From the IMG/VR virus record IMGVR_UViG_3300049433_000139, positions 1 to 64,000 of that record: a stretch of DNA of 64,000 nucleotides, one strand, 5' to 3'. The position numbers and the translations under genes are program-made. Position 1 is the stretch's first letter; each line of letters opens with the position of its first letter. The notes beneath the pieces are model-generated. The model did no database searches. It had not been told where the DNA came from and saw only the letters and a list, made by a program, of their open reading frames with translations. Origin of the DNA: a virus. Below are positions 1-64,000 of the stretch, in pieces.

Positions 1-628
1 ACCAGCCGGGAGCGAACATCCATTCGAGGCCGCCACCGACGGTCCAGCCGAAGCGATCGACGCTGTTGGCGCTTTCGGACAGGAAGGTCGTCGGGATGGT
101 GCCGATGAAGTTATGGTCCTGATTGGCCCAGGCGCCGCCGCCCTTGACGTAGCCGAGAACCTGCGGAGCGAACAGGTAACCGATACGGCCGGTGGCGGTG
201 ACAGTGTAGTTGACCCGGTTGTTCGAAATGAATGCGCCGACCGGGAAGCCCGGGAACGCGGTGGGTACTACGTGTGAGCTGCGGAGGTTACCGGCATCGG
301 CCATGCCCTGCACGCCGACCACCCAGCTACCAGCGAACTGGTAATCGCAGCCGATCTGGCCGCCCCCGATCACGTCGGAGCGTTCGCTGCGACCGAAGTC
401 GTTGTTCGGAACGATTGCGGGTCCGCCAACCTTGGCGATCTGGGTCTGCTCGGTCTTGGCCCAGCCGCCGCCGACGTTGCCGCCGATGTAGCAGCCGGTC
501 CAGTTGTAAACGATGACGGGCGGAGCCATCGGCGCCTTGGAGTAGCGCGGCGCCATATCAGCGGCGAAAGCCGGCACGGCAGCTGCCATGACGATCGCGG
601 CGATCGAACCTGTGAGAAATTTGTTCAT
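1..628 (-). CDS. Outer-membrane beta-barrel porin (Omp25/Omp31 family), 3' part cut by window edge
   Basis: Reading leftwards from ATG at 628 gives an open frame that runs off the window, about 209 residues. It starts with a signal peptide (MNKFLTGSIAAIVMAAAVPAFAA), followed by the family's N-terminal block with YNWTGCYIGGNVGGGW and repeated G-x-G-Y/W-rich strands such as GRIGYLFAPQVLGYVKGG. Proteins of this family form eight-stranded barrels in the outer membrane of Rhizobiales and are usually about 230-260 residues, so only the last strands are missing. The 500-bp gap in front should hold its promoter. The family is clear; the exact paralog is not. Confidence 0.88.
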   Translation of the reverse strand, partial: MNKFLTGSIAAIVMAAAVPAFAADMAPRYSKAPMAPPVIVYNWTGCYIGGNVGGGWAKTEQTQIAKVGGPAIVPNNDFGRSERSDVIGGGQIGCDYQFAGSWVVGVQGMADAGNLRSSHVVPTAFPGFPVGAFISNNRVNYTVTATGRIGYLFAPQVLGYVKGGGAWANQDHNFIGTIPTTFLSESANSVDRFGWTVGGGLEWMFAPGW

Positions 629-1137
629 GTGAGACCCCAAGTTTTTTAATTGGCAATTGCGAGCGCATCAGCAGCGCGATGGACAAACCATACAGGAAAA
701 GCCGCAAAACGCTGTCACCCGGATGCCACACTCGCCAGCATTCGAACGTGGAAGCCCCGATTACCGTCGTTTCGTAAGTAATTGATTCTAAACATGTTTC
801 GTAAGTGCGTTTCTTGCTAAAAACCTGCTTTTTGGCCTGTATGTCCGGTACAGGACATTTTTCCGCCGGCAGGCTCCGTCGTCCGCACGAATCCCGTCCG
901 CTTTTGACCGGGCCTTTGTCAGACCCGGTTTGGGTGAGTCGCGATGCCCGGCACGGCTGTAGATTCTGCAGATTCGTACCCGCCGTTTTACGCGTCTGAT
1001 CGCGGGTTCGCGTTAACATTTTAATATCGGACTTGGCGCAATTGAACGCCGCAAAATCCTTACGCGTTAGGCTTACCCGCAATTTGCGCCGCGGCTTTAA
1101 CCCTTGGGGTCATGCGTTCGATTAGGGTGCTGCATCA
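629..1137. other. Host intergenic region between divergent genes
   Basis: About 500 bp without a convincing gene separates the porin from the exported protein on the other strand. It holds a direct repeat GTTTCGTAAGT at 769-779 and 796-806. A short hairpin, CCTGTA (837-842) with TACAGG (849-854), is followed by a T-rich stretch. Both could be regulatory, but neither can be assigned. Confidence 0.4.
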
Positions 1138-1650
1138 ATGCAGGATCCTAAGGCGATGCGCGCGTTACCAGCACTGTTACTTCTGATCGGGACGACGTTG
1201 CCGGCTTTGGCCAATGACGGATTCAACATTGTCATTCCCGGCCGCGCCGGTGTGCCGATCATCATCAACGGCGTCGACGCGTCCTGGGCGGTGGTGGAAA
1301 GCGACTGGGGCCTTGCTAAAAACGTCCACATGCAGCCGACGGTCTATGGCGGCCGCATCGTCGACCCCGGACCGCAAGTCGGTCACTATTATCCGAGCGC
1401 CGGCCATATGCCCGGTTACGGCCGGCTGGAAATCCAGCCGCCCGCCAACCGCAAGCTGCCGCAGCCCGCGCAGAGCTATCACCACTCATGGTCGGTTCAG
1501 TCCGCGCAGCAGCCTGCGCAGAACGACGTTCCCTACGATCCGCCGGCTGTGATCGTCGCGCCGGAAAACCGCGCTTCGGGTTCGCCGCAGGATTTGCCAC
1601 GCCAGCCGCATGATTTCCGGCATCGAAATCACCGGAAATTTCACCACTAG
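1138..1650 (+). CDS. Small exported hypothetical protein
   Basis: 170 residues. A hydrophobic stretch (ALPALLLLIGTTLPALA) followed by ND looks like a cleavable Sec signal peptide. The mature part is rich in Pro, Gln and His, with aromatic patches (GHYYPSAGHMPGYGR) and no family I recognise. ATG at 1156 (MRALPALLLL) would give a more typical signal peptide, but the first ATG keeps a possible GGGTG ribosome site, so the start is uncertain. It lies in tandem with the next exported gene, 42 bp downstream. Probably a Bradyrhizobiaceae-specific envelope protein. Confidence 0.6.
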   Translation: MQDPKAMRALPALLLLIGTTLPALANDGFNIVIPGRAGVPIIINGVDASWAVVESDWGLAKNVHMQPTVYGGRIVDPGPQVGHYYPSAGHMPGYGRLEIQPPANRKLPQPAQSYHHSWSVQSAQQPAQNDVPYDPPAVIVAPENRASGSPQDLPRQPHDFRHRNHRKFHH

Positions 1651-1692
1651 CCCCTCACACCCAACCAAAAAACAGATCCACAGGAGAGAGTA

Positions 1693-2295
1693 ATGCGTCA
1701 AATGATTTCAGGATTGGTCGCGGCAGCCGCCGTGATGACGGTAAGTGCCGCGCCAGCCATGGCGTGCGGGGGAGGACTGTTCGGTTTCGGTTCGTGCTCG
1801 CCGTGCGGTCAGGTCAGCCCCTGCGCGCAGAGTTATGCCCCGGCCTTCACCTATGCGACCGGCTGCGGTGGTAGTTGCGGCGGCGGCTATGCGGCCTCCT
1901 ACAACTATTCGGGTTCCTACGGCGGCGGCTGCGGCGGCGGTTGCGGCGTTTCCTACGAGCGGCTGCCCGAGCTTTCGCCGCAATACTATCACGTCAATCA
2001 GGGCCCGACCTATACCGGTCCGGGCAATTTCGCACCGTATCCGAGCTATCAGGAAAACGCGCCCTACGGGTACCGCGGCGGTTCCGTCGGATATGGCTAC
2101 GGCGTGCGATCCGGCTATCGTTACGGCGCGGGCTACGGTGTTGGCCGCGGCTACGGTGTCGGCCGCGCTTACGGTGTCGGACGTGGATACGGCATCGGAC
2201 GTGGCTACGGCGTGCGCCATGGCATGGGCTACGGCGTTGCGCGCGGCTATGGCGTTGGACGCGGCTACGGCCATGGCGGCATGCGCCGCTACTGA
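1693..2295 (+). CDS. Exported Gly/Tyr-rich repetitive protein with a Cys-rich N-terminal part
   Basis: 200 residues behind a strong ribosome site (AGGAGAGAG, about 7 bases before ATG). Residues 1-24 are a signal peptide ending APAMA. The mature N-terminus has about a dozen Cys in CGG/CGGGC clusters. The C-terminal third is made of imperfect GYGVGR-type hexapeptides (about residues 135-195). The composition resembles surface or matrix-forming glycine-rich proteins, and no enzymatic domain is visible. Function unknown. Confidence 0.75.
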   Translation: MRQMISGLVAAAAVMTVSAAPAMACGGGLFGFGSCSPCGQVSPCAQSYAPAFTYATGCGGSCGGGYAASYNYSGSYGGGCGGGCGVSYERLPELSPQYYHVNQGPTYTGPGNFAPYPSYQENAPYGYRGGSVGYGYGVRSGYRYGAGYGVGRGYGVGRAYGVGRGYGIGRGYGVRHGMGYGVARGYGVGRGYGHGGMRRY

Positions 2296-2321
2296 TCCGG
2301 CGATGGTCTGAAAAATTTCGG

Positions 2322-2350
2322 CGCCCGTTCGCAATTGTTGCGAGCGGGCG
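2322..2350. terminator. Bidirectional rho-independent terminator
   Basis: An 11-bp stem (2322-2332 with 2340-2350, one G-T pair) and a 7-base loop lie between the convergent exported-protein and rlmB genes. The left side is A-rich (AAAAATTT) and gives a U-tract for leftward transcripts. The rightward U-tract is weak. Confidence 0.75.
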
Positions 2351-2367
2351 TTGTCCGGTCTGATCCC

Positions 2368-3189
2368 TCAGCCCATCAGGCCGAGCCTGACGGCGCCGAT
2401 GTAGAGCGCCAGCACCGCGGCGTTGGAGACGTTGAGGCTCTTGATTTCACCTGGCATGTCGAGCCGCGCCACCACGCTGCAGGTTTCGCGCGTCAACTGC
2501 CGCAAGCCCTTGCCTTCGGCCCCGAGCACCAGCGCCAGCGGCTGCCGCAACGCGACCGCGCCGAGATTCTCGCTGCCTTCGCTGTCGAGGCCGACGGTCA
2601 TGAAGCCAATGTCGTTCAACTCGTTCAGCGCGCGCGCCAGGTTTTGCACGGTGACCAGCGGCACCAGTTCCAGCGCGCCCGAGGCGGATTTCGCCAGCAC
2701 GCCGGTGGCTTCCGGACTGTGACGCGCGGTGGTGACGATGGCTTTCACCGCGAACGCCGCCGCCGAGCGCAGAATCGCGCCGACATTGTGCGGATCGGTG
2801 ATCTGGTCGAGCACCAGTACGATGCCTTCAAGTGGCAGCGTGTCGATGTCCGGCGACTCCAGCGGATCGGCTTCGGCGAGCAGGCCTTGATGCACGGCGT
2901 CGGGCCCGAGCCGCGCGTCGATGAGGGTGGGACGGACGATTTCCGGCGCCACACGGGTGTCGATGTTTTCGTCCGCAAGCCGCCGCGCGGCATTCTCGGT
3001 GAGCAGCAGTTTTCGGATCTTGCGCTGCGGGTTGTTGAGTGCCGCAGCCACCGTATGCCAACCGTAAAGAATGGCGGGACCGTCGACACGCGCCTCGCGG
3101 TCGCGCCAGGCGGGCCGGCCGCCGTCGCGCCCCTTCGGTCCCTTGCCGGGGCCGCGTGAAAAACGCTGTTTTCGGTCGCGATCGCTCAT
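2368..3189 (-). CDS. rlmB: 23S rRNA (guanosine-2'-O-)-methyltransferase RlmB, TrmH/SpoU family
   Basis: 273 residues. It transfers a methyl group from S-adenosylmethionine to a ribose in 23S rRNA. The three SPOUT motifs are intact: DQITDPHNVGAILRSA, LVLGAEGKGLR and LNVSNAAVLALY. An N-terminal substrate-binding domain (ILYGWHTVAAAL) precedes them. The first 35 residues are basic and Gly/Arg-rich, an extension common in rhizobial homologues. The upstream neighbour is tRNA-Tyr on the other strand. Confidence 0.93.
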   Translation of the reverse strand: MSDRDRKQRFSRGPGKGPKGRDGGRPAWRDREARVDGPAILYGWHTVAAALNNPQRKIRKLLLTENAARRLADENIDTRVAPEIVRPTLIDARLGPDAVHQGLLAEADPLESPDIDTLPLEGIVLVLDQITDPHNVGAILRSAAAFAVKAIVTTARHSPEATGVLAKSASGALELVPLVTVQNLARALNELNDIGFMTVGLDSEGSENLGAVALRQPLALVLGAEGKGLRQLTRETCSVVARLDMPGEIKSLNVSNAAVLALYIGAVRLGLMG

Positions 3190-3408
3190 GGCGCGCTTGT
3201 CTCACGGGTTCCCGATAATGGCAATTTGTAGCCCGGAATTCAGCCGGGGCAGGGACGCAGTTTCGGTGGCCGCCCTTGGTTGACTTTGCAGGCGCACTTC
3301 CCCCATAAACGCGCCAGCCGGGAGCCCGCCATCGGCAACCGGTTTTAATGTCATCCATGGCCGCTCAGACGCCCCTTTCGGCGGGTGAATGGTCCGATGC
3401 TGTTGAGC

Positions 3409-3494
3409 GGGGGAGTGTCCCGAGTGGCAAAGGGAGCTGACTGTAAATCAGCCGTCTTATGACTTCGAAGGTTCGAGTCCTTCTTCCCCCACCA
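3409..3494 (+). tRNA. tRNA-Tyr (GTA)
   Basis: An 86-base class II tRNA. The acceptor stem pairs GGGGGAG with TTCCCCC (last pair G-T), the anticodon loop is ctGTAaa, the variable arm is long, the T-arm is GAAGG-TTCGAGT-CCTTC, and CCA is encoded at the end. It is the last host gene before phage sequence, so its 3' half is the likely attachment site. Confidence 0.97.
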
Positions 3495-3535
3495 GCTTGA
3501 TCTTACACGAGAATTAAGTTGCGGCCGCGATTTGC

Positions 3536-3569
3536 TGTAAGCAATCCGTAAGCAATGCTGTAAGCAATC
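3536..3569 (+). repeat. Triple direct repeat next to the presumed attachment site
   Basis: Three imperfect copies of TGTAAGCAATC lie at 3536-3546, 3547-3557 (CGTAAGCAATG) and 3559-3569, starting 42 bases after the tRNA. The rest of 3495-3657 holds no convincing gene. Short direct repeats beside a tRNA att site are typical of integrase or excisionase arm sites, but that role is inferred. Confidence 0.6.
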
Positions 3570-3657
3570 GGTTTTTCGCGATTCGTTCGGCTCCCGATGC
3601 AGGCGTTATACTCAATTCGCGAACATAGTATTGCTTTTGCCAGGCGCGCGCGCCCCG

Positions 3658-3951
3658 CTACGGCGGTGCCACCCGTCGATCGCCTGGATTGAACCGACCG
3701 GGATAGCGAGGCCAGTGGACGCCAGGTCCGGCCTCGTCGGCCCATGAGAATATAAAGCCGCGGGATTCGAAGTACTCTTGCAAATAAGCGAGCATGTCGA
3801 GTGTGACGTTATCCGGCACACCAAAAGACGCTTCAATTCGTCGGATCGAACTTACCGATATCTTGGCTTTCTTAGCAAGATGTTCAATAGGCCACTTGAG
3901 CATGGCTCGCGCAGCCCGCGCTTGACACGCAGTTAGCCGATCAGTTTTCAT
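3658..3951 (-). CDS. Small XRE-type helix-turn-helix regulator
   Basis: 97 residues from ATG at 3951. The centre (LTACQARAARAMLKWPIEHLAKKAKISVSSIRRIE) fits the short alphaproteobacterial Cro/CI-type helix-turn-helix: helices around LAKKA and SVSSIRRIE. The C-terminus (FSWADEAGPGVHW) is a tail often seen in these regulators. A longer reading from 4107 would run over a perfect palindrome and has no family match in the added part, so the shorter start is preferred. Position beside attL, palindrome upstream and a divergent small ORF make it a candidate lysogeny regulator. Confidence 0.75.
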   Translation of the reverse strand: MKTDRLTACQARAARAMLKWPIEHLAKKAKISVSSIRRIEASFGVPDNVTLDMLAYLQEYFESRGFIFSWADEAGPGVHWPRYPGRFNPGDRRVAPP

Positions 3952-4088
3952 GTGGGTTCCAAGGATGCAACCGCCCAATTGCTGTGCGGTAAATACAACA
4001 GTTTTCAAAATGGCATCAGTCTTTAAAATAAATTTGAACGAATCGCGTTCTCTCTTGACCTGAAAGCGTTCAAGGCCCAATGCAAGGT

Positions 4089-4108
4089 TGTGAGCAATAT
4101 TGCTCACA
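4089..4108. promoter_or_regulatory. Perfect 20-bp palindromic operator candidate
   Basis: TGTGAGCAATATTGCTCACA is self-complementary over all 20 bases. It sits in the 183-bp gap between the leftward XRE regulator and a rightward small ORF. This is where a dimeric repressor would control both directions. Confidence 0.7.
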
Positions 4109-4134
4109 TTCGACAGTCTCAGGGGTAAACCAAA

Positions 4135-4299
4135 GTGAGGGACGCAAAAAAAGAAACGACCGAGCCGGAAGGGTTTTCAACCAGGCTCGTTATGGCAATG
4201 GCAAGCGATGTAGTCGACATGTATCAGTCGGCGAACCGGGTTCGTCAGTGGTTCGAGCCACTGGCGCGCGAACACGGCGTCACGGTTGTGTTCGACTGA
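4135..4299 (+). CDS. Small ORF divergent from the XRE regulator
   Basis: 54 residues from GTG at 4135, starting VRDAKKETTEPEGF and ending HGVTVVFD. Mostly helical and charged, with no recognisable helix-turn-helix or membrane segment. The start follows the palindrome by 26 bases. A Cro- or CII-like partner of the regulator is conceivable from position only. The region 4300-4384 after it holds nothing I can identify and separates it from the convergent gene. Confidence 0.4.
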   Translation: MRDAKKETTEPEGFSTRLVMAMASDVVDMYQSANRVRQWFEPLAREHGVTVVFD

Positions 4300-4384
4300 G
4301 AATTCTACTCTTAATATTACTGGCGGACAAGGCCGAATTGCAGCGCCAATGCTGCGTTTGTAAATTTAAGCGGGAAGGGCGGGG

Positions 4385-4834
4385 CTAGGCGCGGGCGCCG
4401 CGGGGCAGCGGTAAGCCCATCTCCGCCTCAAGTTCTTCCTGGAGAAGGGCCAGGCCACGCCACACCATAGCGGCACTCTCACGCATGGCGCCGTCGAACC
4501 CGCCATGGTTGACCAAGTGGCGAACGATGCAATCGGCGTGGTCCGTAGACTTGCCACGGGCGTGGTGCATCGGCTGGCCGGGATTATGCTTTTCGTTGCC
4601 GAGGTAAGAGACCTGTGCGACGGCGGCCAAGGCATCAGGGAAGTAAGCGAGCAGCCCGGAGAACATGGGAAACGTCTTGCGCGTGGCCGAGTCGGTGTCG
4701 ATGAGGCGCTGCCGGGACGGGGCGGGTACTTGACGCTGTACGGGGCAGAACGAACAGCGGCCGCTATCGGAAACGTTCTCGCACCATGTGGCACCGTCAA
4801 CGGTACAGAACGGAATCTCCCCGAGGTCACTCAC
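4385..4834 (-). CDS. dATP/dGTP diphosphohydrolase-like protein (DUF5664 type)
   Basis: 149 residues. The core (FPMFSGLLAYFPDALAAVAQ, YLGNEKHNPGQP, then DHADCIVRHLVNHGG) matches the phage family named dATP/dGTP diphosphohydrolase N-terminal. Members are thought to adjust the dNTP pool during infection. The N-terminal 40 residues carry five Cys, possibly a small zinc site. It overlaps the upstream DUF4406 gene by 4 bases (ATGA) and closes that operon. Confidence 0.75.
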   Translation of the reverse strand: MSDLGEIPFCTVDGATWCENVSDSGRCSFCPVQRQVPAPSRQRLIDTDSATRKTFPMFSGLLAYFPDALAAVAQVSYLGNEKHNPGQPMHHARGKSTDHADCIVRHLVNHGGFDGAMRESAAMVWRGLALLQEELEAEMGLPLPRGARA

Positions 4835-5274
4835 AGCACAATGACCTTCAAGCCCAGCGCCACGGCTGTGGCGTGTTCCGCCGTGGCGCCCTTACTCTTT
4901 TCCCACCCTGGCAAAAGCGCGATCGCTTCGGCCTCTGCGCATATCCAGCGCAGATCGTCTCCGAGCGCCATGCGAAGATCGAAGCCATGTTGCGAGGCAG
5001 CCAACTTTTCGCAGCCGTCGGCATTACCTTTCGAAATGTCCGTGCCGTGCCGCTCGTTGTCTTTTTCGGCCGGGTTGAACACCGTGTGACCCTGTGCGCG
5101 GAGCGCGGCGGCGGCGGCGTGAAAGGCCGGGAAGTTGAATTCGTTGTAGCCCCTCATCGGGCCGGCCAAATAGCACTTGAGCGGAGCAAGCGGCGGGCTG
5201 CGCCCCCACAACGCCTCGACACACTCGCCAGTGGTTTGGCATTTTCCGTTTTCACAAGTCATCGGAACGCACAT
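4831..5274 (-). CDS. DUF4406 protein, nucleoside 2-deoxyribosyltransferase-like fold
   Basis: 147 residues from ATG at 5274, which has GGAG 9 bases upstream and lies about 19 bases after the predicted transcription start. The longer ATG at 5319 lies upstream of the promoter's -10 box. Motifs: YLAGPMRG near the N-terminus of the domain, FNPAEKD, DLRWICAEAEAIALLPGW and GATAEHATAVALG, as in DUF4406. The related fold cleaves or senses nucleosides or nucleotides. A Cys pair (CENGKC) precedes the domain. Pairing with a nucleotide hydrolase suggests nucleotide metabolism or signalling. Confidence 0.78.
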   Translation of the reverse strand: MCVPMTCENGKCQTTGECVEALWGRSPPLAPLKCYLAGPMRGYNEFNFPAFHAAAAALRAQGHTVFNPAEKDNERHGTDISKGNADGCEKLAASQHGFDLRMALGDDLRWICAEAEAIALLPGWEKSKGATAEHATAVALGLKVIVL

Positions 5275-5299
5275 ATAGATTTTCTCCAAGGAAGCCGTT

Positions 5300-5327
5300 A
5301 ACTTACCGCCAATTTGCAAAAAGTCAA
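5300..5327 (-). promoter_or_regulatory. Dispersed-type promoter P1, drives DUF4406 operon
   Basis: -35 TTGACT (5322-5327), 16-base spacer with TTTTGCAAAT, -10 TAAGTT (5300-5305), reading leftwards. One copy of the phage-wide promoter; the core on the + strand is TTTGCAAAAAGTCAACAG at 5313-5330. Confidence 0.8.
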
Positions 5328-5334
5328 CAGAAAT

Positions 5335-5628
5335 CTAACGTTGGCAGTCGCAGCGCTCCGGACCGCAGTACATGAAACAGCGTTTTTGAATTTGAACCGA
5401 AGGCATCAAGGAAAGGTCGTGCAGTCCGACGTGTGCAACGTCCGGCGCTACCGGCGGCACATCCCCTACCCATCGCGGCCCGGCTGCGGCGTGGCGCTCC
5501 GCTATTGCGACATGGTTGCGCGCCCATTCCCGATCGGTAGCAGGCCACGTTTCGAGGTATCCGGGCAGCGAGGCATAACCCGCTTCGACTGCGGCGCGGT
5601 GCGCGTTCTGTTCGTCGACCAAGGTCAT
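5335..5628 (-). CDS. Hypothetical phage protein, last gene of lysis operon
   Basis: 97 residues from ATG at 5628 (MTLVDEQNAHRAAVEAGY), with GAGGA 7 bases upstream and a 4-base overlap with the preceding mini gene. The N-terminal half is helical and charged (LPGYLETWPATDREWARNHV). The C-terminus has a small Cys cluster (CFMYCGPERCDC). The longer reading from 5766 is not supported by a ribosome site. No family recognised. Confidence 0.6.
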   Translation of the reverse strand: MTLVDEQNAHRAAVEAGYASLPGYLETWPATDREWARNHVAIAERHAAAGPRWVGDVPPVAPDVAHVGLHDLSLMPSVQIQKRCFMYCGPERCDCQR

Positions 5629-5717
5629 TTCAGTTCCTCGTGTAGCCACCAAATCGTCACCGGCACCAACGCCGCCACGATGCAAATCAGCGCGAAAGCT
5701 TCTTGTGGGGGAGTCAC
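5625..5717 (-). CDS. 30-residue single-span membrane protein
   Basis: GTG start overlaps the preceding stop (GTGA) and the stop overlaps the next ATG (ATGA). The product, VTPPQEAFALICIVAALVPV then TIWWLHEELK, is one transmembrane helix with short ends. The double overlap argues that it is translated. Several similar mini membrane proteins lie in this operon; a lysis-accessory role is inferred. Confidence 0.6.
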   Translation of the reverse strand: MTPPQEAFALICIVAALVPVTIWWLHEELK

Positions 5718-5965
5718 TTCCGGTAGCCTGGCCAAATGTCATCGGCCGAACCGCCGTGCGCTTCATAACCCGCGATGTATTGTCCCAAATCCGTCAATGA
5801 GATTTTGCCGCCGCATTCGAGACATGGGTGTTTTTGACCGAGGTGGACCGACGTCGCTTCGAAGCGGTGGCGTTTGCATGCGCTAAGGCGCGCAATGTTT
5901 GCTTTGACCTGATCCCAAAGCAACAGGGCTTCGTCGCGGGTTAAAAAGGCTGAGAAGGCGGGCAT
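5714..5965 (-). CDS. Small hypothetical protein with zinc-ribbon half
   Basis: 83 residues. It contains CKRHRFEATSVHLGQKHPCLECGG, which offers CxH and CxxC ligands for a zinc knuckle, followed by an acidic helical tail. It starts 2 bases after the metallophosphoesterase stop. No named family recognised. Confidence 0.6.
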   Translation of the reverse strand: MPAFSAFLTRDEALLLWDQVKANIARLSACKRHRFEATSVHLGQKHPCLECGGKISLTDLGQYIAGYEAHGGSADDIWPGYRK

Positions 5966-5967
5966 GA

Positions 5968-7266
5968 CTAAGCCGCCCCGTACAGCGTCGGCAGGATCAT
6001 GGTATTTGACCCGTCGTAAATCGTGCCTTCCTCGATCGACCCCAACCGGATCGGCAAATAGCGCAACAGCCCATGGCGCTCGTGAATCACGACCATGTTT
6101 TGCTGCGCCGGCTCTGGATCCGCGCGGATGGACTTAGCGAACTCGCCGAAGCCGACACCCGATCCGTTGCCGAAACCGAAAGGTGTCATGCCTGTGGTGT
6201 GGAAGTGACCGGAGAACACCCACCGCACCGGCCGGCGCTGGCGATATTCGGTGTCCACGATCTTGCGGTGACCCTTAATGATCGTTGCCATGGGACCAAT
6301 GAAGCCCGTCCCGCCGCCGGACCCCATGCGATCGCCGTGCGTGAGCAACGCCGGCCAGCCCGCGACGTCGAAATAGGCATCAAACCCGCGCGGCTGGAAA
6401 TGGCGAATGGTCGGGACGTGGCGCAGCGCCGCCTCGACGAAATCCGCGACCAGGGTGTCATAGGACTGCAGGCTGACCAGTTTGGTTCGCGGCTTGCCGA
6501 ACGTCGCGCGTCCGTGATTGCCGACGACGGAAATGCAGTGGATTTCTACGCTCTTGCGGAAGCGCCCTTGCAGCTCGTTGTGGAGCCTTAAAATACCCGC
6601 CGAAATATATTCGGCCGCGAACTTGACCTGTTCGAACGCGGTGCCGCCGTCGGTCTCAGCGTGCTCCGGATGCAGTCCAGCTCCCGATATAAGGTCGCCG
6701 CCCAAGAGAATGTTGACGCGCTCCGGTGCCCCGTCGGACGCGGGCCATGCGCTCGTCATGAGGATGCAAGCCGTTTCGAACAGCCGCCCGATACGCTTCC
6801 GTGCCGTGGGCACATCGTAACTATTGACACCTGCGACTTCCTCGCGGTTGACCGTCTCGCCAACGTGTAGATCGGACAGATGCAGGACGACTGCTTGTCG
6901 CCCCTTGCCTTTTCCATCGCCGTTGCGCAGGAACTTCGGCTGCAGCCGGGCAGGCTCTTTCGGGAGACCCAGGACGTGCTCGCGGTGATTTTCCGCGTCG
7001 GCAGTGCGGCGCTCGGCATCGCGAAGAAGCAAGCGCAGACGTGCGTTTTCGTCCTGTGCGGCGCGCAGGCGGATAGGGTCGGAGTTGTCGATTGTGCGAA
7101 CGGGAGGCGGCGGAGCGGAGCCGCGAGTTGCGGCGACCCTTAGGCGGGCCTGTATCGTGCCGCGTGCGATACCAAGCGCGGCGGCTGCGGCTGTTTGCGA
7201 ACCATGTTTGGTAACGGCGTCAACGGCTTCTTTTGCCAGTGCGTCGGAAAGTTCATGCGCAGCCAT
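5968..7266 (-). CDS. Calcineurin-like metallophosphoesterase with N-terminal HTH-like segment
   Basis: 432 residues. The complete two-metal signature is present: DLH (132-134), GGD (189-191), GNH (249-251), HGD (310-312) and GHFH (353-356). Residues 1-45 look like a Fis/homeodomain-type helix-turn-helix (HGSQTAAAAALGIARGTIQARL) and 65-95 form a charged helix. This arrangement occurs in phage-encoded phosphoesterases presumed to act on DNA, RNA or nucleotides. It overlaps the coiled-coil membrane gene by one base and lies inside the lysis operon, an unusual place for such an enzyme. Substrate unknown. Confidence 0.85.
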   Translation of the reverse strand: MAAHELSDALAKEAVDAVTKHGSQTAAAAALGIARGTIQARLRVAATRGSAPPPPVRTIDNSDPIRLRAAQDENARLRLLLRDAERRTADAENHREHVLGLPKEPARLQPKFLRNGDGKGKGRQAVVLHLSDLHVGETVNREEVAGVNSYDVPTARKRIGRLFETACILMTSAWPASDGAPERVNILLGGDLISGAGLHPEHAETDGGTAFEQVKFAAEYISAGILRLHNELQGRFRKSVEIHCISVVGNHGRATFGKPRTKLVSLQSYDTLVADFVEAALRHVPTIRHFQPRGFDAYFDVAGWPALLTHGDRMGSGGGTGFIGPMATIIKGHRKIVDTEYRQRRPVRWVFSGHFHTTGMTPFGFGNGSGVGFGEFAKSIRADPEPAQQNMVVIHERHGLLRYLPIRLGSIEEGTIYDGSNTMILPTLYGAA

Positions 7267-7610
7267 CAGGCAGCCCCGCCCTTCGACTCAAGCACGCGGT
7301 CCAGTCGATCGGTCACGCCGCGAATGTCGCGCTTGATTTCCTCGACTAGATCGCGAAATCGATCCTCGGCGTGGCGCAATTCCGGGTCGGATACGAACAG
7401 TGTTGCGGCAGCTACCTTATAGTCGGACAGCTCTTTTTGCAGTGTCTCGACTTTCAAGCCCAATGCGGTAGCGAGAATGGAAGCGGCCTGCGCTGATGTT
7501 TCGGTATTCGCGATGCGTTTGGAAAACGCCATCAGAAACCCGCCAATGAGACCTAGCGAGCCGATAACGGCACAAATCGCAACAACCATGGACGTGGATA
7601 CTTCGATCAT
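7266..7610 (-). CDS. Membrane-anchored coiled-coil protein of the lysis operon
   Basis: 114 residues. One N-terminal transmembrane helix (about 8-29) is followed by a long amphipathic charged helix (about 50-110, DRFRDLVEEIKRDIRGVTDRL). Topology is inner-membrane anchor with a periplasmic or cytoplasmic rod, as in haemolysin XhlA-like or spanin-like accessory proteins. Its ATG overlaps the stop of the 30-residue gene upstream. Confidence 0.65.
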   Translation of the reverse strand: MIEVSTSMVVAICAVIGSLGLIGGFLMAFSKRIANTETSAQAASILATALGLKVETLQKELSDYKVAAATLFVSDPELRHAEDRFRDLVEEIKRDIRGVTDRLDRVLESKGGAA

Positions 7611-7699
7611 TTGCCGCGTCCTCTTGGCGCTACGGCAACACCGAACACGATCAGTGCAAAGGCGAGCGTGATTGCAGCGTTGGCGACAAAGCGTTTCAT
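7607..7699 (-). CDS. 30-residue membrane protein
   Basis: MKRFVANAAITLAFALIVFG then VAVAPRGRGK: a basic start, one hydrophobic helix and a basic tail. ATG overlaps the upstream stop (ATGA) and its own stop overlaps the next ATG (ATGA). Translation is supported by this coupling only. Confidence 0.55.
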   Translation of the reverse strand: MKRFVANAAITLAFALIVFGVAVAPRGRGK

Positions 7700-7812
7700 C
7701 GCAGGCACAACGCGGCGTGGTGAAGGTCCCATGCGTTAGCGAACACCACTGCGGCGAATGCTACAAACATTGCGCAGAGCGTGAATTTTATATCAGGGTG
7801 AAGGCGTTTCAC
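7696..7812 (-). CDS. 38-residue membrane protein
   Basis: VKRLHPDIKFTLCAMFVAFA then AVVFANAWDLHHAALCLR: one transmembrane helix in the middle. The GTG start overlaps the TGA of the o-spanin-like gene and the stop overlaps the next ATG. Likely part of the lysis cassette; no family recognised. Confidence 0.55.
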   Translation of the reverse strand: MKRLHPDIKFTLCAMFVAFAAVVFANAWDLHHAALCLR

Positions 7813-8144
7813 TTCACGCGCCCTCGCAGTCGCCACTTCCGTACCTTGGCACCGCCGGTCCAACAACGCTTGTTGACGCCCGTTTGGTTATGGATGCGAA
7901 CGGCGTTGATGGTCGGCAGAGTGTCGTTTGCGTAGTCGAACTGGATCGATCGCCAGCCGGCGCAGCGCGCCTTACTTTCGAGCTGGCTGTTCCCCGCGGT
8001 TACGGTTGAACGGGTCGCTTCGAAGCAATTCCCGAGAGGCAGACACAGGACCGACAGTATCAACAGCGTCAGTGCGGGCTTGCTCGCCGTTTTCAGTTTC
8101 GTTTGCCAGGGCGGCGTTCCATTGGGAGCGAACACGGTTTTCAC
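7809..8144 (-). CDS. o-spanin-like (Rz1-type) protein, partly embedded in the preceding gene
   Basis: 111 residues from GTG at 8144, with AGGAG 9-10 bases upstream. After a hydrophobic stretch ending LCLPLGNC, a lipobox-like Cys appears, although Asn at -1 is unusual. The rest (CAGWRSIQFDYANDT, then IHNQTGVNKRCW) fits the CAGW...I..HN..G..CW pattern I associate with small proteins overlapping Rz-like genes in alphaproteobacterial phages. About 170 bp lie inside the i-spanin-like gene in another frame, the classic Rz/Rz1 layout. Would bridge the outer membrane during lysis. Confidence 0.6.
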   Translation of the reverse strand: MKTVFAPNGTPPWQTKLKTASKPALTLLILSVLCLPLGNCFEATRSTVTAGNSQLESKARCAGWRSIQFDYANDTLPTINAVRIHNQTGVNKRCWTGGAKVRKWRLRGRVK

Positions 8145-8337
8145 CTAGGGTAACTCCTATTGCAACGGCGATTGAAAATGTGATGATGATTGCGCCGATG
8201 GCGACGAACCAAAGCTTGCTCTTAATGGTCGGCGCGAAGTAGACGCCAGCCGCGCACCCTGCGATCATGAGACCAGCAAGGCCAAAGTGCCACACGAGAG
8301 GCCAGAGTCCGGCGCCAAGGGTGTAAAGCCACTGCAT
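7972..8337 (-). CDS. i-spanin-like membrane protein
   Basis: 121 residues from ATG at 8337, which overlaps the previous stop (TAATG). Two hydrophobic segments (about 5-36 and 47-68) are followed by a charged C-terminal helix (RVRSQWNAALANETENGEQA). It would act as the inner-membrane partner of the overlapping o-spanin-like protein. Two membrane spans instead of one is atypical for Rz, so a holin-like role cannot be excluded. Confidence 0.55.
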   Translation of the reverse strand: MQWLYTLGAGLWPLVWHFGLAGLMIAGCAAGVYFAPTIKSKLWFVAIGAIIITFSIAVAIGVTLGENRVRSQWNAALANETENGEQARTDAVDTVGPVSASRELLRSDPFNRNRGEQPARK

Positions 8338-8435
8338 TACTTGCTCCCCGGCAAGAGGCAGCACAGCCCGAGGACCGCGAAGATACCGACCATGATGTAT
8401 AGCGGCGTGAAGTTGACCGTGCTTGTTAAGAGCAT
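8337..8435 (-). CDS. 32-residue membrane protein
   Basis: MLLTSTVNFTPLYIMVGIFA, then VLGLCCLLPGSK: a single hydrophobic helix. It starts inside the last codons of lysozyme (ATG at 8435; an alternative ATG at 8447 adds four residues). Its stop overlaps the next ATG (TAATG). Position suggests a lysis accessory. Confidence 0.5.
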   Translation of the reverse strand: MLLTSTVNFTPLYIMVGIFAVLGLCCLLPGSK

Positions 8436-9028
8436 TTGCGCCACCATGGACACTTGGGCGCGGCGACGGCGGCGACCGCTGCCTTGATCGCAGGATGGGT
8501 CACGACCTTGTTCGGCGCGTTCAAACCCTCCAAGCAAAGATCACGCTCGCTCTTGCGACCGTCGCCAATACCGCTCCGTCGCGCGACGAGGCCCTTGCGG
8601 ACCTGGCCATCGGAGCGGACATACCAGCCTTGAAAGGCGTTGCAGCCGCTGCGGACGTCGCCTGCATTCATCAGGCGGACCATGTTGGATTTGCAGACGG
8701 CGGCGGGTCCAGCATTATAAGCGGCGTCAAGCAGTGCGGCCATGGACTTGTCGGGAAGCGAAACCTTGACGCACTTCTGCAGCGGTGCGAGATACTTCGG
8801 CAGCGATGCCGCTAGCATTTCGTCACACTGCGCATCGGTGAATCGTGTGCCGACCTTAACCTTGCCGAACTCGTCGGTTTGTCCGTGGCAATAGGTGATG
8901 GGATGGCCTGTGCCGATGGCATCGCGCTTGGCCACGTGGTCGGTGCCTTCCCACGCGGGCAGGAAGGCGACGCAAGCGGCGATGCATCCGGCACCGGCAA
9001 CGGTTGCACCTGTTTTTGCCTTGCTCAT
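8426..9028 (-). CDS. Phage lysozyme (endolysin, GH24-like) with N-terminal membrane anchor
   Basis: 200 residues. A hydrophobic N-terminus (about 8-24) looks like a signal-anchor or SAR segment. Then comes the muramidase core: E27 in PAWEGTD, D36 in AKRDAIG, and a Thr/His-rich turn (GTGHPITYCHGQT) corresponding to the E-D-T active site. Helical motifs follow (FTDAQCDEMLAASLPKY, ALLDAAYNAGPAAVC, then RRSGIGDGRKSERDLCLEG). It cleaves peptidoglycan at the end of infection. It directly follows the holin gene, with a 4-base overlap. Confidence 0.9.
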   Translation of the reverse strand: MSKAKTGATVAGAGCIAACVAFLPAWEGTDHVAKRDAIGTGHPITYCHGQTDEFGKVKVGTRFTDAQCDEMLAASLPKYLAPLQKCVKVSLPDKSMAALLDAAYNAGPAAVCKSNMVRLMNAGDVRSGCNAFQGWYVRSDGQVRKGLVARRSGIGDGRKSERDLCLEGLNAPNKVVTHPAIKAAVAAVAAPKCPWWRKCS

Positions 9029-9270
9029 GCCGTGGCGTCCTGTGCTTCCGTTCCGGGTTCGGTCGGCACGGCCGGGGCTTGCTTGGTCAAACGCATGACG
9101 CCGATCAGGGCGTAACCGGCCATGTTAAGGCCCATGAACAGCATGGGATTGAGAATTTCGCCGAACGCTGCTAGGCCAACCAAGCCGCCGTTAAGAACAA
9201 AGAAAAACAGCCCGACGCGGATACTCCACAGACGATGAAATTCCTTGCCTGCGTTGTCGATCAAGCGCAT
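9025..9270 (-). CDS. Holin (small phage holin, DUF7940-like)
   Basis: 81 residues. It has the holin layout LWSIRVGLFFFVLNGGLVGL with a first membrane helix, a second helix (about 45-62, MGLNMAGYALIGVMRL) and a cytoplasmic tail with a Pro/acidic end. The start WSIR...L and end R-L-x-K/Q pattern are typical of this holin group. It overlaps lysozyme by 4 bases. Confidence 0.8.
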   Translation of the reverse strand: MRLIDNAGKEFHRLWSIRVGLFFFVLNGGLVGLAAFGEILNPMLFMGLNMAGYALIGVMRLTKQAPAVPTEPGTEAQDATA

Positions 9271-9384
9271 TCAGAGCACCCACGTGAGCAAAAGACAGAG
9301 CGCCACGGCCGCGCCAATCGAGGTTCGCGGATGCGCTTCTGCCCAATTCACGGCGTCACTGGCCAGGAAGATGCACTTTTCCAT
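9271..9384 (-). CDS. 37-residue membrane protein, first gene of lysis operon
   Basis: MEKCIFLASDAVNWAEAHPR, then TSIGAAVALCLLLTWVL: an amphipathic N-terminus and one C-terminal membrane helix. AAGGGG lies about 9 bases upstream and the stop abuts the holin ATG. It is the first gene after promoter P2. An antiholin or holin partner is a guess from position. Confidence 0.6.
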   Translation of the reverse strand: MEKCIFLASDAVNWAEAHPRTSIGAAVALCLLLTWVL

Positions 9385-9408
9385 TGCAAAAGCCCCTTTG
9401 GAGTCTGC

Positions 9409-9437
9409 AAACTAGCACCGATTTTGCAAAAAGTCAA
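9409..9437 (-). promoter_or_regulatory. Dispersed-type promoter P2, drives lysis operon
   Basis: -35 TTGACT (9432-9437), 17-base spacer with TTTTGCAAAA, -10 TAGTTT (9409-9414), leftward. The + strand core is TTTGCAAAAAGTCAACAA at 9423-9440. Confidence 0.78.
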
Positions 9438-9506
9438 CAAATATAGAGGGACTTGTTCGAGGGATGGCTGCGGGTTAAGCTAGTCAGAATTGGGGAACTG
9501 AATAGC

Positions 9507-10580
9507 GTGGTGAATTTGAGCGCAGAACGCTACCCGGCATTGGACGCCCTACGCGGCTTTGCCGCTCTGACGATTGTCCTCTATCATTTCCAAACGAACT
9601 CACCCCTCACGGCAAACGCTTTCGTGGCGCAAGGGGCGCTGATGGTAGACTTCTTTTTCGTCCTCAGCGGGTTCGTGATCTCATTGAACTATTGCGACAG
9701 GATAAGGTCTGCGCGCGATCTTTGGTGGTTTCAGAAGAAGCGTTTCTGGCGGCTTTACCCGCTCCACCTCGTGACATTTCTTGCATTCGTCGGAATTGAG
9801 ACTTTCCAGTTTTATCGCGGCCAGACCACCGCATTCGTGACGAACGACCTTGAGGCCGCGCTGCATAATCTCTTTCTGACGCAGGCTGTGCTCACGAATC
9901 ACACCAGCTTCAACATGCCGTCGTGGTCGATCTCTGCCGAGTTCTGGACCTATCTGATTTTCGGGATAGCATTGCTTTTTGGACGTTATCGCTGGCCGCT
10001 ATTGATTGCATGCTGGCTGATCGCCGGAACAGTGATCTACCTTCAAAGCACCAGCGTCCTTGCTCCGAACGTCGCAGGCATCCTGCTCGGGCGTGCTCTA
10101 TACGGCTTTGCCATTGGCGTTCTTGTTCATCAAATCCAGTCTCGGCAAAAGCGTCGCGAGTTCGGATCGCTGACGCTGTTGTTTTTCATGGGCATGGCCG
10201 TGTGGCTCATTGCGCACTTCACGATACACTTACTTTTGGTGACGCCGCTGATTTTTGCGGCCGTCGTTTACACAGTCGCGTGGAGCGGCCCAAAAACATG
10301 GGTGCAACGATTCCTGATCTCCCCCGTTCCGGCGTTCCTTGGCCGCATCAGCTACAGCATTTACATGACGCACGCGATCCTGACCTTTTGGTTCTTCTAC
10401 TTCGTCTTGGAACATCCGCCGTTCAGTCCGTCAGAATCTACGCTGGTCACCTCTCTCCTGATCGCTTGCGTCATCGGGCTTTCCACCCTGACATACCGAT
10501 TCATAGAGCAACCTTTCAAGGCAGGCCTTGATATCCGTGCCGCGGGCACCCAAACCCTCCCGCCGCGCCTAGCAGAATAG
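9507..10580 (+). CDS. Membrane O-acyltransferase, acyltransferase 3 family (lysogenic conversion candidate)
   Basis: About 357 residues from GTG at 9507, with GGGGA 10 bases upstream; a TTG at 9453 is a weaker choice. Family hallmarks: YPALDALRGFAALTIVLYHF at the N-terminus, VDFFFVLSGFVISL, KRFWRLYPLH and SWSISAEFW, with about ten membrane helices. These enzymes acetylate surface polysaccharides. It is the only gene on the + strand between fibre and lysis operons, so it is probably expressed from the prophage. Modifying O-antigen could block receptors read by the neighbouring tail spike. Confidence 0.85.
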   Translation: MVNLSAERYPALDALRGFAALTIVLYHFQTNSPLTANAFVAQGALMVDFFFVLSGFVISLNYCDRIRSARDLWWFQKKRFWRLYPLHLVTFLAFVGIETFQFYRGQTTAFVTNDLEAALHNLFLTQAVLTNHTSFNMPSWSISAEFWTYLIFGIALLFGRYRWPLLIACWLIAGTVIYLQSTSVLAPNVAGILLGRALYGFAIGVLVHQIQSRQKRREFGSLTLLFFMGMAVWLIAHFTIHLLLVTPLIFAAVVYTVAWSGPKTWVQRFLISPVPAFLGRISYSIYMTHAILTFWFFYFVLEHPPFSPSESTLVTSLLIACVIGLSTLTYRFIEQPFKAGLDIRAAGTQTLPPRLAE

Positions 10581-10685
10581 CCACCACAGCGCGACAATCG
10601 ATCCGAGTAATCGGAGCGGAAGCACCTGAAAGCGCCAGCGTCTTTCTCCATCGGCTAAGTTGATGAGGCGCCTTATACGTATCAT
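10569..10685 (-). CDS. 38-residue membrane-type ORF behind the tail spike
   Basis: MIRIRRLINLADGERRWRFQ then VLPLRLLGSIVALWWLFC: an Arg-rich start and a hydrophobic C-terminal helix. It starts 4 bases after the tail-spike stop and overlaps the end of the convergent acyltransferase gene by 12 bases. Position and composition support it weakly. Confidence 0.4.
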   Translation of the reverse strand: MIRIRRLINLADGERRWRFQVLPLRLLGSIVALWWLFC

Positions 10686-10689
10686 CGCA

Positions 10690-12546
10690 TCACGCCGCGA
10701 AGTGCTTGCTAAACGCAACCTGGATAAGATTGACCGTAGTGTTGTCCGAGTTCGCGCAACTCACGGCAGATGCCTCAACGGCCGCTCCTGCGGAGATGTT
10801 TGCCACTGCAGTATCAAGCAGGTTAATGGCTTGACCGCCAGTGTTGCCGTGACCAACAATGATGGCGGTCGGCCCTACATTTACTGTCGCCCCTCCATAT
10901 GCCCTGATTCCGATGCCGCCGTTCTGAGACACCAGCGTGCCGCTGAATTCCAGCGCTCCTAACACGTTGATGGCGCCCGTTGTACCGACGTCCCCATAGA
11001 AAAGGTCGAACCGACCCGTCACCGATCCGGCGCCGCCGATCTCGATTGCTGGCGCTGTGTTGCCCGCCTCAGTGACGATCACCGCACCCTCTAGATTGAC
11101 CGCGCCGAATGTGTTTACCGAATGTGTGCTGGATAGAATCTTGGCGCTTACAGACAGTTGCGATGCCCCCGACCCTACCCCAACGGCCGTGGTGCTGCCC
11201 ATAATTGTGACGCTTCTATCCACGCGCAACCGGGCTGATGTGGCGTCCACAAACAGTCCGTTGAAGTTGCTCTTGATGACGACGCCTCCGCCGATCGAGT
11301 TTCCCGATGCGTCATTTTCGACGATACCGGAAGTGGCATTGCCGGTCACGGAGGCCGCGCCGTCCACGCGGTTATTTGTGGAGCCGCGCTGGAAATTAAT
11401 ACCGCAGTTGCCGTTTCCGGAGTAGCTGCCGCCGTCGATCAGGCAGCCATGCGACCCCCACACGCTGCCGCTGTCCGGCTCCGATCCCGCAGTCGCGGCG
11501 GTAAACAAGGCGCCTATACTGCCGCCATCGACGCTGTTGCAATCCCTCACGGCGCACTCGACGGCGTCCTGGAAAATCACGCCGGCTTCGAGGGTGCGCT
11601 TTATGTCGCATCGGTTATAAGTGCAGGCTTCAGCGGCCTCGAAACTTAATCCGAGCACGGTCGTGTAGCCGCCATCGCCAGTGATATCGAACGCATGGCA
11701 ATTGTAGGAAGGCGTGTCGAACGAGATGACGCGTTCACTCGCCGTCGTCGACGTGCCGTCGCCGCATTTGAAGCCCCGGACCTCACACTCCCAGCCTGCC
11801 CATAATTCGATGAAGCGGTCACAGGCGCCGTAAATAGTGGCGCCGTTGCCTTCAATCTTGATACCAATAGCGGGCGTCACCTTTTGCACCAGCGATCCGG
11901 CCGGGAATGAGGTCAACGCCAGCGGCCCGCCATAGGGCATCTTCAACGGCCGATCTATTCGAGCAACCTTTGTCCCGCCGTTCCATGCCCTGATTTGATA
12001 CATGGCGTTGCGGAATTGCTTGCTGTTGAGAATGACGAAATCACCGACGGCAAACGTCATCGATCCGACGATCTTGAACGTCATGTCGCCGATGTTGGTA
12101 TCGAGCGCCAGCGCGTCAGTTCCGGTCACCTGCGAAAATGCCGAGAACACACTATCGCGCGGGTCGCCGACAGTGGCAATCGTGGCGTGAATGACCGTCT
12201 TTTTGTTGCCCACGATGTGGGAGTAGCTCGCAACCAGCTGTCTACTCTTGGCCAGATAAGTCCCGGGTCCGAGTTCCAGCTTCACGCCGGCCGGTGCCAG
12301 CGCCGCACTTGCCGCAGCGAAGTTTGCCCAGTCGTCGGAACTGCCGCCGAGGATCGGCAGCGTCAGTCGTTTGCTTTTGAGCACGAACCGTCCGGCCGCA
12401 GCCGACGCCAGCACCGTCCAGCCATCCACGGTAGCGCTTGAACTGGAATCGTATTTGTAGATGGCGTCGACCTCTTCAACCCAATAGCGATTTGAAATGC
12501 CACTGGAGAGCGCAGAGAGCGCCGCACGCGTTGCGATGTCATCCAT
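10690..12546 (-). CDS. Tail spike / fibre with right-handed beta-helix fold
   Basis: 618 residues. An N-terminal adaptor (about 1-65, with WVEEVDAIYKYDSSSSAT) leads to a pectate-lyase-like parallel beta-helix. This is recognisable from PAGVKLELGPGTYLAKSRQL and many short repeating G-N-x-V/I rungs through residue 600. Such proteins bind or cleave surface polysaccharide during adsorption. It is the distal gene of the fibre operon, next to the O-acyltransferase. No catalytic residues can be assigned. Confidence 0.82.
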   Translation of the reverse strand: MDDIATRAALSALSSGISNRYWVEEVDAIYKYDSSSSATVDGWTVLASAAAGRFVLKSKRLTLPILGGSSDDWANFAAASAALAPAGVKLELGPGTYLAKSRQLVASYSHIVGNKKTVIHATIATVGDPRDSVFSAFSQVTGTDALALDTNIGDMTFKIVGSMTFAVGDFVILNSKQFRNAMYQIRAWNGGTKVARIDRPLKMPYGGPLALTSFPAGSLVQKVTPAIGIKIEGNGATIYGACDRFIELWAGWECEVRGFKCGDGTSTTASERVISFDTPSYNCHAFDITGDGGYTTVLGLSFEAAEACTYNRCDIKRTLEAGVIFQDAVECAVRDCNSVDGGSIGALFTAATAGSEPDSGSVWGSHGCLIDGGSYSGNGNCGINFQRGSTNNRVDGAASVTGNATSGIVENDASGNSIGGGVVIKSNFNGLFVDATSARLRVDRSVTIMGSTTAVGVGSGASQLSVSAKILSSTHSVNTFGAVNLEGAVIVTEAGNTAPAIEIGGAGSVTGRFDLFYGDVGTTGAINVLGALEFSGTLVSQNGGIGIRAYGGATVNVGPTAIIVGHGNTGGQAINLLDTAVANISAGAAVEASAVSCANSDNTTVNLIQVAFSKHFAA

Positions 12547-12560
12547 GGTCGACTGCTTCC

Positions 12561-13076
12561 TTAAACGTCAAAGACTGTGGATTGAGTCCACACCGCGGCG
12601 CCGCCGACCCGGCAAGTGTAATATTCGACGGGCGAGGTATCGTTGGTGGCGCGAATGGTGCCGGCGGGATCCGCCGTGCGTGTCAGTATTTTCAGAACAG
12701 GCAAGGCTCCGGCCGATGCCGCGGCGAATGCAATTTCCAGGGCGGCGGCATCCTGTAAAGGCGCTAGCTTCGTCCACGAACCGGAGCCGCTTGATCCGTT
12801 CTTGCGATAGATGCCGTTGTTTAGAGTCGTATCGCCGTAAACCCCGGCTCCGGTATTGGCCACATAATTGAGGTTGCCGTTCAAATGCGCGAGCGTGTCG
12901 AATACAACAAAACCTGTTACTTGATTCGACAATAACCCGCCGAGACTTGTATCGATCGCTGTGAATACGGCTAGAATTTCAGTCTTAAGCGGCTTGTGCT
13001 CAGTACCCGGCACCGGCACGCCGATTGAATCATAATCGCGAAACGCAACGTCGGCTAAAATTTTGATCGTTCCCAT
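12561..13076 (-). CDS. Tail fibre-associated structural protein
   Basis: 171 residues. The start, MGTIKILADVAFRDYDSIGV, resembles the N-terminus of fibre or adaptor proteins in alphaproteobacterial phages. The C-terminal part (residues 80-171) has repeated short strands and ends VWTQSTVFDV. It lies between two fibre genes and starts one base before the upstream gene ends. Confidence 0.6.
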   Translation of the reverse strand: MGTIKILADVAFRDYDSIGVPVPGTEHKPLKTEILAVFTAIDTSLGGLLSNQVTGFVVFDTLAHLNGNLNYVANTGAGVYGDTTLNNGIYRKNGSSGSGSWTKLAPLQDAAALEIAFAAASAGALPVLKILTRTADPAGTIRATNDTSPVEYYTCRVGGAAVWTQSTVFDV

Positions 13077-13879
13077 TATAGATACTGCCCGCCGCTCGCC
13101 GTGGACCCAGCGGCGTTGCCGGGCAGATAGGTCGCCCCGGCGCCGTTGGTGAACAGATACCCGTTTCCTGTCGCGCTATAGCGCGCGCCGGTCGCCGATC
13201 CCGAGAAGGTGCCGCCGTAGCAAGTTATCGCGGAAACGCCTTGGGCTTGCGTCCATGCGGTGAAGGCCGGCGTGCCGGTAATGGTGACCGTCAGCCCATT
13301 GGCTGAAATCTTGGAGGCGTTGAGGGCGTACCAGTGAAAAACGGCGGCGCCGCTCACTGCGTAATTGGAAATGGCCGTGATGGTAGCGCCCAGGTTTGCG
13401 AAGGCATGGGCGGTAGGGCATGCGCCGAAGTTTATATTGCCGTACCTGACGGATGCGCCATTGTTGGCGGAAATCCCGCTTCCACTTACCCCGGCGATCT
13501 GAACCTTGAGGTCCTTGATATCCCAAACGGACGTGATGCCATCGGCACTAAACGCGTCCGCTGACGTGGTCGAGATCACAACATTGGCCGGCGTTGCGTT
13601 GTTGCCCTGAATGACCAGATTTCCGGCTGCGGCGAAGCCGACGACATTCTTGAGCACGTTCACGCCGGTATAGGTGCCGTCGGCGATCTGGACTGTAACG
13701 GTGAAGCCAGCGATATCGAGTGTCGCAACGGTATCGATCGCCTTCTGGATAGTCAGGAAGGCACCACCGGCAGAATTCACCAATCCGTTGTTAGAATCGC
13801 TGCCATCAGTGCGGACGTAATATGTTCGAACAGCCGTTAGAAGCGGCCGAGAAGAGGACGGGGAAAAGCCGCTCATCAA
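13076..13879 (-). CDS. Tail fibre protein with pectate-lyase-like segment
   Basis: 267 residues. RTYYVRTDGSDSNNGLVNSA, then GGAFLTIQKAIDTV, is the characteristic opening of beta-helix fibre domains. It is followed by rungs such as VTVQIADGTYTGVNVL and NLVIQGNNATPANVVI. It overlaps the preceding fibre gene by 4 bases. Likely receptor-binding. Confidence 0.75.
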   Translation of the reverse strand: MMSGFSPSSSRPLLTAVRTYYVRTDGSDSNNGLVNSAGGAFLTIQKAIDTVATLDIAGFTVTVQIADGTYTGVNVLKNVVGFAAAGNLVIQGNNATPANVVISTTSADAFSADGITSVWDIKDLKVQIAGVSGSGISANNGASVRYGNINFGACPTAHAFANLGATITAISNYAVSGAAVFHWYALNASKISANGLTVTITGTPAFTAWTQAQGVSAITCYGGTFSGSATGARYSATGNGYLFTNGAGATYLPGNAAGSTASGGQYL

Positions 13880-15081
13880 ACATAATCCAAGTTGAGGCCG
13901 AGAATATCGCCCGCAGTAACGCCGGTTGAACTATTGTCCGCGCTGCCTGTGACGAGCGTGAAGCCGATGCCGGTTGCGAACGAATAACCGTGCGGCCAAT
14001 CGAAGGCGAAACCGCACGATGGAGGAAGTGCTAACGTTTTGACCGGCGTTCCCGATCCCGCAGTTGGCGCGGAGACGCTGTTGTAAAGCTTAAGATACCG
14101 AACCGAGGTTGAGGCGTTGTAGCCTTGAACGGCATACAAACGCCCGGCAGAAGCCTTCACGTTAGCTGCATCGCCAGATGTGCCAACTGCGGACAGAAGC
14201 CGCGCAGTCGAAGCAATGCCACCTGTCGCCGCGCTAGCATCTGCTACGGCGCGACCGATAAGCGCGGACCCCGCTTCAACTATCGCGCTAACCCAGAGCC
14301 GCCCCGCGGACATCTGGAGCATTTCATAATCGCCATCCGTTCCGGACGTATTGGCCGGCGTCGCTTTGCGAACCGCCATGGCCGGCACACCGACATCGGC
14401 GTCGGCACTGGCAACATCTTCCGCCTTGGCAATCGCGGCGGGTGCCGCCGCAAGTGTCGCTTGGACTGCAAACGTGCCTGCATTAGTGACGGCGTGGCTG
14501 GCGACTGTAATACCGCTAACCAGTAGTGCGACGATGCCGCGCAGATAGCCTTGAATCGTGCCGGCGACGCTCGTGATAACGGCCGCACCAGCAGTGGTGC
14601 CAAGCACGGTGTTGATAGCCGTCTCTTGCGCAAGAATTGCGGCGTTTCCAGTGTTCGTTGTTCCAACAAGAGTTTCCAGTCCGTCAACGTATCCAGCAAG
14701 CGTCGTCGCCAGATCGGTATGCAGCGAATCCAGTTTCGTGTTGCTTGATGTGACGAGCGTTTCAAGCCCATCGACATAGGCGGCGAGTGTGGTCGCGAGA
14801 TCGGTATGAATTTGCGCTAGGTTCGTGTTCGAAGTGCCGACTAGCGTTTCAAGGCCGTCGACATAACCATTCAGGGATGTGGCCAAGCCTTCAAGGCCGT
14901 CGACGAACCCACCAACTGACGTGATCGCGGTTGTGAGCGCATTTATTGCGGCTAAATCTTCCACGGAAAGCACAACGGGCCGCGATTCCGCAGCAGGTGC
15001 TCGGCCGGGGTTCAATGGCGCATTGATGGCTATGCGCGCGTTATCGATATCAGCAACTTCAATATCGGCAGGTATGCTCAT
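13876..15081 (-). CDS. Tail fibre protein with tandem 28-residue repeats
   Basis: 401 residues. About residues 68-150 consist of nearly identical 28-residue units built on YVDGLETLVGTSNT and HTDLATTLA, predicted as a trimeric coiled coil. An N-terminal Pro-rich head and a C-terminal beta-rich domain (RYLKLYNSVSAPTAGSGTPV and TGITAGDILGLNLDY-like end) flank it. A shaft with a receptor-binding tip is the natural reading. It has its own promoter P3 and ribosome site GAGGATTC. Confidence 0.75.
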   Translation of the reverse strand: MSIPADIEVADIDNARIAINAPLNPGRAPAAESRPVVLSVEDLAAINALTTAITSVGGFVDGLEGLATSLNGYVDGLETLVGTSNTNLAQIHTDLATTLAAYVDGLETLVTSSNTKLDSLHTDLATTLAGYVDGLETLVGTTNTGNAAILAQETAINTVLGTTAGAAVITSVAGTIQGYLRGIVALLVSGITVASHAVTNAGTFAVQATLAAAPAAIAKAEDVASADADVGVPAMAVRKATPANTSGTDGDYEMLQMSAGRLWVSAIVEAGSALIGRAVADASAATGGIASTARLLSAVGTSGDAANVKASAGRLYAVQGYNASTSVRYLKLYNSVSAPTAGSGTPVKTLALPPSCGFAFDWPHGYSFATGIGFTLVTGSADNSSTGVTAGDILGLNLDYV

Positions 15082-15110
15082 GAATCCTCGCGCAGAACTG
15101 GCGTATAGCC

Positions 15111-15160
15111 GTTATACCGCCTAAACTGGGAAAAGTCAACAATTTTGCAAAAAGTCGGCA
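15111..15160 (-). promoter_or_regulatory. Dispersed-type promoter P3 with a second upstream box, drives fibre operon
   Basis: -35 TTGACT (15134-15139), 17-base spacer beginning TTTCCCA, -10 TATAAC (15111-15116), leftward. Directly upstream lies a second element, + strand TTTGCAAAAAGTCGGCA at 15144-15160, which keeps the spacer box but has lost the TTGAC. This suggests a separate protein-binding site. Confidence 0.75.
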
Positions 15161-15161
15161 T

Positions 15162-16694
15162 TTAAATATCGTCAAAAATCAGAGGGATGTACATACTGTT
15201 ATGCGGGTCGGAAAAGTCCAGTCGCGCCAACGGTGGAATAATCCGAATAAATGACCAGGTTATCCGACCGGCCAGGATATTGACTTCGGCACTCTGGATT
15301 TCGACGACGCAGTTTTGCAGGCCGCGCGGCCCTCTCGTGAAATCCAATGGTACCCAGCGTTTGCCGATATAATCCAGCCCGACCAGGTTAGTTACAAATG
15401 AACCTGTCTTGCCTGTGTTGAGTCGCAACAGCGCCCGTCGACCCAGGCGAATTGCTTGATCCTCGTTCTGCACACCAGTCAGGTCAAGGACTTGCGAGCG
15501 AACCCCACCTGTCGCCGATATTGACAGTTCGTCTCTCACGGGGTCGGTTTGACTTGACGCATATTTTTGCGACGGGTCCGTGAAGTTGATTTCGAGCTGA
15601 TTCACTCGTTGTTCGGCGGGAATGCCGTGATTCAGGGTAAAGCCGAAAAAGTGTTGATCGGTCAAAGGCGGTTCGGTCGGTTCGCGATATTTTCCAACCG
15701 TAAGCGCGAAAGTACCCTGTTCGGTTTCCATCAGGTGGCCGTCACAGGTAGACAAGATTTTGTTGATTACGTCTTCCGGCTTATTGTCGAACTGATACCA
15801 AATGGCGCACGCATAGCGCGGCTCGCCATCCACGTCCTCATCGCAGATATCAGCCTCAACCATCCACAGCGCAAGCACATCGGCCGGCAGAATCGTATCC
15901 AGGTCGAGGCCCATGCCGCCGTCGGCACGCGTAAGATAATCAATCAATTGCAGGACTGGATTAGGAGATGCCACCCAGGTAGACTCGACCGTGCGGCTCT
16001 GCGCTACGTCGCGCGGATCCCATATGGGCGAGCACCGCGCCACGACGGAAAGTTCGGGTTTACCTTGCGGGTAGCCCCTGGAAAACGTCGGAGGATCGGC
16101 AAAAGCACCGCATTTCAAACATGCATACGCAATACCGTCACCACGATATGCTGAAGTCCAAAGCCCGTTGATATCCGGGTCGCTGGCGTATAGCGCCGAC
16201 GAGGTTTGAGTTGCCGCCCCCATCTTAATTTCAATTTGAACACGACCACCGCCGAACTGATCCACGCCGACCGTGGCGACGGTTCCGACGCCGCCGGCCG
16301 AAATGTCAGGTGAAACAGAAACCTCTTGGTCGTGAAGGTAAAAGTGCCGAATCGACTCCACGCGGCCGTGGTGAAAAGCGATCACGTCATAGGACGTTCG
16401 GTTCGCTTCCTCATAAAGCATATAGGCGCCAGCAAGACGGTTGTCCCAGTAGCCGCGAACACGCGCGGGGATGGCTTGCTTGATGGCCATGGCGCCCGCT
16501 TCGGGCTTCGGCATATTCGGGTTTGCAGACAGCGCATAGCTAAGGCCGATCGAGGCGCTTAGGAGGGCCGTTCCGCCTATCGCCTGAAAGCCTGAAACGC
16601 CAAGAAAGGACGCCTCGCCAAACGCGACAAGCGCCTCCGCTTCGCCCGACGCGGCAATCGCTGTCACAAGCAGCTCGCCAACTACTTCAGCCAC
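15162..16694 (-). CDS. Tail tip / central tail fibre protein (J-like)
   Basis: 510 residues from GTG at 16694, which overlaps the stop of the DUF6950 gene; the ATG further upstream lies deep in that gene. The N-terminal 60 residues are hydrophobic and helical. Then come tip-protein segments (AIPARVRGYWDNRLAGAYML, CSPIWDPRDV, then NPVLQLIDYLT and ADICDEDVDGEPRY). These match the attachment-protein domain of lambda-like J proteins, in a short form. It ends the tail-assembly operon. Confidence 0.75.
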   Translation of the reverse strand: MAEVVGELLVTAIAASGEAEALVAFGEASFLGVSGFQAIGGTALLSASIGLSYALSANPNMPKPEAGAMAIKQAIPARVRGYWDNRLAGAYMLYEEANRTSYDVIAFHHGRVESIRHFYLHDQEVSVSPDISAGGVGTVATVGVDQFGGGRVQIEIKMGAATQTSSALYASDPDINGLWTSAYRGDGIAYACLKCGAFADPPTFSRGYPQGKPELSVVARCSPIWDPRDVAQSRTVESTWVASPNPVLQLIDYLTRADGGMGLDLDTILPADVLALWMVEADICDEDVDGEPRYACAIWYQFDNKPEDVINKILSTCDGHLMETEQGTFALTVGKYREPTEPPLTDQHFFGFTLNHGIPAEQRVNQLEINFTDPSQKYASSQTDPVRDELSISATGGVRSQVLDLTGVQNEDQAIRLGRRALLRLNTGKTGSFVTNLVGLDYIGKRWVPLDFTRGPRGLQNCVVEIQSAEVNILAGRITWSFIRIIPPLARLDFSDPHNSMYIPLIFDDI

Positions 16695-17091
16695 GCGGCA
16701 ACTCCCACGTTCGAAGGGTACGCGGAGCGGCAATGGCCAAGGCCACATCACTGCCGACAACGGCGCGCAGCGTAGCGGACGTGCATATGGCGCCGGTCAC
16801 TTCCATACGGCCGATGGCCACGGGGGCCATCACAAGCGCCACATCCCCCGATCGAGGCGTGTCCGTCTCGCGTAGTCCAATCGCGGCGAAGCGCTTGGAA
16901 CAAGCCGCGATAATTCCGCCTTCACTGTCAAGCAATGTGCCCCACTGGCGTCGGCTATACGTGCCGCGGCGATCAACCATCGGGTCCGGCAGGTCGTTTT
17001 CCATGATCCAATCGGCCATGAACGCGCAGCAATCAAGCGTTTGCCCGTTTCGAGATGCGACTTTTTCCAGGTAGGCGGATAGGTCGGTCAT
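16687..17091 (-). CDS. DUF6950-type tail-assembly protein (NlpC/P60-like position)
   Basis: 134 residues from ATG at 17091, a 4-base overlap with the upstream gene. The N-terminus (LDCCAFMADWIMENDLPDPM then RRGTYSRRQWGTLL) matches DUF6950 proteins. They occupy the place of the NlpC/P60 peptidase in tail operons and keep a Cys at the start of a helix. Whether it is an active peptidase cannot be judged. Confidence 0.7.
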   Translation of the reverse strand: MTDLSAYLEKVASRNGQTLDCCAFMADWIMENDLPDPMVDRRGTYSRRQWGTLLDSEGGIIAACSKRFAAIGLRETDTPRSGDVALVMAPVAIGRMEVTGAICTSATLRAVVGSDVALAIAAPRTLRTWELPRG

Positions 17092-17699
17092 GTAAATTGC
17101 GGCCACGGTTTTGTGAATCCGTGCGCATATCGACCGACGAGGTTGCAGAACATATCGCCGGATGAGTGCGCTTGTTGGTCCGAATTCGTCAGATACGACA
17201 AACCTGGTCGTCGACGCGCGGTTAACCGCGACCCCGCCGAGAGAACGATTTTCCGGATGATCGGCTGCTCGGGGTCCGTGGTTTCGGCTTGCTGCACGGA
17301 AAGCACGTCTGCAATGTAACTCGCGCACCAATGCACGTCGCCGAGCAAAGTCGACCAATCAGTGCCGAAAAACCCAATTCCAACATCAACGCGCTTTCCT
17401 TGAATAGACTCCGCATCGTTACCCGATGCAATAGCCAGGACTTCGCCGGTAACGCCGCTGATGGAAAAGTCGACGCGAGTGGCAGCTCCATTCAAGTTCT
17501 GCGTAAAAGACGGAATGTCGTAAATTTCGCCAAAGCCTTTGTAGACCGCGCCGTCGGTATCAAGCGTGTTCGTGGTGCTGAAATGGCCAAAGCCGAGCCA
17601 CAGCCGCACCGGGTCCGGCTCGGTTTCCAAGCGAAAAAATACCGCGATGTTTTGAACATCCGTCTCTAGCGCGGCGCGTTCGGCGGCATTCAGGAACAT
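17088..17699 (-). CDS. Tail protein, baseplate/hub region
   Basis: 203 residues, starting MFLNAAERAALETDVQNIAV and containing LWLGFGHFSTTNTLDTDGAVYKG-like strands and WHCASYIADVLSV-type segments. Gene order (tape measure, tail protein, this gene, DUF6950, tip) corresponds to hub or distal tail proteins in rhizobial siphoviruses. It overlaps neighbours on both sides. Confidence 0.6.
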   Translation of the reverse strand: MFLNAAERAALETDVQNIAVFFRLETEPDPVRLWLGFGHFSTTNTLDTDGAVYKGFGEIYDIPSFTQNLNGAATRVDFSISGVTGEVLAIASGNDAESIQGKRVDVGIGFFGTDWSTLLGDVHWCASYIADVLSVQQAETTDPEQPIIRKIVLSAGSRLTARRRPGLSYLTNSDQQAHSSGDMFCNLVGRYAHGFTKPWPQFT

Positions 17700-17869
17700 G
17701 TAGCACCCCCGTCGGGGTCCGCACTGACACCAGCAGCACGCAGACGTTGGGCCAACAAACGTATCCGCTCGGAGGCTTGCGTCATTATGGCAGCCGCAGC
17801 ATGCCAGTTATCATCAGTTAGCAGTTTAGCTTCTCGGTCTATAACTGCGAGCATATCGCTTGTTTTCAT
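17690..17869 (-). CDS. Small helical protein in tail operon
   Basis: 59 residues, starting MKTSDMLAVIDREAKLLTDD and entirely helical (AAAIMTQASERIRLLAQRLR). ATG overlaps the preceding stop (ATGA) and the end overlaps the next start by 10 bases. It has no family I recognise; position supports it as a small assembly or regulatory protein. Confidence 0.6.
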   Translation of the reverse strand: MKTSDMLAVIDREAKLLTDDNWHAAAAIMTQASERIRLLAQRLRAAGVSADPDGGATCS

Positions 17870-18564
17870 GTGGCGTACTTCGACTCAACGAACTTCACGG
17901 ATGCGAGCGGGAAGGGATACGTTGTCACGTTCAAATTCATCGCCGCCGCGTTGACAAGTTTCATGGTGCAGCGAGGCCGGTCAAACTCCAAACGTTCGCC
18001 GTCCGCTACGGCTTCGCGCAGAGGTGGGTTAAATGTGATGGTTGCGACACTACCCGACTGAATGACCGTACCTATTTCGTACAGTCGCCAGTTGAACGTC
18101 TGGTGTGCAATTGCAAATTTCTCGCCACCTTGCAGATGACCGCAGTAGTTGAGGTTCATAGTCATGGATGTAGCGCGCAAAGCAGCACCGCCGTTGCAAG
18201 TCACGTCAATAATTGACTGCGCGTATCCGGTGCCGTCGCTAAAAAGCGTTCCATCGCTATGCGTGATGCCGTTAAGTTCAACTGCGCTTGTTGGAAACGG
18301 CGCGAACACGGTATCTTGACAAGTGACGATAAGCGGCGTGACGCCGCCGTTGGCTATATTGCGAATTGCACGCCATAACTTCGTGTCCGATGCACTGCGC
18401 AGACGAATGTTATTTAGCGACGCCATCCAGAAACCGCCGCCGTCGGAACGCACGTCTACGCTAGCGCCGGTAGTCTGTCCCGATCCCATCGTGTTGCCAA
18501 CGATGTTCCAGTCGTGATCGCCTTCAATGAGGCTGCGGTATGGAAATTCCACGAGTGCCGCCAT
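17866..18564 (-). CDS. Tail protein downstream of tape measure (distal tail-like)
   Basis: 232 residues, beta-rich, beginning MAALVEFPYRSLIEGDHDWN and ending FPLASVKFVESKYAT. The gene directly after the tape measure usually encodes the distal tail protein. The sequence ends with an N-V-T-T-Y-P-F strand typical of such modules. Assignment rests on order more than sequence. Confidence 0.6.
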   Translation of the reverse strand: MAALVEFPYRSLIEGDHDWNIVGNTMGSGQTTGASVDVRSDGGGFWMASLNNIRLRSASDTKLWRAIRNIANGGVTPLIVTCQDTVFAPFPTSAVELNGITHSDGTLFSDGTGYAQSIIDVTCNGGAALRATSMTMNLNYCGHLQGGEKFAIAHQTFNWRLYEIGTVIQSGSVATITFNPPLREAVADGERLEFDRPRCTMKLVNAAAMNLNVTTYPFPLASVKFVESKYAT

Positions 18565-21212
18565 TAACGAACACCTGTGCCGGCGAAACGCGCCTGTGAC
18601 GCGGACTGCTTCGCGATGCCGGCAAGCTTTTGCTCGTGTGCTGCCAACACGCGTTGCATCGACTGTACCGTTTTGTCATCGGCGTTGCCTTGAATATGGA
18701 TATGCGTGTCACCAAAGGACACGCCACCGCCGCCGCTCTCCGCTGCAGGCGTGACGTAGCCGCCACCCGCGTAGCCGCGCAGTTTATTCAAATTACCTAC
18801 GCCAATCCGACTGGTCGTGGCTGCGTCCATGACGTATTCGCCGCGATGGACAATGCCGGCCGGCTCGTTCTTTCCACCGGGTCCGGTATAGCCGCCGCTG
18901 GCGAAACCCAAGGGCGCTCCGCCAACCGAAGTAGCTCCTACAGCACCAGGGACCGTTCCGCCTGGAGATATCGCGTTGACTCCCGGCAGAAAACCACCGA
19001 ACGCACCTTGCAACGAGCGCAGTAGAGGCGCGACGATCATCGCTTTAATGAAAGCTTCCTCCAAGGCACGAACAATCGCCTTGCTCATGTCGCGGAAACC
19101 GTTGCTTACAGACTTAGTGCCGTCGAGCACGTCGGCAAGGCCGGGAGTCAGTGTGCCAGATACAGAAGATGACACACCGGCAATTGCTGTATTGGTTCGC
19201 AGAGCCGATGCTTCCACGCTGCCTAGCGCAGTCGCTACGTCCGGATAAACACCTTTGAGCTGTTGTGCAATCTGCACATCTTCCGGTGCGAGCAGTGCCG
19301 TGCTGGCGCCGAATTTGATTTCGCCGGCAATCTTTGCCTTTTCCAGTAATTGAACCCGCTCGGCGTACTTTGTATTTTCCGCGACCAATCGATCATATTG
19401 TGCTTGATCGAAACCCGTGTGATTTCGAGCCGCCTCTGCACGCAGCGCTGTGTACACTTGCCAGTTTGCTTTGAGCAGTGCGACTTCGCCTGTGGTTTTA
19501 CCAAGGGAAATGATTTCAACGTTAGTAGCGCCGACGCTATCCTGCGCGCTGCGCAATCGATCCTGCGCGGCTTGAGTCAATTGGTAACTAGCTGCGGCAC
19601 CCGCTACCGCCGCAGCTTTGCTGGCGAGGCCCTGTTTTTCCGAAAGCGAAAGGTTTTGCCCGGCTAAGCTCAACATCGTCTGTTGATATGCGATATCCGC
19701 GCGCTGCGACGGCGACTTTGCGCTAATCGCTTTTAATTGAAGGTCGGACGTCGCCGTTGCACTCTCAACGGTCGAGAGGTAGGAATCGCCGATTTCCTTC
19801 GCGCGCGATTTGGCTAGTGCTACTTGTTCGGCCGTAAGGCCGAGCGATTTCAGTAACCCCGGATCACCACCAACACCTTGAACGGCTGTATTAACATCAG
19901 CCAAGTTTCTCTTTATACCTACTTCGGGCACGAGACTGCTTATAACCGGACCAAGCGTCAACGATTGCGCGTTGGTTTGAATCTTGCGCATTTCCTCGGC
20001 TGCGTCTCTGAGCTTGTTGCCGAGTTTTTCGGACTCTTCTTGTGCCTTGTGGAGGCGATCGACAAGTCCATCCATGGCCGATGAAAACAGCGGACTATTT
20101 TGGAGGGTCTTGTTGGATTGAAGTTTCCCGATTTCGTCTTGTGTCTTTTTGATTTTATCCAGGCTGTTCGCGAACTTCGTTTGATCGGACTCGTTTCCTC
20201 CGATTAGCTGCCCGACGACACTCACACCACCGGACAGGCGAGTTTTGAAACTCTCCCACACCTTGGAAAGGCCGCTGGCAGAATCAGCCGCGCCGTCCGT
20301 GCTGCTTTTCACGCCGTCCAAAATGATCTTTTGAGCTGCTGTCGCGTTGTTCTGCGTGACCAGGGATTTGATAAGGCTTTGCGTGTTGAAGTCGAGAAAA
20401 CCCAAGCGTTCGTTAAGTTGATCAGCACCTGCAACGGGATCAACCAAAGCTTTTGCCAGGGAGGCAGCGGCCTTGGTAGTGTCGACTCCCATGATTTTCG
20501 CATAATCGCGCGTGACCGCGATGGCAGAACCGAATAGGTCTTTGCTGATCTTGCCGGTCTGCGCCAGTGTAGAAGCGATTTCCGAGGCGGCTGTAACAGA
20601 TACTTTGCTGGCCGATGCCGACGCCACGGCAATGCCGTTGATATCATCGACAGTTGCGCCCGAAGCCTTACCAATGCCCTTAAGAGACAATTGGATTTTC
20701 TCTTGGGAATCGGACCACGATTTAGCGACGTAAAAGGCACCAGCCGCGAGCGCTAAAGCAGCGACGCCAGCGGCTCGGGCCGGCGTGATGAATTCCAAAA
20801 GCTTAGAACCGACCTCGCCGAACGCACCGGAGATTCCGCCTTCTCCGCTCGCCGCAAAGCTGAGGTGGTTCATTTGTTGCGTTAGCGCTTGCGAAAGCGG
20901 AATACCGAGGGCGATGCTCTCGCCCATGGATCGAATAGAGTGGAACGCCGCTTGCGCCTGGATAGACATACCGGCATGTGCATGTGAAGCGCGGTCAGAG
21001 GCGTCGGCAAGTGAGTCTGTTGCACCAGCGGCCGGCGCTACGGCTTCATGCAGGGCTTTAACGGCAGCGCTGGATTTAGCGCCAGACGCGGCCAATTTAT
21101 CCGTGTTTACAGCAGCCGCGGCGCTCTTAGTAGCGAGCTGGTCAAGCGCGGTGTTAGCCGTTACGACTTGACGCGAATCAACCGCAAGACCGAGTGTTGC
21201 AATATCGGTCAT
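18564..21212 (-). CDS. Tail length tape measure protein
   Basis: 882 residues. It is Ala/Ser/Lys/Gln-rich and largely helical, with the usual N-terminal block (MTDIATLGLAVDSRQVVTAN, then LDQLATKSAAAA). A conserved stretch AFHSIRSMGESIALGIPLSQ precedes a hydrophobic helix (AGVAALALAAGAFYV). Long coiled coils follow (residues 300-650), then a Gly-rich C-terminus with FASGGYTGPGGKNEPAGIVH. It sets tail length and is the longest tail gene, as expected. Its ATG overlaps the chaperone stop. Confidence 0.93.
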   Translation of the reverse strand: MTDIATLGLAVDSRQVVTANTALDQLATKSAAAAVNTDKLAASGAKSSAAVKALHEAVAPAAGATDSLADASDRASHAHAGMSIQAQAAFHSIRSMGESIALGIPLSQALTQQMNHLSFAASGEGGISGAFGEVGSKLLEFITPARAAGVAALALAAGAFYVAKSWSDSQEKIQLSLKGIGKASGATVDDINGIAVASASASKVSVTAASEIASTLAQTGKISKDLFGSAIAVTRDYAKIMGVDTTKAAASLAKALVDPVAGADQLNERLGFLDFNTQSLIKSLVTQNNATAAQKIILDGVKSSTDGAADSASGLSKVWESFKTRLSGGVSVVGQLIGGNESDQTKFANSLDKIKKTQDEIGKLQSNKTLQNSPLFSSAMDGLVDRLHKAQEESEKLGNKLRDAAEEMRKIQTNAQSLTLGPVISSLVPEVGIKRNLADVNTAVQGVGGDPGLLKSLGLTAEQVALAKSRAKEIGDSYLSTVESATATSDLQLKAISAKSPSQRADIAYQQTMLSLAGQNLSLSEKQGLASKAAAVAGAAASYQLTQAAQDRLRSAQDSVGATNVEIISLGKTTGEVALLKANWQVYTALRAEAARNHTGFDQAQYDRLVAENTKYAERVQLLEKAKIAGEIKFGASTALLAPEDVQIAQQLKGVYPDVATALGSVEASALRTNTAIAGVSSSVSGTLTPGLADVLDGTKSVSNGFRDMSKAIVRALEEAFIKAMIVAPLLRSLQGAFGGFLPGVNAISPGGTVPGAVGATSVGGAPLGFASGGYTGPGGKNEPAGIVHRGEYVMDAATTSRIGVGNLNKLRGYAGGGYVTPAAESGGGGVSFGDTHIHIQGNADDKTVQSMQRVLAAHEQKLAGIAKQSASQARFAGTGVR

Positions 21213-21430
21213 GGAAACAACACATCAAACAACGCAGGCGTGATATTTTGCACAGGAGCGACGACCGCACTTGGCGAATCCTCTCCGCTCCCGTAACGCG
21301 CACGCGTCAGTCCGTTTTCGAATTTAATTCGAGATGAAATTGCGCGGGCTAGGGCGTCGATCGGCATTTTACTCACTTGCTTGTGGGTATACCCACACAC
21401 GCCCATGCCGTCGTTTTCCAGCCACTCCAA
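21209..21430 (-). CDS. Tail assembly chaperone C-terminal part (GT-like, reached by -1 frameshift)
   Basis: A 73-residue ORF that could start at TTG 21430. Its frame is open upstream past the stop of the preceding chaperone and lies exactly in the -1 frame, adding SLSHSEYLEW. A run of five G (complement of 21453-21457) sits three codons before the upstream stop. This matches the lambda G/GT arrangement, in which ribosomes slip to make a fusion that recruits the tape measure. Independent initiation is the less likely option. Confidence 0.65.
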   Translation of the reverse strand: MEWLENDGMGVCGYTHKQVSKMPIDALARAISSRIKFENGLTRARYGSGEDSPSAVVAPVQNITPALFDVLFP

Positions 21431-21444
21431 ATATTCGGAGTGGC

Positions 21445-21768
21445 TTAGGCTTCCCCCGACTCGCTACCCTCCGACGGCGCGACAGGACGGCCGCCGTTAA
21501 CGAGATAGTCGACGAACGTGGAAAGCGGTGTGACCAGGGACGGCATGCCTGTTTTGTAAACGGCGTTCTCGACTTCGCTTGCTTTCTTATCCAGGCCGGC
21601 TGCGACCACCGCCACATAGAAATCCAAATCGCCCTGGCCGAGACGATTCGCTACGTGCGAAAAACCACCGCTCGCGTTGATGCGCTTTGCAGCGGCCAAA
21701 GAGCAGCGAAGTACGGCGGCCTTGCCGTCAAGCGTAATTTCGACTTCGCCGATTGAAGCGTCTGCCAT
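21445..21768 (-). CDS. Tail assembly chaperone (G-like)
   Basis: 107 residues, starting MADASIGEVEITLDGKAAVL, then a helical core (LAAAKRINASGGFSHVANRL). Short size, acidic end (PSEGSESGEA) and position between tube protein and tape measure are those of lambda gpG analogues. The -1 frame after its end continues into the next ORF. Confidence 0.72.
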   Translation of the reverse strand: MADASIGEVEITLDGKAAVLRCSLAAAKRINASGGFSHVANRLGQGDLDFYVAVVAAGLDKKASEVENAVYKTGMPSLVTPLSTFVDYLVNGGRPVAPSEGSESGEA

Positions 21769-21794
21769 TCAATTCCCCTGTGTCGCGCGCGCCG

Positions 21795-22529
21795 TTACTG
21801 AATGGCGGCGAAACGAACGATGTTGCTGTTGATTTCGATTGTGCTATCGAGGTTGCGAATGGTGTTCGCGGCGCCGCCAGTTTCCTGCGCATTCATCACC
21901 AGGCCGATGAAATAGCGCTGCGACGGAACCGGGACGGACGATCTGGTATGGACACCAGACTGAGTGCCGGTCGTGGTGATAGCGGAACCGCCCGAAGTGG
22001 CTGCTACGCTGTACGCGCCGGCCGCAAAACCAGCGGCGGCAACAAAATACGTGGTGCCCGCAACAAGGCCGGTCGGCAACGCGCCAGTCGTCGCGAACGA
22101 AACCTGGTCACCAATAGAAAGGCCATGCGCCGCGTCAGTGAATACGCCAGGCACCGCAATGGTGACAGTCACAACAGCGGACGATACCGGCGCGGCATCG
22201 TTCCACGCAATCTTGCAGGCGTAGTTGCTCTTGTTGCTCGGCAGCGACGCTGCAATCAACGCAAGCTGGCCAGGATCGGCGGCGTTGAACGTGAAAATGT
22301 TTTGCATCGAGCCGGCGTTCGAGGTGCCCTTCTGCTTGGCGTCCCGGCCGCGATTGATAAGCGGCGTGCTAATGAGCGCCGCGGCATCGCCGATGGTTCC
22401 GGCCTGTGACCAACCGTCGACTTCAACCCACGTTTGACTCGTGAAGTCCCCGAGCACGAAATCAGCGTTCTTATCATTGAGAACACCGCCGAGATAGAAG
22501 TGGGAACCTGCAACGGGAAACAGAGACAT
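21795..22529 (-). CDS. Major tail (tube) protein with inserted surface domain
   Basis: 244 residues. The tube core is split: residues 1-115 (TWVEVDGWSQAGTIGDAAAL) and 205-244 (RYFIGLVMNAQETGGAANTI, then RNLDSTIEINSNIVR). Between them lies a segment with HGLSIGDQVSFATTGALPTG, Y-F-V-A and TTTGTQSGVHT. That pattern recurs in unrelated phage virion proteins and is probably an exposed decoration domain. The order tail terminator, tube, chaperone, tape measure supports the role. Confidence 0.82.
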   Translation of the reverse strand: MSLFPVAGSHFYLGGVLNDKNADFVLGDFTSQTWVEVDGWSQAGTIGDAAALISTPLINRGRDAKQKGTSNAGSMQNIFTFNAADPGQLALIAASLPSNKSNYACKIAWNDAAPVSSAVVTVTIAVPGVFTDAAHGLSIGDQVSFATTGALPTGLVAGTTYFVAAAGFAAGAYSVAATSGGSAITTTGTQSGVHTRSSVPVPSQRYFIGLVMNAQETGGAANTIRNLDSTIEINSNIVRFAAIQ

Positions 22530-22538
22530 GAGCGTTCC

Positions 22539-22964
22539 TTATCTTACAAAGGTGCGGTAGCGGATGCTTACCGGCGTTCGGGTGTAGGGCGCATCAGCGA
22601 TGGGCGCTGCGATTGCGGGCGTCTCGTATACATCCACTTGGACGCTGCCGTTTGTCAGGCGCGTGCCTCGCGGAAACCACGCGGCGACCGCGTCGGCGAT
22701 CTGCGTCGGCGTTTTGGTCCCGCCCGCCGGAAACTGCTTGGTCACTACTGTGACCTGTAGAATGCCCGCGTGCTCGTCCCACGCCGAAATGCCAACCCCT
22801 GCCGTGGCAGCGCGAAGAATCGCGCATTCAAGATAATTGCCGATCGCGGGTGGCGTGAACACCACGTCCGGGTACGCCACCGGCAGAACCGGCGAAAGGG
22901 TTAACGCTGCAAGGCGCGTAAACAGCGCTTCCGTGATCTGCGCTTCGACGCCCACAGCGGTCAT
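22539..22964 (-). CDS. Tail terminator protein (DUF4128-like)
   Basis: 141 residues (MTAVGVEAQITEALFTRLAA..., AYPDVVFTPPAIGNYLECAI, then VTVVTKQFPAGGTKTPTQIA). This fits DUF4128 tail terminators, which cap the tube. The ATG coincides with the predicted transcription start of promoter P4, so the mRNA may be leaderless. Confidence 0.78.
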   Translation of the reverse strand: MTAVGVEAQITEALFTRLAALTLSPVLPVAYPDVVFTPPAIGNYLECAILRAATAGVGISAWDEHAGILQVTVVTKQFPAGGTKTPTQIADAVAAWFPRGTRLTNGSVQVDVYETPAIAAPIADAPYTRTPVSIRYRTFVR

Positions 22965-22969
22965 GTTGC

Positions 22970-22998
22970 TTTATACCGCCAATTTTGCAAAAAGTCAA
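22970..22998 (-). promoter_or_regulatory. Dispersed-type promoter P4, drives tail operon
   Basis: -35 TTGACT (22993-22998), 17-base spacer with TTTTGCAAAA, -10 TATAAA (22970-22975), leftward. Best -10 of the set. The core on the + strand lies at 22984-23001. Confidence 0.83.
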
Positions 22999-23071
22999 CA
23001 GATAACGAAACGCCCTAGACACGGCCGGGTTGTGCAGATAGCATCCCGCGTTTTTGGGGTTCATACAGATC

Positions 23072-23476
23072 ATGCGTTGCTTTCTATTACTCGCTTCTTC
23101 CGCTGCTCTTGCCGGCTGCGCTACGATCACAGAAGGAACCACACAAAACATCCGCGTCGAAGTGGTGCCCGATAGCGGAACTTGCGTTCTTTCGCGCAAG
23201 GGCGAAACTCTTGGCGCGTCGACACCTGGGCAGCGTATCGTCAACGTATCGAAGTCCATGAACGATATTGATTTCAAGTGTTCGGCACCCGGTCATCAGG
23301 ACAGGGATGAAAGTTTGTCATCGTCGCTTTCGCCAGCAACCGTTGCCAGTTTCTTTTTGTTCGACTTGGGTATTGTAGACGCTACTAGCGGCGCATGGAA
23401 AAAGTATCCAGGGCGCATAACAGTCGTGTTGCAACCGTTACCTACCGTATCGCCGCCGGCCGTGAAGCGGCGTTAA
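23072..23476 (+). CDS. Small lipoprotein on the opposite strand (moron)
   Basis: 134 residues from ATG at 23072 (MRCFLLLASSAALAGCATIT). The lipobox LAGC and short signal peptide mark a lipoprotein. The mature start CATITEGTTQNIRVEVVPDS and C-V-L-S-R-K-G-E pattern resemble small lipoproteins carried by bacteria and phages. It lies alone on the + strand between tail and head operons, the usual place of a prophage-expressed gene. Possible roles are superinfection exclusion or envelope modification. It overlaps the convergent gp10-like gene by 4 bases. Confidence 0.72.
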   Translation: MRCFLLLASSAALAGCATITEGTTQNIRVEVVPDSGTCVLSRKGETLGASTPGQRIVNVSKSMNDIDFKCSAPGHQDRDESLSSSLSPATVASFFLFDLGIVDATSGAWKKYPGRITVVLQPLPTVSPPAVKRR

Positions 23477-23877
23477 AGTGACGCGGCAGCCTGGTCCACG
23501 ATGCCGGAAAATTCGACAACTGTAATTCGGACAACCCCGCTCGGGGCTTGTTTTGACCAGCCATATTCGAGCCGACGCGAGTAGGAGAGATTAGAGCACA
23601 TCGTAATAATTGTTCCCGCGCTGAGTTGCGCAACAGCCGCGTTGACACGCGCAAAAGACGGTGCGCCAGACTTGTCGATCGTGCCGGGGTCATCGGTCGG
23701 AATTGAATTGATGGCAACAACCCATGAAGACTTAAAACGCCCTTCGTCTACCGGGGATTTCTGGATGACGCGCGAAAACATTTCCAGTGCGACTTTGCGC
23801 ACGACTAGATCGGCGTTGCCTTTAGCCTTCGCGCAAAATTCGGCGATCTGCGCGGCGAAAATTGAGCCGTTAGACAC
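23473..23877 (-). CDS. HK97 gp10-like head-tail joining protein
   Basis: 134 residues with the family pattern: VRKVALEMFSRVIQKSPVDE then GRFKSSWVV, and SNLSYSRRLEYGWSKQAPSG. Proteins of this group form the neck or tail-completion ring. Next to an adaptor-like gene, overlapping it by 8 bases. Confidence 0.8.
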   Translation of the reverse strand: MSNGSIFAAQIAEFCAKAKGNADLVVRKVALEMFSRVIQKSPVDEGRFKSSWVVAINSIPTDDPGTIDKSGAPSFARVNAAVAQLSAGTIITMCSNLSYSRRLEYGWSKQAPSGVVRITVVEFSGIVDQAAASL

Positions 23878-24244
23878 GAATATGACAATCGAACAAAACG
23901 ACGGTCCCGGCCGGCGCGAGCGTATTCGCCTTCAGCACCGATTTGACCACGGCACCCACCACGATCGCGTCGCCCGGTAGCAGCGCGGTCACACCAAGCG
24001 CATTGAGTGGCCCGGCCGCGACCAGCCATCGTTCGTCATTTTCGAGGACGTTGCCGCCCTGCATCTGTTTCCATGTGAATTCGACCCTGGCGGCAAAGGT
24101 AGGATAGTCCGTGGGTGTAAGCGTAGGCGCGTAATCGGTGCCCGAGCTGGTCACGCGACGAACGGACGCGGCGGCGCCGAATTCTTGAATCATCTCGTCG
24201 GCGTCGTCGCGGCTTTCTAGGTAGTCGAATGTGTCAACAGCCAT
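23870..24244 (-). CDS. Head-tail stopper/adaptor-like protein
   Basis: 124 residues, beta-rich, with a helical N-terminus (DYLESRDDADEMIQEFGAAA), then RVEFTWKQMQGGNVLENDER. Size and position between DnaT-like adaptor and gp10-like gene fit a stopper or completion protein. Sequence alone does not prove it. Confidence 0.6.
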   Translation of the reverse strand: MAVDTFDYLESRDDADEMIQEFGAAASVRRVTSSGTDYAPTLTPTDYPTFAARVEFTWKQMQGGNVLENDERWLVAAGPLNALGVTALLPGDAIVVGAVVKSVLKANTLAPAGTVVLFDCHIRV

Positions 24245-24286
24245 ATGCGCGATCCCGTATCCCGTGGAAATATACGCGAGTGCGCA

Positions 24287-24661
24287 TCACAGCAGCTCCA
24301 GATGCCAAGTCCACTCAACGTGTTCGATTCCATCGTCGCTGAAATGCGGATCATGGACGAGCGAGCCGAATGAATAGATTGTTGAATGGTAAACGCCTCG
24401 CGGCGAAAGTCCGTTGGCGATATAAAAAGCGGGCATTGCCGTTACTTCGTGCCCGCCAGTGCGTTTCAAACGCATCTTGAACATACGCGCCAGCCAATCA
24501 TCGCAACGGTCTTTGTAGTTATCGTTTCGGCCGAACATCTGATCAAATGGCGGGACCATCCACAACGGAATATCAAGCAACGATGCGACGCATGCTGCAA
24601 AGCAATTACCGTTTCCGATACCTTCTGGCGAATATAGTCGATCCTGCTTGACGGGTCTCAC
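24287..24661 (-). CDS. Papain-like cysteine peptidase-type protein
   Basis: 124 residues. It begins RPVKQDRLYSPEGIGNGNCF and continues AACVASLLDIPLWMVPPF. GNC-x-x-A-C at a helix start, then GVYHSTIY and LVHDPHFS, give a plausible Cys-His-Asp set of a C39/papain-like fold. Such proteins are common in phage head operons without a known target; capsid or host-protein processing are both possible. Confidence 0.6.
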   Translation of the reverse strand: MRPVKQDRLYSPEGIGNGNCFAACVASLLDIPLWMVPPFDQMFGRNDNYKDRCDDWLARMFKMRLKRTGGHEVTAMPAFYIANGLSPRGVYHSTIYSFGSLVHDPHFSDDGIEHVEWTWHLELL

Positions 24662-25221
24662 GCCCGCACCAGCCGCACGTTCCCGCTGCTCGCGCCCGGC
24701 GTGCTCGTCACGAGGCCGCGCAGAATTCCCTCAATAACCATGTAGCGGTCCACGGCCGGCGCACCGTCTATGTACGTTATATCCTTGCGCAACGGCCCTA
24801 CCGACTTCCCGATGCTTTTAATCTGCCCGCCGCGGACCAGTGTCGGCTCCATATCCGCGCCGCCCAAGGCGAGCAAAGCGGCTTCCATGGCGGCATGCTG
24901 CACTTGGAGTGGCACCGTCGTGCTGGGGATCTGAAATCCGTTGATATCTACCAATGGATACTGCATTGAGCGGTGCCAAGGGTCTCGGCTACCGTCCAGT
25001 CGAGGCCACGCAAGCGCTTGCGTTTGGGTAACGGTCAAACCAACCCATCGCGCCCGGTATTGGTTTTCCAGGTAAGCGGTCCCCTTGCGTGCCGCAGCCT
25101 CTTTGACTGCCGTAGCGCCGGTCCACGCTGTCACGCCCCGAGCGGAGAAGTACGTATCGGCGTCCGTAATGGCGAAATATGACTCTGCCGCTACGTCACC
25201 CGCTGTGCTATTAAGCGCCAT
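24658..25221 (-). CDS. Head-tail adaptor annotated as DnaT-like in related phages
   Basis: 187 residues. The pattern ADTYFSARGVTAWTGATAVK, then AYLENQYRARWVG and QALAWPRLDGS, is the phage family often called putative DnaT-like ssDNA-binding. In head operons it acts as the first connector on the portal. It overlaps the cysteine-peptidase-like gene by 4 bases. Confidence 0.72.
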   Translation of the reverse strand: MALNSTAGDVAAESYFAITDADTYFSARGVTAWTGATAVKEAAARKGTAYLENQYRARWVGLTVTQTQALAWPRLDGSRDPWHRSMQYPLVDINGFQIPSTTVPLQVQHAAMEAALLALGGADMEPTLVRGGQIKSIGKSVGPLRKDITYIDGAPAVDRYMVIEGILRGLVTSTPGASSGNVRLVRA

Positions 25222-25230
25222 TTCTGCCCC

Positions 25231-25740
25231 TTACGCTGCCGGCGCGAGTTGCGTCCAAAGCGGCTGCGCCTTGGTCCCGGTATTGATGTAGAGCGTGCCC
25301 GCCGTAATATTGGTATAGCGCGAACCGATGCCAGCGACGCCCTCGCCAGTAGCCGGCGGGGTGCCATCCGTGTAATCGACCGGAGCGCCCGCGCCGATGT
25401 ACTCCTTGACGTCGCCGACGGTGCCGTTTGCCGGCACGTGCGCAAGCAGGGCAGCCGCCGCAGCGGCGGCCAGCGTTTCCGCAGCGGTTGGGAAGTCTAC
25501 AGGCGCAGCGCTGTATGTCAGAAACCCTGTAAGCGCCTCAACCTGATATCGCGTGTCGGCAGCAAACGGTCCAACCAGAACTGTCGCACTCGCGGCAACC
25601 GCAGTAAGGCCGGGAGTATCGCCGATATATGAGATAAAAGGAAACAGGCGACCACTCGAAAGCGCATCCGCAACAATAGTGAGTTGTTGCCCGGCGGGAA
25701 GGGTGATCGTCTGCCATGAACCTTGAAAAACAGTGGTCAT
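25231..25740 (-). CDS. Head-operon structural protein of unknown role
   Basis: 169 residues from ATG at 25740 (ATGA overlap with the upstream gene). It is beta-rich at the start (WQTITLPAGQQLTIVADALS), with a helical Ala-rich middle (AAETLAAAAAAALLAHV) and a Gly/Thr-rich end (YTNITAGTLYINTGTKAQPL). A head fibre or decoration protein is possible. The longer reading from 25809 has no support. Confidence 0.55.
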   Translation of the reverse strand: MTTVFQGSWQTITLPAGQQLTIVADALSSGRLFPFISYIGDTPGLTAVAASATVLVGPFAADTRYQVEALTGFLTYSAAPVDFPTAAETLAAAAAAALLAHVPANGTVGDVKEYIGAGAPVDYTDGTPPATGEGVAGIGSRYTNITAGTLYINTGTKAQPLWTQLAPAA

Positions 25741-25973
25741 GTGATTTCCTTTTTGATGCCTGCCACGGTGCCGAAAAATGCCCCGACCATCGCCGGTAAA
25801 AGCATCCACGGGTCATTGACGAAGTTAATGGCGGCATAGCCGCTCAAAGCGATGATGCCCGCCGCGTAAATTCCAGCCGCACCCCGGCTGCATTTGCCTA
25901 TCGCGGTCGTGTATCGTGCATAGAGGAAATCAAGCACGAACACGGATATCAAGACGAGCAAAGCGTTACCCAT
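25737..25973 (-). CDS. Small integral membrane protein
   Basis: 78 residues from ATG at 25973 (TGATG with the SprT-like gene). Three hydrophobic helices: about 2-18, 30-45 and 52-70. It lies within the head operon, where membrane proteins are unusual. No family recognised. Confidence 0.6.
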   Translation of the reverse strand: MGNALLVLISVFVLDFLYARYTTAIGKCSRGAAGIYAAGIIALSGYAAINFVNDPWMLLPAMVGAFFGTVAGIKKEIT

Positions 25974-26338
25974 CAATAAAACGCTTTCGGGTCGAATCCG
26001 TGATGTTTGCAAACCTGGGCGGCATACTTGCGAAACGGTACGTTGTGCGTGTCACCGCCACCGCGCAGGCTTTCCATCCCGGTCGCTTCAAGATGAAGGT
26101 GAATCATTTCGTGTGCCATAAAGCGCATTAACGTCCATGTGTGCCCAATTGAAATAGTCGACGCCGTAATCGTGTGCCGTTTTCCATCCCACTGATATCT
26201 CCCAAATTCTTTCTTGTTTCGAGAAAGTTTGAATCCCACTTCCTCGGATTCGGGCAAATTCCATCGGTTAAATGGTGGCGTAAGGCGCAGAAAATCATAT
26301 GACGCCGCCAGCGTTTCCGGATTGAGTGGCAGCGCCAT
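25973..26338 (-). CDS. SprT-like zinc metallopeptidase
   Basis: 121 residues. HEMIH at 76-80 is the zinc-binding HExxH helix, and FRKYAAQVCKHHGFDPKAF follows as in SprT-like proteins. The N-terminal part has the ...FNRWNLP...F-G-R-Y-Q-W strand. Phage SprT-like genes are widespread; DNA-protein crosslink or capsid processing roles are speculative. Confidence 0.75.
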   Translation of the reverse strand: MALPLNPETLAASYDFLRLTPPFNRWNLPESEEVGFKLSRNKKEFGRYQWDGKRHTITASTISIGHTWTLMRFMAHEMIHLHLEATGMESLRGGGDTHNVPFRKYAAQVCKHHGFDPKAFY

Positions 26339-26343
26339 GGTCG

Positions 26344-26646
26344 TCAGCCTCGCGACTTCAACTTAGCTTCAATAACGTCGATCGCTTGGCGCTTGTTCTC
26401 AACTGCGCGACCGGATACCACGGCAGCGAGTTGTCGAAGCGGTCCTGCGTCCTGCGAACGCCAGTCGGCAGGCAATTTGGCAAGTAGGTCGACAGGAGGA
26501 ACCGGCAGGGCAGGAAGCGGAGGCAACGCGGGCGCGGGCGGCGGCTCTGTCCACGGCTCGTGCTGCGCAGGGTCAAAGTCAGACTCATTGATGACACAGA
26601 AGCCGTCACCACGTTTGATCTTAACTGTCGGGCAGATATCGGACAT
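26344..26646 (-). CDS. Pro-rich small protein, first gene of head-joining operon
   Basis: 100 residues with AAGGAG 8 bases before ATG. It begins MSDICPTVKIKRGDGFCVIN, then ESDFDPAQHEPW. A Pro/Ala linker (about 33-55) and a helical end (LRQLAAVVSGRAVENKRQAI) follow. The opening V-I-N-E-S-D-F-D is common in phage head operons, but its function is unknown to me. Confidence 0.62.
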   Translation of the reverse strand: MSDICPTVKIKRGDGFCVINESDFDPAQHEPWTEPPPAPALPPLPALPVPPVDLLAKLPADWRSQDAGPLRQLAAVVSGRAVENKRQAIDVIEAKLKSRG

Positions 26647-26674
26647 TTAGTCTCCTTGATGGACTCTATGAAGC

Positions 26675-26695
26675 GGGGCGGTTTTGACGCGCCCC
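26675..26695 (-). promoter_or_regulatory. Leader hairpin upstream of the head-joining operon
   Basis: GGGGCG (26675-26680) pairs with CGCCCC (26690-26695) over a 9-base loop. It falls between the P5 transcription start and the ribosome site. There is no T-run, so it is not a typical terminator. It may stabilise the mRNA or end the upstream coat transcript. Confidence 0.4.
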
Positions 26696-26715
26696 ACTCT
26701 TAGAACCCATTTGCA

Positions 26716-26743
26716 AACCTACAACCGATTTGCAAAAAGTCAA
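26716..26743 (-). promoter_or_regulatory. Dispersed-type promoter P5, drives head-joining operon
   Basis: -35 TTGACT (26738-26743), 16-base spacer with TTTTGCAAAT, -10 TAGGTT (26716-26721), leftward. A second TTTGCAAA palindrome overlaps the -10 (26710-26717), so two adjacent operator-like boxes are present. Confidence 0.82.
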
Positions 26744-26746
26744 CAG

Positions 26747-27922
26747 TTATGCGCCGATCAGAACGCCAGCATAACGGGGCATAATCATCTTAACGCCCCA
26801 CGCCAGGTTCACTTCGTAACGAAGCTGGCGCTTCTGCCGATACAGAGCGAACTCATACGCGATGCCCGAAACGGGATCGACGATGACTTCGACCTGATCC
26901 GCACTGTCTCCACCTTCCGGCATGGCCGGCGCGCGGGTAGCGAGCTGGATAGCCGAACGATGGAAGAACATATTACGGGTCGTCGCCGCAATGGTCGTGA
27001 TGACCACGGCAGACGCGGCCAGGGCCACCTTAAGGCCCGGTTCCGCGATAATCAGCGTTCCGGCGCCGGTCGCGACGTTGGTGTCACCTTGCACAACCAG
27101 GTACTTGTTGGTGTCACCGGCAAACGTGATGATGTCACCCGCGATGATGGTGCCAGTGCCGGCGTCGGCCATGGTGATCGACGTGGTGCCGACTGCGTAG
27201 CCGGTCGCGTCGGTCGTAGCCGAGCCGTTATTGGTGCCGACGGTAACAGCCGCCTTGACCTGTGCCGACTCGTGGAGTGCCCAATTCTGCACGACACCAA
27301 GCGATCCGGTGCGGAGCAGTGCATCGCTGCCCGCCTCGTTCACTTTGAACAAGGTGGACTGCTTGCCGCGGATGTTGGTCGCGGCGTTGTCGCCGAGAAC
27401 CATATGACGGTCGGACTGCGGAGCGCCGTTGGCATTGAGGATTTTCGTCGAATTGGCGAAATCCGACAAGTCAGCGGCGGTGCCGAACGGCGTGGTGTTG
27501 AAAGTGCCATAGGCGCGACTGGCATAGATATGCAGCGCCGCGAGATCGGCTTCAACCTCGTTGGTCAAGGTACGCAAGCACTGCGCGATACGGTCGCGAT
27601 TGATGGTCGCGAGCGAACCGGAAACGCCCTTGGATTCCTCGCCGGTGATGCCAAACGGCACCGAACGAGCTTTGGTAATCGTCATATCGACGTAGTTGAT
27701 CGTCTGATTCGGGGCAGACGCCGAAACGTTGTCCACAGTCAGATTTTCGGCCGCCATCGCGCCGACAACCGGCGAACGGACAACCTGGTCGATGGCGGCA
27801 CGTTCCGCCGAAAAGTCCTGCGACACGGCACGGACAAATCCGACCTGTTCGCGAGCAACAACGTCCATTGCCTCGTAAATGGTGGGAATCAGCCCCGTAA
27901 GAGTGGTGGTGGTCTTGGTCAT
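26747..27922 (-). CDS. Major capsid protein, P22 coat-like
   Basis: 391 residues. P22 gp5-type features: TGLIPTIYEAMDVVAREQVG at the N-terminus, NQTINYVDMTITKARSVPFG, then a long helix (INRDRIAQCLRTLTNEVEAD) and RNMFFHRSAIQLATRAP near the end. Residues about 240-310 (DIITFAGDTNKYLVVQGDTN) correspond to the surface I-domain of P22-like coats. It follows the scaffold gene. This is the shell protein of the icosahedral head. Confidence 0.88.
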   Translation of the reverse strand: MTKTTTTLTGLIPTIYEAMDVVAREQVGFVRAVSQDFSAERAAIDQVVRSPVVGAMAAENLTVDNVSASAPNQTINYVDMTITKARSVPFGITGEESKGVSGSLATINRDRIAQCLRTLTNEVEADLAALHIYASRAYGTFNTTPFGTAADLSDFANSTKILNANGAPQSDRHMVLGDNAATNIRGKQSTLFKVNEAGSDALLRTGSLGVVQNWALHESAQVKAAVTVGTNNGSATTDATGYAVGTTSITMADAGTGTIIAGDIITFAGDTNKYLVVQGDTNVATGAGTLIIAEPGLKVALAASAVVITTIAATTRNMFFHRSAIQLATRAPAMPEGGDSADQVEVIVDPVSGIAYEFALYRQKRQLRYEVNLAWGVKMIMPRYAGVLIGA

Positions 27923-27979
27923 AGTAGTGTCAGCCTTTCGTGCTGTTCATGGATGCGGGGCCGTAGTGGCGTGCCGCGG

Positions 27980-28744
27980 TTAATCGACGACCTTGAATCC
28001 GGCTTTCATCTTCTCAGCGCGTTCGGTCGAGCCGAGCGCGTGGAATTCCGCCAGTGTCAGAGTCTTTGCGCCGGATCCCCCGCCGCCCTTCGGTGGCGTC
28101 CCGCCACCCGCGCCCGTGCCTTCAAAGAAGTTCGGGAATTCCTTCATGATTTCTTTTACGAGATCGTCGTAATTGGCGAGGCCGTTGGACAACGAACCAA
28201 CCATCGGTTTGCCGTCGGCGTCGAGAATGGAAGAACTGGCGCTACCTGCGTCGTCGAATTCGATTTTGACGCGATCTCCAAAAAGCTTCGGAGCGCCCTT
28301 GAGTCCCTGCTCGTTGGCCTTCGCCTTGATAAGCGCGGTGGCGAGTGACGTATTGACCACGGCCTGCTCGGCGATCTTGAGCGCGGACTGCCGCTGCTTT
28401 TCTGCCGTGCTGATCTTGCCGTCGTATTCGAGCTTCTGGTCGCCGAGTTTCTTGGCGAGCACTTCGTCGAACTTGCCGGCCTTGATGGCGAGTTGTTCCG
28501 CCTTGGTGCGCTCGGCGGCGAGCATCTCGTCGATTTCCTCCGGCGACTTACCAAGCCGTTCCCACGCGGCAACCTTGTCCTTGGCGGCCTTGTTCAAACC
28601 GCGCTCGGATTCTAGGGCGCGCTTCAAGCCGGTGGTGTCCTCGATTTCGAAATCGAGATGAAACTTTCCGTCTTTCGGCACATACGCGCCGCGCACGGCT
28701 TCGGGAACGGATTCGAGGGTATCAACTATTGCAGCCAAGGCCAT
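27980..28744 (-). CDS. Scaffolding protein
   Basis: 254 residues. After a short N-terminal domain there is a long charged helical region (about 40-135, GLNKAAKDKVAAWERLGKSP). Then come a small domain around LDADGKPMVGSLSNGLANYD and a Gly-rich linker (GTGAGGGTPPKGGGGSGAK). Low complexity and position directly before the coat gene fit a head scaffold of the GP20 type. The 65-bp gap upstream contains a CCGGC-GCCGG hairpin. Confidence 0.78.
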   Translation of the reverse strand: MALAAIVDTLESVPEAVRGAYVPKDGKFHLDFEIEDTTGLKRALESERGLNKAAKDKVAAWERLGKSPEEIDEMLAAERTKAEQLAIKAGKFDEVLAKKLGDQKLEYDGKISTAEKQRQSALKIAEQAVVNTSLATALIKAKANEQGLKGAPKLFGDRVKIEFDDAGSASSSILDADGKPMVGSLSNGLANYDDLVKEIMKEFPNFFEGTGAGGGTPPKGGGGSGAKTLTLAEFHALGSTERAEKMKAGFKVVD

Positions 28745-28809
28745 TTAAGCATCCCGCTTTTTAGAACCGGCATCCCGCCGGCAAGGTGGTTCGTCGCGGG
28801 TGATACGCG

Positions 28810-29898
28810 TTACGCATACTTCGCCCGCAATTGTTCGGTAGTGAGCGGCCGGCCAGACTGGTCGAGCAGGTCGCGAAAATTGATCTTGCCGCGGCGCCAC
28901 AGGTCCGCTTTACCCACGCCAAGCACAGTGTCTTGCCGCGTCTCGGACTGTTTCTTTAACCACGCTTCAAAAGTGAGACTGGCGGGCTTCTGACCGTCCA
29001 TGGTGGCACGCGTTGTTTGCGGGACTTCGTCAATTGGAATGCCTAGGTCGCGGAAACTCTTGAGCACAGGAATGGAAGTCGAACGGCAGCCGCGATGCAA
29101 TTTTCCCGGCCCTTCAAGCCACGGCGGCCCGCCATCCTTGGAGAAATGATCGGGCGTGTTGCTGTAGAGGTGCTTGTCGCGCGTGATGCACCAAACGGAC
29201 GTTCGCGTATCCAGGGTGGCGTGCCACTGCAGCGACGTAATCAGGTCGTCGTTTTCCACATACATCGCTTCGCGGCCGACGTTAGCTGCGGTTTGCACGG
29301 ACGACCGCACTAGGCTTTCCGCAGAGCGCCGGCTGATTTCCATGATGCCGCGCTGGCCGGTCTTACCGCGCAGGCGCTCGATTAGCTTCGCGTTGGGTTC
29401 GCCGAGTGCGACGCCTTTGCGCATCTCGTCTGCAAACCGATTAGACAAGCCGGCAGCCTGACGGCCCCACCACTCCTGCGAGGACGCGCCTTGGATAAAG
29501 ACATTGCCGACCAAGTTCTGCAGTGCTGCGCGAGTCAAACCAGCGTCGGCGAAAGTCGCTTGCATCGCCGTGTTCATGGTATCGCCGGTCCAAGTCGATT
29601 CCTGGTCAATGATTTCCCGAATCTCGCGCGTCATTAGCGTGGACACGTCGCGATAGCCGCTCTTGATCGCGCTGCGCACTTCCGTAAGCAGTTTATCCAA
29701 GCGAGCACGCTGCTTGATGGCCTGCGTGACGCCAGTCGGATCGACCTTCGCCAGTTGGCCGACTAATTCGCTTTCAAGTTCACGCAAAAACACGGCGACC
29801 TTATCGCGCGTGCCCGCCTCAAGTCGCAGCAAGTCGATCGCCCGTTCGGTAAACAGGTCGACTAGCGCGTCGTTGGTGGAAAGCGTTGTGGTGGTCAA
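28810..29898 (-). CDS. Mu gpF/SPP1 gp7-like minor head protein
   Basis: 362 residues. The N-terminal half is helical (LLRLEAGTRDKVAVFLRELE). The core ESLVRSSVQTAANVGREAMY then LQWHATLDTRTSVWCITRD, CRSTSIPVL is the MuF signature. The family helps head morphogenesis and may be injected. A 4-base overlap with the portal gene is typical. Confidence 0.85.
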   Translation of the reverse strand: MTTTTLSTNDALVDLFTERAIDLLRLEAGTRDKVAVFLRELESELVGQLAKVDPTGVTQAIKQRARLDKLLTEVRSAIKSGYRDVSTLMTREIREIIDQESTWTGDTMNTAMQATFADAGLTRAALQNLVGNVFIQGASSQEWWGRQAAGLSNRFADEMRKGVALGEPNAKLIERLRGKTGQRGIMEISRRSAESLVRSSVQTAANVGREAMYVENDDLITSLQWHATLDTRTSVWCITRDKHLYSNTPDHFSKDGGPPWLEGPGKLHRGCRSTSIPVLKSFRDLGIPIDEVPQTTRATMDGQKPASLTFEAWLKKQSETRQDTVLGVGKADLWRRGKINFRDLLDQSGRPLTTEQLRAKYA

Positions 29899-31346
29899 AC
29901 CGCACCGCCCGCGTTAGGTGACGCGTGCAGGTCCATGCCTTGACCGGGCGGAACTGCAAGCGTCGGGGCTTCGTCCAAAAGACGTTGCGCTTCCACTTCG
30001 GGATCGAAGGCCGGGCCGAGATAATCACGGCGCTGCATTTCATCCCACAGCGTCTCTCTAGAAATATCGCCGTTCGCGCGGGCAGCAATGAGCTGTTGCA
30101 AATCGCCACGCAGGGACGAAACGCCGAAATCTTTATTGACTTCGATCTCTCCGCCACTGCCGGGCGCAAGTCCGATGTACTCGCCCATGTATCCGAAGGC
30201 AGTTTCGATCGCGTCCTCAAGGGCACGCGCCATCATAGCGAGAGGCGAATTCTCTTTCGAGTCGTCGCGGATTTCGCCAGTGGCAGACTGTTTACCGGGT
30301 TTGTTGACGAGCAATTGAAGGCCCATAGCCTCCATTTGCCTTTCCAAATTTTCTAAATCCTTGTCGCCGGCACCGATCGCTGCGCCGGAATGTTCCGTAT
30401 AAGTAAGCTTTGCGTTGGGATTGGACGTCCGAATCATCTCGTTCGCGCCAAGAACGAATTTATCTTCCGAATCGAACCCGGCGCCGAACAGGATTGCCAC
30501 GCGTGCCGTATGGAGAATGTTGCGCTGGTCGCTCTGCGACTGCCAATGCGCGACGTTGGTATCCGCCAGCTTTTCTAGCGGGGGCGAAAACGTCATGAAC
30601 CCTGTTCGGTTCGCGTAGAACGGCACAAGCGTGATCTTCTGCAGACTGTTCGTGCCGTTCTCGTGCGGAATCCACTCGTCTCCCTGGTCACCGCTTGGTG
30701 ACTTGCGGAACGTTTGCCAGGTGCCAGGTTCGATTACGCGAATCTGCTCGATTTCTTTTTCTAGATACGGACCATCCTCTTCGGTCACGCATTCCAAAAT
30801 ACGAACCTGAGTCAGCGTCTCCGCGCCGTTGATGGTGGTTGACTTCCAACCGATCAATCGTTCGACAGGGATGTGGACAAGATACGGCCGCCACTTTGTT
30901 GCGATGTAGTCGGCCTTGGTGGCGGGCTGCTTGTCGGCGCGTGTTGGGGGTGGTGGGGCGTCTACCAGGATGTAGCCACCGCCGACTTGCAGGCCGTCAT
31001 AGAGCAAATCGCGAGCAAAGAGATTCAAATGGCGCCCGGTTGAGTCGATATCTTCCGCGAAGTCTTGCAGCGCTTGCGGTACGCTATCTGAAAGCTGAAT
31101 TTCCTTTTGGAAAACCTTGCCGGTCATATCCTCGGCGGTTTTTCCGAACGCGTTAAATAGCGTCGAGCGCGCTTTGCGGTTGTCATACGCCGCTTGCGTT
31201 TCAGCCGGTTCTTTCGGCAGATACAGCGTACCCGCCTCACGCATCGCCTTAGTGCCGCCCACAAGCGTGCGCGGTAACTTGGCCGCCGTAATCATTGCGC
31301 CTTGCGTCTTGGAGACCGTCGCAACTGATTTGTTCGCGTCGGTCAT
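29895..31346 (-). CDS. Portal protein (DUF4055 family)
   Basis: 483 residues. DUF4055 features: TLYLPKEPAETQAAYDNRKA, then ARSTLFNAFGKTAEDMTGKV and LLYDGLQVGGGYILVDAPPP, with DQRNILHTARVAILF near the stem. A dodecameric portal at one head vertex serves as the DNA channel. It overlaps the terminase and MuF genes by 4 bases each. Confidence 0.88.
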   Translation of the reverse strand: MTDANKSVATVSKTQGAMITAAKLPRTLVGGTKAMREAGTLYLPKEPAETQAAYDNRKARSTLFNAFGKTAEDMTGKVFQKEIQLSDSVPQALQDFAEDIDSTGRHLNLFARDLLYDGLQVGGGYILVDAPPPPTRADKQPATKADYIATKWRPYLVHIPVERLIGWKSTTINGAETLTQVRILECVTEEDGPYLEKEIEQIRVIEPGTWQTFRKSPSGDQGDEWIPHENGTNSLQKITLVPFYANRTGFMTFSPPLEKLADTNVAHWQSQSDQRNILHTARVAILFGAGFDSEDKFVLGANEMIRTSNPNAKLTYTEHSGAAIGAGDKDLENLERQMEAMGLQLLVNKPGKQSATGEIRDDSKENSPLAMMARALEDAIETAFGYMGEYIGLAPGSGGEIEVNKDFGVSSLRGDLQQLIAARANGDISRETLWDEMQRRDYLGPAFDPEVEAQRLLDEAPTLAVPPGQGMDLHASPNAGGAV

Positions 31347-32638
31347 ATAAGAAGCTCCCGCCGTGTGGTCGTATTCGCACGCCGCACGTTTTCCACGGCG
31401 TAGCGTTCGGCATCGATCGTGTGGTTGTTCTTATCTTCCAGTTCGGTCGTAATCTTGTTAGTTTTATTATCGATTTTATACGAGTACAATTTGTGCTCGT
31501 CGATCGTGTGGAAACAGTCCGGGTGAATCACGATGTCATACGACTGCAAGAACGTTACGCCGTCCTCGACCGAACCCGGACCCTTAATCGCTGCCGTCAT
31601 GCGCGGATAGCCGTTCCGCTGCATGTACGAAATTGTTTCAGGCCGTGCACTATCCGCTACAATCGGGATTCGCCGTGCGATAGACTGCCACTGTGGATCC
31701 CGCGCACGCGCAGGGGTCCAATCCGGATCGAGTTTGTCGAACAACGCGGGCGTACGATCAATTTCGCAACCGATCGCCCAAACCTCGCGCCAAACGTAAA
31801 GAGTTCGACCGATAATGAAGCAGATAAGTCCGACGGTCGGATCAACCGAAAAGCCCCAATCGCCGCCGCCGTAAAGCGTGGTCCCGGCGGGCGGAGAGTC
31901 GAACCGTTCCACTTTCCAGTTGTGCAAAACCTGCGCTTCTGAATTCTGTCGATAGCCGCCGCGCCAAATCCAATTGTATTTGTCAGTGTCGCGTAACTTG
32001 TCGCGTTCCATGTCCGCCCGCAGGCCCGGCGGAAACCACGGATGATCCTCATAGTTGACCGTGATGCATGCAAAGTCCGGATCATTCGCCGCCATGTTCT
32101 CACGAAAGAACTTGTCGACAGGATCGTCCGGAAATTCTGGATTCCACGAAAAGCGCTGTTGCGATCCGTCTGCGCGAAACGTCGGCGTGGCCAAATCAAG
32201 AGAACGCTGCGTTAGCGTCTGCGACTCTTCGTACCAGCCGCGCGTAAAGCCCTCTAACGATTTGATCGACGCGGCAGTATGGTTTTGTAGACCGCGGAAA
32301 ATCGCCAAACTGCCGGTATGCGGACAGACAATTTCGCGCTCGGTGATCTTGAACCACGGCGCGATCGGCCAAAGCTTTCCAGTATCGACGTCCACGGCTT
32401 TGAACGTATTTATTTTATCCTCAAGGAGCTGCTTAACTGAGTCCTTAATGCTGTTCTGGATTTCACGAACACATGCGAGACGCGTGTGTTCTGACCACAT
32501 TTCTTCAATCGACTGGCCGCCAAAGTAGTGACTCTTGGCACCGCCGCGCCCGCCTTTAGCGCCCTGATATCGCCGACCGGAGAGCAAAGGTACATAAGCG
32601 CGCGGCGTCGCCACCTCCAAGCAAAGGCCGTCAATCAT
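31343..32638 (-). CDS. Terminase large subunit
   Basis: 431 residues. ATPase: Walker A GGRGGAKSH (29-37) and WYEES as Walker B. Nuclease: GGDWGFSVDP around 250, ADSARPETI and KNNHTIDAERY near the C-terminus give the three acidic metal ligands. The layout is that of PBSX/Terminase_3-type packaging motors. It cuts and pumps DNA into the prohead. The overlap with the small subunit (4 bases) is normal. Confidence 0.92.
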   Translation of the reverse strand: MIDGLCLEVATPRAYVPLLSGRRYQGAKGGRGGAKSHYFGGQSIEEMWSEHTRLACVREIQNSIKDSVKQLLEDKINTFKAVDVDTGKLWPIAPWFKITEREIVCPHTGSLAIFRGLQNHTAASIKSLEGFTRGWYEESQTLTQRSLDLATPTFRADGSQQRFSWNPEFPDDPVDKFFRENMAANDPDFACITVNYEDHPWFPPGLRADMERDKLRDTDKYNWIWRGGYRQNSEAQVLHNWKVERFDSPPAGTTLYGGGDWGFSVDPTVGLICFIIGRTLYVWREVWAIGCEIDRTPALFDKLDPDWTPARARDPQWQSIARRIPIVADSARPETISYMQRNGYPRMTAAIKGPGSVEDGVTFLQSYDIVIHPDCFHTIDEHKLYSYKIDNKTNKITTELEDKNNHTIDAERYAVENVRRANTTTRRELLI

Positions 32639-33111
32639 AGGACGCTCTGCTCTGCAGTTGGGTCCACGATTAGCCGCTTGACTGTGATCTGCTTTACTTC
32701 GGGTGTCGCGCTTTCGTCTGCGGCAACTTTACTCTTTCCAGGCTTGCCGCCCACAATCCCCAACTCTTCGGCAATCTGGCGAAACACCGCCCGCGCTTCC
32801 GCCGGCTGGTTGTTGTTCTCATACCGTTCGGCCTGGCGGCTCAATACGATCAAGCGGGCGCGCTGTTCCGCGAACGGCGCCAACGTTTCGTCGAGCAGGA
32901 CGCGTTCCCGTTCGTTTTTGAAAAGCGAATAGAGGTCAGGCGACACGACGGCTAGGCGCGGATCGGTTGCGCGAACGTCGTCCTCGTGACAGGCGGTGTC
33001 CCGGAAGCGCGCCGCGAATGCAGTAGCGATATCCTTGGGCGTCTCGAAAACCGCCAGCCGGCGCACGATGAATTGTTTCTGTTCCGTGGTGTGCGCGTTA
33101 CGTGTGGCCAT
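32635..33111 (-). CDS. Terminase small subunit (DUF2280-like)
   Basis: 158 residues from ATG at 33111. TEQKQFIVRRLAVFETPKDI, then ATAFAARF, is the DUF2280 helix-turn-helix at the N-terminus; the middle is helical (FAEQRARLIVLSRQAERYEN) for oligomerisation. It would recognise the packaging site, probably in the 650-bp non-coding region right in front of it. The longer reading from 33324 runs into that region without support. Confidence 0.78.
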   Translation of the reverse strand: MATRNAHTTEQKQFIVRRLAVFETPKDIATAFAARFRDTACHEDDVRATDPRLAVVSPDLYSLFKNERERVLLDETLAPFAEQRARLIVLSRQAERYENNNQPAEARAVFRQIAEELGIVGGKPGKSKVAADESATPEVKQITVKRLIVDPTAEQSVL

Positions 33112-33572
33112 AAGACTACAGGGCGTCCCGCCCCGCCCTTCCGCGCTCCGCAAGCAAGCTGAGTGTTTTGACTGCGCTTTTGGCCCTATAAGAGCCGTTA
33201 TCGCGTATGGAAAAACGCAGGCTTGGGGCGCCATCCCAAGATTAGGGTGCTGCAAACGCCTCGCGACGCAAGACGTATGGCCACTGCGTATTCGGAGCAC
33301 CTGCAAATGTGACAGGCAGCACACGGGTTAACCGGCCGGTCCCCGCTCCGAATTAGAAATTCACCGCGCTTTATTCGGCCGTTAACGGCCACCGCCCGAC
33401 TCGCGCCGGGTTGGCAGGGGGCGCGTCCCTGTCGTTTGGTGCCCGGCGTTCCACCGGACGGCGGACCTACGCGGCCGCTGCACTTCTTGTCGTCCGGCGC
33501 CGCGCGACATGCGCGAACGCCCTAAATTCTGACTTGGTGACGGGGCGCAGGGGCAGCGCCGGACGATGGAAA

Positions 33573-33610
33573 ACCCCGCCATATGCGCTTCCGTGAGAGG
33601 CGGGCGGGGT
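33573..33610. terminator. Rho-independent terminator in front of terminase genes
   Basis: ACCCCGCC (33573-33580) pairs with GGCGGGGT (33603-33610), with a 22-base loop. A TTTT run follows in the leftward direction and GTTGTTTT in the rightward one. It would stop transcripts of the 33.7-35.9 kb operon before the terminase genes. Confidence 0.65.
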
Positions 33611-33624
33611 GTTGTTTTCTGCAG

Positions 33625-33672
33625 GAAGTCAGCGATCGGTTACATGGCAAGAAGTCGGCGAACGGTTACATG
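33625..33672 (+). repeat. 22-bp direct repeat upstream of terminase (packaging or regulatory site candidate)
   Basis: Two copies at 33625-33646 and 33651-33672, 26-bp period, 20 of 22 positions identical, sharing CGGTTACATG. The complement contains (C/T)GACTTCnTGCC-like stretches reminiscent of the dispersed promoter box. They lie inside the 33112-33762 non-coding region, in which I see no credible gene; its GC-rich left half (33.1-33.5 kb) remains unexplained. Confidence 0.6.
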
Positions 33673-33704
33673 ATGTGATCTTGAGACTTTCTCACGGCTC
33701 GCAG

Positions 33705-33733
33705 AATGTATCATTCGCTGCCCCGATTGTCAA
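33705..33733 (-). promoter_or_regulatory. Strong sigma70-like promoter upstream of terminase/head operon
   Basis: TTGACA (33728-33733), 17-base spacer, TACATT (33705-33710), leftward. It lacks the TTTGCAAA box in the spacer but has GTTGGCAAAAGTGCC just upstream. Transcripts would meet the hairpin at 33573-33610, so read-through or antitermination would be needed. Confidence 0.6.
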
Positions 33734-33762
33734 CTGTTGGCAAAAGTGCCGAAAGTTGACAG

Positions 33763-34017
33763 CTAGGCGAGGACAAGCCGGATGCCAGTGCGAATCGCTT
33801 CCAGTCGCGAAAGGTCCACGGTGGTAGCGCCGGGCTGCTTCGCCTGACACTCCCGAATATAGCCGCCGATCAGCGCGTCCTCGACATGCTGGCGCGATTC
33901 AGCGGTGGGCATCGCATTTTCCACGGCAGCGGACGCTTCACGAACCATTTTCCGGACCGTTTCGGCGTCGAAGGTAGTCTCGTTACCGTTCGTATAAGGC
34001 TTCCGCTTGGTGCTCAC
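33763..34017 (-). CDS. Small hypothetical helical protein
   Basis: 84 residues from GTG at 34017, which overlaps the upstream stop (GTGA). VSTKRKPYTNGNETTFDAET, then VRKMVREASAAVENAMPTAE: acidic and helical throughout. Last gene of its operon. No family recognised. Confidence 0.6.
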   Translation of the reverse strand: MSTKRKPYTNGNETTFDAETVRKMVREASAAVENAMPTAESRQHVEDALIGGYIRECQAKQPGATTVDLSRLEAIRTGIRLVLA

Positions 34018-34511
34018 TTCGTTTCCTTCCGTGGGCTGAATTGCCAGTCTCTCCGCATCCCCCTGGGCACGTTGCCCCGCAGAACTGCGAAATGTTTTAA
34101 GGCCGTGGCCAAGTGCCCGCGCGCCGTGCCCTTGCGCCACCGATTTGACGCATCGATATCGGCCAGTGAGTGCTCGTGGAAAAGCACGGCGTCGGCGACG
34201 CGCAACGGCACTGTGTCGCGCAAGTCCACCCGCCACGCGGGGTACGCCTTGCCCAGGTCCGATCGGTGCGCGGCGTGATCGTCCGCGGCGTCGGGCCGGG
34301 GTAGAGCAATGGGAGTGTCCAAGTCCGGATCCCGCGCGACGGGTTGGCCGGCGGCCATCTTGAACGCGGCAAGGATTTCATCCGCTGCCTGGTATTCGAA
34401 CATATCCATGTAGGGGCGGAGGCGCGCGAGTGGTGCGGCCGACATACGAGCGCCTTGCGGTGCGCGCTTGATCTTGTTGGAGCGAGGAAGGGAGGTACGG
34501 CGTTTCACCAC
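34014..34511 (-). CDS. Hypothetical protein with possible DNA-binding helix pair
   Basis: 165 residues. The basic N-terminus MVKRRTSLPRSNKIKRAPQG is followed by a helical domain with FHEHSLADIDASNRWRKGTA, then RGHLATALKHFAVL, which could form a helix-turn-helix. The end is basic. A late-gene regulator is possible, given its place just upstream of the terminase region, but this is inference. Confidence 0.5.
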   Translation of the reverse strand: MVKRRTSLPRSNKIKRAPQGARMSAAPLARLRPYMDMFEYQAADEILAAFKMAAGQPVARDPDLDTPIALPRPDAADDHAAHRSDLGKAYPAWRVDLRDTVPLRVADAVLFHEHSLADIDASNRWRKGTARGHLATALKHFAVLRGNVPRGMRRDWQFSPRKETK

Positions 34512-34834
34512 CCACCGTCCCCGCGACGATCTACGTTAAACTGAGCGAACAGCGTACCCCACCGCGTATAAATCCACAGACGTTTTGCGGTGTTCGGGGC
34601 CGTTGGTTGGATGTCCAATAATGAAAATACCGCTATCCGCCACCATGGCCACTGCCACGGGCGCGGCGCTGCGTCGTGCTGCACCCCCTTGTATCGCAGT
34701 GAACTGTCAGAGTATAAACCGTCGGCAGTCCACGGCGCATCGTCCCAATGCGCTGCGTTCAATTCGATATGAATTGGATAAACGTTCGTCCAGGATCGCG
34801 GTGTCCGAAATCGAATGTTGCGTTCCGAGGTCAC
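34505..34834 (-). CDS. Hypothetical protein rich in aromatic residues
   Basis: 109 residues from GTG at 34834 (GTGA overlap). It contains VYPIHIELNAAHWDDAPWTA, then RPWQWPWWRIAVFSLLDIQ, and 10 Trp in all. No domain recognised. It ends 7 bases inside the next gene. Confidence 0.55.
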   Translation of the reverse strand: MTSERNIRFRTPRSWTNVYPIHIELNAAHWDDAPWTADGLYSDSSLRYKGVQHDAAPRPWQWPWWRIAVFSLLDIQPTAPNTAKRLWIYTRWGTLFAQFNVDRRGDGGW

Positions 34835-35004
34835 TTCCGCGTACCCCGCCACGCATCTCTTAGAGACTCGCCGAAGTCCTCTTGGACGCACCTGGCAATC
34901 GCCTCGGCGAGCCACAGGCCGGAAAGCGCGACGACTATCGCGGCGATCGTCACGACAACCACAGCGCGGCGGAGCAGAGTAGGGCGGATGTCAGATAGGG
35001 TCAC
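34831..35004 (-). CDS. Small single-span membrane protein
   Basis: 57 residues from GTG at 35004 (TTG at 35019 also possible). Residues about 13-36 (LRRAVVVVTIAAIVVALSGL) form one membrane helix, followed by an acidic helical tail. Overlaps neighbours on both sides by 4 bases. Confidence 0.55.
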   Translation of the reverse strand: MTLSDIRPTLLRRAVVVVTIAAIVVALSGLWLAEAIARCVQEDFGESLRDAWRGTRK

Positions 35005-35069
35005 CGTGGCGGTTTCCAATTTTGGGCGTCAATGCTGTACAACACGATTCCGACCCATTTCGCCGGCAT
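35001..35069 (-). CDS. Tiny ORF of uncertain extent
   Basis: MPAKWVGIVLYSIDAQNWKP ending PR, with its stop overlapping the next GTG. The same frame is open further upstream (LLLLRTRFPWLIYV) without an ATG or GTG, up to the stop of the previous gene. A second frame, from an ATG overlapping that stop (35134), encodes 35 residues instead. Only one of them can be the real gene of this 130-bp stretch. Confidence 0.3.
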   Translation of the reverse strand: MPAKWVGIVLYSIDAQNWKPPR

Positions 35070-35132
35070 GACGTAAATCAACCATGGAAATCGGGTACGT
35101 AATAGCAATAAGCCGTTTTCGGTTAGCGGAAG

Positions 35133-35396
35133 TCATCCGAACCGTCCGCCGTATGAGCGCGCGTAGTGAATACGCAGCCCGAGAAAATAGACTTCGGTGT
35201 CATATTTCGTCGCGCTAAAAACTTTGAACCACTGCGGCGAGAGGCCGACCGACACCTTGTTGGAAAAACTCTTACCGTCCCCGACGAACGAATCGGGGAA
35301 CATCGTTTCCCAACAGAAACGAAACAAACAATAGCCGTACCACATGCGGCGGTAACGATGATTCGGGGTGCGCCAGCGGAAATTTTCAAGCACCAT
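35133..35396 (-). CDS. Hypothetical protein
   Basis: 87 residues from ATG at 35396, with GGAG 8 bases upstream. Aromatic and basic (MVLENFRWRTPNHRYRRMWY, then FPDSFVGDGKSFSNKVSVGL), ending ARSYGGRFG. No family recognised. Overlaps the upstream gene by 11 bases. Confidence 0.5.
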   Translation of the reverse strand: MVLENFRWRTPNHRYRRMWYGYCLFRFCWETMFPDSFVGDGKSFSNKVSVGLSPQWFKVFSATKYDTEVYFLGLRIHYARSYGGRFG

Positions 35397-35622
35397 GAAG
35401 AAACTCCGCACGCCGTGCCGCGAGTGTCTTGCCCGCCACCTTGCGGAGTGGCAATCCGCCTACCAAGTTACTCCGCACGCCCCAACCTAACCCCGCGTCC
35501 AGCTCGTAGCGCTCCGCCTTCACGCGCCCTTTCCAGAACGCGTTGATATGGTCGGCGAGCAGACCGGCGCCGTACTTGGAAAAGAAATCAGTCTTGGGCG
35601 GGAAGGGGGACTTGCGCGACAT
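35386..35622 (-). CDS. Hypothetical protein
   Basis: 78 residues, basic, MSRKSPFPPKTDFFSKYGAG, then LLADHINAFWKGRVKAERYE. The ATG overlaps the previous stop (TAATG). Such small proteins starting SPFPPKTDFFSKYGAGLLAD occur in phage early operons; function unknown. Confidence 0.58.
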   Translation of the reverse strand: MSRKSPFPPKTDFFSKYGAGLLADHINAFWKGRVKAERYELDAGLGWGVRSNLVGGLPLRKVAGKTLAARRAEFLHGA

Positions 35623-35861
35623 TACGCCACCTTCCGGGTAGTAGTGGTGATTTCAACGTGAGCACCGCTCCAGTGAATCCACTGCGTTTCGTCGCCGGTC
35701 ACCATGGAAAATGTCGCGCCTTGCTGGACCGCGCGATCCTTGAGCATCGCATCGAGCAGCATCCGTTCAAGGCGCGACTTGCCAATGCCGGCAGGGCCTT
35801 CAATGGTCACTCGAATGGTGCGGGGTCGCTCGGGATGGTACTCTTGCTTCGGCTTGGGCAC
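35622..35861 (-). CDS. Short P-loop protein (Walker A only)
   Basis: 79 residues from GTG at 35861. TIRVTIEGPAGIGKSRLERM is a clear Walker A strand-loop-helix, but the chain ends before a Walker B and is far too short for a complete NTPase. Either a truncated ATPase or a minimal nucleotide-binding protein. First gene after promoter P6. Confidence 0.6.
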   Translation of the reverse strand: MPKPKQEYHPERPRTIRVTIEGPAGIGKSRLERMLLDAMLKDRAVQQGATFSMVTGDETQWIHWSGAHVEITTTTRKVA

Positions 35862-35889
35862 GGTACTGCATTTCCTTGTGTCGGGTGCA

Positions 35890-35917
35890 GCATGTAGGCA
35901 AATTTGTAAAAAGTCAA
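35890..35917 (-). promoter_or_regulatory. Dispersed-type promoter P6, drives 35.9-33.8 kb operon
   Basis: -35 TTGACT (35912-35917) with spacer box TTTTACAAA. The -10 is poorer: TACATG at 35891-35896 (15-base spacing) or CATGCT (17). Core on the + strand: TTTGTAAAAAGTCAACAG at 35903-35920. Confidence 0.65.
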
Positions 35918-35932
35918 CAGAAATCTGAGGAC

Positions 35933-36217
35933 TTAGGAACGGGTGGCCTCCTTAACCGCAAAATAAACTGCGTAGACAATTGCACCGTCTGTTTCGTTAC
36001 CATTGAACTTCTTTCGAATCGAGCGCAGCGCTTCAACCCCCGCTGCCAATTGCGCATCCGTCAGGTGATCCGCTTGCTCGCGTTCTGCACGCGTCGCCCG
36101 ATACGCTTCAAAGAATTTGATCGGACTGAAACGTTCAAACGCAGAAATTCCCGCTTTCGAATCGTCATATCCCGCCGCAAGGAACATCTCGATCAGTTGC
36201 TCTATGTTGTCGCGCAC
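35933..36217 (-). CDS. Hypothetical protein
   Basis: 94 residues, MRDNIEQLIEMFLAAGYDDS, then KAGISAFERFSPIKFFEAYR and HLTDAQLAAGVEALRSIRKK. Helical, no domain recognised. Last gene of the operon begun by P7; overlaps its upstream neighbour by 16 bases. Confidence 0.6.
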   Translation of the reverse strand: MRDNIEQLIEMFLAAGYDDSKAGISAFERFSPIKFFEAYRATRAEREQADHLTDAQLAAGVEALRSIRKKFNGNETDGAIVYAVYFAVKEATRS

Positions 36218-36387
36218 GTCTCATCCTCGGCTTGTTCGCGCGGAAAGAACGGGTCGCGCGCTTCGTAAATCTGGCGCATGGCGCTTTGGTAAGCAAGACG
36301 TGCGCGACACCGATCAAGCAGCCGTTGGGTCTCGACTGCTACGGCATCGTCCACGGCTTTTCGGAGTTTGGCGGTGTCAAACTTCAC
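36202..36387 (-). CDS. Small helical protein
   Basis: 61 residues, MKFDTAKLRKAVDDAVAVET, then QRLLDRCRARLAYQSAMRQI, ending in an acidic tail. 4-base overlap with the upstream gene. Function unknown. Confidence 0.6.
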   Translation of the reverse strand: MKFDTAKLRKAVDDAVAVETQRLLDRCRARLAYQSAMRQIYEARDPFFPREQAEDETCATT

Positions 36388-36623
36388 CGTTCGCGCCCGC
36401 CCGCCAGAGATCGCGCCTTAACGGCATCTTCCGTTTCGTAAAAATGAAGTAGTTTCTTTGCCGAACTTGCTGCCTCTTTAGCATTGATTTGCATCCCGGC
36501 AACGTCTCCGCTTTCTTTCGCTCTCTTGTCGAGAAACGGTAATAACCACTCGATGTGTTGCGCTAAATCGCGCGTGGTTTGAACCAGTTTACGATATCGA
36601 TCTTCTTTTTCTTGCGCGATCAT
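36384..36623 (-). CDS. Small coiled-coil protein
   Basis: 79 residues, MIAQEKEDRYRKLVQTTRDL, then AQHIEWLLPFLDKRAKES; highly charged and helical, ending in Arg. Coupled to both neighbours by ATGA overlaps. Function unknown. Confidence 0.6.
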   Translation of the reverse strand: MIAQEKEDRYRKLVQTTRDLAQHIEWLLPFLDKRAKESGDVAGMQINAKEAASSAKKLLHFYETEDAVKARSLAGGRER

Positions 36624-36889
36624 TTCGCCGCTCCTAGAATTCGATAAACATACGCCCTACTACAACCAACCAATACCGCAATCCGCTCCACCACGATACC
36701 CTGCGCCGCCAGTCCGCGCACCATCCTTGGTGTGTCGGAGGTGGAGGTGCGGGCCTTCCTGGTGCGGTTGGAGCGGTGTTGGCGGAGGACGCCGTAGACG
36801 TAGCCGAGCGAGACGGGGAGGGACGCCGCGATCTCGGCGGGGTGCTTACCGGCGTCGTGGAGGGATAGGATTGCGGCGGTGTGATTCAT
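36620..36889 (-). CDS. Tandem helix-turn-helix protein
   Basis: 89 residues with two similar homeodomain-like units: ILSLHDAGKHPAEIAASLPV then SLGYVYGVLRQHR, and VRGLAAQGIVVERIAVLVGC then SRAYVYRIL. Each reads as a resolvase-type helix-turn-helix joined by a basic linker. A DNA-binding regulator or recombination helper of the phage. Confidence 0.7.
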   Translation of the reverse strand: MNHTAAILSLHDAGKHPAEIAASLPVSLGYVYGVLRQHRSNRTRKARTSTSDTPRMVRGLAAQGIVVERIAVLVGCSRAYVYRILGAAK

Positions 36890-37023
36890 GCGCGGACAGG
36901 TCCGCCGTGTTCAACCCATTCGCCGGTTTCAATGTCAACTGCGCTGTCAAAACTGCCTTGAAAATCACCCCATCCGCCAGCCGGATAATAGTCGTCACCA
37001 GCGAAAACCAAATATCGTTTCAT
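36886..37023 (-). CDS. Small hypothetical phage protein
   Basis: 45 residues, MKRYLVFAGDDYYPAGGWGD, then FQGSFDSAVDIETGEWVEHG. The opening (KRYLVFAGDDYYPAGGW.DF.GSFDS) recurs in many phages, always small and uncharacterised. Follows the upstream stop directly and overlaps the next ATG. Confidence 0.68.
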   Translation of the reverse strand: MKRYLVFAGDDYYPAGGWGDFQGSFDSAVDIETGEWVEHGGPVRA

Positions 37024-37188
37024 TTAACTCTCGTCGATTGCTGCGCGCGACGATGCCGCTTCGATGGCGCTCGCAAGATTTTCGAATTCTAACGCAATTT
37101 CATACTGATGGGCATGTTCCGCAAACCCGTGAATAGCGCGTGCGCGCTCGCGCAGTATCGCAACAAGTGTTTCTGCGTTTATCATCAT
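37024..37188 (-). CDS. Small helical protein
   Basis: 54 residues, MMINAETLVAILRERARAIH, then GFAEHAHQYEIALEFENLAS. Helical with no domain I recognise. Its start overlaps the preceding stop and its stop touches the next ATG. Confidence 0.6.
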   Translation of the reverse strand: MMINAETLVAILRERARAIHGFAEHAHQYEIALEFENLASAIEAASSRAAIDES

Positions 37189-37331
37189 GCTTCCCGCTTG
37201 CGATGCTCAAGGACAATATCCCGCCTCGCGCGAAACTCGTTCATAGCGTCATCCATAAGATTCGCGCCAGACATTTGGAAGGCATAATCCCAAACCATGT
37301 CCATCAGCGCGGCCTTGGATAAGGCTTCCAT
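37185..37331 (-). CDS. Small hypothetical protein, upstream frame open
   Basis: 48 residues from ATG at 37331, MEALSKAALMDMVWDYAFQM. AAGGAG is directly adjacent to this ATG, too close to serve it. The same frame is open back to the TGA of the preceding gene and reads protein-like (QPPVFVPFEFRKE), with no other start codon. The true 5' end is therefore unclear. Confidence 0.5.
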   Translation of the reverse strand: MEALSKAALMDMVWDYAFQMSGANLMDDAMNEFRARRDIVLEHRKREA

Positions 37332-37382
37332 CTCCTTTCGGAACTCGAAAGGAACGAAAACAGGAGGTTGGTTTTTTGAGGT

Positions 37383-37541
37383 TCATTTCGCCACCCGCCG
37401 CACCCCAATGCGCTTTTTCTTGTCATCTCGATTCATCGCTCGGGCAATCTGCGTCGCTTCGGTTTTGGAAATGCCCGTCAACACAACAGTGAGGTCGTAT
37501 CTGTGAAAAACTTCGTGTTTCGGAGTGCTCTGGCGGGCCAT
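37383..37541 (-). CDS. Small basic protein, first gene of its operon
   Basis: 52 residues from ATG at 37541, with GAGGA 6 bases upstream and about 19 bases after the P7 start. MARQSTPKHEVFHRYDLTVV, then LTGISKTEATQIARAMNRDD. A short beta-strand followed by a helix; no family recognised. Confidence 0.6.
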   Translation of the reverse strand: MARQSTPKHEVFHRYDLTVVLTGISKTEATQIARAMNRDDKKKRIGVRRVAK

Positions 37542-37566
37542 GGCGTCCTCGTCTGTCTGTGACGCA

Positions 37567-37594
37567 AACCTACGCCAAATTTGCAAACAGTCAA
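37567..37594 (-). promoter_or_regulatory. Dispersed-type promoter P7
   Basis: -35 TTGACT (37589-37594), 16-base spacer with GTTTGCAAAT, -10 TAGGTT (37567-37572), leftward, driving genes 37541-35933. An upstream extension TTCAATTATG adjoins the -35, as at P8. Confidence 0.85.
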
Positions 37595-37672
37595 CACATA
37601 ATTGAACTGGTCACGGTTTAGTGAAACGCCAATTTATACAGCCACGCTTTACTTTTCGCCCCGCTCGCAAAC

Positions 37673-39298
37673 CTACGCAGCCGCAAGGCCCGGCATCGGC
37701 ACCGGCAACACCGTCCCATCCGCCGTAATCTGCAATACCGAGTTCCGACTTTGGCCATTCGGCACGAGCAGCGCCCCGTCCGAACGTATCCACCGCGCCG
37801 CCCGCGCATGATCGGCCAACGAATCGGCCAAAACGTGCTCCACTAGGTCGGAAGTGACTGCCGTTATGGCGCTTCCTTCCTCCAAGGGTCGGCCAAAAAC
37901 TCTTAGTATCGGCAGCCACCCGCCGTCTCGCGCCGAGCCCGTCTTGTAGCTCGATATAAGAGCAGCGCCGCTCGGGGTTTCCAATAGACTCGCTGCCTTG
38001 GCCGGCCCGCGCTCGCCGGCTCGCATATCATAGCCGCAGCCGGGACAGTCCATGACGCCCTTGGTCACGCACACGAGGCACGCGGGGCATAGTTTGGTCA
38101 TTGGCTCGTCGCAGGACCAGCACCGGGCCGACGCTGCGGCGTTGCGTTTGTTGCAGGCGTCGCAGGACACTAGGCGCGCGGCGGTGTCTTTAGGGCGTAT
38201 CCAATCGATCGGTCCGAATTCGCTAGTGTTGTCCGCGAAGTCCAAAAGTAACCCATCCGCCTTTCCGCGTCGGATTGATTCCTCAATGTTGCCGCCGATC
38301 GTGCGAAGTAGTCGCCCTAGAATCTGTATCCATAGACTAAGCGACTTCGTGCGGCGCCGACAAACCAACAAGTCAATTTCCTGGACGTCGAAACCCGTAG
38401 TCAAACATCGGACGTTCACAAGAGCGCGCAATTTACCAGAGCGTAGAGCCTCGACGTTGAACTTTCGATTCGCCGCTTCGGCCCTAGTTCTATCACCGAG
38501 CACAAGTCCGGTTGGGATGCCCCATTCGTTCATGCGCGCCGACATGGCTTCTGCGGAGTTTCTAGAAGCCTCGAACACTAACCAGGTGCGGCGGTCCCGA
38601 CCGTAATGCAGCATTTGAGCGATGTGATTATCAATCATTGTGATCATTTGCGCATCAGACGACGCGCCTGTGTATTCGCCTTGAGCGACGCGCAGTTTTG
38701 TCACATCGATTTTATCATCGACCGCAGCAGAGAACGGCGTGACCAGGTAGCCGTCGCGGATCCCGTCCATGATATCGTAATTATAGACGATCTTGTCATA
38801 CGGAGCGCCTTCACCTTCGACCAGTGACCCGCCCATGAGACGAAACGCCGTGCCCGTTCCGCCGACCGTGCGCGGATATCCCAACCCTCGACGCAGCGTG
38901 TGCAGCATTCCGGATTCGCCGTGCGAGGCCGTGTGCGCTTCGTCCTCAATAAGCAAGTCGATTGGTCCAAACGAGCCTGCGTAGGCATGGACACTGTTAA
39001 TGGACGCCACGATCATTGGAGCGCGCCACACTCGTTTACCGAGGGCGGCGGAATTGACGCCAACTTGCAGCCCCATGGATAGCGCAGCGCTTTCGATCTG
39101 CTCGACCAACTCGCGCGTTGGTGCGACCGCAAGCACGCGCCCGCCGCGCTCGATACAGCGACGGGAAGTCTCAGCGTAAAAAAGCGACTTGCCAGCCGAC
39201 ACACACATGTTAGCCAAGGGACGATTGATGCCGGCGCGGAACGCGTCGTCTACGGCGTCGGCGGCCTCCAGTTGATGTCGACGAAGCGTGATGGTCAC
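37673..39298 (-). CDS. SF2 DEAD/DEAH-type helicase with zinc-finger insert
   Basis: 541 residues from GTG at 39298 (GTGA overlap). Motif I is the variant MCVSAGKSLF (SAGKS), motif II is EDEAHT, then GTGTAF, and helicase C has LVNVRCLTTGFDVQEIDLL and QILGRLLRT. Four CxxC pairs (CDACNKRNAAASARCWSCDE, CPACLVC, CPGC) after about residue 390 form a double zinc ribbon. Phage SF2 helicases of this type act in replication or recombination. The C-terminal 90 residues are not recognised. Confidence 0.85.
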   Translation of the reverse strand: MTITLRRHQLEAADAVDDAFRAGINRPLANMCVSAGKSLFYAETSRRCIERGGRVLAVAPTRELVEQIESAALSMGLQVGVNSAALGKRVWRAPMIVASINSVHAYAGSFGPIDLLIEDEAHTASHGESGMLHTLRRGLGYPRTVGGTGTAFRLMGGSLVEGEGAPYDKIVYNYDIMDGIRDGYLVTPFSAAVDDKIDVTKLRVAQGEYTGASSDAQMITMIDNHIAQMLHYGRDRRTWLVFEASRNSAEAMSARMNEWGIPTGLVLGDRTRAEAANRKFNVEALRSGKLRALVNVRCLTTGFDVQEIDLLVCRRRTKSLSLWIQILGRLLRTIGGNIEESIRRGKADGLLLDFADNTSEFGPIDWIRPKDTAARLVSCDACNKRNAAASARCWSCDEPMTKLCPACLVCVTKGVMDCPGCGYDMRAGERGPAKAASLLETPSGAALISSYKTGSARDGGWLPILRVFGRPLEEGSAITAVTSDLVEHVLADSLADHARAARWIRSDGALLVPNGQSRNSVLQITADGTVLPVPMPGLAAA

Positions 39299-39555
39299 GG
39301 GAGCGGGACCGGGCAACGCGCCGCGATGCCAAGCAGCGCGTTTAGCTTGCCTATGGGATTAGTTGCGGAGCGCGGCAGCGACATGGTGCCGAAAAGATCG
39401 AACCAAGCCCACTGGTCAACCTCGCACGCTTTAGCGTTAGCGCGATCGACCGTGGCAAGCGCTTCGGTGTGCGTGACGAACGGACCAGCGAGCAGCGCAG
39501 TTCGCTTCCCGCGCCGCATGCTGACATAGTAGTCACAAACGTCTGTGCAGGGCAT
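39295..39555 (-). CDS. Small hypothetical protein
   Basis: 86 residues, MPCTDVCDYYVSMRRGKRTA, then LLAGPFVTHTEALATVDRAN. The motif pattern (V..RGKRTALLAGPF.TH.EAL..V..A) is common in phage early operons. Function unknown. Starts by TAATG overlap. Confidence 0.65.
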   Translation of the reverse strand: MPCTDVCDYYVSMRRGKRTALLAGPFVTHTEALATVDRANAKACEVDQWAWFDLFGTMSLPRSATNPIGKLNALLGIAARCPVPLP

Positions 39556-39824
39556 TACGCGGCGATCATGTTGCTGGAAACGTCACCGAACGCGGTGATT
39601 CGGCAGCCGTTGATGCAGTCCCAAGACTTGCCGCGCTGCACGAATACGTCCTTGCCGACGATCTTGAACATGGCTTTGTGCTTCGACTTGTAGTTCACGC
39701 TACGGGTATACGTGGTGACTGAAACCGAATTGCCGGCGTCCAAATTCGACACGATAAAACGAAACATGCGACGAGCCTTATGCAGAGAAAGAATGCGGCC
39801 CGGTTTCATCTGTTCGTTGGTCAT
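39555..39824 (-). CDS. Hypothetical protein, first gene of helicase operon
   Basis: 89 residues from ATG at 39824, with GAGGA 8 bases upstream. MTNEQMKPGRILSLHKARRM, then FRFIVSNLDAGNSVSVTTYT, a small beta-rich fold. No family recognised. Confidence 0.6.
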   Translation of the reverse strand: MTNEQMKPGRILSLHKARRMFRFIVSNLDAGNSVSVTTYTRSVNYKSKHKAMFKIVGKDVFVQRGKSWDCINGCRITAFGDVSSNMIAA

Positions 39825-39849
39825 GGCGCGTCCTCGTTCTGATGCCGAG

Positions 39850-39877
39850 AACTTACACCAAATTTGCAAACAGTCAA
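39850..39877 (-). promoter_or_regulatory. Dispersed-type promoter P8, drives SF2 helicase operon
   Basis: -35 TTGACT (39872-39877), 16-base spacer with GTTTGCAAAT, -10 TAAGTT (39850-39855), leftward. The sequence around it is nearly identical to P7 for about 35 bases, including the TTCAATTATG extension. Confidence 0.85.
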
Positions 39878-39907
39878 CACATAATTGAACTAGTCACGCG
39901 GCTGTGA

Positions 39908-40129
39908 CTACGCACAAGATTCGCATATCCAATCGTCACCCTCCGCCATTTCACTCTGCTCAAACCACCAATTGCATTGTTCGCAGCAAAATACGAGTTG
40001 ATCCAGTTCCGCACAGAACGCAGCATCATTTTCCAGGGCTTCGAATTCTTCCCCGAGGTTCGCAATCCCTTGACACGACCCTTCTAGACGTTCCGCAGCA
40101 ATCCGTGCCATCTCGACGGGGGTGCTCAC
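39908..40129 (-). CDS. Small zinc-ribbon protein
   Basis: 73 residues from GTG at 40129 (GTGA). CCEQC and CESCA near the C-terminus, spaced 14 residues, form a zinc ribbon; the N-terminal half is helical and acidic. Last gene of the P9 operon. Confidence 0.62.
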   Translation of the reverse strand: MSTPVEMARIAAERLEGSCQGIANLGEEFEALENDAAFCAELDQLVFCCEQCNWWFEQSEMAEGDDWICESCA

Positions 40130-40461
40130 GCCGCCACCGGCACCAACAACGTCTCCGCCCGCGTCCCTCTGTTCCGGCAAGCCGCGCCACTCAACGGCCC
40201 GCGCCGGCCCGCAATCGCGGCTCGCCGCTCCGCCTCAGATCGCATCGCCGCGCGAATGTGATTCTTGAACATCCAAAAACGATTGCAAAAATCCTTCGGC
40301 CGCGGACCTTTCCAGGAGGACAGGTTAGACCAGACGTAAAGGCGAGTGGAGAGCGGGCGCCATTTGTAACAAAGGGATACGCGCGTGCCACTGAGGCGGA
40401 CAACCGCGTGCCATTCGTGGGCATCGATGATTATATTTGGGGTGCGGTAAAGTGTGGTCAT
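40126..40461 (-). CDS. Hypothetical phage protein
   Basis: 111 residues, beta-rich start (HEWHAVVRLSGTRVSLCYKW), then YVWSNLSSWKGPRPKDFCNR and a helical end with HIRAAMRSEAERRA. The opening and HIRAAM block look conserved among rhizobial phages. Function unknown. Confidence 0.62.
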   Translation of the reverse strand: MTTLYRTPNIIIDAHEWHAVVRLSGTRVSLCYKWRPLSTRLYVWSNLSSWKGPRPKDFCNRFWMFKNHIRAAMRSEAERRAAIAGRRGPLSGAACRNRGTRAETLLVPVAA

Positions 40462-40631
40462 GGTTCCGAGTTCTCTTCGCGGGATTGGCGTTCCAAAGCA
40501 TCCTCATCGGATTCCAATTCGCAAACACCATCCTTGCAGTTTTCAAACACTAAATATCCCAAACCGCAAACCCTACAATAAAATGGTTTACCGTTGTACG
40601 GATGGCGCTCGCCGCGTACTGCCCTGCTCAC
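40458..40631 (-). CDS. Small Cys-rich protein
   Basis: 57 residues from GTG at 40631 (GTGA overlap). CRVCG and C-x4-C (CKDGVC) flank a short loop (YLVFEN), a probable zinc ribbon, followed by an acidic tail. The ATG further upstream lies in the previous gene and is less likely. Confidence 0.6.
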   Translation of the reverse strand: MSRAVRGERHPYNGKPFYCRVCGLGYLVFENCKDGVCELESDEDALERQSREENSEP

Positions 40632-40717
40632 TTCCCTACCTCGCAAGCAATCGCATGCGCCTCTGCCCAAGGCAGGCCCGCATTGAGTAGGAGTCGAAGG
40701 GCGCGGCGGTAGGTCAT
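40628..40717 (-). CDS. 29-residue protein
   Basis: MTYRRALRLLLNAGLPWAEA, then HAIACEVGK. It starts by ATGA overlap with the upstream gene and ends by GTGA overlap with the next. Amphipathic helix; translation supported by the two overlaps. Confidence 0.5.
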   Translation of the reverse strand: MTYRRALRLLLNAGLPWAEAHAIACEVGK

Positions 40718-40980
40718 GTGCGCGGCTCCGCGTCCGGCAGGATAAAATCGGTCGTCATTACAGACGCGTCCCACCCTTCGGCGTAGAGACGCTCAAAGCG
40801 CACCGCCGCACTTGGCGACATGATGTAAGCTTGCTCACGGTTCGTGTAGCGATCGTTCGCTAGTCGCGCAGCAAGCCGGGCAGCGCGGGTTTTCCAGCCG
40901 TCCGAACTTGGGCAACGAACCGCCTTTTTACCCTTGGCGTAACGGGCGTTGCCGATCGTATATGCTGCGTCTTGGCTCAT
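40714..40980 (-). CDS. Hypothetical protein, possibly on a leaderless mRNA
   Basis: 88 residues from ATG at 40980. The start codon lies within a base or so of the transcription start predicted from P9 (-10 at 40988-40993), so there is no room for a ribosome site. MSQDAAYTIGNARYAKGKKA, then RLYAEGWDASVMTTDFILPD. No family recognised. Confidence 0.6.
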   Translation of the reverse strand: MSQDAAYTIGNARYAKGKKAVRCPSSDGWKTRAARLAARLANDRYTNREQAYIMSPSAAVRFERLYAEGWDASVMTTDFILPDAEPRT

Positions 40981-40987
40981 GCCCGCA

Positions 40988-41015
40988 AAGCTACAACAAA
41001 TTTGCAAACAGTCAA
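40988..41015 (-). promoter_or_regulatory. Dispersed-type promoter P9
   Basis: -35 TTGACT (41010-41015), 16-base spacer with GTTTGCAAAT, -10 TAGCTT (40988-40993), leftward, driving genes 40980-39908. Confidence 0.82.
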
Positions 41016-41018
41016 CAA

Positions 41019-41267
41019 CTAATTGATGAAATCCGGCGCAAGGGCTGAAATAAATCCAGTCCGCTCCACCCGTTCGAACGTCGTCCCGTCTCGGGCATGT
41101 AGGGTTACTCGGTCGCCGTCGTTAAAACTAGGTGAAACCTGGAGGCGCGCTTGCTTCGGACACATCTTGGCCGCATCCTCGTCGTTCACGTCCCATATCA
41201 GGCGGCACACGGCGCAGTGCATCTGGTCGCTTCCGGTGTGGCGAGCTGCGCAGGGGGTTTCAAGCAT
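41019..41267 (-). CDS. Small Cys-rich protein
   Basis: 82 residues from ATG at 41267. MLETPCAARHTGSDQMHCAV then CRLIWDVNDEDAAKMCPKQ give Cys/His pairs of a zinc knuckle; this block is frequent in phage early operons. The C-terminal half is a beta-strand domain (DRVTLHARDGTTFERVERTG). Overlaps the peptidase gene by 8 bases. Confidence 0.62.
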   Translation of the reverse strand: MLETPCAARHTGSDQMHCAVCRLIWDVNDEDAAKMCPKQARLQVSPSFNDGDRVTLHARDGTTFERVERTGFISALAPDFIN

Positions 41268-41691
41268 GCAGCACCGTGACGTCACCGCCCGAATGCGGGT
41301 CGTGCTTTACGGCGGCGCGTACCGCTGTCCCTGCACCAGCCCCCGCAAACATCGCGCCGAGCGCGTAGTCCATGCCCGAACCGAAAGCGAAATATTCCGC
41401 TTCGCACCGGAACGAGCCATTCACTTCGAATACGTCGATTCCGCCAGCCTTACGGAAGATCACGCCTCGGTCATGGTGACGTTCTGATTCGGTAGCCTTT
41501 GGCGGTTCGCCATTCTCGCCGGCAAGAAACCAGGCGATAAAAAGCGCGTTGAAATTCGCATTACCAGCCGCGCCGGCCATGTCGCCGTCATCCCGGCGCG
41601 CAATCTTGATCACGTTCCCCATCATCGTGCCGCCCTGATACATGACTGTATCAGCCGCAAGCACGCCGTCTTTGTACGCAATGGTTGTCAC
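41260..41691 (-). CDS. HslV/proteasome beta-like N-terminal-threonine peptidase
   Basis: 143 residues from GTG at 41691, fixed by GTGA overlap. The product begins (M)TTIAYKDGVLAADT, so removal of the initiator exposes Thr1, the nucleophile of HslV and proteasome beta subunits. D13, Lys28 in GNVIKI, AGAAGNANFNALFIAWF and FAFGSGMDYALGAMFAGAGA correspond to Asp17, Lys33 and the GSG active-site region of HslV. The family assembles into rings. No HslU-like ATPase is encoded nearby, so the partner may be host HslU or none. Located in an early operon with Fic. Confidence 0.85.
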   Translation of the reverse strand: MTTIAYKDGVLAADTVMYQGGTMMGNVIKIARRDDGDMAGAAGNANFNALFIAWFLAGENGEPPKATESERHHDRGVIFRKAGGIDVFEVNGSFRCEAEYFAFGSGMDYALGAMFAGAGAGTAVRAAVKHDPHSGGDVTVLHA

Positions 41692-41972
41692 GTTCCGCTC
41701 CCGCTTAGGCACGTCGCCACTGACAACCCATCTGCCCGCGCTTCCCCCACAGCCATTGCGACCACGGGATGCGTGTAACCTTGAATGTGCAGGAAGATCG
41801 GAGCGCCGGCCGCTATCCTGGCACGCTCTGCGTCAGTCGGTGCCCACGCGGAAATCATGAACCCCTCGTGGTCGCAGATTTCCAGTGTGCGGCAAGGGCC
41901 GTCTCTGTCAACGTTCCAGTTCTCGGGAGCGCCGAGACTTCGCGTCCTATCCGTGAGTGCGATGGATTTCAT
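41688..41972 (-). CDS. Hypothetical protein
   Basis: 94 residues from ATG at 41972 (ATGA overlap). MKSIALTDRTRSLGAPENWN, then RTLEICDHEGFMISAWAPTD and FLHIQGYTHPVVAMAVG. Beta-rich, no family recognised. Confidence 0.6.
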   Translation of the reverse strand: MKSIALTDRTRSLGAPENWNVDRDGPCRTLEICDHEGFMISAWAPTDAERARIAAGAPIFLHIQGYTHPVVAMAVGEARADGLSVATCLSGSGT

Positions 41973-42205
41973 AAACCGGCCGCCCACTGTCCGCCGCAAG
42001 CCGTGATGGCTGCGCGCGCTTCGTCGCGCGTCTTAAACCCGTCAAGTTTCATATAATCGGATTGGATGGCGTATTCAGTGCGCGTTAAAATACTGGAGCG
42101 CACGAGATACGAAACGATATGATACTTCGTCCGCTCCAGCGTCTTGACGCCCACCATGTAGCGCAGCGTATAAGTGCCGTCGGCATTGGCTTCTGCTCCA
42201 GTCAC
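41969..42205 (-). CDS. Hypothetical protein
   Basis: 78 residues from GTG at 42205 (GTGA overlap with fic). VTGAEANADGTYTLRYMVGV, then TEYAIQSDYMKLDGFKTRDE. Possibly a small beta-alpha domain; no family recognised. It lies directly downstream of fic, but antitoxin motifs are not seen. Confidence 0.58.
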   Translation of the reverse strand: MTGAEANADGTYTLRYMVGVKTLERTKYHIVSYLVRSSILTRTEYAIQSDYMKLDGFKTRDEARAAITACGGQWAAGL

Positions 42206-42654
42206 GACTGCGCCTCCAATGTCTGATAATAAAAACGGTGCAGAAAGGGTAGCGCGAACGGATCCCGCCCCACCTTGTTCATATGCCACGCCCACAGAAT
42301 GCGCCCGGTGCGGCCGTTGCCGTCGGTGTAGGGATGCAGCATTTCGAACGCTATGTGGGTGTTAAAGGGTGTGTTGGGTTTGTGAATACCGATCAAGAGG
42401 TTGATAAGGCGCTCGCGTATCTCAGGTCCGCCGGCCGGCGCGATGTAGTTTCCAACGCGCACGTCGAGGCCCAGCCGATCCCTTAAGTCGTGGCCAGGTG
42501 CGAACGCTTGCTGGACGTCGTTCAAGTCCTGCAGCGTGAGGTTCGGTAGGGCGAGGAAGTGCCGCGCTGCGCCGACCTCGCTGAGTTTCGGATCGCGGTG
42601 GATGCCCTCGATCGCGTTCGATTCGCGGAGGAAGGCAGTGAGTCGACTTGTCAT
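42202..42654 (-). CDS. Fic-domain protein (AMPylase-type) with N-terminal inhibitory motif
   Basis: 150 residues from ATG at 42654. HPYTDGNGRTGR (107-118) is a complete Fic motif: catalytic His, phosphate-binding Asp-Gly-Asn-Gly-Arg and the last Arg. S12-N-A-I-E16-G17 fits the (S/T)xxxE(G/N) inhibitory helix, here at the N-terminus, so the enzyme may be self-restrained. Fic enzymes transfer AMP or other nucleotides to proteins. A toxin, host-modification or superinfection role is possible. It is preceded by a membrane mini protein with a 4-base overlap. Confidence 0.85.
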   Translation of the reverse strand: MTSRLTAFLRESNAIEGIHRDPKLSEVGAARHFLALPNLTLQDLNDVQQAFAPGHDLRDRLGLDVRVGNYIAPAGGPEIRERLINLLIGIHKPNTPFNTHIAFEMLHPYTDGNGRTGRILWAWHMNKVGRDPFALPFLHRFYYQTLEAQS

Positions 42655-42782
42655 AGCGTAACCCATCCCACCGCCCATATCGCAATAGCTATCACGACAT
42701 AACAAAACATCGCGAAACATACTAAAACAGTGTTATCCAAACTCGATAGACCGACTGAACTTGGTAGCGGAGGCGGAATCAC
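42651..42782 (-). CDS. 43-residue membrane protein coupled to fic
   Basis: GTG at 42782 overlaps the exonuclease stop and its own stop overlaps the fic ATG. A short N-terminal segment (VIPPPLPSSVGLSSLDNTVL) precedes one long membrane helix (VCFAMFCYVVIAIAIWAVGW). Tight coupling to fic suggests a shared role. Confidence 0.55.
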   Translation of the reverse strand: MIPPPLPSSVGLSSLDNTVLVCFAMFCYVVIAIAIWAVGWVTL

Positions 42783-43327
42783 GCTGCCACTCCCCGAACC
42801 CCGGCCAACACCCGCAACGCCGCATTAGCCGCCCGCGTCTGCCCGATCGCATCGTTAAGCGCCACATGCGGCGGCGGGACGCTGTAAAGCTTCGGGTCAA
42901 GGCCGGCTAGGTTATACAGCGTGCGAGTGCATTGGATGTTCCAGAACTTCCACGGCGGTTCGATGCCGGCGCGACGATACAGTTCGCCGAGAATCGGCGC
43001 ATCGAACGTTGCGCCATGGCACCAGATCATGCGCTGGAACACGTCCGGCTCTGCCCAAGACAACCACGCGGATATGTGTTCGAGCGCCGCTATGAGCGGG
43101 ACGGCGCCTTGCGTCGCTGCAGCCCATGCGCCGGGATGCTTCGCTTCCTGATCGTTCCACCAAGCCTGCGTTGCCGGGTCTATTTCCAATCCGAGCACTT
43201 GCTGGTCGGGAATGGAAATGTTGAGCGTCGTATGCACCTCGTCCGAAAAGCGCACGAACGCCGCGGCGAGCACTATGGCACCGGGACGTGTACCCAAAGT
43301 TTCGACGTCTGTCATGATGTGAGTCAT
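42779..43327 (-). CDS. DnaQ/RNase T-fold 3'-5' exonuclease
   Basis: 182 residues from ATG at 43327 (ATGA overlap). DVETLG (motif I), CHGATFDAPIL (motif II) and HVALNDAIGQ (motif III, HxAxxD) give the DEDDh active site. Similar proteins in phages are called exodeoxyribonuclease VIII-like or 3'-5' exoribonuclease. Likely acts on DNA or RNA ends during early infection. Confidence 0.82.
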   Translation of the reverse strand: MTHIMTDVETLGTRPGAIVLAAAFVRFSDEVHTTLNISIPDQQVLGLEIDPATQAWWNDQEAKHPGAWAAATQGAVPLIAALEHISAWLSWAEPDVFQRMIWCHGATFDAPILGELYRRAGIEPPWKFWNIQCTRTLYNLAGLDPKLYSVPPPHVALNDAIGQTRAANAALRVLAGVRGVAA

Positions 43328-43650
43328 GCGTCCGTCTCCGCCGCTTTGACGAGTTCGGGTATATGCGCGGCTGCGATTCGACACGCCCACGCGACCGCTT
43401 CTCGGCGTTTCGTCGTCATGGTGATATGAGTGCCTGCGTTTTCCATAACGGACGCGATGGATAGCAAGAGTTCGGAACCGTAAAGCGTGCCTTCCACTTC
43501 GTTCGCTTGCGTGACTACCGACGCACGATTAACGCGCCCTGCGTTAAGGTCCGGAACGAATACAGCGCTACCATCTATGTGGTATATCCAACCGCCGGGC
43601 ACTTGCAGCCGATACGCATCTCCCAGCCCAAAGCCTTCCACTTGATGCAT
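43324..43650 (-). CDS. Hypothetical protein, first gene of Fic/peptidase operon
   Basis: 108 residues from ATG at 43650, with GGGAGGGCGAG upstream. MHQVEGFGLGDAYRLQVPGG, then a helical end (REAVAWACRIAAAHIPELVK). No family recognised. Confidence 0.6.
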   Translation of the reverse strand: MHQVEGFGLGDAYRLQVPGGWIYHIDGSAVFVPDLNAGRVNRASVVTQANEVEGTLYGSELLLSIASVMENAGTHITMTTKRREAVAWACRIAAAHIPELVKAAETDA

Positions 43651-43684
43651 CTCGCCCTCCCGGCGTGGTTCGCCACTGTTCGCA

Positions 43685-43712
43685 AACCTACGCCGCATTT
43701 GCAAAAAGTCAA
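43685..43712 (-). promoter_or_regulatory. Dispersed-type promoter P10, drives Fic/peptidase operon
   Basis: -35 TTGACT (43707-43712), 16-base spacer with TTTTGCAAAT, -10 TAGGTT (43685-43690), leftward; genes 43650-41019 follow without a gap. The -35 lies in the last codons of the upstream gene. Confidence 0.85.
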
Positions 43713-44035
43713 CAGAAATCTAAAACGGCCGGCGTGACTTTCACATCGGCACACCCTATCCCCCACTGCATCAAACCCCGCGCCACCAGATCGTCAAGTT
43801 CGTCACGCCATAGGTAAGCGCGCCGGCCGGTGTCAGTGGTCGCGCGGAGCTGCGAGCAAACGAAGTACCATTGATGTTCTGTGACCAGGTAGCGGACGTG
43901 GAGCGCCAAGAAGCGGACCTGCGCTGGCGATAGGGGCTGTAGCGGCGGACTGGCGACGACGGGCACGCAGTCGCATTCGGGCCGGTGCTCGTGGCAGTTG
44001 CAGGTACGCGGAGGTAACGTGGTATGACAGGTCAC
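43709..44035 (-). CDS. Hypothetical protein with Cys/His-rich N-terminus
   Basis: 108 residues from GTG at 44035 (GTGA overlap). The start TCHTTLPPRTCNCHEHRPEC then DC could bind zinc. The middle (LSPAQVRFLALHVRYLVTEH) is helical. No family recognised. Ends over the -35 of P10. Confidence 0.6.
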   Translation of the reverse strand: MTCHTTLPPRTCNCHEHRPECDCVPVVASPPLQPLSPAQVRFLALHVRYLVTEHQWYFVCSQLRATTDTGRRAYLWRDELDDLVARGLMQWGIGCADVKVTPAVLDFC

Positions 44036-44289
44036 ACTGCCACCGCGCGCACGTTGGCTTCCTTCATCTCGTCAAGCGATACTTCGCCAGTCGCGACAAG
44101 CACACCTTGAATATATCCAAGCCAACGCATCGCTTTGTCTTGCGACATGCCGGAGTCGATTTGCTGCACCATCCAACGCATGTGCGCGTAACCCAATCCC
44201 GTTGCGCCGCGATCAGGACAATCGCAGTACGGTTCGAGGTACTTCGCGTCAATATCTTTCGCCGCTACGATACACTGGTTTAGGTTCAA
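44032..44289 (-). CDS. Hypothetical protein with TTG start
   Basis: 85 residues from TTG at 44289, chosen because AGGGGAGG lies 6 bases upstream. LNLNQCIVAAKDIDAKYLEP, then MRWMVQQIDSGMSQDKAMRW. The longer ATG reading (44379) overlaps the preceding gene by 47 bases. Function unknown. Confidence 0.55.
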   Translation of the reverse strand: MNLNQCIVAAKDIDAKYLEPYCDCPDRGATGLGYAHMRWMVQQIDSGMSQDKAMRWLGYIQGVLVATGEVSLDEMKEANVRAVAV

Positions 44290-44332
44290 GCCCCGCCTCC
44301 CCTGATAAAACAAAACATGCGTATCGGGTTTG

Positions 44333-44680
44333 TCACGAAGCAAGCCCGTAGTCGTTGGGATGCGCGTACGCATCAACAAAATACGGGTCCGCTACAAGTC
44401 CGTTCTCAACGCGGAGACTGCCTGCCGCGATCTGCCGCTGCCGGCGCGCAACGGCGCGCTTGCCGTTCAACCCCGCTATTGCATTCCGCGCCGAGTGCCC
44501 TTCGCGTTTCGCCGTCCTTGTGCGGCGCCGATTCTCTCGCATCGCCTGTTCGTAAATACCCATCTTGACGAGGGCGCCCATGAGCGCTTCGGCCGATACG
44601 GCCAGGGCATCGGTGCCAGCGTTAACGGCACGCTGCATGAAGTTACGGGCGAACGCAGCGGCTGCGGAAGGGCGATACAT
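44333..44680 (-). CDS. Hypothetical basic helical protein
   Basis: 115 residues from ATG at 44680. MYRPSAAAAFARNFMQRAVN, then RENRRRTRTAKREGHSARNA, an Arg-rich centre that could bind nucleic acid. First gene after promoter P11. Confidence 0.6.
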   Translation of the reverse strand: MYRPSAAAAFARNFMQRAVNAGTDALAVSAEALMGALVKMGIYEQAMRENRRRTRTAKREGHSARNAIAGLNGKRAVARRQRQIAAGSLRVENGLVADPYFVDAYAHPNDYGLAS

Positions 44681-44707
44681 GCTGGTGCGCTCCAAGGGCT
44701 GTTGTGT

Positions 44708-44735
44708 CAACCTACAACCGATTTGCAAAAAGTCA
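44708..44735 (-). promoter_or_regulatory. Dispersed-type promoter P11
   Basis: -35 TTGACT (44730-44735), 16-base spacer with TTTTGCAAAT, -10 TAGGTT (44708-44713), leftward, driving genes 44680-43709. The spacer and -10 equal those of P5. Confidence 0.85.
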
Positions 44736-45197
44736 ACAGTTAAATACAGGCAAGCCATCCACGGTCACGGTATCGTCGTCCATATCCACTGCGTCCGGCG
44801 AGCAGGAGAGGAGTTCGCATGTGGTTTCGACTATCCAGTCCCACCTATCCGCGCGGGCCAGGAGGGCAGTAGCCGCCGTTGAGCCATCCAAGCGGCGGAG
44901 CGTCACGCGCTTGTCAGGCACGTAAGCAGCGCCGCGCAGGAGTTCGGGCGAGCGGTCGCGCAGGGCGGAAAAGGGGAGGACAGCACAAAGCAAATCATCT
45001 GCAGTCGTGCCAGACTTTAACTGCGGTTGCGCTCCCTCCGTGCTCGGGCGAGAAAAGAACCGCTCGGCACTTGGCGCCCCTTGCTTCCTTAGCGTCTCAA
45101 CCGCAGCCGTTACCGCGAGCTGATGCTGCAGGGACGTTGCCGACCAGTCCAGCGCGGCGATGCGATCGGCGAGGGCGGCGTTTGTGAGGACGGTCAT
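44733..45197 (-). CDS. Hypothetical acidic protein
   Basis: 154 residues, MTVLTNAALADRIAALDWSA, then DDLLCAVLPFSALRDRSPEL and an acidic end (SCSPDAVDMDDDTVTVDGLP). Last gene of the P12 operon. No family recognised. Confidence 0.6.
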   Translation of the reverse strand: MTVLTNAALADRIAALDWSATSLQHQLAVTAAVETLRKQGAPSAERFFSRPSTEGAQPQLKSGTTADDLLCAVLPFSALRDRSPELLRGAAYVPDKRVTLRRLDGSTAATALLARADRWDWIVETTCELLSCSPDAVDMDDDTVTVDGLPVFNC

Positions 45198-45505
45198 GAT
45201 GTGGCCTTTCTGGCGCGGATCGCCGCAGCACCGTAACTGCCTGGATATTCCGTCTCAGGATTGAACTCATTATTCTTTGACAAAGCGGGACGTTCCGACT
45301 TGCCAGTGGTTATATCAATAACGGTGCCGTCATCGAGACGGACGCCGAAAACGATATCGCCAAAGCGGTAATTGTTATTGTTGCCACGCAGGCCGTATCC
45401 CATATCCGGCACGACGCGCACGTCAAACCATCCGCCTTCCGGCGCCTGATATGCGTATTTGCTGCTCCGCTTGATGCGGGCCACAAGTTGCTGCTCGGGT
45501 ATCAC
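45194..45505 (-). CDS. Hypothetical protein
   Basis: 103 residues from GTG at 45505 (GTGA overlap). VIPEQQLVARIKRSSKYAYQ, then YRFGDIVFGVRLDDGTVIDI. Beta-rich; no family recognised. The longer ORF from 45640 runs out of frame over the preceding gene. Confidence 0.58.
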   Translation of the reverse strand: MIPEQQLVARIKRSSKYAYQAPEGGWFDVRVVPDMGYGLRGNNNNYRFGDIVFGVRLDDGTVIDITTGKSERPALSKNNEFNPETEYPGSYGAAAIRARKATS

Positions 45506-45693
45506 AGCGCCCTCGCCTTTCTGACGCGCTTGAAGTTCTTGACGACGAACTCGCCAGGCTCGTGATCTTCCATCGGCGTCGTGTAGAAATTGCCGTGGAT
45601 GCAATCCTTGACTTCGCGCAGCGCCAGCGCCTCGGTGCAAGGCTTGTCCATTCGAATCGTGACAGTAAAACTGTGGGTATGTTGCTTCGCCAT
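45502..45693 (-). CDS. Small hypothetical protein, first gene of its operon
   Basis: 63 residues, MAKQHTHSFTVTIRMDKPCT, then EALALREVKDCIHGNFYTTP. A conserved-looking start (FTVTIRMDKPC.EALALREVKDCI.G.FY) seen in other phages; function unknown. Confidence 0.62.
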   Translation of the reverse strand: MAKQHTHSFTVTIRMDKPCTEALALREVKDCIHGNFYTTPMEDHEPGEFVVKNFKRVRKARAL

Positions 45694-45734
45694 CTTCGTG
45701 TTCTAACTTACTTAGGGGTACGTTTCATCCTGTT

Positions 45735-45762
45735 AACCTACTGTGAATTTGTCGTAAGTCAA
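45735..45762 (-). promoter_or_regulatory. Dispersed-type promoter P12 with diverged spacer box
   Basis: -35 TTGACT (45757-45762), 16-base spacer with TACGACAAAT, -10 TAGGTT (45735-45740), leftward. The palindrome TTTGCAAA is broken here, which may lower repressor binding. Confidence 0.78.
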
Positions 45763-45765
45763 CAG

Positions 45766-46093
45766 ATAAGTGAGGTATCACGGGGTTGTGTTTGGGTGGC
45801 GGTCGCCAAGAGGTTCAATTACGTGTTGAATTTGAGGGGCAAAAATCTTTCACTCGGGCGGCGACCGTTCATTTTCAAGTTATCCGTATAAAATGGGCAT
45901 AACTTTTCCAAAATGTCCAAATGCCTTAGTGAACTTTCGTTTTTCAACATTTTTTTGGGAATTCTCTAAAAGCACTGTCAACACGTAATTGAACCAGTGG
46001 TGTGAGCGCCAGAATATGTTATCGAAAGTACCCCAAAAAAAATTCAATCGTTCATGTGCTTGATATTGTTAAGGAAACGACTGAATGTTTTTT
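45766..46093. other. AT-rich non-coding region with alternating short repeats
   Basis: 328 bp without a credible gene, visibly richer in A/T runs than its surroundings. It contains TTCAATTACGTGTTGAA at 45811-45827 and the opposite orientation GTCAACACGTAATTGAAC at 45978-45995. A third copy lies in the adjacent endonuclease gene (46151-46168). TCAACAGATAAGTGA, as at P12, occurs again at 46122-46136. The same motifs flank the -35 of P7 and P8. Confidence 0.6.
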
Positions 46094-46813
46094 CTAAAAA
46101 AGTTTCAGTGGCTCGGTATTTTCAACAGATAAGTGATATTTGCCCGTTTTAGGTTCAATTACGTGTTGACGTTGTTTGACCAGTTCGGCGCGAGCAATGG
46201 CGTTTTTGCGTTTTGAGGACAAACGAGGTTTTGAACGCGCAGGGGTGCGTAACTTGCGTTTCCGTCGCTTTATCATCTTCCGACCGCGCCGCTTTGCTGC
46301 CCCGCGCTCAATGGATTCTGCCGAGTGCTTCCGACCTTTGCTCGCGGCTCCAATTCGTGCCTTAGATTCTGGAGTGTGCTTTGGTTTCGGTATGGGTTTC
46401 GGCTTTGGTTTTCGACTCTGAACAGTAGCCAAGCGACGCTCAATCGACTCTCGTGAGTGTATCAAACCCGGAGCACCTTGACCGCCGAGAGTGGTGTTCG
46501 CACAAAGAGGCCAGAGCAACCGTAGCGTGGCTATCCAATAGCGCTCGCGTTCCGACCAATCACCATCCGCCTGCACGGTCTCCATAGTCTGCACGCGGAT
46601 GTGCTTACCGCAGCCACGTATCCACGCAGCAATCGCGCGGTGCGGGTGTTGCTTGGCGCCGTGGCGGTGCTCTGTGAGGCGTTTTTGTGCGGTGAAGATC
46701 GTTTTGCCGCAATAGAACGGGTATCCGTTCGACCAGCCGTTGGCGATCGTCTCGGGACGCGTATCAACGAGCCAATAGATTAGGGTTGGTGTGGAAACGG
46801 GACGGCGGGGCAC
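46094..46813 (-). CDS. GIY-YIG homing-type endonuclease with NUMOD3 repeats
   Basis: 239 residues from GTG at 46813. LIYWLVDTR and FYCGKT form the GIY-YIG core, with QKRLTEH and SERERYWIATL supplying the conserved Arg/His and Glu. HTPESKARIGAASKGRKHSA then ESIERGAAKRRGRK are NUMOD3 DNA-binding motifs. The long basic tail (KPKPKPIPKPKHT) is typical. It sits alone between two operons with its own promoter, as expected for a free-standing homing gene. Its last codons run through copies of the promoter-associated repeats. Confidence 0.87.
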   Translation of the reverse strand: MPRRPVSTPTLIYWLVDTRPETIANGWSNGYPFYCGKTIFTAQKRLTEHRHGAKQHPHRAIAAWIRGCGKHIRVQTMETVQADGDWSERERYWIATLRLLWPLCANTTLGGQGAPGLIHSRESIERRLATVQSRKPKPKPIPKPKHTPESKARIGAASKGRKHSAESIERGAAKRRGRKMIKRRKRKLRTPARSKPRLSSKRKNAIARAELVKQRQHVIEPKTGKYHLSVENTEPLKLF

Positions 46814-46819
46814 ATGAAA

Positions 46820-46847
46820 AATGTACCGGAATTTTGCAAAAAGTCAA
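46820..46847 (-). promoter_or_regulatory. Dispersed-type promoter P13, drives GIY-YIG gene
   Basis: -35 TTGACT (46842-46847), 16-base spacer with TTTTGCAAAA, -10 TACATT (46820-46825), leftward. The predicted transcription start coincides with the GTG at 46813. Confidence 0.78.
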
Positions 46848-46921
46848 CAGAATAGGGCGTATCTAGCAAAGTCCATCGACATCCGCTACAACCCGTCCCG
46901 ACCGACGCGGAGGGAAACAGC

Positions 46922-47209
46922 ATGCGCCACGCACTTCCTTTACTGCTCCTGCTCGCTGCACCCGCTGCGGCAGCCACGCCCAACGAAACGGCGTGCATCT
47001 TGAAAGCCGCCGAGACCCTTCCGAAGATCGCAGGAATGCAAATTGGAAAGAGCCGCGCAACACTCCTGCCGGCCCCGCAGGGCTGGCAGTGGGGACCACC
47101 AATCAAAGTTGAAGTGGATTGGACCGCCGCGGGCCAAGCCGCAACGTGGGCGTATCTTTGCACCGTCGGGGATTCAGGGAACGCCGTGGTGCAGCGCCTG
47201 GCTAATTAG
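46922..47209 (+). CDS. Small exported protein on the opposite strand
   Basis: 95 residues. MRHALPLLLLLAAPAAAATP is a clear signal peptide. The mature part has two Cys (C in NETACILKAAETL and YLCTVGD) that may form a disulfide. It is the only + strand gene in this part of the phage, so probably a prophage-expressed moron. A periplasmic role is inferred. It overlaps the convergent methyltransferase gene by 8 bases. Confidence 0.68.
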   Translation: MRHALPLLLLLAAPAAAATPNETACILKAAETLPKIAGMQIGKSRATLLPAPQGWQWGPPIKVEVDWTAAGQAATWAYLCTVGDSGNAVVQRLAN

Positions 47210-48827
47210 CAGGCAGTGCGACGCGTGGCGGCATGAACGCTGCTATCCTGGTGGCCAGCCATCTGAATTTGGGAACCGCCCAACTGTTACCAAGGCTTTT
47301 ATAGCGCGGCCCGTCAGGGCAGGCGAGAGCGAGTTTGCGGCGCCATGGTATTGCCGTGTAGTCGGGTGACCACCAACGGCCGCTGTGGTCCTGCCACGCG
47401 CCGGGATAGGATGCGTGGACGCGAAACTGGAAACCCTGCAGGCGCTCGCACTCACGGGGCGTGAGACGTCGGACGGCCGAAGTGAGCACATGCGGCTTGT
47501 CACCACCACCACTGCTCGCGCGCAGCGCAAAGGCGCAGTCGTCGCCGAGTTCTGCCGTGCCGCCACCTTCACGGCCGCGCAGGGCTACTGTCATAGCAAC
47601 AGCCAAGTGACCGCCACCATTTTGATGCGAGTTGGAGTGTCCCATGGCACGCATTGTACTGGCGATTTCTCCAACGCCGAAACCTGATTGACCCGATGCC
47701 TTGCAATCGAATGCTATAATCGGCGTGCCTCGCCCTGTCCCATCCTCGCTTCCGTCCGCGCCTTCTGCTTTGAGAGCGTGAGATATCGGGCCGGTAACGC
47801 TCGTGACCGCAAGCATGGTGGTCGATTCGTAGTCTTGTGACGAACCCTCGCGCGTAGCGACACAACGCGCGAGTTGGGGAATGTACGTCTGCAGCGTGTC
47901 GTCGAAACTATCGTTACCCTTGGCCAATAGCGGACGAGACAGGACGGGTAGGAGGCCGCCGTCTAAGTCGAAATAGGTTCCAAGCCCGCCACCACCTGTA
48001 GTGCGGCTTGCAATTGTTCCGGTAACTCTTTGCCCCGCTTCTCTGCTCGGCGGAGAATCCCTGCGCACGCCTTCCGGCTCAAAAAGTACTGCGGCGGGAT
48101 CGGCCCCGTTTCCAAAATCTGCGACAACGATGACACGCTCGCGTCGTTGGGCCAACTGAAAGTATTGAGCGTCCTTGACAGTCCACGCGGCGCGTCCTTT
48201 GGGTCCAATGACCACCCCGCTTCGAGGCCACTTGATGTAGTGTGACTTGTGTTTGGCGCTCCATCCCCACTGCCGGGAAGCGCGACCGGGCAAAGGGGCG
48301 GGCTCGGTAGGAATGAAGGCTGTTGCTGCTCCGACAAGTCCCGCAAGAAAGCATCCAAACGCATTATCTTTGGTGCTGAGCACGCCGGGGACATTTTCCC
48401 ACACGACGTTGCGGAGTCCATTACCATCAACAAGTTCATGTGCGAGTCCTACGAATGCTAAGGTTAGGTTTCCGCGGGCGTCGTCCAGCGATGCGCGATT
48501 GCCGGCGATGGAAAAGGCTTGGCAGGGCGTGCCGCCACAGAGCACGTCAACGCGACCGAGGCGCGAAGTGCAGACCTTGGTAAAATCGCCGTGGTTGAGC
48601 ACGCGGGGGTAGTGGTGACGCAGGACAGCGGAGGGAAACGGTTCAATCTCAGCGAAACCTACGGGACGCCAACCGAGCGGTGTCCACGCAACGCTTGCGG
48701 CCTCGATGCCGGAACAAACGGAAAAGAAGCGGATATCCGGTCCAAACAGGGACCACGTTGCGTCTTGCAGGGATGTGCCTTGGTAGAGGACGTTGCGGCC
48801 TCGCCTAGTAGTGATGAGCACACTCAT
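47202..48827 (-). CDS. C5-cytosine DNA methyltransferase
   Basis: 541 residues from ATG at 48827 (ATGA overlap). FFSVCSGIEAASVAW is motif I, GGTPCQAFSIAG with catalytic C102 is motif IV, ENVPGV is VI, QLAQRRERVIVVA is VIII, and RRLTPRECERLQGF and YKSLGNSWAVP are IX and X. The target-recognition region (about 270-450) is long. No partner restriction nuclease is adjacent, so an orphan phage methylase protecting against host restriction is likely. Confidence 0.92.
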   Translation of the reverse strand: MSVLITTRRGRNVLYQGTSLQDATWSLFGPDIRFFSVCSGIEAASVAWTPLGWRPVGFAEIEPFPSAVLRHHYPRVLNHGDFTKVCTSRLGRVDVLCGGTPCQAFSIAGNRASLDDARGNLTLAFVGLAHELVDGNGLRNVVWENVPGVLSTKDNAFGCFLAGLVGAATAFIPTEPAPLPGRASRQWGWSAKHKSHYIKWPRSGVVIGPKGRAAWTVKDAQYFQLAQRRERVIVVADFGNGADPAAVLFEPEGVRRDSPPSREAGQRVTGTIASRTTGGGGLGTYFDLDGGLLPVLSRPLLAKGNDSFDDTLQTYIPQLARCVATREGSSQDYESTTMLAVTSVTGPISHALKAEGADGSEDGTGRGTPIIAFDCKASGQSGFGVGEIASTMRAMGHSNSHQNGGGHLAVAMTVALRGREGGGTAELGDDCAFALRASSGGGDKPHVLTSAVRRLTPRECERLQGFQFRVHASYPGAWQDHSGRWWSPDYTAIPWRRKLALACPDGPRYKSLGNSWAVPKFRWLATRIAAFMPPRVALPAN

Positions 48828-51481
48828 TGGTGTGCCTTGCTTATCCCAACCAACGGCCGCCCGTGGCTGTCCGACCCGACGGTGTAGCGAACCCCGAGCC
48901 GGGGAATATCGGCGATATGCGCAGCGGAGCCGCGCACCCAAACCGCCGCGCGCTTGCCGTGAACCGTTGTTTTCTCCTGGCGAAAGCCCATGCGCTTCAT
49001 GATTGCGCCGCGTGCCGATGTGGCGCCGCCGTTGCGCCAACCGCACAGACTGGCGAGCTGTACCAAGTCCGCCGCTGTGATGTAGGACAGTGTGGCGGTG
49101 TGCTCTGCCGGCGCGAACCAATCCTGCAAAAGGACTTCCATGTCGGAAGCGGAACGCGCGGCTTCCTGATGCTCTGTAGCGGTTCCCCAAACGCTGCGGG
49201 GCAGGGCGAAGTCCGCTCCTTTAGACTCAAGGGCGGCAGCCTCGCCAAGTAGGGCGCGGATGTTGTCGGACAACCACTGCAGGTTCAACTCGCCTGGCAT
49301 GGCGACGGGCAGGAAGCGGCGGTTGCCAGTCGGATCCTGCAGCGGTTCGTCGCCGTTGACCGTGCCCAAGAAGATGTTGCGGCGGGGACGATTGGATACG
49401 GAACGCGCGTAGGCAGTGCGGCCGCGATCGACCTGGCGCGAAAGCATCGCCTTCACGTGATCGACGTTAGCGCTGTTGCGCTGCCCCATTTCGCCGATTT
49501 CAACAAGGCACTTGCCGGCAAGCGAAAGCACCAGCTCTTTACTGGCGTCGCCGAGTAACACCTCGTCCGAAAACCACTCGGTTGAGCGCCGTGCCAGTTC
49601 GGAAAGGGAGGACTTACCCATGTCGGCAATGATGGTCGCAATAGTCGACTTGCCGGTGCCTTGTGGTCCGAAAAATACCGCCATGAAATCGTGCTTGCAG
49701 CCGGGTTGCCGAATACGCCGCACCATGCCGCCGATGATGTTGCGGGACACGGCTTGGTGATACGGATCGCAGGGAGTCCCTGCGGTATGGGAAAGCCACG
49801 TCGAGAGGCGCGGCGAGCCGTCCCATTCGGCTTCGAGGGCGGCGAGGGTGTCGCGTGCAGGATCAACCGCGTTGGTATATGCGATGCTTTCCAGTGATTC
49901 CCAAAAGAACCGATCGGCCGGCCGGAACCGGATTTCTGTTCGATTACCGCGCGTGCGCAGTTTGGAAATTACGCTGTCATCAACAAAGGTCCAATCCGCC
50001 CAACGCAATTCATCGTCCACGCCGCCTTTTATTTCCATCCGTTCGAGCCACAGGTTCCAGCGTATTTCGAGGGAAAGCTGCGCGAGGAAGACAATGCAGT
50101 TGTCTGAGTTGTCGTTCTGAATTTCGCCTTTGTGGTCGCGCTTCCAGTCGTCGATGGTAACGAAGGCGCGTTCTACCTTGTTCGAAAAGGCGTTACCTGC
50201 GTGCTTGATCTTTGAATCGGGCAGCGTGCGGCCCATAGCGCGGACACGTCGGCAAACCGCTTCGAAAATATCCGGATGCACGTTCTGCAGAATACCTAAG
50301 ACGTCAATGACGCGGCTTGGAAGGAACTTCTGTGGCGGTTCCGCCATGGCTACGACACGGGATATAGCGTCGTTTAAGAGGTGGTAGAGGCCGTGGGCGT
50401 TGAGCGTGGGCGGAAGGGTGGGAACGTCGTCAGAAAGAGGGCGAGACGGCGCGTCGGACGTGGCTGCCAGAAACTCACGTAGGATTGCTTCGCCGTACTC
50501 GGCTTGCTTCTCGCCGCGGCCGAGCATGGGAATGCCAGCGGAGTGGAGGGTGGCGCCCGTGGCGGCGGCGAGGGCAGCAACGCCGTCGAACATCGCGGCG
50601 GAGGACTTGCGGATGGTGCCGTGCCAGCCGAGCGAATGGGCACGCTGCATAAAAGTGTTGAGCGTGACGGATTGCGGCGTGGGGTCGGTGGCGAAGGATT
50701 GCCACTTAGACGCCGCTTCCGAAGGGGTGCCTGGATTAGAATCGAAGGTAAGTTCCCAAAGCTCGAATCCGCTTTCCCCTTGGTCAAGCTTCAAAGCCAT
50801 TCCAATAGAAACCCAATCCTCGTAGGCGGTGAAAACGTCGCGTTCCGAGAGCCACGTCAAGAGGGCGGCAACGTCGCCTTGATCGCGGCTACCTGGCGGC
50901 GTACCTTGGGAGGTGCGCGGCGTAGTCGAGCGCATGCAGTGGGCAAGTAGTGCGTCGGGGCAGGGGTGTGGCGGCGCATTAGACATGAGCAGATAGGGGA
51001 GCGACTCGCCGTTCTCTAAATAGGTACTGCCGGCGGCGACCGTGTACCCTACCGCACGAACATTGATGCGTTTTTTTATTGCGTCGGGCTGGCGGAGTTG
51101 GGAGGCGTCGATGTGTGGCGGCACTGCGCAGTATACGTGCCACCCGCCTCTGGCCGACTGCACTGCAGGCGCAAGCGGGCCGGGCAAACCCCAATCCGCA
51201 CACAGTGAGCACCACAGCGACCACGCTTCGGTGCGGCCCGCTTCGCCGCCGGATGCGTCAATATCAACGATCACGAGATGCGATGCGAACGCGACGATTC
51301 CAAAGTTGCAATTTTCGTTTTCAGCGGCCCACTTTTTCCACTGTTCGGGATCGCGGCTAAAATCGTGTTTAAACGAACCTACGATTCCCGTGGGCGATTT
51401 GTTGCCCTTGGGAATTGGAAAAAGAGCCGCACCGTTGGCTGCGTAGTACGCAAGGTCGGTGGACAGAGCAGTGTCGTTCAT
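48824..51481 (-). CDS. Primase-polymerase / VapE-type ATPase fusion
   Basis: 885 residues. Residues 1-200 are a Prim-Pol domain: VIVDIDASGG with D73 and D75 as metal ligands, and GGWHVYC. The C-terminal half is the virulence-associated E (VirE/VapE) P-loop domain: FFGPQGTGKSTIATI, VEIGEMGQRNSANVDHVKAM, then NIFLGTVNGDEPLQDPTGNR and RFLPV. The fusion would prime and unwind at the phage origin. It lies in the P14 operon between two methyltransferases. Confidence 0.88.
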   Translation of the reverse strand: MNDTALSTDLAYYAANGAALFPIPKGNKSPTGIVGSFKHDFSRDPEQWKKWAAENENCNFGIVAFASHLVIVDIDASGGEAGRTEAWSLWCSLCADWGLPGPLAPAVQSARGGWHVYCAVPPHIDASQLRQPDAIKKRINVRAVGYTVAAGSTYLENGESLPYLLMSNAPPHPCPDALLAHCMRSTTPRTSQGTPPGSRDQGDVAALLTWLSERDVFTAYEDWVSIGMALKLDQGESGFELWELTFDSNPGTPSEAASKWQSFATDPTPQSVTLNTFMQRAHSLGWHGTIRKSSAAMFDGVAALAAATGATLHSAGIPMLGRGEKQAEYGEAILREFLAATSDAPSRPLSDDVPTLPPTLNAHGLYHLLNDAISRVVAMAEPPQKFLPSRVIDVLGILQNVHPDIFEAVCRRVRAMGRTLPDSKIKHAGNAFSNKVERAFVTIDDWKRDHKGEIQNDNSDNCIVFLAQLSLEIRWNLWLERMEIKGGVDDELRWADWTFVDDSVISKLRTRGNRTEIRFRPADRFFWESLESIAYTNAVDPARDTLAALEAEWDGSPRLSTWLSHTAGTPCDPYHQAVSRNIIGGMVRRIRQPGCKHDFMAVFFGPQGTGKSTIATIIADMGKSSLSELARRSTEWFSDEVLLGDASKELVLSLAGKCLVEIGEMGQRNSANVDHVKAMLSRQVDRGRTAYARSVSNRPRRNIFLGTVNGDEPLQDPTGNRRFLPVAMPGELNLQWLSDNIRALLGEAAALESKGADFALPRSVWGTATEHQEAARSASDMEVLLQDWFAPAEHTATLSYITAADLVQLASLCGWRNGGATSARGAIMKRMGFRQEKTTVHGKRAAVWVRGSAAHIADIPRLGVRYTVGSDSHGRPLVGISKAHQ

Positions 51482-52515
51482 GCGGCGCGAAGCGCTCTTA
51501 TCTTGGCGGCACGTTTAAGTCCCGCTAGGAGAGGCGTAATATCCACTACTGGCGGAACGGCAGCGCGTTCGCAGTTCTGCACCGCCTGCCGCCAATACGA
51601 CGGTTTCAGCTCGGCGCCGATCGCGCGACGACCCATTTGCAGCGCGACGTAAAGTTCCGAGCCGATGCCGGCGAATGGAGAGAAAACCGTATCGCCTGGA
51701 TTGCTCCAAAGATCGATGCATCGGCGAATTGGCGTGAGCTGCAGTGGCGCGATATGCGCCTCGTCTTGTTCCTCGCGCGCTTCCTTGCGGCTCAGGACGT
51801 CGGATTGAGCAATGTCCATCCATACGGGTTCGGCGTAGCGCTGCCATACCGCGATGGAATATCCGCGCGTGCCCGGCGTCGCGATCGACGGGACCATCTT
51901 CTGCGCGTCCTCGTTCCACTCGCGCGAGGGGAGCGTGTCGGTCGGAGATGCTTCGTTGCCGTAATAGGCGTCGAATTGACCCGCGACTCGTTCCTCGATG
52001 GGATTTTCCCCAGGTTTGCGCATGGTAATGATGTAGTCGGGCACGGCCATACGCGAGAGACAAGAGTCCTTGCAAATCTGCTTATGAAGAAGGCCAATTG
52101 CCTTGGTTCGCTGCATTGCCGACACGGGATCTTTGCGGATGACGACTTCGGAGTGATAGTAGAAACCGGCTTCCTGATGGGCTTTGATGATATCGCCGCG
52201 GAAGTCGCGCAGACCAATAAAACCGTCGCGCAGTTTCGACGTCGGAAGATTCATGCAGTGAATCGAAACGAGCCGGCCGGGTTTCGTGATGCGGTAGCAC
52301 TCCGCAATCAAGAATTTGTAATGTGTCCAAAATTGATCATCCGAACGGCAATTGCTCATATCGCGCGGGTCGTCGGAAAATGTGTAAAGCGAGCAAAATG
52401 GCGGACTGTACATTGTATAATGTACGGAATTGTCGGGTAGATTACGTGCGACCTCAACGCAATCGCCATTCCACAAACACCACTTTGCGCCGGAAGCTTG
52501 CTCTAAAATTTTCAT
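51478..52515 (-). CDS. N4-cytosine/N6-adenine DNA methyltransferase
   Basis: 345 residues from ATG at 52515, with AGGAAAGCAGC in front. Motif IV is SPPF (YSPPFCSLY), early in the chain. Motif I (FSPFAGIGSELYVALQMGRR) is near the C-terminus, the beta-class order. LDLWSNPGDTV precedes motif I. SPPF/SPPW usually points to N4-cytosine methylation, but base choice is uncertain. Next to HNH and SNF2-like genes. Confidence 0.85.
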   Translation of the reverse strand: MKILEQASGAKWCLWNGDCVEVARNLPDNSVHYTMYSPPFCSLYTFSDDPRDMSNCRSDDQFWTHYKFLIAECYRITKPGRLVSIHCMNLPTSKLRDGFIGLRDFRGDIIKAHQEAGFYYHSEVVIRKDPVSAMQRTKAIGLLHKQICKDSCLSRMAVPDYIITMRKPGENPIEERVAGQFDAYYGNEASPTDTLPSREWNEDAQKMVPSIATPGTRGYSIAVWQRYAEPVWMDIAQSDVLSRKEAREEQDEAHIAPLQLTPIRRCIDLWSNPGDTVFSPFAGIGSELYVALQMGRRAIGAELKPSYWRQAVQNCERAAVPPVVDITPLLAGLKRAAKIRALRAA

Positions 52516-53186
52516 GCTGCTTTCCTGAATTCTTGATTGGTATTTTGTTTGCTGTGAACGAACAAATGACAAGGACGACACAACAAAACGAGATTGCTCA
52601 ACGCAGCGCGGAGAGCTTTTACGCGAAACCCAACAATGTGATGAATGTGAAGTTTAGTGTCGTATCGCGCTGCGGCGCTTTGACTTATACCGCAGCGTTG
52701 ACAGCATTTATTATCGCGAGCGTAGACTTGTATCGATACAGCGCGCCATTCATCAGATGCATAAAACGCTTGTCGTTCCGGGGTTATGCCGCCTTGCCAA
52801 TGAGGCGAATCGGGGCCGCGTTTTTGTACTTTTCCTAAAAACGCAGATGGTTCGCCCTTCTTAAACCCAACAGTTGTTCCGCTATAACTGCCACGTTTAC
52901 GAGTCGGAATACCGTCGTCCTTGAGCCATTCCCATACGCGCTTAGAATTACGTCCGACCAACTTAGCAATTGCGGTGCAGTCTAGCCCTTCGGTGACGTA
53001 CTTCTGTTCCAACCATTCGCGCGTAACAGGTCGCGTCCGACGCTGCCACGCCGCCTTGCATGTTTTATGATCGCAAAAGAACTGCTTGATTGGCAGCCCA
53101 TTGGAAGGGTTTATCAAGCGACGGCGCAGTGCCTTTTCGCACTCGGTGCATTTTACGTCGCATATCGGACCCGTCGATATCGTCAT
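52512..53186 (-). CDS. HNH endonuclease with HTH and zinc-ribbon segments
   Basis: 224 residues from ATG at 53186 (ATGA overlap). An N-terminal CTECEKAL...CDHKTCKAAW zinc ribbon is followed by WLEQKYVTEGLDCTAIAKLV then GRNSKRVWEWL (helix-turn-helix). At the C-terminus CQRCG, LHIHHIVGF and NLVLLCRPCHLFVH form the HNH/zinc core. Probably a homing-type nuclease inserted into the replication operon, although its seamless overlaps suggest domestication. Confidence 0.85.
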   Translation of the reverse strand: MTISTGPICDVKCTECEKALRRRLINPSNGLPIKQFFCDHKTCKAAWQRRTRPVTREWLEQKYVTEGLDCTAIAKLVGRNSKRVWEWLKDDGIPTRKRGSYSGTTVGFKKGEPSAFLGKVQKRGPDSPHWQGGITPERQAFYASDEWRAVSIQVYARDNKCCQRCGISQSAAARYDTKLHIHHIVGFRVKALRAALSNLVLLCRPCHLFVHSKQNTNQEFRKAA

Positions 53187-54568
53187 GTGAGCCACGCCGG
53201 CAACGTGCCTGTTCGTTCGTGGGGGACCACGTGCCTATCGCCACGCAGGACGCGCGTCATTAAATCGCGGGTATGCTTGGACATTTCGTTGGCCATGTAC
53301 TCGGCAGCGGCTTCTTTCGCCGCGAGATTATCGACCACTGCGCCCTCCGCAGTTGATGCGATGAAATGGGCAGAGACGGGTTGGGTTTGACCAAAACGCC
53401 AGCAACGACGAATAGCCTGAAAGAGCTGTTCGAAGCTGTCATTAAGGCCGACGAAAACCATATCGGCGCAGGCTTGAAAGTTAAGTCCCCATCCTGCGAT
53501 CGAGGGTTTCGTCACAAGCACGCGAATTTGCCCGTTCACGAAACCCATCAGGCGCTTGGTTTTCAAGTCGGGATGATCGGACCCCTTGACTTCGACGGCG
53601 CCAGCGATCGCGGCCGTAAGCGCCTCGCTCTCCACGTTCGTATTGCACCATACGAGCCACGGGCGATCCGGTCGGCTGTTTACTAGGGCAGCGGCAGCGG
53701 CGACTCGGTCCACGGCGCTTTCCCGGCGGGCGCGCATTCGTTCGGAGAGGGAGCGCGCCACGGGCAAATCGGACGGAACGGTGATAAAATGCTTGTGCAG
53801 CGGCGGGAGGTCGTATCCGGGTTCGTCATATCCCAATTCGCGGGGATGCCGCAGCATCACGGACCAGGATGAAAGCCACGCCCAAAACTCCTGCTCGGCG
53901 TGACCCTTTAAGCGCCATTCCGCAACTGGTTTAGACCCGTGGTTGTTGACGTTTGTTGCCTTCATCGATCCGTCATGGACGAACCAAGTAGCAAGCATCT
54001 CTTTAGCCGAACAGACGCCCAGGAACTCGGCGTGGTTGCCGAGTTCAACGTAGTCGTTAGGTGCCGGCGTCGCAGTGCAGGGCAGGCGATACGGAATATC
54101 CGCAGTAAAGCGAATGAGAGATGAGCGCGTCTTGCTGTCATGCGCTTTGATGATGCTGGACTCGTCTAAGACGATACCGTCGAAGTGCGCGGGGTCGAAG
54201 TTCTGGATTCGGTCGTAGTTCGTGACGACGATGTTGCTGCGGATTTGGGACTGATCTGCGGCGTAGGCAACCGAATCGATGTTGAACTTTTGCGCCTCTT
54301 GGACGGTTTGATGCGCTACGGCGAGCGGCGCCAGCACGAGCACGGGACGCTTGGTCTCTTGCTGGACGGCTTGCGCCCATGAAAGCTGCGAAAACGTTTT
54401 TCCCAAGCCGGTCCCGGCGAACACGGCACCGCGTCCGCGTCGCAATGCCCATGTCACGATATCGGATTGAAACGGGCGGAGTGCAGCGGGAAGGGCGGGG
54501 ATAGTGGATAGGCCAACCGAATCCGGCTGCGTCATCTTGTCTGCGAGGAAAGCTTCGTAGGTGCTCAT
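53183..54568 (-). CDS. SNF2-like (SF2) helicase
   Basis: 461 residues from ATG at 54568 (ATGA overlap). FAGTGLGKTFSQL is motif I (GTGLGKT, 52-58), VLAPLAV Ia, IVLDESSIIK motif II (DESS), PYRLPCTATPAPNDYVELGN motif III, and GWGLNFQACADMVFVG, QAIRRCWRFGQTQPV motifs V-VI. This is the phage SNF2 helicase associated with VapE and DNA polymerase modules. Likely in replication fork remodelling. Confidence 0.88.
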   Translation of the reverse strand: MSTYEAFLADKMTQPDSVGLSTIPALPAALRPFQSDIVTWALRRGRGAVFAGTGLGKTFSQLSWAQAVQQETKRPVLVLAPLAVAHQTVQEAQKFNIDSVAYAADQSQIRSNIVVTNYDRIQNFDPAHFDGIVLDESSIIKAHDSKTRSSLIRFTADIPYRLPCTATPAPNDYVELGNHAEFLGVCSAKEMLATWFVHDGSMKATNVNNHGSKPVAEWRLKGHAEQEFWAWLSSWSVMLRHPRELGYDEPGYDLPPLHKHFITVPSDLPVARSLSERMRARRESAVDRVAAAAALVNSRPDRPWLVWCNTNVESEALTAAIAGAVEVKGSDHPDLKTKRLMGFVNGQIRVLVTKPSIAGWGLNFQACADMVFVGLNDSFEQLFQAIRRCWRFGQTQPVSAHFIASTAEGAVVDNLAAKEAAAEYMANEMSKHTRDLMTRVLRGDRHVVPHERTGTLPAWLT

Positions 54569-54813
54569 GTGAGGGGCACCGGACAAGCCGGAAGCGCGAT
54601 AGGACATGGCGGCAACTCTGCAGTAAGGCCCAACACCGCCGCCACGGCCCCGCTACAAGTCGGCTCAACCCGTATCGAATAGCCGTCCCCCTTGGACCGC
54701 TGCAACGATGCCTGATAGCCCCAACCATCGCCGGGCAAAGCAGGGTGCTTCGTTCGACAGATATTCAGCGCAACAAATTCAGTGCGATCGAGGGCGTCGA
54801 GAGGGAGGGGCAT
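54565..54813 (-). CDS. Small hypothetical protein, possibly leaderless, first gene of replication operon
   Basis: 82 residues from ATG at 54813, about 3 bases after the predicted P14 transcription start. MPLPLDALDRTEFVALNICR, then a Pro/Cys-rich C-terminus. No family recognised. The ATG at 54834 lies upstream of the transcription start. Confidence 0.55.
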   Translation of the reverse strand: MPLPLDALDRTEFVALNICRTKHPALPGDGWGYQASLQRSKGDGYSIRVEPTCSGAVAAVLGLTAELPPCPIALPACPVPLT

Positions 54814-54822
54814 GTGGCGCTT

Positions 54823-54850
54823 AAAATGCACCAAATTTGTAAAAAGTCAA
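54823..54850 (-). promoter_or_regulatory. Dispersed-type promoter P14, drives leftward replication operon
   Basis: -35 TTGACT (54845-54850), 16-base spacer with TTTTACAAAT, -10 CATTTT (54823-54828), leftward. Controls genes 54813 to 47202 (SNF2 helicase, HNH, methyltransferases, VapE). Confidence 0.7.
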
Positions 54851-54956
54851 CAGAAGTCCGGAACGTTCACAAGAAATGTGCGGCATGGAAAAAGGAACTA
54901 CTGCAGCGCTTGCTCGGCAAAACGCAACAGTTAGTAGCAACGGCGGCGGGCGGGTA

Positions 54957-55358
54957 CTACTTCGGCCGCCAGTTCGTGCCCTTCTCTTTCAGTTCACGGA
55001 TCAGGCGCTTCGTGAGGCCGTCCTGCGGGTTGATCCCCTTATCGCCGAGCGCCTTGATTGTTTTGGTCAACTCGCGGGCGTCCTCAATCGAAATATACTC
55101 GTCGCCCTTGTTCAAAACGCCCAACTTGAGCAGGCACCGTTCCTCGCCGCAGAAATAATTCGCGGACAACGTAATAGACCCGCTCGGCAGTACAGTGTAT
55201 CGCAGGCCCGTCACCATGTCGTCGGACAGGTTCGCCCGCGTCATAAGACTCTTGCCGTTTTGCAAATCCTTAGCGATGACAAACAGGGTTGCTTCTGTAA
55301 ATTTAGTACCCTTCTTCATAGCTTGCCGTTCGCCCTCTCGAACATATTGACGCGCCAT
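54957..55358 (-). CDS. Stand-alone integrase-arm-like DNA-binding protein at the transcription switch
   Basis: 133 residues with a strong ribosome site (GGAGGTG, 7-9 bases before ATG). TGLRYTVLPSGSITLSANYF, then LLKLGVLNKGDEYISIEDAR and DKGINPQDGLTKRL, resembles the arm-type (DUF4102/AP2-like) N-terminal domain of tyrosine integrases. In those enzymes G-L-R-x-V-x-P-S-G and S-x-x-x-A-R...G-x-x-P are typical. No catalytic domain follows, and the end at 54957 is close to the next promoter. It may be a DNA-binding regulator, an excision helper or a remnant integrase. It has its own promoter facing away from the right arm. Confidence 0.6.
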   Translation of the reverse strand: MARQYVREGERQAMKKGTKFTEATLFVIAKDLQNGKSLMTRANLSDDMVTGLRYTVLPSGSITLSANYFCGEERCLLKLGVLNKGDEYISIEDARELTKTIKALGDKGINPQDGLTKRLIRELKEKGTNWRPK

Positions 55359-55388
55359 AATTAATCACCTCCAAAAGTACCGTTGCGA

Positions 55389-55418
55389 GTTGTAGAGCGC
55401 AAAACATTGGGGTGTCAA
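55389..55418 (-). promoter_or_regulatory. Promoter of the integrase-arm-like gene
   Basis: TTGACA (55413-55418), 18-base spacer, TACAAC (55389-55394), leftward, 31 bases before the ATG. It lacks the TTTGCAAA box, unlike the surrounding promoters, so it may be active when the others are repressed. Confidence 0.65.
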
Positions 55419-55531
55419 TGAAAAAGATTGCAATAAGTGTTGACTTTTGGCAAAAGCAGCGGACGGGCCGGATTCGCCCCAACTGGGCAAGCTGCCGTCT
55501 CAGAAACAAGTGGCGATCTTTTACAAATCTG

Positions 55532-55559
55532 TTGACTTTTCCCAAAGTGCGTCTAGAAA
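55532..55559 (+). promoter_or_regulatory. Rightward dispersed-type promoter PR1
   Basis: TTGACT (55532-55537), 16-base spacer with TTTCCCAAAG, TAGAAA (55554-55559), rightward, driving 55601-60347. A second TGTTGACTTTTGGCAAAA lies 92 bases upstream (55438-55455) without a usable -10, perhaps an extra operator. Confidence 0.75.
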
Positions 55560-55600
55560 TGGGACGGTACGCATCACACAACCCGCGGGGAAAACGCACT

Positions 55601-56266
55601 ATGTCAATTCGAATTACTCTGACGCCGGTCAACCATTCGGTGGATTTCGAGGTCGGCTCGCCTGAGGAAGGAATCTCCTTCGTTACCGAAAAGGGCGCGG
55701 CGCTGACGGCGCTGCTCGACGTGCTGGATCGGTTGCCCAAGGGCGATACGGCACTGGCAACGGAAACGGCGGCCCATGGCGAACCGGCCAAGGAACGCAA
55801 GCCGCGCGGCCCGAACAAGCCGAAGGTGGACGCCGTAGCCCCGGCGCCGTTGGCCATACCGAGTGCAGCGCTTCCCGCTCCCCCGGCGCCTTTGGCAGGA
55901 ACCGCCCCGATTGCGCCGGCCACCGCGCCCCAAGGCGACGACATGCCCGCATTCCTGAAACGTGACGCCAACAACGCATCGCCGGCCATTCCCGCCCCGG
56001 CCGCTCCCCCGCCGCCCTTGGCTCCGCCCGCGCCTCCCGTTCCGGCCGCTCCGCCGCCCACGGGCGTGCTTGCGGAAAAGATCATTGCGAACTTGGACGC
56101 GCGCGCGAAGGGCACTCCGGATGGCGGCAAGTCGATCGCCGATTGGCTCGCCGGTCCCGGCTGCGGCATCACGGTTCCGGGCGCGACTTATGCCGAAGCC
56201 ATCGCCGTGATTCGTATGACGGCGGATGCGAAGCTGGAACCGCTGTTGCCGGCGTTGGGCCTGTAA
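55601..56266 (+). CDS. Pro/Ala-rich early protein
   Basis: 221 residues from ATG at 55601 (GGGGA about 10 bases upstream); the longer reading from 55412 would start before the promoter. Residues 1-45 are a small beta domain (MSIRITLTPVNHSVDFEVGS). A long Pro/Ala linker (about 70-155) leads to a helical C-terminal domain (SIADWLAGPGCGITVPGATY, then AEAIAVIRMTADAKLEPLL). First gene of the right arm; function unknown. Confidence 0.65.
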   Translation: MSIRITLTPVNHSVDFEVGSPEEGISFVTEKGAALTALLDVLDRLPKGDTALATETAAHGEPAKERKPRGPNKPKVDAVAPAPLAIPSAALPAPPAPLAGTAPIAPATAPQGDDMPAFLKRDANNASPAIPAPAAPPPPLAPPAPPVPAAPPPTGVLAEKIIANLDARAKGTPDGGKSIADWLAGPGCGITVPGATYAEAIAVIRMTADAKLEPLLPALGL

Positions 56267-56327
56267 GGCGGAGGGAGACGGGCCGCTGCGAATGGGCGCG
56301 GCGGCCACGCGGTAGGAGCGTTTTGCG

Positions 56328-56843
56328 ATGGATGACGCGGACGGATTTAGAATCGAAGCCGCCGAGCAGTTTGGTTTTATAGCGACCGACCCTGGAGCGG
56401 GCGCTTATGACGGAACGTATGCGTGCAGCGTTCAACAAGTAATCGCATTTGCCAAGGCGTGCGAGCGCGCGGGGATGGCGGCTGCACTGAAACTTGTGCG
56501 GATCACGGCGCAAGGTGGAAGAGATATCAAGATAAATGCCGCTCCTATCGCGCTCGACGTAATTTCCGGCGTGTTGGAGCATGCGGTTTGGAAAACGGAC
56601 GCGGAACTGGCGCCGATTCTGGCCGCCGAGGAAGCGCGGTTTATGACGGCGCAGGGATACGTTCGCGCCGCAGATGATCAGCCCGGCGCACGATGGATAA
56701 AGCCCGAATCGAAATGTGACGGATGCATTCCTGCATCGGTAGTGCCATCCGAATGCGTTGGCTGCGGACAAAATCCGGCCGACCCGCCGTCGAAACTTTG
56801 CCCCGGCTGTCAAGCCTACCGGGAGCATACCACATGTTCGTAA
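56328..56843 (+). CDS. Hypothetical protein with C-terminal zinc ribbon
   Basis: 171 residues. The N-terminal part is helical (MDDADGFRIEAAEQFGFIAT, CSVQQVIAFAKACERAGMAA). The C-terminus has CDGC, CVGC and CPGC-type pairs (about 128-160), two zinc knuckles. GGAG lies about 10 bases before ATG. No named family. Confidence 0.62.
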   Translation: MDDADGFRIEAAEQFGFIATDPGAGAYDGTYACSVQQVIAFAKACERAGMAAALKLVRITAQGGRDIKINAAPIALDVISGVLEHAVWKTDAELAPILAAEEARFMTAQGYVRAADDQPGARWIKPESKCDGCIPASVVPSECVGCGQNPADPPSKLCPGCQAYREHTTCS

Positions 56844-57064
56844 CTGTAGTAGCCGTGCTCTGTCTTTCCACCGGCCTCTGCGTCGAGGAAATCGTCACCG
56901 ATTCCAACCTCGAACCCACGCTTTCCTTTTCCTCCTGCCTTTCGGGAGCGCAAGCGCCGCTCGCCAAGTGGAAAGGCGAACATCCGGTGTATCGTTCTGC
57001 GGCGTATCGGATTGAGAAGTACCGGTGTGTGCCGGGGCATTACGAAATACGGGGACGGGTCTGA
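56834..57064 (+). CDS. Small exported or anchored protein
   Basis: 76 residues from ATG at 56834. MFVTVVAVLCLSTGLCVEEI is a short hydrophobic signal-like start. The rest (CLSGAQAPLAKWKGEHPVYR, then IEKYRCVPGHYEIRGRV) is a compact basic domain with paired Cys. Related small proteins occur in many phage early regions. Overlaps both neighbours. Confidence 0.6.
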   Translation: MFVTVVAVLCLSTGLCVEEIVTDSNLEPTLSFSSCLSGAQAPLAKWKGEHPVYRSAAYRIEKYRCVPGHYEIRGRV

Positions 57065-57372
57065 TGCTTCCCCTTAGCGAAATTGAAGTTACGCAATTGC
57101 GCCGGCTCATGAACGGCGAAAACATTTGTTCAAGTGATCGCCCTACTGATCGCGCGCGGACACGATTGAAACGGTTGGGTTATGTCCAATTTGATCGCAG
57201 TGCGTGGCTGTGGCGAATTACCGCTGCGGGACGGGAACATCTTGCGGCTTTGGACTCGCGCCTCGCCTGCGAATACTGCGGCCCCGGCAAGCGAACAGGA
57301 CTGCCCGGCAACGCTTGCGAAAATTGCATGAATGCGGGACTTAAGAACCCGACAGCGGAGGATTTGAAATGA
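57064..57372 (+). CDS. Winged-helix-like protein with zinc ribbon
   Basis: 102 residues from ATG at 57064 (TGATG). MLPLSEIEVTQLRRLMNGEN, TRARTRLKRLGYVQFDRSAW and LWRITAAGREHLAALD read as a winged helix with terminal wing. CEYCGPG and CENCMNAG form a C-terminal zinc ribbon. Probably a DNA-binding regulator. Confidence 0.62.
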   Translation: MLPLSEIEVTQLRRLMNGENICSSDRPTDRARTRLKRLGYVQFDRSAWLWRITAAGREHLAALDSRLACEYCGPGKRTGLPGNACENCMNAGLKNPTAEDLK

Positions 57373-57593
57373 CCGAAACAGAGTATTTAGAACGCAAGCC
57401 TGATCGCACCATTGAGGAAACCGCCAAACTGCTTCGGTTGCGCCTAAAAGGCGACGACACCGCTGATGATGCAAGGCTTTTCATTGCGTATCGCGAATCT
57501 GGAGCGTTTCGTCGAGTGCTTGCGGACGGAATCACGGGCATCGACATTCGCCGTCTTTGTGACGCTGTACTTGGACCGGAGCCGCAGCCATGA
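57369..57593 (+). CDS. Small helical protein
   Basis: 74 residues, MTETEYLERKPDRTIEETAK, then LLRLRLKGDDTADDARLFIA. Acidic and helical; ATGA overlap on both sides. Function unknown. Confidence 0.6.
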   Translation: MTETEYLERKPDRTIEETAKLLRLRLKGDDTADDARLFIAYRESGAFRRVLADGITGIDIRRLCDAVLGPEPQP

Positions 57594-58732
57594 ACGCGCA
57601 CATCGACCCCAACGCCGCTCATGCCGTTTACGCCCCTTCAAGCGCGCACCGCTGGACCGTCTGCACCGCGAGCGCCACGGCGATTGCCGCCATGCAGCGG
57701 GTCGTGACGCTGGACGAACACGAGGCCGCAGAAAACGGGACTGCGGCGCATGACGAAATCGAGCGCATATTGGGGCAGTTTAACGGCCAGATAGTCGAGC
57801 CGGAAGCCCTCAGAGCTGCGGCGGCCGATTTGCTCGATTTCGATCACCCCGCCGCTTACGGCATCGCGCTTACGATCAACTATGTTGCGGGCCTTCCCGC
57901 CGGCCGCGTTTGGATTGAACAGCGTGTTGCGCTTACGGACCAGATTTGGGGCCGCTGTGACATTGCCCATTGGCACGAAGATTCGGAAACGCTTACCATC
58001 GTGGACTATAAAAATGGGTTTGTCGGCGTCGACGCCGAAGAAAACGAGCAGCTCCGAATCTACGGCGCCGCGTCGATTTACACACATCGCCTCGTTGCCG
58101 CGCAGTGGATCCGGTACGCAGTAGTGCAGCCGAACGATTTCATGCCAGGGCCGCGCGTCAAGCAGTGGGTGGAAAGTGCTACGGACCTGTTTGCATGGGC
58201 GGAAAAGACTGCCGCCATCCCACGCGGGCCGCTCGTTTTTAAGTTCGGCCCGAGCCAATGCCGCGATTGCCCTTTGCTTGGAACGTGCGCGCCGACAAAG
58301 GACGTACTGGCGCAATTCGCCGCAGTGGTCGCTACCGGCACCGACCCGACGCCCGCGCAGATACCGCTTTTCGTGGCGCTCAAAAAACCCATAGACCATT
58401 TCTTTGAAGGGCTGATGAAAAACGGCACCAAGAAAGCCTTGGCGGGGTCCGTTCCGCCGGGCATGAAACTGGTCACCGCCGTGAAGCATCGGCAGTGGAA
58501 ATCGGAGGCCGATGCGCGGGCCGCCGTGCTTGCTGCGAAGGGCGTCGAGGCGCTGAAACCGCCGACGCCGGCACAAGCGGAGGATATGGGAATCGACATA
58601 TCGGGACTTGCGGACAAGCCCGAGGGCGGCCCGGCGCTGGCGTTTGAGTCGGATAAGCGGAAACCTTGGGCTAGGAAGGGCGTCGACGAGATGTTCAAGG
58701 GCGTGGCGGATTTGACGGGAGGTGGGAAGTGA
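57590..58732 (+). CDS. DUF2800 protein, RecB/Cas4-like PD-(D/E)xK nuclease
   Basis: 380 residues. GRCDIAHWHEDSETLTIVDY, then KNG...EENEQLRIYGAA, contains the D, D-x-K and Q-x-x-x-Y signature of the fold; CRDCPLLGTC (about 224-233) matches the Cas4-like iron-sulfur or zinc Cys set. DUF2800 and DUF2815 genes form a conserved pair in phage replication modules with DNA polymerase, VapE and SNF2 helicase, all present here. Likely a DNA end-processing nuclease. Confidence 0.87.
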   Translation: MNAHIDPNAAHAVYAPSSAHRWTVCTASATAIAAMQRVVTLDEHEAAENGTAAHDEIERILGQFNGQIVEPEALRAAAADLLDFDHPAAYGIALTINYVAGLPAGRVWIEQRVALTDQIWGRCDIAHWHEDSETLTIVDYKNGFVGVDAEENEQLRIYGAASIYTHRLVAAQWIRYAVVQPNDFMPGPRVKQWVESATDLFAWAEKTAAIPRGPLVFKFGPSQCRDCPLLGTCAPTKDVLAQFAAVVATGTDPTPAQIPLFVALKKPIDHFFEGLMKNGTKKALAGSVPPGMKLVTAVKHRQWKSEADARAAVLAAKGVEALKPPTPAQAEDMGIDISGLADKPEGGPALAFESDKRKPWARKGVDEMFKGVADLTGGGK

Positions 58733-60129
58733 CCATAACCGGAGACGACCTTATCCGATGGGGATACACCCCCGGCCCGTGGTTCAAGGCTGCGATCGCG
58801 CACGCCGCAACTCTGCCGGACCTTGACGAAGCGGACATGCGCGCCGCCCTTTCCCGCTTCGCACCCGCTCCTGTCGTGTTTCAAACAAGGCGCGAATCGG
58901 GCGCGCTCCCGTTCCACGTCAATCTTGAAGCGGACACACCCGACGAAGTAGCCAACGCCGCGGCGGTTGCCGAGCACATGGCGGAGCTGATGCGCGTGCC
59001 CACCATCCGCGCGGGCGCTGTGATGCCAGATGCGTGCCCGGCCGGCTCGGCTAAAGGCACAATTCCCGTTGGTGGCATTGTTGCAGCGGAGAACGCTATC
59101 CATCCTGGTTACCATTCGGCGGATATTTGCTGCTCAATGGCTATTTCCATTTTCGAAAGTGGCACGGACCCCGGCGCGGTGCTCGACGCAGGCATGAAGT
59201 TGTCGCACTTCGGCGCGGGCGGTCGACCGCACAGCCACGATATGCGCCCATCCGATTTGCTTCTTTCGCAGTTCGAAAGCAACCGCTTTCTTTCGACCAC
59301 AACGGAGGCGGCAACGCGTCATTTCGGAACGCAGGGTGACGGGAATCATTTTTTCTACGTCGGCGTAGTGAAGTCCACAGGACAAGTCGCGCTTGTCACG
59401 CATCACGGCTCGCGCAAACCGGGCGCACTGCTCTACAAGGCGGGTATGGCAGTGGCGGAACGCGAAACCAGGAAGATCGCGCCCTCGGTGCCGAAGCATC
59501 AGGCATGGATTGTTGCCGATTCGGACGAAGGGCAGGACTACTGGAAAGCGCTACAGATCATTCGCACCTGGACAAAAAAGAATCACTTCGTCATTCACGA
59601 CGCGGTGACCAAGTACGTTGGCACGCGCGTAAAGGATCGATTCTGGAACGAGCACAATTTCGTTTGGCAAAAGTCAGATGGTCTCTTTTATCACGGTAAG
59701 GGCGCAACGCCCGCGTTCCCCTATTTCGCGCCGGATACGAACGGTCTCACGTTGATTCCCATGAATATGGCCGAACCGATCCTAATCACGCGCGGCCTTG
59801 ATGCACCGAATGGGTTGGGTTTCTCGCCTCACGGCGCCGGCCGTAACTTGAGCCGTACCGGGTTCAAGCGTCAGTTGGGGAACCATGCGGACGAGGCGGC
59901 ATTACACACGGCGGCCGGTCTCGTTCCCGGTATCGACGCGCGGTGGTTTTCGGGAACGCCGGATACTAGCGAAATGCCTGGCGCATACAAAAACGCCGCG
60001 AGTGTCCGGCGGCAGATAGCCACGTTCGGATTGGCTGAAATCGTCGACGAAGTGATGCCATATGGTTGCATCATGGCCGGGGAAGTCGACTGGCGGCGCG
60101 CGGGAAAAGAGATGGGAGCGGATGCATGA
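58729..60129 (+). CDS. RtcB-family RNA ligase
   Basis: 466 residues. RtcB features: MPDACPAGSAKGTIPVGGIV then AAENAIHPGYHSADICCSMA, with the Asp and Cys that bind manganese; FGTQGDGNHFFYVG, THHGSRKPG and SPHGAGRNLSR, which holds the guanylylated His. RtcB seals RNA with 2',3'-cyclic phosphate or 3'-phosphate ends using GTP. In an early phage operon it may repair tRNA cut by host anticodon nucleases. GTGA/ATGA overlaps link it to both neighbours. Confidence 0.88.
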   Translation: MTITGDDLIRWGYTPGPWFKAAIAHAATLPDLDEADMRAALSRFAPAPVVFQTRRESGALPFHVNLEADTPDEVANAAAVAEHMAELMRVPTIRAGAVMPDACPAGSAKGTIPVGGIVAAENAIHPGYHSADICCSMAISIFESGTDPGAVLDAGMKLSHFGAGGRPHSHDMRPSDLLLSQFESNRFLSTTTEAATRHFGTQGDGNHFFYVGVVKSTGQVALVTHHGSRKPGALLYKAGMAVAERETRKIAPSVPKHQAWIVADSDEGQDYWKALQIIRTWTKKNHFVIHDAVTKYVGTRVKDRFWNEHNFVWQKSDGLFYHGKGATPAFPYFAPDTNGLTLIPMNMAEPILITRGLDAPNGLGFSPHGAGRNLSRTGFKRQLGNHADEAALHTAAGLVPGIDARWFSGTPDTSEMPGAYKNAASVRRQIATFGLAEIVDEVMPYGCIMAGEVDWRRAGKEMGADA

Positions 60130-60347
60130 CCAAGCGCCTCGACGTTCACGGATACCCGAACAATATGAGGGGTAAACGACCGCGCGAACCGCTGGTGCAT
60201 CTGCTAGCCACTGACGAATACGGCGGCGTGGGGAGCATCACGTTTCATCCGAGTCGCGCGGCTGCGGTCGTCAAAGCCATTCCCAACGCGGCTAAATCAG
60301 CCACGGCCGGCCGACGCAACCGAGTTACGAGAGTTTCTTTAGAATAG
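60126..60347 (+). CDS. Small basic protein after rtcB-like gene
   Basis: 73 residues from ATG at 60126 (ATGA overlap). MTKRLDVHGYPNNMRGKRPR, then GGVGSITFHPSRAAAVVKAI. Basic ends, no family recognised. Its end lies just before promoter PR2. Confidence 0.58.
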   Translation: MTKRLDVHGYPNNMRGKRPREPLVHLLATDEYGGVGSITFHPSRAAAVVKAIPNAAKSATAGRRNRVTRVSLE

Positions 60348-60349
60348 TG

Positions 60350-60377
60350 TTGACTTTTCCCAAATACGCCGTAAGTT
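60350..60377 (+). promoter_or_regulatory. Rightward dispersed-type promoter PR2
   Basis: TTGACT (60350-60355), 16-base spacer with TTTCCCAAAT, TAAGTT (60372-60377), rightward, 38 bases before the DUF2815 ATG. Near-consensus; shares the CCCAAA form of the spacer box with PR1 and P3. Confidence 0.83.
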
Positions 60378-60414
60378 AGCATTTCCACGCAACCGTTACA
60401 ACTGGAGTCTCAAA

Positions 60415-61368
60415 ATGAACGCCCCGACCCCGCAAGCCAAATATGAACGCAGCGCTCCGCAATCTTTGATGCGTGAAATTCGAATCGCTTATCCTTATCT
60501 CCACGAAAAGCGCGAGAAAAATTCCGCCGGTGTTCCATTCGTATATGGTGCCAAACATCCTAAGGCCGGTCAGCCCCACCCCCGCTACAGTGCAACGCTT
60601 ATGTTCCCGAAGCTGGCCGCCGACGCGTCGCAATGTGCCAACTACATGTTTCTTTGGGGCATCGCTCAGGAGGCTGCTAAAAAATTGTGGCCGACAAGCG
60701 TTGATGCAGCGGGCAATTGGCTTTGGCCAGTCGGCGCGCAGTACGCCGTCAAGGACGGAGATGTGCCGTTCGTGTCGAAACCGAAGCCGGGCGTGCCCGC
60801 GCCGACGGCGGAAGAGACTGCGAAAAAGAACGCGTGGCGCCGTGGATATTGGATTGTTGAAGTGGAAAATTTCCTCGATCCTGGACCGAGGGTTGCGAAA
60901 ATTATCAACGGCGTTGAAGAAGAATTGCCTGCGAAAACAGTCAACGGAATCGTGCAGTACAAAGGTGGCGACTTCGGTGTCGTGAACATCCACGCTTGGT
61001 CTTACGAAAACGCTACTTTCGGTGTCAACTTCGGCTTCGACGGATTCTGTTTCACGCGTGAAGGCGAAGCGATCGGCAATTCCGGAGGCCCTCGCTCGGT
61101 GGCGCAGATGTTCACGGGCGTGGCTGGGATGGCTCCGCCGGTCGGCACTGCGGCTCCGGGTGCGGGTCCGGTCCAGGGCGGGCCACCGATGCCTCCCGTT
61201 GTGCCTGTCTACGCCCCGCAGCCTCAAGCCCCGGTTGCTCCCGTCTACGCCGCAGCTCCGCCCACCGCACCCGCTCCGCCCGCTCCGCCCGCTCCGCCCG
61301 CTCCGCCCATGCCTCCCGGCGCGATGGCACCGGCCGCGCCTGCGCTGCCGCCGTTCCCCGGCAGGTAG
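60415..61368 (+). CDS. DUF2815 ssDNA-binding protein with Pro-rich tail
   Basis: 317 residues, GGAG 8 bases before ATG. REIRIAYPYLHEKREKNSAG, then YSATLMFPK, RGYWIVEVENFLDPG and NIHAWSYENATFGVNFGFDG match DUF2815, described as an ssDNA-binding family in phage replication modules. Residues 230-317 are a Pro/Ala/Gly tail with PPAPPAPPAPP repeats. SSB-like proteins often use flexible tails for partner docking; here the usual acidic tip is absent. Confidence 0.82.
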   Translation: MNAPTPQAKYERSAPQSLMREIRIAYPYLHEKREKNSAGVPFVYGAKHPKAGQPHPRYSATLMFPKLAADASQCANYMFLWGIAQEAAKKLWPTSVDAAGNWLWPVGAQYAVKDGDVPFVSKPKPGVPAPTAEETAKKNAWRRGYWIVEVENFLDPGPRVAKIINGVEEELPAKTVNGIVQYKGGDFGVVNIHAWSYENATFGVNFGFDGFCFTREGEAIGNSGGPRSVAQMFTGVAGMAPPVGTAAPGAGPVQGGPPMPPVVPVYAPQPQAPVAPVYAAAPPTAPAPPAPPAPPAPPMPPGAMAPAAPALPPFPGR

Positions 61369-61828
61369 GACCACGAAATACAGCGCGGGCTTGGTTTGGC
61401 GTACCCGCGTTGTTGTAGAGGTTGGGGATACCTCGGAAAAACCTCTAGGGGCCAGGCGAGTGCGGAACGTGCAAACCGCAATTTACCGGCCCTCAATCCT
61501 TAAAGCCTGAGCGGCCGGGGCTTTGTACCGGCCAGCGAAACGCAATCACGGAGCGACGATCGCAGCGGCAGTAAAGTGGAGACACAGAAACACTCGTCTC
61601 TTAGGAGACCGGCAACAGAAACGACGTCACACGGGCCAAACAATATCCGGAACATTGACCATCAGTCGTCGCCCGGCGCTGCGCAACTTGCTACCGAATT
61701 CAACGGACGCGCTCCACATATCAGGGGACTATTCGTAAGGTGCTCCGCCCAACGCAACACCAATTTCCACGCGACCGGCTGCGCGGCGCCGGCATATCAA
61801 GCCGCGCGAACTTTAAGGGGTATGAGAT
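61369..61828 (+). ncRNA. Non-coding region with a row of hairpins, possible structured RNA
   Basis: 460 bases without a convincing gene. Hairpins in order: CGCGGG/CCCGCG (61384-61409), TAGAGGTT/AACCTCTA (61416-61447), TGCGG/CCGCA (61461-61480), GGCCGG/CCGGCC (61513-61533) and GTCTC/GAGAC (61596-61609). GGCCGG can pair instead with CCGGCC at 61486-61491, giving two exclusive states. It follows the DUF2815 gene and precedes the polymerase genes. Small ORFs through it lack ribosome sites. Confidence 0.4.
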
Positions 61829-62023
61829 ATGAAGCGCGTCAAGCGAGTCGTTGCCCGAAGTGATCGTGGCGAAATTCACATCGCAATCACGGTCAAGAGC
61901 ACGTGGGGTCTGACACGAGGCGAGGTCGATACCGTCACAACGGCATTGGCCGACGACGCCATGCGCTCGATTGCCGGCGTTCGGTATTTGGCCGTTCCTT
62001 TGTCCAAGATCGTTGTGGAGTAG
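61829..62023 (+). CDS. Small hypothetical protein
   Basis: 64 residues, preceded by AAGGGG about 11 bases upstream. MKRVKRVVARSDRGEIHIAI, then STWGLTRGEVDTVTTALADD; alternating strand and helix with a basic start. No family recognised. Confidence 0.6.
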   Translation: MKRVKRVVARSDRGEIHIAITVKSTWGLTRGEVDTVTTALADDAMRSIAGVRYLAVPLSKIVVE

Positions 62024-62028
62024 CAGCA

Positions 62029-62229
62029 ATGTCCGTTCCCGACGTATTCGGTTTGCATAGTCCACCGATGCCTACAGAGCGCGAGATAGACGCGGGCGCG
62101 GACGTGTTGCGCCATCGGCAGATGGGTGGCCGCGTCCTGATGCCGTGGGATAAGCTTTCCAATTCGGTCAAACGCAAATGGCGCGAACACGCAGAAGCCG
62201 TGTTGAACGCCGCGCGGCAGGCGAGGTAG
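62029..62229 (+). CDS. Small hypothetical protein
   Basis: 66 residues from ATG at 62029. MSVPDVFGLHSPPMPTEREI, then RVLMPWDKLSNSVKRKWREH. Short gap to neighbours on both sides. The W-D-K-L-x-x-x-x-K-x-K-W pattern is frequent in small phage proteins; function unknown. Confidence 0.6.
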   Translation: MSVPDVFGLHSPPMPTEREIDAGADVLRHRQMGGRVLMPWDKLSNSVKRKWREHAEAVLNAARQAR

Positions 62230-62233
62230 CAAC

Positions 62234-62362
62234 GTGCCCGGCAATCTTGTTGCGATCGTCATTTTTCTTTTGCTCGGGTCGTGTTCCGCAAGCATCGTGG
62301 CGACACGCATTCATTGTGAAATCACAGGCGTTGAATCCGACTGTCCGCATTGGGTTCATTGA
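62234..62362 (+). CDS. Small lipoprotein-like or anchored protein
   Basis: 42 residues from GTG at 62234, VPGNLVAIVIFLLLGSCSAS, then CEITGVESDCPHWVH. LLGSC could be a lipobox after a very short signal; two more Cys follow. The stop overlaps the next ATG (TGATG). Confidence 0.5.
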   Translation: MPGNLVAIVIFLLLGSCSASIVATRIHCEITGVESDCPHWVH

Positions 62363-62769
62363 TGACCACGGCCCGCGTCTTAGTCTGCGGCGGTCGCGAC
62401 TACGCGAATAGGGCGCGACTGTACGCGGTGCTTGACCACTATCACCTGGAAAGCGGCGGCTTCTCTTGCCTGATACACGGCGCTGCCAAGGGCGCGGATT
62501 TGCTCGCCGCAGAGTGGGCCGCAGCGCGCGGAGTACCGCCCATTCCATTCCCCGCTGCGTGGACCGATCTTGAGACGCAGCCCGTGGTGACCCGCCATAG
62601 GCGCGATGGCACTGCTTACAATGTTCTGGCTGGTTCGATTCGAAACACAAAGATGCTGCGGGAGGGCCGCCCCACGGTAGTGATTGCGTTTCCAGGTGGG
62701 ACCGGAACGGCGGACATGGTGCGCAAGGCTCACATGGCGAAAGTTCCGGTGTTGGAGATTCCGGCGTGA
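62362..62769 (+). CDS. DUF2493 protein, SLOG-type nucleotide-binding fold
   Basis: 135 residues from ATG at 62362. ARVLVCGGRDYANRARLYAV, LIHGAAKGADLLAAEWAAAR, GSIRNTKMLREGRPTVVIAF then PGGTGTADMVRKA are the conserved blocks. The GGRDY and PGGxGT loops bind a nucleotide. The family (YspA-like) is common in phages and proposed to sense or process nucleotide derivatives. Coupled to the DUF4326 gene by GTGA overlap. Confidence 0.82.
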   Translation: MTTARVLVCGGRDYANRARLYAVLDHYHLESGGFSCLIHGAAKGADLLAAEWAAARGVPPIPFPAAWTDLETQPVVTRHRRDGTAYNVLAGSIRNTKMLREGRPTVVIAFPGGTGTADMVRKAHMAKVPVLEIPA

Positions 62770-63053
62770 CGCAAACCACAGTCGTCAACGTCCGATACTC
62801 AAAGTGCGACGTTCGGATCGATCGCAGCGGACCCTATGGGAATCGCTACATCATTGGCCAGCACGGCAATCGCTCCACTGTGATTGAGAAGCACGATCGG
62901 GACTGGCGGGCGATGCTTGCAGACCCGACGACGCGCGACCAGGCCCTTGCGTGCCTGCAATACATGAAAGGTAAAAGGCTCGGCTGCCATTGCAAGCCGC
63001 TGGCGTGTCACGGCGACACCTATTTGGCGCTGATCGCGGAGTGGTGTCCGTGA
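62766..63053 (+). CDS. DUF4326 protein
   Basis: 95 residues from GTG at 62766. VVNVRYSKCDVRIDRSGPYG, NRYIIGQHGNRSTVIEKH and LGCHCKPLACHGDTYLALI are the DUF4326 hallmarks, including CxCxPxxCHGD, a probable metal site. Found in many phages beside DUF2493 genes; function unknown. GTGA overlap with the polymerase gene. Confidence 0.8.
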   Translation: MTQTTVVNVRYSKCDVRIDRSGPYGNRYIIGQHGNRSTVIEKHDRDWRAMLADPTTRDQALACLQYMKGKRLGCHCKPLACHGDTYLALIAEWCP

Positions 63054-64000
63054 CCATCTCGCTAGACCACGCCATCGTCTACGATATTGAAACCCCCGAA
63101 CCGAGGGTTTTCACTTTCCATTGCGTCGGACTGTTCAACGACACAGATATGATTTTTGAAATTTCTTGCTATCGCGACGATCGTGTTGCGCTGCTCGCCT
63201 GGTTTGAATACTGGCGCGAGCACGAAACACCGATGATCGGTTTCAATAACCTCGCATTTGACTACCCTGTCATCCACTTTATATGGCAAAATCAGCATTG
63301 TTCTGTTGAAGAAATTTACGAAAAAGCGCAACAACAACTCCACGATCACACACTGTTTGCAATAGTTTGGCAGTCGGATCGATTCGCGCCGCAAATCGAT
63401 TTATATAAAATGTTTCATTTTGATAATCATGCGAAGCGCACGAGCCTCAAGGCGTTGCAATTCGCCATGCGCTCCGATTCAGTAATGGAAATGCCTATTC
63501 CGTTCGGTGTCCCGTTGTCTGACACGGATGTGTTAAACGTTCTAATTCCCTACAATCGCCACGATGATACAGAAACCAAAAAATTTGCGCTCTACAATCT
63601 CGACGCCATCAGGTTTCGAATCGCGTTGTCTGAAACCCTGCGCGGCGATGTGGTCAACTTTAACGACTCAAAACTCGGCTCTAAAATCCTTGAACAGCGA
63701 CTTGGTGACGAGGTTTGTTATACGTGGGAGTCCGGCCGCAAAGAGCCGCGGCAGACGATTCGCGATCGTATTCCCTTGGCAGATATCATCTTTCCTTACG
63801 TCGAATTTCAGAACGCCGAGTTCCGGCGTATCCTCGATTGGATGCGCGGCCAGGTGCTTTCAGCCGACGAGCTGACAGAGACAATCCGCACCAAGGGCGT
63901 CTTTACTGGCGTCAAGGCGGCGGTCGGCGGAATCGATTTCCACTTCGGCACGGGTGGCATTCATGGCTCGGTTGAAGCGAGTCGGTGGAAAGCCAACGCG
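63050..64000 (+). CDS. Replicative DNA polymerase, N-terminal exonuclease part (3' end outside window)
   Basis: GTG at 63050 overlaps the DUF4326 stop; 317 residues are visible. Proofreading motifs: VYDIETPE (Exo I), GFNNLAFDYPVIH (Exo II) and YNRHDDTETKKFAL (Exo III, YxxxD). The stretch GGIDFHFGTGGIHGSVEASR near the edge resembles the transition to the polymerase domain in phage polymerases. Whether the missing part is family A or B cannot be seen. Fits the DUF2800-DUF2815-polymerase-VapE-SNF2 replication module. Confidence 0.83.
   Translation, partial: MTISLDHAIVYDIETPEPRVFTFHCVGLFNDTDMIFEISCYRDDRVALLAWFEYWREHETPMIGFNNLAFDYPVIHFIWQNQHCSVEEIYEKAQQQLHDHTLFAIVWQSDRFAPQIDLYKMFHFDNHAKRTSLKALQFAMRSDSVMEMPIPFGVPLSDTDVLNVLIPYNRHDDTETKKFALYNLDAIRFRIALSETLRGDVVNFNDSKLGSKILEQRLGDEVCYTWESGRKEPRQTIRDRIPLADIIFPYVEFQNAEFRRILDWMRGQVLSADELTETIRTKGVFTGVKAAVGGIDFHFGTGGIHGSVEASRWKANA

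Follow-up and report, generated by a model that had tools for sequence, protein, structure and literature searches.

The 133-residue protein encoded at positions 54957-55358 of the window, the 64,000-nt stretch of phage DNA analyzed here, is a stand-alone Arm-DNA-bind_3 (PF13356/DUF4102) protein, an integrase arm domain without a catalytic domain. Its gene lies between leftward- and rightward-transcribed genes, and promoters carrying a repeated box point outward from it across the phage. On the strength of these sequence patterns, we think it somewhat probable that the arm-only protein would bind over the −35 and spacer regions of the boxes and act there as a master regulator, with repression the more likely effect.

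An integrase arm domain without a catalytic partner

The window is part of an 83,752-nt virus record, termed G0, the ends of which look bacterial. Related phages and prophages, including the virus records G1 to G5, were found using as bait a conserved neighbor of the arm gene, a Prim-Pol/VapE primase-helicase (48824-51481, minus strand). An initial annotation made from the letters of the window had singled out the 133-residue open reading frame as a candidate master regulator, and the features that it listed were recovered on reanalysis. The frame occupies exactly the reported coordinates on the minus strand, begins with ATG and encodes the motifs GLRYTVLPSG, IEDAR and KGINPQ. Its strong ribosome site is a near-perfect Shine-Dalgarno sequence, GGAGGTGATT (55363-55372, minus strand). 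The likely promoter (55389-55418, minus strand) combines TTGACA (55418-55413), an 18-bp spacer and TACAAC (55394-55389) and is distinct from those described below in lacking the box extension. This arrangement, TTGACA without a box, recurs upstream of the arm gene in G1 and G2, while a boxed promoter takes its place in G4 and G5. The reported position between leftward and rightward genes likewise held and is conserved in relatives, where the arm gene adjoins the divergent proline-rich gene found here at 55601-56266 (plus strand).

The domain assignment was examined at the level of both sequence and fold. PF13356 provided the only Pfam match in the protein (residues 43-113, E = 5.2e-5), with a score of 23.7 bits that is slightly under the curated cut-off of 27. 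P0001 (the window protein), P0002 and P0003 (from G2) all scored just under this cut-off (22.9-23.7 bits), six relatives scored singly all exceeded it (32.7-42.9 bits), and all eight members of the family alignment matched over most of the profile. The catalytic domain PF00589, which a tyrosine integrase carries in the same protein, is missing from the 133-aa protein and, according to the Pfam scan, from the whole 83,752-nt record. In a profile search of PDB sequences, significant E values were obtained only for the integrase arm domains 3JU0 (1.9e-6) and 3JTZ (1.7e-5). An AlphaFold2 model built on the alignment of eight family members reached a pLDDT of 83.6. Foldseek comparison of this model to the PDB placed integrase arm domains first, in agreement with the proposed fold: the best three matches were those of the HAI7, HPI and P4-like integrases, with probabilities of 0.99-1.00 and a best E value of 1.2e-3, no match falling under 0.001.

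Box promoters and their candidate readers

The initial annotation had also described dispersed boxes, which it took to be short direct repeats. The boxes are real, with 17 matches to GTTGACTTTTTGCAAA at up to three mismatches in the window versus 0.53 expected from shuffles, but they are not simply direct repeats. Each is an approximately 16-bp element embedded in a promoter and has a weak, inverted second half. The boxes are promoters in which a phage-specific element occupies the spacer between a GTTGAC −35 and a −10. A −10-like hexamer lies 16-18 bp downstream of the GTTGAC −35, and the mean −10 match score exceeded every one of 500 shuffles in seven phages (G5 contributing only seven boxes). 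Regulation of the LexA type was considered and rejected: the pattern GTTC-N7-GTTC occurred at chance level in the window, with none near the arm gene.

Several boxes flank the arm gene itself. A half-site, GTTGACTTTTGGCAAA (55439-55454, plus strand), lies just upstream of the arm promoter and points right. It is followed by a degenerate copy, GGCGATCTTTTACAAA (55512-55527, plus strand), which is a direct repeat of the rightward promoter box GTTGACTTTTCCCAAA (55531-55546, plus strand; TAGAAA at 16 bp); half-site and degenerate copy are both kept in G1. Downstream of the arm gene, GTTGACTTTTTACAAA (54836-54851, minus strand) marks a leftward promoter. Pattern scans located further boxes on the minus strand, five of them exact (46833-46848, 44722-44737, 43698-43713, 26729-26744 and 9423-9438), together with those at 41001-41016, 39863-39878, 37580-37595 and 35903-35918. 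The same strand carries two more exact boxes, one followed by TATAAA at 17 bp (22984-22999) and one forming a full dyad, GTTGACTTTTTGCAAA/TTGGCGGTAAGTTAAC (5313-5328), as well as a copy with two mismatches (15144-15159) accompanied by a second direct copy, GTTGACTTTTCCCAGT, at about 15140. On the plus strand, a box at 60349-60364 belongs to the rightward promoter of an SSB-like gene.

Among sense-oriented boxes, counted with GTTGAC held constant, the minus strand carries all 14 of those to the left of the arm gene, and the plus strand carries five of the seven to its right. The box promoters point outward from the arm gene. The prophage carries many near-identical, operator-like sites aligned with transcription. 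Direct box copies are found at 55512/55531, next to the arm gene, as well as at ~15,140/15,159 and ~70,284/70,303. The last of these pairs, GTTGACTTACACCAT and GTTGACTTTTGCCAT, sits between the last leftward gene and a tRNA piece (record 70265-70310) and could be either a boxed promoter or excision sites. In G0-G2, the best symmetry axis paired two 16-bp halves in a 32-bp dyad (z 4.4-6.0), and one clear case, GTTGACAGTCGGCCAGTAAGCCGACTATAAAC, lies beside the arm gene of L029, an Afipia metagenome-assembled genome (MAG). Since scores above the null were also obtained for axes of 35 and 43 bp, and the symmetry is weak in G3-G5, a dimer of the arm protein on this weak 16 + 16-bp dyad is put forward as a suggestion only.

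Other features of the phage were noted alongside. Box promoters stand ahead of two genes for related proteins that look GIY-YIG/NUMOD-like by eye (window 46094-46813; record 65387-66082), in each case within about 10-35 nt. The left arm encodes a Fic/DOC-domain protein (window 42202-42720). A 466-aa protein that is RtcB RNA ligase-like by eye (window 58729-60129) is 91% identical in G1, an unusually high value. Short repeats unrelated to the boxes are also present, with GCGCCAACCTC units in G1 and ACCTCCGTAGTGCG units in G3, at 11-26 copies per phage.

Comparison among phages separated the box into a constant and a variable part. GTTGAC was found in every phage, while the spacer element differs from phage to phage: TTTTTGCAAA in G0 and G1, TTTCCGTATAA in G2, AGTAAACG in G3, AAAC in G4, AAACTAC in G5, AGTCGGC in L029 and AATCGGCA in G075. 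Between G0 and G1, which have identical boxes, the arm protein ranks second by identity among 59 shared proteins, and all differences between the two arm proteins lie outside the predicted DNA-binding sheet of the model. For phages with different boxes, its rank was 18/31 (G2), 32/36 (G3) and 20/21 (G4). Comparing G4 with G5 shows no more than their general relatedness, as arm identity there is no higher than primase identity. This informal comparison, based on few independent box classes (about seven), reveals a pattern that a regulator coevolving with its operators would be expected to produce. In L024, a primase relative without an arm gene, no repeated element followed GTTGAC in 15.8 kb of a 20.8-kb fragment, the shortness of which makes this weak evidence; host flanks likewise contained no repeated element after GTTGAC. 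Box pattern scans of viral contigs returned mostly chance single matches, along with unlinked G4/G5-group fragments that do not include the arm region, and thus provide no test of co-occurrence.

The same comparison bears on whether another phage protein reads the boxes, most plausibly an 89-aa helix-turn-helix (HTH) protein (36620-36889) or, in some phages, a CtrA-like regulator, with the arm protein acting elsewhere, for example at att sites or the replication origin. We consider this unlikely, although the HTH protein is conserved in G0-G4 with a significant HTH match, the arm gene adjoins replication genes and box-like direct copies occur near the integrase end (~70.28-70.30 kb). The HTH gene sits within the left arm, away from the hub, and the identity of its product, at ranks 26/59 (G1), 24/31 (G2), 23/36 (G3) and 11/21 (G4), does not follow box identity. 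A response regulator that is CtrA-like by eye (record 66598-67500, L007:2598-3500) combines receiver and Trans_reg_C domains and has matches in G1, G2 and G3. It was rejected as a universal box reader because it has no blastp match in G4, although G4 has the box network. The arm protein gene, on the other hand, occupies the divergence in all relatives for which that region is covered.

If the arm protein does read the boxes, it might activate rather than repress their promoters, for instance through contact with RNA polymerase at the −35 in the manner of a class II activator. The location of the element in the spacer just after the −35 would suit such a role, as would the imperfect −10 elements of many G0 boxes (TAAGTT, TAGGTT). 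We nonetheless regard activation as improbable. Box promoters in G3, G4 and G5 carry the consensus −35 TTGACA, and some G3 boxes additionally have TATAGT at 17 bp, a combination that would not need an activator. Moreover, repression of a promoter that overlaps its own sites is described for an arm-bearing integrase, KplE1 IntS (PMC2951348). Repression by the arm protein would be the most likely effect, given that the boxes lie inside promoters with a good −35, matching the consensus in several phages, and a recognizable −10. Finally, we regard as very improbable a scheme in which no phage regulator takes part and host proteins recognize the boxes as ordinary sigma70 promoters of the host. Although −35 and −10 elements are present, the ~10 near-invariant extra spacer bases differ from phage to phage and cannot be a shared host signal.

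The arm-only family and the integrases of its phages

Arm-only genes were identified in G0, G1 (95% identity), G2 (48%), G3, G4, G5, the Afipia MAG (L029), G075 and G260, amounting to ten stand-alone arm proteins in nine genomes or records with identities of 27-95%. Each close relative has such a gene. G075 and G260 emerged as two further members from a scan of 392 genomes of the family to which the Afipia MAG belongs, in which seven weaker matches were integrases of 390-475 aa. At E 1e-12, 385 sampled genomes from the class yielded no further arm-only member, and searches of phages and plasmids yielded only integrase arm domains with ~28-35% identity. PHROG 3423 (157 positions, annotated as of unknown function) matches seven of the ten family members and may contain other stand-alone arm proteins.

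A C-terminal extension, GLxxRLIxELxxxGxxWRP, is common to all members and was not seen in the seven integrases compared. In a midpoint-rooted tree of 17 arm domains, the ten stand-alone proteins were split from seven integrases, all from one bacterial family, with support of 99/98. The arm gene is under strong purifying selection, with a dN/dS of 0.032/0.585 = 0.05 between G0 and G1. Its context is similarly stable: the same divergence and the same neighboring genes were found in eight of nine genomes with an arm gene, which lies beside the divergent proline-rich gene or in a matching position in all cases except G260. In that genome, an apparent remnant prophage beside a tRNA contains an intact arm-only gene (L142:10320-10775), and the host genes around it correspond to those of the window's left bacterial flank. 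G4 contains two tandem arm-only genes (L022:5037-5848) that overlap by 4 nt and are 42% identical, possibly a translationally coupled pair working together.

The initial annotation had named a split integrase, with its catalytic part elsewhere in relatives, as an alternative origin of the open reading frame. The relatives carry the arm domain alone at this position, and tyrosine-integrase matches were detected elsewhere in the genome in four of them (above the cut-off in G1, G2 and G3, below it in G4). In the phage under study, a 427-aa gene adjoining an apparent tRNA 3′ end (record 68695-69978, L007:4695-5978) is probably its own, very divergent tyrosine integrase. The encoded protein gave no Pfam, PHROG or PDB match, hhalign was negative and the AlphaFold2 model was poor; homologues annotated as hypothetical occur in Sinorhizobium, Bradyrhizobium and Microcystis phages. 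Although nothing follows the arm domain in the 133-aa protein, we reject as scarcely conceivable the idea that it is the 5′ remnant of a disrupted integrase, in view of an arm-only family at the same locus, with nine genomes or records in all and one tandem pair, its separate clade and extension, the low dN/dS and the integrase matches located elsewhere.

A putative arm-domain master repressor

The proposal of the initial annotation withstood both of the refutations that it had named, a structural mismatch with arm domains and a disrupted integrase, while its argument from direct repeats holds only in part. The regulator role proposed for the arm protein is supported indirectly by the covariation of box and protein and by the outward orientation of the network. 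We suggest that the arm protein would read the phage-specific boxes through its β-sheet, perhaps as a dimer on the 32-bp dyad, and thereby occupy the −35 and spacer of about twenty outward-pointing promoters. The effect would most likely be repression, making the protein a master repressor of the immunity type in a temperate phage, expressed in the window phage from its own promoter without a box.

Two precedents, KplE1 IntS and SPβ MrpR, make an arm-domain repressor plausible. MrpR (YopR), the closest known system, for which function was tested, is a recombinase-fold master repressor derived from a tyrosine recombinase, and its repeated element, SPBRE, serves as a dispersed operator in intergenic regions of the prophage (PMC10516654). 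It consists of core-binding and degenerate catalytic domains, and the text of the MrpR paper makes no mention of an arm-binding domain (PMC10516654); the protein studied here, with a putative function, has only the arm domain and lacks the core-binding and catalytic-like domains that characterize the MrpR family. KplE1 IntS is a complete integrase whose repression is confined to its own promoter (PMC2951348), in contrast to the network described here. The stoperators of cluster A mycobacteriophages offer a parallel in the layout of the sites, with >20 asymmetric sites across the genome that are oriented with transcription and read by one small repressor (PMC9283540). Those repressors comprise an HTH and a helical stoperator domain, and many stoperators block elongation (PMC9283540), whereas the sites here are promoters and their reader would be a β-sheet arm domain. 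The arm domains of IntSXT/P4-like integrases (HPI, HAI7; PDB 3JTZ, 3JU0, 3RMP) belong to the same sequence family and are the top structural matches, but they form the N-terminal part of an ~400-aa recombinase and bind att arms; here, the domain is a separate gene product with its own C-terminal extension.

We found no description in the open-access literature of an arm domain alone in a master-regulator role, and this use, which was also new to the initial annotation, appears to be undescribed. The chances seem to us about even that these phages represent a new class of master repressor, a free-standing transcription factor that arose from an integrase arm domain, with each phage lineage having evolved its own operator, and presumably its own immunity group, on a constant GTTGAC promoter frame. 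Phage master repressors are known from only a few DNA-binding folds, which the integrase arm domain would, if this is true, join. A site-selection module of mobile elements could then turn into a family of transcription factors, and the ready-made regulator-operator pairs of differing specificity would make an arm-domain recognition code testable.
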